Assembly (NCBI GenBank): GCA_947255165.1
Contig: CAMYFZ010000063.1
Coordinates: 1-10,375, forward strand
Source of the DNA: an uncultured Varibaculum sp.
GTDB taxonomy: Bacteria > Actinomycetota > Actinomycetes > Actinomycetales > Actinomycetaceae
Reading direction: 5' to 3'
Length of the DNA: 10,375 nt
Shown here: piece by piece, positions 1-10,375 of the stretch
Numbering within the stretch: position 1 is the stretch's first letter
How the letters are laid out: every line of letters starts with the position of its first letter
Notes under the pieces: model-generated
Told to the model about the DNA's origin: nothing
The model's input: the letters and a program-made list of their open reading frames with translations, nothing else
Database searches by the model: none
Made by a program: the position numbers and the translations under genes

Positions 1-669
1 GGCGGCGGCGGCCAGCATTTTTTCTATCTCTGCGCGGTATTTTCCGTCTGCGTTCCGGATTTCCCCACTGTCTTCTAGGTAGGCGGTAAGGAACTTCTCT
101 AAGGGCCGTGCTAAACCCAGACCCTGGAGACTGCCGGTACTGGTATCGATTCCCGCGTGAGCGCGCCCTCCGAAACTGATAAGCCACATATCCTGCCCTA
201 CCGGCACGTTTGGGCTAAGGCGCGGCATTACGAAAGGAAAGTCCAGGCGTTTGGCTCCCAGGCGCTGGTAGAAAGCCCAACGACGCTTCGGGTCACCATG
301 ATCTTCCGAGGCGGAGTGGCTGGTGGGGTCCTCAATCTCTCCTAAAATCAGAAGGGGATGAGTGCTTGATTCCAGAGCGGAAATCGCCTGGCGGAAAAGG
401 CTGGATCCCACTCCATGTCCGCGAGTGCGGGGACTGACTGCCAGCCAACTCAACAAAGTAACTTCGCTGGTAGCCGGCCAGGATATCGCAGCCCCTAGCG
501 GGCGCGTCCCCTCCCAAGCAGAAAAAGTCTGAAACTGCCCACCACGCAGTTGGGCGATTAAATCTTGCGGCTCCCCCAGCTCTTCAGGGCCAAAAGCCTG
601 TTCCAAAAGTTCATGAACCAGGATTTCTCCCTGCCCCGGTTCCAGGTGGTTTTGATATTCGATTTGCAC
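1..669 (-). CDS. GNAT family N-acetyltransferase, C-terminus cut by the window edge
   Basis: An open frame of 223 codons runs on the minus strand from a GTG at 669 to base 1 with no stop. GNAT enzymes move an acetyl group from acetyl-CoA to an amine; the substrate here cannot be told. The sequence shows the acetyl-CoA-binding motif A: a strand reading LLSWLAVSP, then RTRGHGVGSSLF (about residues 75-95), fitting R/Q-x-x-G-x-G/A. A later stretch, RRWAFYQRLGAKRL, matches the helix and GA turn common near the C-terminal part of the fold. The start is odd: an in-frame TAA lies just upstream, so GTG 669 is the first possible start, yet the purine-rich AAGGAG runs into it with no spacing. Initiation may use a weak codon a few bases on. 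The gene follows array gene A1 by 73 nt and may be read with it. The last residues before the edge are an alanine run. The family call is sound; the function is open. Confidence 0.85.
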   Translation of the reverse strand, partial: MQIEYQNHLEPGQGEILVHELLEQAFGPEELGEPQDLIAQLRGGQFQTFSAWEGTRPLGAAISWPATSEVTLLSWLAVSPRTRGHGVGSSLFRQAISALESSTHPLLILGEIEDPTSHSASEDHGDPKRRWAFYQRLGAKRLDFPFVMPRLSPNVPVGQDMWLISFGGRAHAGIDTSTGSLQGLGLARPLEKFLTAYLEDSGEIRNADGKYRAEIEKMLAAAA

Positions 670-742
670 TCCTTAACCCTAGCTCAAAACCAAGTTAGGA
701 TTTTTGCAGGCGATAGTTAGCAGGTGGTCTTGTTGACTCTAT

Positions 743-1015
743 TTAGGGTTGTAAGATTTCCAGGTCTATGTACTTTTGATACCGCCGGGAGATTTCTTCC
801 GGGATAGGTCCTATTCTTCCCATAGTTGCAATTGCTCCTTCAAGAACTCCTATGGGGTCTCCTTGCAGGTCTATTCTTATGTTCTGGATTTCTTCATCAG
901 CCACAGGGTCGATATCTCGCCAACATTGGATAATGTCTTCCATGTCTTTTTCCTCTTGCGGAGTTGGTTCCACATAAACCGAACCATCAGACATGACTTC
1001 ACGCCGATCCTCCAT
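743..1015 (-). CDS. Array gene A1: small acidic protein, family A, unknown function
   Basis: This 90-aa protein belongs to the A family with A2 and A3. The three share the N-terminus MEDRREVMSDGSVYVEPTP, an EEEKDMEDI-type acidic segment, and the C-terminus YIDLEIL. A1 is the most diverged copy: its middle (about residues 30-75) barely matches the other two. No signal peptide, membrane segment or metal-binding motif is visible, so a soluble cytoplasmic protein is likely. The start at 1015 is well placed, with GGGGGAG four bases upstream. It lies 60 nt downstream of B1 and is the last gene of the array before the GNAT gene. I do not recognise a named family. The size, acidity and tandem paralogy resemble immunity or antitoxin-type proteins, but that is inference. 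Confidence 0.85.
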   Translation of the reverse strand: MEDRREVMSDGSVYVEPTPQEEKDMEDIIQCWRDIDPVADEEIQNIRIDLQGDPIGVLEGAIATMGRIGPIPEEISRRYQKYIDLEILQP

Positions 1016-1075
1016 CTCGCTCCCCCCTCTTCCCCTGGCTAAAAATCCGCGTCCTTAAGAATCATTTTTTCTTGC

Positions 1076-1372
1076 TTACTCGTCAGCGACAACTAGATCT
1101 TCTAAATCCATACGATCTAGCTTGTCTTGATCCATATAATGACGATAATAATCAATGACTCCCCTGGGAACCGGGGCGTCCTGATTGATGGCCTCCATCA
1201 TGGAGCAAATAAAAATGGTATCCGGTTCCGAAGGTAAAAGTTCTAGTTCTGATTTAACGATATTGCCGAAGGGTGAATCTATTTCAGACTGGTTAATAAC
1301 AAAGTCCCAGATTTCATCGAGCTCTTCCTCCCTGGGTAGAAAATCTTCATCATGGTAATCCATAGTCGTCAT
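1076..1372 (-). CDS. Array gene B1: small acidic protein, family B, unknown function
   Basis: From the ATG at 1372 this is a 98-aa protein of the B family, beginning MTTMDYHDEDFLP and ending VVADE. By hand count it has about 27 Asp/Glu against about 6 Lys/Arg, so it is strongly acidic. Conserved blocks are the N-terminal EEELDEIWDF helix, a central PFG motif, a VP.xxI-YYR block and the MDL tail. The centre differs from B2 and B3. The frame stays open to a GTG at 1399, but there is no good ribosome site there, while ATG 1372 is shared by all three B genes and follows a G-rich run. A third possible start is the MDYH methionine, with AGGATGA before it. It lies between A2 and A1. Function unknown. 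Confidence 0.85.
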   Translation of the reverse strand: MTTMDYHDEDFLPREEELDEIWDFVINQSEIDSPFGNIVKSELELLPSEPDTIFICSMMEAINQDAPVPRGVIDYYRHYMDQDKLDRMDLEDLVVADE

Positions 1373-1430
1373 CCTAGCGCCGCCCCCCGCATTCACCACC
1401 AGGCTTGCGGGTTAGCTGCTGGCTATATTT

Positions 1431-1706
1431 TTAGGGTTGTAAGATTTCCAGATCTATGTAGTGCTGGCACCTATCTTGTATTTCTTGAGGAACCTCAATC
1501 TCGTTCAAATAACAATAAGCAATGAGTATGTCTAGAACAGTGGTAGGTTCACCGTGTGCTTCCATCCGGATGTTATCTACAACCTTTGCAAAATCGGGGG
1601 CTAACTCTTTCCAGCGGACAGCAATATCTTCCATGTCTTTTTCCTCTTCGGGAGTTGGCTCCACATACACCGAACCATCAGACATGACCTCACGCCTATC
1701 CTCCAT
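1431..1706 (-). CDS. Array gene A2: small acidic protein, family A, unknown function
   Basis: This 91-aa A-family protein is nearly identical to A3 over its first 40 or so residues and at the C-terminal QHYIDLEIL. Between about residues 42 and 70 it differs clearly (for example LIAYCYLNEI against LLGYCYWHNV). An ATG three codons upstream (1715) gives MSG-MEDRR, but that ATG abuts the AAAGGAG ribosome site. ATG 1706 is spaced 9 nt from it and matches the A1 and A3 starts, so I chose it. The sequence just upstream of this gene does not resemble that upstream of A1 or A3. That fits an insertion between B2 and A2 that removed or displaced its original leader. Expression may now depend on a promoter inside the insert. 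Function unknown. Confidence 0.85.
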   Translation of the reverse strand: MEDRREVMSDGSVYVEPTPEEEKDMEDIAVRWKELAPDFAKVVDNIRMEAHGEPTTVLDILIAYCYLNEIEVPQEIQDRCQHYIDLEILQP

Positions 1707-1860
1707 CCCACTCATCTCCTTTCAGCTTCTAGCTGCGGCATACACGAGATTTAATACCTTTTCCTATTTGTAATACGGGGTGTAGTAAAGTTAAGCAACG
1801 TTTGGTGGGAACTTTTTTCTTGTAACCAAAATCTAACCTACAGCTACCATTACGATGACA

Positions 1861-1900
1861 GCGGGGGTTCAAAATAAAGCAAGTATCTTGAACCCCCCGC
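1861..1900. promoter_or_regulatory. Inverted repeat upstream of the membrane-protein/HTH pair
   Basis: The arms GGGGGTTCAA (1863-1872) and TTGAACCCCC (1888-1897) are perfect complements around a 15-nt A/T-rich loop. An outer GC pair is also possible with a one-base slip, because the right arm has an extra C. It sits 43 nt before the start at 1943. It could be an operator for the adjacent HTH protein, or a hairpin in the leader RNA. There is no T-run after it, so a simple terminator is unlikely. Confidence 0.5.
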
Positions 1901-1942
1901 AACACCTCTAAATTTACCCCACAAACAAGAAGGTGACTAGAT

Positions 1943-2113
1943 ATGAAAAAAGCAATAAGCGCAGTAATCCCCCTAGCCGCTATCTTCCTAGCCCTGCTCA
2001 CTTTTTCTAGCGATATGCCCTTCTGGATGGCGTGTACCTGCTGGGCTCTATGGGGAACAGGACTAGGGGCAACCATTATCGGTACCGCATGGAAAGGACG
2101 GGAAACCAAGTGA
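1943..2113 (+). CDS. Small hydrophobic membrane protein (56 aa) of a mobile-element remnant
   Basis: This frame begins MKKAISAVIPLAAIFLALL. It has a short positively charged start, a hydrophobic stretch (about residues 7-21), a second hydrophobic segment rich in Trp, Gly and Ala (about 26-50), and the charged tail KGRETK. This predicts one or two membrane spans. The ribosome site AAGAAGGTGA lies at good spacing before the ATG. The stop overlaps the start of the following HTH gene (GTGA), so the two are probably translationally coupled. Tiny membrane proteins next to excisionase-like genes occur in actinobacterial conjugative plasmids, where some are spread proteins. I infer such an origin but cannot assign a function. 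It runs opposite to the surrounding array genes. Confidence 0.65.
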   Translation: MKKAISAVIPLAAIFLALLTFSSDMPFWMACTCWALWGTGLGATIIGTAWKGRETK

Positions 2114-2313
2114 CCAAACACTACCTATCCAGAATGCAATTCGCCGCCCGCATCGGAGTAAAACCTGCCTCCCTGTCCCGCTACAAACTACCCACCCCAG
2201 ACGTGATAGTTGGCCCCGATACCCGCCCCGTGCAAGGATGGAGCACTGAGACAATCGATAAATGGAACGCAGCCAGACCAGGACGCGGAAGCCGAACCGA
2301 TCTCAAGCAGTAA
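2110..2313 (+). CDS. Excisionase-like helix-turn-helix protein
   Basis: From the GTG at 2110 this is a 67-aa protein. Residues about 6-25 (SRMQFAARIGVKPASLSRY) form a MerR/excisionase-type winged HTH. The following GPDTRPVQGWSTETIDKWN and the ARPGRGSR tail are characteristic of the small DNA-binding proteins found beside integrase or replication genes in actinobacterial integrative elements and plasmids. The frame stays open upstream to 2032. The GTG is favoured because it overlaps the stop of the membrane-protein gene (GTGA) and because the family normally starts a few residues before the HTH. The role by family is excision directionality or transcription control. No partner integrase is present here, so it may be an orphan. 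Confidence 0.75.
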   Translation: MTKHYLSRMQFAARIGVKPASLSRYKLPTPDVIVGPDTRPVQGWSTETIDKWNAARPGRGSRTDLKQ

Positions 2314-2665
2314 TGCCATGGCAACAACCGCTAGCGTTAACTAGCCTTCGAGGCAGACATCCGCTTATTGTTACACAGATTCCAGCTCTGCAAGCTCAGA
2401 ATGACCGTAGGAACGTATCCGCGCAGACGGTAAAATTTCTGGAACCAAAACGCCGTCCGCTTGAGATTCAACATAATCAATAAAAAGCCCCACGCTTGTC
2501 AGACCCGATGGTGGGTTATAACGACCTGGAATAGTGCTTTGCTGTCCACTTATCTGCTCAACTCGTCTATTACGATTCTTATTGAGCCCCGCTAACAAAC
2601 TCACCTGCCTTAACGAGGACCCTCTTGTCCCTTCCGCCAACTAAGACTCCCTCGCTTCACCTTGC
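2314..2665. other. Gene-poor remainder of the insert
   Basis: This 352-bp stretch lies between the HTH gene and the stop of B2. On the minus strand a TTG-started frame of 89 codons (2640-2371) begins 25 nt after B2, roughly where an A gene would be expected. Its protein does not resemble the A family or any family I recognise. There is no convincing ribosome site, so I do not call it a gene. Bases just after the B2 stop still resemble the ends of the other B genes (GCAAG), then similarity to the normal spacer is lost. I see no clear terminator, repeat or RNA gene. Confidence 0.4.
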
Positions 2666-2962
2666 CTACTCGTCAGCGACAATAAGCTTGCTCAGATCCA
2701 TATAGTCTATTTGGTCTTTATCCATAAAGCCGCGGTAATACTCAATAATGCTTTTTGAAACCGGGACTCTTCTATTAACCGCTTGGAGAAGGCAAACCCA
2801 GAAAATAGTCGTAGGTTCTGGAGGAAAACTCTCCAGTTTCGCTCTAGCAATCCTGCCGAAAGGTGTATCTAACTCAGACTGTGCAATCAGGAAGTCCCAG
2901 ATTTCATCTAGTTCTTCCTCACTAGGTAGAAAATCCTCATCATGGTAATCCATATCCGTCAT
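2666..2962 (-). CDS. Array gene B2: small acidic protein, family B, unknown function
   Basis: From the ATG at 2962 this is a 98-aa B-family protein starting MTDMDYHDEDFLP and ending LSKLIVADE. It shares long stretches with B3: EEELDEIWDFLIAQSELDTP near the N-terminus, and IIEYYRGFMDKDQIDYMDL at the C-terminus. The middle (about residues 50-70) differs, with IFWVCLLQAVNRRVPVSK here against VFYTSLVRASNNKIPVPR in B3. An upstream in-frame ATG (2989) has no ribosome site. ATG 2962 follows GGGAGG at about 10 nt. The gene lies between A3 and the insertion, which now separates it from its presumed partner A2. Soluble and acidic; function unknown. Confidence 0.85.
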   Translation of the reverse strand: MTDMDYHDEDFLPSEEELDEIWDFLIAQSELDTPFGRIARAKLESFPPEPTTIFWVCLLQAVNRRVPVSKSIIEYYRGFMDKDQIDYMDLSKLIVADE

Positions 2963-3021
2963 CCTAGCGCCGCCTCCCGCCTTCACCATCAGGCATGTGA
3001 GTTAGTTTTTGGCCTATATTT

Positions 3022-3297
3022 TTAGACTTCTAAGATTTCCAGGTCTATGTAGTGCTGGCATCTATCTCGTATTTCTTGCGGAACCTCGACATTATGCCAA
3101 TAACAATAACCTAAGAGCGCTTCTAGGACAGTGGTTGGTTCTCCGTGCACTTCCATCCGGATGGCATCGACATCCTTTGCAAAATCGGGGGCTAGTTCCT
3201 TCCAGCGGACAGCAATGTCTTCCATGTCTTTTTCCTCTTCGGGAGTTGGTTCTACATAAACCGAACCATCAGACATGACTTCACGCCGATCCTCCAT
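3022..3297 (-). CDS. Array gene A3: small acidic protein, family A, unknown function
   Basis: This 91-aa A-family protein has about 24 Asp/Glu against about 9 Lys/Arg by hand count. It starts MEDRREVMSDGSVYVEP and ends YIDLEILEV. Its ribosome site AAGGAGAG lies about 8-10 nt upstream. Its second half, EPTTV-(Leu-rich helix)-N-VEVPQEI-DR-HYIDLEIL, lines up with the second half of the B proteins (EPTTI-helix-N-VPV-II-YYR-DYMDL). This suggests that A and B are distant paralogues. It lies 59 nt after B3 and is followed by B2. No catalytic or membrane motif is visible; function unknown. Confidence 0.85.
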   Translation of the reverse strand: MEDRREVMSDGSVYVEPTPEEEKDMEDIAVRWKELAPDFAKDVDAIRMEVHGEPTTVLEALLGYCYWHNVEVPQEIRDRCQHYIDLEILEV

Positions 3298-3356
3298 CTC
3301 GATCGCTCTCCTTCACTGGCTAAAATTCCGAATCCTTAACAATCATTTTTTCTTGC

Positions 3357-3653
3357 TTAGTCGTCAGCGACAATAAGCTTGCTCAGATCCATATAGTCTA
3401 TTTGGTCTTTATCCATAAAACCGCGGTAATACTCAATAATACTTCTAGGAACCGGAATTTTATTATTACTTGCCCGTACAAGGCTGGTATAAAAGACAGT
3501 TGTAGATTCCGGAGGTAAACTCTCCAGTTTCGCTTTAGCAATCCTACCGAAAGGTGTATCTAACTCAGACTGTGCAATAAGGAAGTCCTGGATTTCATCG
3601 AGCTCTTCCTCGCTGGGTAGAAAATCTTCATCATGGTAATCCATAACCGTCAT
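3357..3653 (-). CDS. Array gene B3: small acidic protein, family B, first gene of the array
   Basis: From the ATG at 3653 this is a 98-aa B-family protein, beginning MTVMDYHDEDFLP and ending LSKLIVADD. It closely matches B2 at both ends and differs in the middle. The frame is open to a TTG at 3692, but that extension is unlike the other copies and lacks a ribosome site, so I chose the shared ATG. It is the promoter-proximal gene of the array. Its upstream region is shared with the divergent toxin-antitoxin-like operon and contains two direct repeats, so co-regulation is possible. No clear minus-strand promoter could be fixed; TTGTCA boxes within the repeats are candidates for -35. Function unknown. 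Confidence 0.85.
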   Translation of the reverse strand: MTVMDYHDEDFLPSEEELDEIQDFLIAQSELDTPFGRIAKAKLESLPPESTTVFYTSLVRASNNKIPVPRSIIEYYRGFMDKDQIDYMDLSKLIVADD

Positions 3654-3710
3654 CCTAGCGCCGCACCCCACATCTACCTTGAATATCAGCAATCTTTACT
3701 CTGCCCGACT

Positions 3711-3758
3711 TTGTTCCGAACTATTGACAAACTGATTTTTGTTCCGAATAATTGACAA
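3711..3758. repeat. Two 20-bp direct repeats in the divergent promoter region
   Basis: TTGTTCCGAACTATTGACAA (3711-3730) and TTGTTCCGAATAATTGACAA (3739-3758) match at 18 of 20 positions, 28 bp apart. Each has TTGT...ACAA ends and the core GTTCCGAA. They overlap the promoter of the plus-strand operon and lie in the shared region upstream of array gene B3. They are likely binding sites for a regulator, possibly the HTH antitoxin encoded at 3975-4241. Confidence 0.6.
3724..3752 (+). promoter_or_regulatory. Sigma-70-type promoter of the toxin-antitoxin-like operon
   Basis: TTGACA (3724-3729, all six consensus bases) is followed by a 17-bp spacer and AATAAT (3747-3752, five of six). The predicted transcript start, about 7 nt later, falls at or next to the GTG at 3760. 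This implies a leaderless message. The -35 lies in the first direct repeat and the -10 in the second. Confidence 0.6.
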
Positions 3759-3759
3759 G

Positions 3760-3978
3760 GTGGAGATTTTTGACAGCGCCCTAAAACACGGCGTTAGCAA
3801 AGAAGATATTTTCCACTCTTTACGTAACCCCATACGACTGTACGGACTCGGGAATGAAGTTGAAATGCTGATAGGAGCAGCAAGGAATGGCTCGCTACTA
3901 GAAATAGGGATAGCCGATAAGACACGAATAATCCACGCTATGAAAGCTCGTAGCAAATATACGAGGTGTTTGAAATGA
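3760..3978 (+). CDS. BrnT-like toxin family protein (putative)
   Basis: From the GTG at 3760 this is a 72-aa protein reading VEIFDSALKHGVSKEDI at its start. It then has NPIRL, the MLIGAARNGSLLEIG strand pair, and RIIHAMKARSKYTR at the C-terminus. This pattern (KHGVS...DI, G.A.NG.LLE, IIHAMKAR.KY) is that of small actinobacterial proteins related to the BrnT RNase-toxin fold. By family it would cleave RNA in the cytoplasm until bound by its antitoxin; neither activity can be proved here. A TTG seven codons upstream (3739) is also in frame but lies between the -35 and -10 and has no ribosome site, so the GTG at the predicted transcript start is preferred. The stop overlaps the next gene by ATGA. 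Alternative: a conserved protein of unrelated function with the same partner. Confidence 0.65.
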   Translation: MEIFDSALKHGVSKEDIFHSLRNPIRLYGLGNEVEMLIGAARNGSLLEIGIADKTRIIHAMKARSKYTRCLK

Positions 3979-4241
3979 GTGAACCCCGAAAAAACATGAG
4001 TGATGAAGAATTAGCAGATTGGTTCGAGTTTCAGGCAGAGCCTGAAGACTTTGATTATGTTATTGAGGGTGACCCGGTTAAAGCTCTGATGCGCGTGCGT
4101 TTAGAACGAGCGAGAATAGAAAAAGACGAAAAAGATGCCGTCACTATCGCCCGTAAACAAGGGATTACCTGGGAGGTTATAGGGCAGGCTCTCGGGATGT
4201 CTCGTCAAGGAGCTTTCCAAAAATATGCCCCTCTACTTTAA
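3975..4241 (+). CDS. HTH protein, putative antitoxin partner
   Basis: This 88-aa protein has an acidic N-terminal half (DEELADWFEFQAEPEDFD), a charged helix (about residues 35-57), and a C-terminal helix-turn-helix reading ARKQGITWEVIGQALGMSRQ, then AFQKYAPLL. Toxin-antitoxin partners often pair a DNA-binding domain with a toxin-wrapping segment; here the HTH is C-terminal and the N-terminal half could contact the toxin. The ATG at 3975 overlaps the toxin stop (ATGA), and GAGGTG sits six bases upstream. The frame opens from a GTG at 3966, but that codon is inside the ribosome site. The toxin-first gene order is like brnT-brnA, although this HTH is not the ribbon-helix-helix of BrnA. It probably represses its own promoter through the 20-bp repeats (inference). 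Confidence 0.65.
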   Translation: MSEPRKNMSDEELADWFEFQAEPEDFDYVIEGDPVKALMRVRLERARIEKDEKDAVTIARKQGITWEVIGQALGMSRQGAFQKYAPLL

Positions 4242-4297
4242 GTAAAGTTAAGAGATTCCAGCTAGTTCCCATTTAGGCATCCACTCTGGAGCAACGA

Positions 4298-4422
4298 GCG
4301 CGGGGGGCTAGGTTTTATCCGAGTGGGTGCGGTGGGCATAAGAATTCGGAAAACGTCGCCACGTTTTCCGAATTCTTGGGCAGGAGGAAAAACCTAGCCC
4401 CTGCGCCGAAACCTCCCCGCGC
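4298..4422. repeat. Large nested inverted repeat (cruciform or structured RNA)
   Basis: The inner arms AAGAATTCGGAAAACGT (4340-4356) and ACGTTTTCCGAATTCTT (4361-4377) are perfect 17-bp complements around the loop CGCC. The outer arms GGGGCTAGGTTTT (4304-4316) and AAAACCTAGCCCC (4389-4401) pair over 13 bp. GCGCGGGG (4298-4305) can alternatively pair with CCCCGCGC (4415-4422). No T-run follows, so it is not a standard terminator. It contains no gene. It may be a mobile-element end, a repeated palindromic element or a non-coding RNA. Confidence 0.75.
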
Positions 4423-4425
4423 CAG

Positions 4426-4445
4426 CCCTCACGGGTTCGAATCCC
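4426..4445 (+). pseudogene. tRNA T-arm fragment
   Basis: CCCTCACGGGTTCGAATCCC matches the variable-arm/T-arm region of many bacterial tRNA-Ser genes, including the invariant TTCGAAT loop. The T-stem stops after three pairs: the next bases (AAAGC) do not pair, and no acceptor stem can be drawn upstream or downstream. It is therefore a fragment, possibly an old attachment-site scar, or a chance likeness. Confidence 0.4.
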
Positions 4446-4459
4446 AAAGCTTAAAGCGG

Positions 4460-4523
4460 TGATACCCCGGCACAAGGCCGGGGTATCAGCATCGTGCTAG
4501 CAACACTTCGTGTTGCGCACGAT
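4460..4523. repeat. Two consecutive perfect hairpins
   Basis: The first is GATACCCCGGC (4461-4471)/GCCGGGGTATC (4477-4487) with a 5-nt loop; a T-A pair can be added at 4460/4488. The second is ATCGTGC (4491-4497)-TA-GCAACAC (4500-4506)/GTGTTGC (4510-4516)-GCACGAT (4517-4523), with a 3-nt loop and a 2-nt bulge. Neither has a T-tract. Together with the nested repeat before them they fill a gene-free stretch of about 340 bp. Confidence 0.6.
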
Positions 4524-4541
4524 TTCGTCGTCCTCACTAAT

Positions 4542-4564
4542 AAAAAAGCCCAAACGGCTTTTTC
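4542..4564 (-). terminator. Rho-independent terminator after tRNA-Ala
   Basis: Read on the minus strand, AAAAAGCC-GTTTG-GGCTTTTTT gives an 8-bp stem with a 5-nt loop and six T residues. It starts about 20 nt past the tRNA 3' end. The plus-strand reading also ends in five T residues, so it may work both ways. Confidence 0.75.
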
Positions 4565-4584
4565 ACCGTTCGGACTCCTCATCG

Positions 4585-4657
4585 TGGAGCTAAGGGGATT
4601 CGAACCCCTGACCTTCTCATTGCGAACGAGACGCGCTACCAACTGCGCCATAGCCCC
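4585..4657 (-). tRNA. tRNA-Ala (anticodon CGC)
   Basis: The minus strand folds into a full 73-nt cloverleaf. The acceptor is GGGGCTA/TAGCTCC with the G3-U70 pair that marks alanine tRNAs. The D-arm is GCGC-AGTTGGTA-GCGC. The anticodon stem is TCTCG/TGAGA with loop TTCGCAA, so the anticodon is CGC, reading GCG codons. The T-arm is AGGGG-TTCGAAT-CCCCT, followed by discriminator A. CCA is not encoded. Protein frames read across this region on either strand are artefacts of the tRNA sequence. Confidence 0.96.
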
Positions 4658-4701
4658 TAGGTACTCTCAAAAGCCTAAGCGGGTAACGGCCAAATTTGCA
4701 A

Positions 4702-4728
4702 ACTATAAAGCTGTGGGATTGCGCTCAA
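4702..4728 (-). promoter_or_regulatory. Possible promoter of tRNA-Ala
   Basis: On the minus strand, TTGAGC (4728-4723) and TATAGT (4707-4702, five of six) are separated by 15 bp. The -10 lies about 45 nt before the tRNA 5' end. The short spacer lowers confidence. Confidence 0.35.
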
Positions 4729-4809
4729 GAAAAATAACCTGGTTATGCCACCCCTAACAAGCTGATTTAATACGATTTAACTAAGCATCGGAAGAATAGA
4801 GGAGAATCC

Positions 4810-5295
4810 ATGGATCCTATTGATCAGTTACTAGAAAATGAAGCCGCCTACGCCGCGAAATTTCCGGGGGAAGCCCCCCATCTGCCTCAATTAAAGGTGG
4901 CCGTAGTAACCTGCATGGATTGCCGTATTGATGTGGAAACTATGCTCGGGGTAGAGCCTGGACAGATCCACGTTATCCGCAATGCTGGCGGCGTAGTTAC
5001 TCCCGACACTATCCGCACCCTGACAGCTTCACAGCGCAGCTTGGGAACCAAGTACGTGATGCTGATTCACCACACTGATTGTGGGATGTCGAAGACCGAT
5101 GACGAAGAATTCCTCGCACAAATCGAAAAAGAAACCGGGCAGCGTCCCGATTGGAGACCCGGAGGATTTAAGGACGTGGAGGAATCCGTTAAAACCGATA
5201 TGAAGAAATTGTTAGACAGCCCCTTTGTCGGCGGTACTATCCGCGGCTTTGTCCTGGACGTCAAGAATGGCGGACTTAGCGAGGTCACCCTTTAA
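4810..5295 (+). CDS. Beta-class carbonic anhydrase (Rv1284-like short form)
   Basis: This 161-aa zinc enzyme interconverts CO2 and bicarbonate in the cytoplasm. The zinc ligands are visible: C35 in CMDCRID, and H88 and C91 in HHTDCGM. The D37-R39 pair next to the first cysteine is the catalytic dyad of the class. RNAGG (57-61) and the C-terminal RGFVLDVKNGGLSEVT complete a pattern very close to Mycobacterium tuberculosis Rv1284 (163 aa), so the protein is full length. C38 in place of the usual Ser or Ala of the CxD[S/A]R motif is a small oddity. The ribosome site GAGGAG lies 5 nt before the ATG. It is transcribed alone, towards the aldolase gene, whose stop is 40 nt away on the other strand. 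It is probably a housekeeping gene supplying bicarbonate, unrelated to the sugar locus. Confidence 0.93.
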   Translation: MDPIDQLLENEAAYAAKFPGEAPHLPQLKVAVVTCMDCRIDVETMLGVEPGQIHVIRNAGGVVTPDTIRTLTASQRSLGTKYVMLIHHTDCGMSKTDDEEFLAQIEKETGQRPDWRPGGFKDVEESVKTDMKKLLDSPFVGGTIRGFVLDVKNGGLSEVTL

Positions 5296-5309
5296 TCGCA
5301 GACCCGCCT

Positions 5310-5333
5310 GCAGGAAAGTCGCGACTATCCTGC
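5310..5333. terminator. Palindrome between convergent genes, possible bidirectional terminator
   Basis: GCAGGA-a-AGTCGCGACT-a-TCCTGC is a 24-bp palindrome with a single A-A mismatch. It fills nearly the whole gap between the carbonic anhydrase and aldolase stops. No T-run is present on either strand, so it could instead be a protein-binding site. Confidence 0.4.
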
Positions 5334-5334
5334 C

Positions 5335-6381
5335 TTAACCTGCCTGTTTAGAGTACTTTCGTCGATAGATTTCCCGCATCAACAGGGCCTCCGCCTTCTT
5401 TAGAGGCTTCGCGCCGCAAACTCGGGCATAGCGCGCCGCCAGCGCATTTTTTTCCAGCACGATCTGGGCACTGTGGGCAGCATCCAAATCGGCCCCGATG
5501 CAGTAGGCCGCGCTATTAGTCAGTACCGCGTTACCTCGGGTGGTGTCATCAGCTTTCAGCCCGATAATCTGCGCAAAATCATCCAGGTAGGCGGGCAGTT
5601 TTCCTCCGAAAAAGTCCGCTACCTGCGCGTGGTGGCAGGTGACAATAGCGCCAACGTCAGGGCGCTGTCTATAAATACGCAAGTGATTCGTTTGCGTGGC
5701 CGCATCGGGCGTGGTGGGACGGCCTTGCTCATCAACCCAGACCAGGCCATCCCCTTCCCCCTCACGCTGAGAAGTAAGCGAACGCGCAGACAAAGACGGC
5801 AGACAGGAAAGCTCCCGCTGATACAAATCCTTGGCCACCTTTTCTAAAGCATTCGCCAGCCGCCGCGCTTGGCAAGCACTTTCTGCCCAGATCATGGCGC
5901 CATGGGCTTTCATCAAAATCACTTGCGCCCCGGTACGCTGCAGGGTTTCTTCCACCCCGCGGTGCAACTTCTTGGTCGAGGGCAACCCATAGGGAGCCAC
6001 CGGCAACACCTCTTGCCCCAACGCTGCTTGCGCCTCGTCATCCAACGCGAAATCCTTTTTCGCCAGCGACAGGGCTGATGCATAGGGCTGGTGAGTATGA
6101 ATCACCCACCGCGCCTGCGGAAATAACCGATAAGTGAGGGCGTGCATCGGGTACTCGGAGGAAGGCTTATAGGGGCCGGACCATTCCTTGGGGCCGGTGC
6201 ATAAAGCCAGTTCCTCCTCGGTCATGGTTTCGTAGCGACGCCCCGAGGGGGTAATCAAAAATTCGTCCGCGCTGCCTCGCACAGAAAAGTTTCCCCAGGT
6301 GCGCACCACTAAACCGTCGGAGAGCAGCTGATGGGACAGCTCAACTAGCTTTGCGCGTTTGGTATCTTCGTCGCAGTTCAC
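5335..6381 (-). CDS. Class II aldolase/adducin-family protein with a degenerate second module
   Basis: This 348-aa protein begins at a GTG overlapping the aminotransferase stop by 4 nt (GTGA). Residues 8-190 form a complete class II aldolase domain of the FucA/AraD type: GN-S (30-33), SSEYPMH with the catalytic-type E76, the zinc-binding pair H95 and H97 in IHTH, and the third zinc histidine H160 in AHGAMIW. By family it would cleave or epimerise a sugar phosphate (for example to dihydroxyacetone phosphate plus an aldehyde). Residues about 229-320 resemble the later half of the same domain again (HLRIYRQRPDVGAIV, LEKNALAARY), but H95 aligns to T248 and H160 to A291, so zinc binding is lost there. 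Single-domain relatives have about 200-230 aa. The extra module may be structural. Its substrate is unknown; it should act on the product of the neighbouring kinase or aminotransferase. Confidence 0.85.
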   Translation of the reverse strand: MNCDEDTKRAKLVELSHQLLSDGLVVRTWGNFSVRGSADEFLITPSGRRYETMTEEELALCTGPKEWSGPYKPSSEYPMHALTYRLFPQARWVIHTHQPYASALSLAKKDFALDDEAQAALGQEVLPVAPYGLPSTKKLHRGVEETLQRTGAQVILMKAHGAMIWAESACQARRLANALEKVAKDLYQRELSCLPSLSARSLTSQREGEGDGLVWVDEQGRPTTPDAATQTNHLRIYRQRPDVGAIVTCHHAQVADFFGGKLPAYLDDFAQIIGLKADDTTRGNAVLTNSAAYCIGADLDAAHSAQIVLEKNALAARYARVCGAKPLKKAEALLMREIYRRKYSKQAG

Positions 6382-7835
6382 AGCTTTACCACCTTTTGGA
6401 ATACCCGCTCAAAGGCGGCAAGTGCCCGGTCGATATCTTCTTCGTTATAAGCAGCGGAGGTATATAGCCGGGAACCCGCCAAAGTCACAATGCCTTCCGC
6501 CATATAGGCCGCGCCCATATGTTCCATTTCTTTCTTCCGCTCACTGGTGGCTTTCAACACGTGCGGAATCTGCCAGGGTTTCTTCCAGTTGATCGCAAAG
6601 TGCATAGTCCCCACGGTCTCCAGGTGGCATACGCTGCGCTGGTTAAACGCCACGAACGGCAGGCGATATTGCTTGATGAGGGCGCGCAGCCCATCGGTTA
6701 AGCGATCCCCCATCTTGGCGGCGCGGTCACACGCCGCGGTCTCCGCAATCTCTTTAATGGTGTAGTAGCCGGCTAGCGAGGAGAGCGGATTCGCAGTCAT
6801 AGTTCCCCCGACCAGCGCTTTCTTCACTTTATCTCCGGTTTGAATACCGGCGGCTAGGTAGCGCATATATTCTTTGCGTCCTCCTAGTCCCCCAGCAGAG
6901 GGGTAGCCACCGGCGATAACTTTACCGAATACGGTCAGGTCAGGCATTACTTTGAAGTAGCCCTGCGCCCCATGCTCAGAAATGCGGAAAGCGGTCACTA
7001 CCTCATCAAAGATAAGTAGCGCCCCGTATTTATTGGCGAGTGCCCGCGCCCCTCGTAAAAATTCTTGGGTAATAGGACGAGTACCGGATTCCGGCCCGAT
7101 GGGCTCGATCATAATCGCAGCGGTACCGCCAGTCAGTTTCTTGTGTTTCAGTTTGCGTTCCAGATCGTCCAAGTCGCCGGGGAAGAACTCATCGGTCAGC
7201 GACATACAACGTAACGGAATTCCGCTGGCCTGGGTAAACTTTGATCCCGGAATCCGAATCCCATAGGCTAGCTGGTCTGACCAGCCATGATAGGCGCCGC
7301 CCATTTTTAGGACGTGGCGATGCTTAGTAGCCAGGCGCGCCACTCGGATGGAGGCCATACAGGCTTCAGTTCCTGACCCAAACGCCCTAAACATATCGAC
7401 TGAGGGAATCAGGTCGCGTACCAGAGCGCCCAGTCGGTATTCGTATTCATGGAAAAGCCCGGTGGAAGGACCGCAAGTATTGAGCAGGTCAATAACTTTT
7501 TCCCGCACCTGCGGCGGGTTCGACCCCAGGACTGTCGGTCCGCCCGCCTGCAGGAAGTCCAGGTATTCGTTACCGTCCAGATCCGTCAGTTTATTGCCAT
7601 TAGCGGCGGTGAACACCAAGGGGAAGGGATGGTTAAATGCCAAGTTATGCTGCACCCCGCCCGGGATTACCTCTTGCGCTTCTCGGATCATCTGCCGCGA
7701 CTTGGTGCATTTTTTTCCAAAATATTCGTCCTCATATTCGCGTAAAGCGGAAGGAGAAATCGAGTAAATTGGCTGCTTAATTAGTTCATCTAGCTCGCGC
7801 GTTACCTGCCGCGCTCCGGGACGATTAATATCCAT
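6378..7835 (-). CDS. Class III PLP-dependent aminotransferase, glutamate-1-semialdehyde aminomutase-like
   Basis: From the ATG at 7835 this is a 485-aa protein of fold type I. Visible motifs (numbered from this start): PGGVQHN (58-64); GSGTE (153-157) for the PLP phosphate; YHGW (182-185), whose aromatic residue stacks on PLP; IFDEV with D277; and GKVIAGG with the PLP lysine K305. The C-terminal half carries SRLYTSAAYNEEDID, typical of glutamate-1-semialdehyde aminomutase relatives. No haem genes are nearby and the neighbours are sugar enzymes, so it more likely transfers an amino group to or from a sugar, keto acid or aldehyde. The frame opens at a GTG at 7922 with a fair ribosome site, but a promoter (7885-7913) and operator (7856-7871) lie inside that extension. 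ATG 7835 follows GGGGGT by a few bases. It is the first gene of the operon, before the aldolase. Confidence 0.88.
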   Translation of the reverse strand: MDINRPGARQVTRELDELIKQPIYSISPSALREYEDEYFGKKCTKSRQMIREAQEVIPGGVQHNLAFNHPFPLVFTAANGNKLTDLDGNEYLDFLQAGGPTVLGSNPPQVREKVIDLLNTCGPSTGLFHEYEYRLGALVRDLIPSVDMFRAFGSGTEACMASIRVARLATKHRHVLKMGGAYHGWSDQLAYGIRIPGSKFTQASGIPLRCMSLTDEFFPGDLDDLERKLKHKKLTGGTAAIMIEPIGPESGTRPITQEFLRGARALANKYGALLIFDEVVTAFRISEHGAQGYFKVMPDLTVFGKVIAGGYPSAGGLGGRKEYMRYLAAGIQTGDKVKKALVGGTMTANPLSSLAGYYTIKEIAETAACDRAAKMGDRLTDGLRALIKQYRLPFVAFNQRSVCHLETVGTMHFAINWKKPWQIPHVLKATSERKKEMEHMGAAYMAEGIVTLAGSRLYTSAAYNEEDIDRALAAFERVFQKVVKL

Positions 7836-7855
7836 TTTGACCCCCATTGGACCGT

Positions 7856-7871
7856 GTGAGCGCTTACTCAC
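7856..7871. promoter_or_regulatory. Operator O1, probable TetR site for the aminotransferase-aldolase operon
   Basis: GTGAGCGCTTACTCAC has perfect 5-bp arms, GTGAG and CTCAC, 6 bp apart. The same arms with the same spacing occur at 8059-8074. It lies 13 bp downstream of the minus-strand -10 box and 20 bp upstream of the chosen start, where a bound repressor would block transcription. Confidence 0.65.
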
Positions 7872-7884
7872 AGCAATGTGACCT

Positions 7885-7913
7885 AGGTTAATCTTTAGGG
7901 GCGATTCTGTCAA
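7885..7913 (-). promoter_or_regulatory. Promoter of the aminotransferase-aldolase operon
   Basis: On the minus strand, TTGACA (7913-7908) and TAACCT (7890-7885) are separated by 17 bp. The -35 is perfect. The -10 fits only the loose actinobacterial TANNNT pattern. The predicted start, near 7878, lies inside the longer reading frame and supports translation from 7835. Confidence 0.5.
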
Positions 7914-8037
7914 TGGCTCCACCCTCGCTCTCCCTACCCAAAACCGTTTTACTCTGCGATGACAGGGGCTTTGGTGAGAAAATATCCCCGATTTCCCTGC
8001 GTAAATACCGAAATTGTACTTAGAGGACGCCCAGACG

Positions 8038-8046
8038 TGCTAGTAT
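8038..8046 (+). promoter_or_regulatory. Extended -10 promoter of the tetR-kinase operon
   Basis: TGCTAGTAT reads as an extended -10 (TG-N-TAGTAT, five of six in the hexamer). No good -35 lies 16-18 bp upstream; TTGTAC at 8014-8019 is 21 bp away. The palindrome at 8057-8074 starts 10 bp downstream of it, consistent with repression. Confidence 0.45.
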
Positions 8047-8056
8047 CGCGCCATGC

Positions 8057-8074
8057 GAGTGAGGTGTCACTCAC
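8057..8074. promoter_or_regulatory. Operator O2, probable TetR autoregulation site
   Basis: GTGAG-GTGTCA-CTCAC (8059-8074) repeats the arms and spacing of the site at 7856-7871. It can also be read as GAGTGA-GGTG-TCACTC (8057-8072). It overlaps the first codons of the longer tetR frame (ATG 8053), which supports the later start at 8107. Confidence 0.7.
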
Positions 8075-8106
8075 CGATAAGAGCTATTCGACAAGAGGCA
8101 ATCAAC

Positions 8107-8742
8107 ATGGAATGGGCAACGCAGCGGTTCCGCCAGTTAGATTCGGAAAAAGCACAGCGGATCGTTGATGCCGCAGTCAGCGAGTTTGCGGAAAAAGGTT
8201 ATGAGGCGGCGAACACCAACCGGATTGCGAAAGCCGCCGAAATCTCAGTCGGGTCACTGTTTCAATACTTTAAAACTAAGGAAAACCTATTCCGATATGT
8301 GATTCATTTAGGGGCCGGGATTATCGAAACCGATATCGGCGCGATATTAAAAGAGGAAATCAGCGGGCGGGAAAAAATCCATAAACTGATGCTGCTAACC
8401 GTAAACTCCTGCGAACTATACCCAGAATACCAGCAGCTTTACCATGAAATTACCGCTACCGGGAATCAGGATTTTATCGTTGATATCGCCCGTGAATTGG
8501 AAAGTTATGCCGCCGCGGGACTGGTTGAACTAATCAAGCAGGGACAACAACAAGGGGATATCCGCACCGATTTGCCCGCAGAGGTTCTGGCCTTCGCTGT
8601 AGATAACGCCATGATAATGATGCAGTATTCCCTGTCTACCCCTTATTTCAAAGGACGCGCCCAGCTTTACCAAGTGGCGGCACCCAGCGAGTTCGCCGAA
8701 CAGATGACAGAAATCCTCTGGTCAGTCCTAGAAAAGAGGTAG
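8107..8742 (+). CDS. TetR/AcrR-family transcriptional regulator
   Basis: This 211-aa protein has the usual TetR layout. An N-terminal DNA-binding domain (about residues 13-60) includes IVDAAVSEFAEKGYEAANTN and the helix-turn-helix IAKAAEISVGSLFQYFKTKE, whose second helix would read the operator. A helical ligand-binding and dimer domain follows. The ATG at 8107 has AAGAGG 9 nt upstream. A longer frame from ATG 8053 overlaps the operator and adds residues not typical of the family. It is divergent from the aminotransferase-aldolase operon and 2 nt upstream of the kinase gene. Two matching palindromes, one per transcription unit, make it the likely repressor of both operons, induced by a pathway sugar or intermediate (inference). 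Ligand unknown. Confidence 0.92.
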   Translation: MEWATQRFRQLDSEKAQRIVDAAVSEFAEKGYEAANTNRIAKAAEISVGSLFQYFKTKENLFRYVIHLGAGIIETDIGAILKEEISGREKIHKLMLLTVNSCELYPEYQQLYHEITATGNQDFIVDIARELESYAAAGLVELIKQGQQQGDIRTDLPAEVLAFAVDNAMIMMQYSLSTPYFKGRAQLYQVAAPSEFAEQMTEILWSVLEKR

Positions 8743-8744
8743 CA

Positions 8745-10340
8745 GTGTATTGCTTAACCTATGACGTGGGAACTACCGGCGTTAAAACCTGTTTATTTGA
8801 GGTCAGTGACCAGATTCGCCCAGTGGCCAGCGCCAGTGAAGGCTACGGCTTACAAGTAGTTGCCGGGGGCGGTATCGAGCAAAACCCGGATGACTGGTGG
8901 CAGGCGATGGTCAGCACCACCACCCAAATAAAAGCCCAGGCAGAGGCGGAACTAGCGCAAATCAAAGGAATCAGCTTCTGCTCCCAGATGCAATCCCTGG
9001 TGCTGCTAGACGAAAACACTCGCCCAGTGCATCCTTCGATGTCCTATATGGATCAGCGTGGCGGCGCTCAGCTGCGGAAAATCGCCGGCCAGGCTCCCCG
9101 GATAGCCGGGATTAACCTGGTGAAACTACTGCGCAGCCTCTACCATACCGGCGCGGTTTCTGCCTCGGTAAAAGACCCGGTCTGGAAATACCATTGGATG
9201 AAAGAAAACCGGCCAGAAGAGCTATCCAAAGCCTACAAATGGCTTGATGTTAAAGATGCGATCATTGCCCGGATGACCGGGGAATTTACTATGAGTGAGG
9301 ATAGCGCCTTTTCTACCCTGCTCTACGATATTCGCTCAAAAGAAAAGCGCTTCAGCCCCGCCATGTTGAAAATGATGCAGGTAGATCCGAAACTGATGCC
9401 ACCGATTGTGGCCTCCACGGATATTGTGGGCTCCCTGCGTCCTCAGCAAGCCCGTGAACTCGGCCTGAAAGCGGGAGTACCGGTCTTTTCCGGAGGAGGG
9501 GACGCCTCCCTGATCCCGGTAGGCGCCGGTGCTGCTGGGAAGGGCGACACCCATGTATATATGGGAACTTCTGGCTGGGTGGAAACCGTAACCGATAAGA
9601 TCACGATTGACACTTCCGCCATGATTGCCACGGTAGTGGGGGCAATCAGCGGAAATTACAACTATTTTGCAGAGATGGAAACTGCCGGGAAATGCCTGGA
9701 GTGGGTACGCGACCATCTGGCCAAAGATGAAATCCATATTTACCTGGACCAGAAAGATGTGGCGGAAGACCCCGAATCGGAGTTCCATTCTCTCTACGAA
9801 TACATGTCGAAAGTAATTGACTCCGCACCTGCCGGAGCAGGTGGAGTGCTATTTGCACCCTGGCTGCACGGAAATCGCTGCCCCTTTGAAGACCCGAATG
9901 CTCGCGGCGCTTTTATCGGGATCGGATTAGAGACCGGGAAAACTGAACTGCTGCGTGCAGTGGTGGAGGGCGTGTGCTACCACGTGCGCTGGTTCCTGGA
10001 AACCCAAGAAAAGAAAGTCAAGACCGCTCCCCGGTTGCGATTCGTAGGCGGCGGAGCGCTGAGCCCAGTTACCTGCCAGATTCTTGCCGATATTACCGGC
10101 AAACCGGTAGACACGGTAGCCAATCCCCAAGATGTAGGAGCGGTGGGTGCCGCTTTGGTGATAGCCGCGGGACTAGGAGAAATACCTTCGCTAGCTAAGG
10201 CTTCTTCCCTGGTTCCGGTGACTGCCTCCTATGAGCCGAATCCCGAACACAAAGATCGCTATGACCAAATGTTCGCTACTTTTAAGGACATTTATCCCGC
10301 AAATAAGAAAATTTTCACGCAATTGGAGGCGATTCGATGA
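8745..10340 (+). CDS. FGGY-family carbohydrate kinase (xylulokinase-like)
   Basis: This 531-aa kinase phosphorylates a sugar or polyol with ATP in the cytoplasm. The N-terminal actin-like domain starts with DVGTTGVKT (7-15), the phosphate-1 loop. FSGGGDAS (248-255) carries the catalytic-base aspartate D253. MGTSGW (273-278) and FVGGGALSP (433-441) are the phosphate-2 and adenosine motifs. LFAPWLHGNRCPFEDPNARG (369-388) and the IGIGLETGKTELLRAVVEGV block match the second FGGY signature region. The length fits xylulokinase-like members (about 480-530 aa), but the substrate cannot be read from sequence. Start: GTG 8745 with AGAGGT 4 nt upstream, right after the tetR stop. The next gene overlaps its stop by ATGA, so tetR, kinase and that gene form one operon. 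With the divergent aldolase it suggests a kinase-aldolase sugar pathway. Confidence 0.93.
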   Translation: MYCLTYDVGTTGVKTCLFEVSDQIRPVASASEGYGLQVVAGGGIEQNPDDWWQAMVSTTTQIKAQAEAELAQIKGISFCSQMQSLVLLDENTRPVHPSMSYMDQRGGAQLRKIAGQAPRIAGINLVKLLRSLYHTGAVSASVKDPVWKYHWMKENRPEELSKAYKWLDVKDAIIARMTGEFTMSEDSAFSTLLYDIRSKEKRFSPAMLKMMQVDPKLMPPIVASTDIVGSLRPQQARELGLKAGVPVFSGGGDASLIPVGAGAAGKGDTHVYMGTSGWVETVTDKITIDTSAMIATVVGAISGNYNYFAEMETAGKCLEWVRDHLAKDEIHIYLDQKDVAEDPESEFHSLYEYMSKVIDSAPAGAGGVLFAPWLHGNRCPFEDPNARGAFIGIGLETGKTELLRAVVEGVCYHVRWFLETQEKKVKTAPRLRFVGGGALSPVTCQILADITGKPVDTVANPQDVGAVGAALVIAAGLGEIPSLAKASSLVPVTASYEPNPEHKDRYDQMFATFKDIYPANKKIFTQLEAIR

Positions 10341-10375
10341 CCGCGGAAGGAAAATTTCCCTCGGAAACAGAGGGG
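10337..10375 (+). CDS. Start of the next operon gene, cut by the window edge
   Basis: ATG 10337 overlaps the kinase stop (ATGA) and has GGAGG seven bases upstream, an excellent ribosome site. Only 13 codons are visible (MTAEGKFPSETEG), too few to recognise a family. By position it should belong to the same sugar pathway. Confidence 0.7.
   Translation, partial: MTAEGKFPSETEG

Follow-up and report, generated by a model that had tools for sequence, protein, structure and literature searches.

An array of acidic gene paralogues in Varibaculum as a predicted orphan polyimmunity locus against toxin domains of phage head proteins

INTRODUCTION

In the survey of MuF toxins by Jamet 2017 (PMC5576092), 89.4% of the 191 toxin genes have a small gene directly downstream, the toxins include EndoU-type domains, and delivery during DNA injection is put forward as a hypothesis; the words "orphan," "array," and "tandem" are absent from the accessible text of that paper. 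Two antibacterial MuF toxins, Bxa and Apk2, have been shown experimentally to be neutralized by their adjoining immunity proteins (PMC11699363, PMC12226406), and extra immunity genes in MuF clusters are a matter of speculation in PMC11699363. Orphan immunity genes are also known from rAID arrays, which are recombinase associated (PMC12247911), and acidic interface residues have been described for I2 in work on T6SS and rAID arrays (PMC5361080, PMC12247911). Polyimmunity loci are known from the literature, and we found none reported against MuF toxins.

Here, we analyze a stretch of 10,375 nucleotides from a human-associated, uncultured Varibaculum sp. (hereafter, the window) that holds an array of six small genes of two types, A and B. 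We consider it highly probable that this array is an orphan polyimmunity locus, in which A would block the class I and B the class II EndoU-like domain of a VG15/MuF head protein.

RESULTS

An interrupted array of six acidic genes

Six open frames, all on the minus strand, occupy positions 743 to 3653 of the window. Following transcription, the order is A1-B1-A2 and, after a gap of 959 bp, B2-A3-B3. The features of the region are as follows.

4584-4657, minus strand: tRNA-Ala(CGC), adjoined by the array and variable cargo in several Varibaculum genomes
3739-4241, plus strand: candidate toxin-antitoxin pair, neighboring cargo (3739-3978, phrog_17063, E = 2.6e-7; 3978-4241, HTH, phrog_686, E = 1.7e-5)
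3357-3653, minus strand: A1, predicted immunity protein of class I type, 98 aa
3022-3297, minus strand: B1, predicted immunity protein of class II type, 91 aa, with DGGSA-stop in the overlapping toxin frame
2666-2962, minus strand: A2, predicted immunity protein of class I type, 98 aa
1707-2665, no strand: gap between A2 and B2, 959 bp, with two plus-strand frames and a toxin-gene remnant
2110-2313, plus strand: frame in the gap, phage-type DNA-binding protein (phrog_597, E = 1.8e-22)
1943-2113, plus strand: frame in the gap
1693-1764, minus strand: putative remnant of a class II VG15 toxin gene, last 24 codons, decayed and interrupted by in-frame stops; it overlaps the B2 start
1431-1706, minus strand: B2, predicted immunity protein of class II type, 91 aa
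1076-1372, minus strand: A3, predicted immunity protein of a third A subtype
743-1015, minus strand: B3, predicted immunity protein of a third B subtype, 90 aa

The sequence-only reading of this DNA had described three head-to-tail pairs of acidic genes. The six frames are confirmed, but the pairs are not all contiguous: with the order A-B, A-(gap)-B, A-B, the window array is not continuous. The strict alternation of two types that had been noted holds for the window, and A-B alternation is also present in the genomes G001 and G005, but it is not universal, since a relative, L019, reads A-B-A-A-B. The paralogues are tandem and co-oriented with short spacers, as in polyimmunity loci, the spacers measuring 58 to 60 bp except for the one of 959 bp. 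In a comparison of arrays, eight of nine A-B spacers measured 55 to 60 bp; likeness was 65 to 95% among A-B spacers and 76 to 86% for four of five B-A spacers. A promoter and terminator scan gave no clear excess over shuffles.

The six proteins are strongly acidic, as had been read from the sequence, with pI values of 4.05 to 4.31 and 21 to 27 acidic versus 6 to 9 basic residues each. Identity to the first member of each type is 82 and 61% for the remaining A copies and 85 and 54% for the remaining B copies, and tblastn between copies within the window gave E values of at most 2e-25, far beyond chance. The absence of a recognized family was borne out by profile searches of Pfam, NCBIfam, PHROGs, and PADLOC, which returned nothing below an E value of 0.05 (best subthreshold matches, DUF6832 at 0.069 and phrog_18888 at 0.074); among solved structures, nothing fell below 0.3 for A and B. 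The same four collections yielded no HTH or antitoxin family for either type, and an array of DNA-binding antitoxins was rejected on this ground. A and B do form two types, yet they are not wholly separate, being distant relatives by hhalign (probability of 87.8; 0 of 200 column shuffles as high).

Selection and recombination in the array

We picked 13 gene pairs as matching between genomes. For 12 of them, dN/dS is 0.01 to 0.38; the remaining pair, A3 of the window and A3 of G001, gives 0.78 and has differing 5' ends. These values bear on the possibility that the array is a plain leftover of toxin decay or prophage loss that brings no current benefit. The decayed toxin end at B2 would suit such a history, as would the B3-like gene of G002 and G004, of which the 3' part alone survives; the low dN/dS of the 12 pairs, and the presence of six intact genes in both the window and G001, with blocks at 89 to 91% nucleotide identity, speak against it, and we regard it as unlikely.

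Along A3, nucleotide identity to the G001 gene is 63 to 84% and then 93 to 100%, and A3 reads as an array-type 5' end joined to the body of another subtype. The most variable part of A and B is the central segment, the 3' ends being less variable. In both A and B, there seem to be conserved blocks and recombination between paralogues.

A lone A gene follows a predicted toxin gene in a prophage

The sequence-only reading had called for a survey of neighboring genes for toxins. In the Varibaculum prophage L021, a lone A homolog (9292-9579) lies 12 bp after the gene of a VG15 protein (7780-9279; PF25310, E = 6.5e-24; phrog_193, E = 1.1e-33). This VG15/MuF protein has a C-terminal extension, hypervariable and EndoU-like, and the small A gene comes immediately behind its gene. 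The VG15 gene itself stands after the portal gene and before a candidate scaffold gene, named by position and matching no family, which is followed by the major capsid gene. This is the layout of a predicted phage-borne polymorphic toxin with its immunity gene.

Several observations connect the array to this phage locus. A1 is 76% identical to the prophage A gene, and A2 is 88% identical to P0010 and 86% to P0017, two relatives that are paired by longest-contig size with the class I toxins P0057 and P0056, respectively. Longest contigs of exactly the same size (3221, 5558, and 27007) occur for 3 of 34 A clusters and 3 of 9 class I toxin clusters, and three such matches arose in none of 20,000 draws of a crude jitter null. 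The 18-letter phage toxin-A junction precedes A3 in G001 (one mismatch) and in G003 (three mismatches), with 0.01 expected by chance in each stretch. The A genes encode acidic proteins, and the class I domain of P0048 is basic (pI 9.1). A goes with class I. The array genes are related to those of phages and were probably taken from them.

A single head protein with two alternative C-terminal domain classes

Twelve VG15 relatives were retrieved with their C-terminal part. Together with the query, they are near-identical over residues 1 to 360, and the mean entropy per 20 residues in the 12 proteins is at most 0.31 before residue 360 and 0.51 to 1.45 after it. By their C-terminal domains, these otherwise near-identical proteins divide into two classes; since the search was queried with the class I domain, further toxin classes may have been missed. 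Neither class matches a toxin family at its cutoff, the best non-VG15 match being Paxt-1_C (4e-5, below the cutoff), and among solved structures nothing fell below an E value of 0.9 for the toxin domain. The domains do resemble a profile built on the C-terminal domains of six further VG15 proteins from actinobacteria (hhalign, 77%; no column shuffle out of 200 scored as high). In a scan of eight proteins of this kind, EndoU_bacteria was matched by five, with E values of 2e-5 to 0.04 (one at the cutoff, the other four below it), and CdiA_C was found in one (E = 1.5e-16). By profile comparison only, the class I and II domains can be called EndoU-like. For the class II domain of P0058, the pI is close to neutral (7.2).

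In the VG15 family, counted over 24 loci with one truncated frame left out, a gene of 70 to 113 aa comes next, within -41 to +16 bases, after 14 of the 18 proteins whose C-terminal part is long and after none of the five short ones. This pattern, the restriction of differences between VG15 proteins almost solely to the C-terminal part, and the known toxin domain on another VG15 protein all tell against a role of A as a phage structural or assembly accessory, such as a VG15 chaperone, whose chromosomal copies would be prophage remnants or decoys interfering with assembly. The location of A within a head-morphogenesis cluster and the small proteins found at that place in other phages are compatible with such a role; however, the window array keeps both A and B copies under purifying selection and has no significant match to the VG15 N-terminal part, and we find this explanation quite improbable.

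Probable pairing of B genes with class II toxins

At B starts, the overlapping frame spells DGGSA-stop in seven of nine cases and differs by one residue in the other two; DGGSA-stop is the C terminus of the class II toxins P0059 and P0060. The remnant at B2 was matched by tblastn at 1824-1693 (E = 0.01, searching a small local database), scores 63 in local alignment to the P0060 C terminus, and is in register, none of 5,000 shuffles doing as well in an end-anchored test with either 10 or 20 residues. Array spacer makes up most of the DNA that precedes the overlap at the eight remaining B starts, where the 20-residue end-anchored test was nonsignificant in five (p 0.11 to 0.46) and weak in three (p 0.005 to 0.025). 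A gapped local test gave low p values for L018 B2 and L019 B1 and values below 0.05 for B1 of the window, of L018, and of L020; we prefer the end-anchored test because the gapped alignments are unverified for register.

A further likeness links B to the small genes downstream of other VG15 toxin-like genes: hhalign gave 68% with 8 such genes (0 of 200 shuffles as high), 88% with 14, a set that leaves out four small genes looking unlike the rest, and 72% with the full set of 18 (0 of 100 shuffles as high in either case). A shows next to no such likeness, the corresponding values being 0.4% (34 of 200 shuffles as good) and, with the larger sets, 3 to 4% (2 and 0 of 100 as good). No B cluster has a longest contig of the same size as that of a toxin cluster. 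We infer from the overlapping frame, the remnant, and the likeness to VG15-following genes, not from an intact class II locus, that B goes with class II.

That A and B form a heterodimer, or act as a pair in a single role such as that of a paired antitoxin, as the alternation had suggested and the conserved A-B spacers would favor, is very improbable and finds no support here, given the lone A beside a predicted toxin in the prophage, the A-A neighbors in L019, the overlap sequence on B that points to another toxin class, and a spacer likeness that is expected from tandem duplication of a unit.

Neighborhood and distribution

No intact toxin gene lies between the array genes, as the earlier reading had stated for the window, although a decayed toxin 3' end is present at about 1693-1764. 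No secreted toxin was found among the window frames scanned, and immunity to such a toxin encoded in the window was rejected. The same frames include no recombinase; at the same site, G001 has an integrase (PF00589, E = 6.4e-15).

Among 59 whole genomes, A occurs in 3 and B in 5, all of one genus. In 396 genomes of the order, a draw that missed other carriers, B was found in one (G001), and the toxin domain profile matched two, one of them G259 (E = 2e-4), where we put the frames of the matching stretch down to chance. Of 151 genomes, 1 had the class I domain and 23 matched the whole toxin protein, mostly via its VG15 part. A genome-contig search with A returned one locus, in Varibaculum vaginae. 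IMG/VR held no confirmed homologs of A, B, or the toxin; A had no real match in phage and plasmid records (best E, 3), and phage records gave none for B or for the class II domain (best E, 0.8).

DISCUSSION

The suggestion that the array encodes immunity proteins of polymorphic toxins is strongly supported by these comparisons, which place the predicted partner outside the window, on a phage head protein. Our working model is that A proteins would bind and block a class I EndoU-like, predicted RNase domain at the C terminus of the MuF/VG15 head protein and that B proteins would do the same with the class II domain, both toxins being carried by temperate phages of Varibaculum. The genes would have been captured from phage toxin-immunity loci into a tRNA-side cargo site and duplicated as an A-B unit, and their central segments may then have been diversified by recombination. 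A nonlysogenic cell could thereby be protected against several toxin subtypes, arriving with phage particles or from neighboring lysogens. The alternation fits duplication of an A-B unit that covers two toxin classes, not a heterodimer. For the broader idea that the array is an anti-phage-toxin defense, i.e., a chromosomal record of captured immunity genes by which nonlysogens survive head-injected toxins, with subtypes added by recombination at a tRNA-side hotspot, we see the case as evenly balanced.

If our proposal is true, this would be, to our knowledge, the first known orphan array dedicated to virion-borne MuF toxins, and it would add two immunity families, both currently nameless. Matching chromosomal immunity arrays that persist over several species are what would be expected if nonlysogens meet MuF toxins repeatedly. 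The array, the toxin classes, and the lone prophage pair make up a small system in which toxin delivery by phage particles can be tested.

Among described systems, as far as the accessible texts go, the MuF polymorphic toxins of temperate phages (PMC5576092) are like those considered here in that a head protein whose gene comes right after that of the portal bears the toxin domain as a fusion; the present case differs by two genus-restricted immunity families without a described domain and by orphan chromosomal arrays. Bxa and Apk2 carry ADP-ribosyltransferase or alarmone synthetase domains, and no orphan chromosomal array is described in the available parts of those reports (PMC11699363, PMC12226406). 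Polyimmunity loci (Zhang 2012, PMC3482391) share with the window co-oriented tandem immunity paralogues with no toxin gene between them; they are strain variable, adjoin a recombinase in several cases, and comprise SUKH, Imm11, and other families, whereas here we find undescribed families, toxins on phage head proteins, and a toxin remnant. In T6SS orphan immunity arrays (PMC5361080) and rAID arrays (PMC12247911), orphan immunity genes are likewise retained or acquired against the toxins of others, but delivery is by the T6SS in Gram-negative bacteria, whereas we propose delivery by phage particles in an actinobacterium. Finally, the paralogues in the EsaG/TipC immunity gene strings (PMC9484751) stand in tandem, share conserved blocks, and recombine with one another, a pattern that A and B seem to follow; the toxins in that case are secreted by the T7SS, and the proteins are other than those described here.

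Array and its proteins

The six-gene array noticed in the sequence-only reading is real, and open frames on the minus strand of the window place its genes, of two types (A and B), in the following order of transcription.

743-3653, minus strand: A1, B1, A2, an interruption of 959 bp, B2, A3, B3

All six encoded proteins are 90 to 98 aa long and acidic (computed pI, 4.05 to 4.31), and profile searches of A and B against described families gave no match with E < 0.05. A and B are distant relatives (hhalign probability, 87.8; 0 of 200 column-shuffled profiles as high). A gene for a phage-type DNA-binding protein lies inside the array at 2110-2313 on the plus strand (phrog_597, E=1.8e-22), and near the array of a related genome, G001, is a similar-looking HTH gene (L018, 8685-8894; PADLOC mad1, E=2.7e-7).

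A and the putative class I toxin

A is linked to a putative phage toxin gene. A prophage of G001 carries a single A gene outside the array (L021, 9292-9579), surrounded by portal, major capsid, terminase, and tape-measure genes and flanked by a candidate scaffold gene and by a phage head protein gene.

L021 7780-9279, on one side of the lone A gene: VG15/MuF-type head protein

With the C-terminal part of this protein as the query, twelve relatives were found; the 13 proteins are almost identical at residues 1 to 360 and divergent beyond, and variation among the twelve relatives is maximal at residues 441 to 480. The C-terminal domains form two classes, about 41% identical, in a collection made with the class I domain as the query; more distant classes may exist. 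As read from the sequences, these proteins join a constant body to a variable C-terminal domain, which is how polymorphic toxins are built. For three of nine class I toxin clusters, the longest contig is exactly equal in size to that of an A cluster (3221, 5558, and 27007; 34 A clusters compared). These three A proteins and the prophage A share the N-terminus MTLNDEDF, whereas the array A copies that were read begin otherwise; the same start occurs in three more A proteins, which have no contig match.

Probable pairing of B with the class II toxin

Over the opening codons of the B genes, an overlapping frame reads DGGSA-stop in seven of nine cases, with one residue changed in the remaining two, and DGGSA is the C-terminus of the class II proteins P0059 and P0060. 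The class II protein P0058 ends in DGGPA, which could be reached from the DGGSA frame by a change silent in the B protein. Since the nine starts are related, they count as a single match of five residues and a stop, with a chance of about 20 to the power -5 by a simple count. Upstream of B2 in the window, a remnant of the toxin continues the match to the end of P0060 (GKGIKSRVCRSXKLKGDEWDGGXA versus GKGYYEWIDNSWKLQGGDWDGGSA), independently of the DGGSA overlap, and the 20 residues ahead of that overlap score above 5000 of 5000 mononucleotide shuffles. The other eight starts mostly have array spacer upstream, and the 20-residue test is not significant in five of them. In profile comparisons, B is also like the small genes located after other toxin-like VG15 genes: the probability is 68% when 8 of them are used, 88% for 14, and 72% for the full set of 18, and none of the shuffles scored as high. 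A is hardly like them (0.4 to 4%). Together, the overlap, the match upstream of B2, and this likeness suggest that B pairs with the class II toxin.

Nature of the toxin domain

Alone, the class I and class II domains reached no toxin family's cut-off. Their profile matches that of six other VG15 C-terminal domains, from related bacteria and Corynebacterium phages, at 77% (0 of 200 shuffles as high). Among eight such VG15 proteins scanned, five match EndoU_bacteria weakly, one of them at the cut-off, and one, in a related genome (L031, 1405-2664) and followed by a 91-aa gene, includes a toxin domain of the CdiA_C family (E=1.5e-16). The gene order of the G001 prophage recurs in the Corynebacterium phages Poushou and Juicebox: a portal gene, a VG15 gene (annotated EndoU in these phages), a gene of 85-90 aa, and a scaffold gene. 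Across the family, a gene of 70-113 aa directly follows VG15 in 14 of 18 cases with a long C-terminal part versus 0 of 5 with a short one. RNase activity is likely for the Varibaculum domains.

Distribution and genomic site

A is present in 3 of 59 genomes searched and B in 5, all within one genus. The order is A-B-A-B-A-B in G001, A-B-A-A-B in G003, and A-B in G005; in G002 and G004, a B3-like gene is reduced to its 3' part, adjoining the same acetyltransferase gene as at the window's end. The window and four of five relatives' stretches have a tRNA-Ala(CGC) gene close to the site, none being called in L020 (G005), and the cargo at the site changes between genomes. In the window, a candidate toxin-antitoxin pair lies between the tRNA gene and the array (3739-4241, plus strand; phrog_17063 toxin, E=2.6e-7; HTH partner phrog_686, E=1.7e-5). 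In G005, genes for a DarT ADP-ribosyltransferase (E=5e-10) and its NADAR-DarT1 antitoxin (E=4e-87) immediately precede the array (L020, 7330-8773); with the integrase and SocA-Panacea/GNAT pair of G001, they make the site look like a defence hotspot. A dispersed palindromic repeat occurs at window 4305-4411, twice in L022 (15337-15444 and 18183-18280), and inside a match in L020 (8911-9162).

Probable capture, duplication, and diversification

The phage toxin-A junction (12 bp plus the first A codons) recurs before A3 with 1 of 18 mismatches in G001 and 3 of 18 in G003 (0.01 expected by chance per stretch), the trace to be expected of a gene taken from a phage. Units resemble one another in their A-B spacers and in four of the five B-A spacers, so that duplicating a unit of two genes accounts for the alternation in a simple way. 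The sequence-only reading had listed immunity among several roles, and that broad role is strongly supported; the paired heterodimer that it derived from the strict alternation is unsupported. In the window, A1 and A2 are 84-100% identical in windows at either end and down to 55% mid-gene, and A3 has an array-type start fused to a body 93-100% identical to G001 A3. Such conserved ends with a variable middle fit exchange between copies, and resemble the pattern that PMC9484751 describes for the esaG and tipC immunity genes. With dN/dS at 0.01-0.38 in 12 of 13 pairs, the proteins seem to be in use.

Proposed function and relation to known systems

In our model, a phage with a VG15 toxin would carry the toxin domain into the cell, or the cell would encounter the domain in another way, and the cognate A or B protein would bind and block it in the cytoplasm; with multiple subtypes of each class lined up in a single array, protection would be broad. 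Injection of MuF toxins is itself a hypothesis of Jamet 2017 (PMC5576092). MuF toxins with neighbouring immunity genes (PMC5576092, PMC11699363, and PMC12226406) and polyimmunity loci (PMC3482391) are both published, and PMC11699363 speculates that MuF clusters may contain extra immunity genes. In the literature on MuF immunity, orphan immunity, and polyimmunity with prophages, subscription papers being mostly outside the search, no report was found of an orphan or polyimmunity array against MuF toxins. The array is probably a polyimmunity locus aimed at a toxin type that this literature had not linked to polyimmunity: the principle is known, and its link to phage head-protein (VG15/MuF) toxins would be new.
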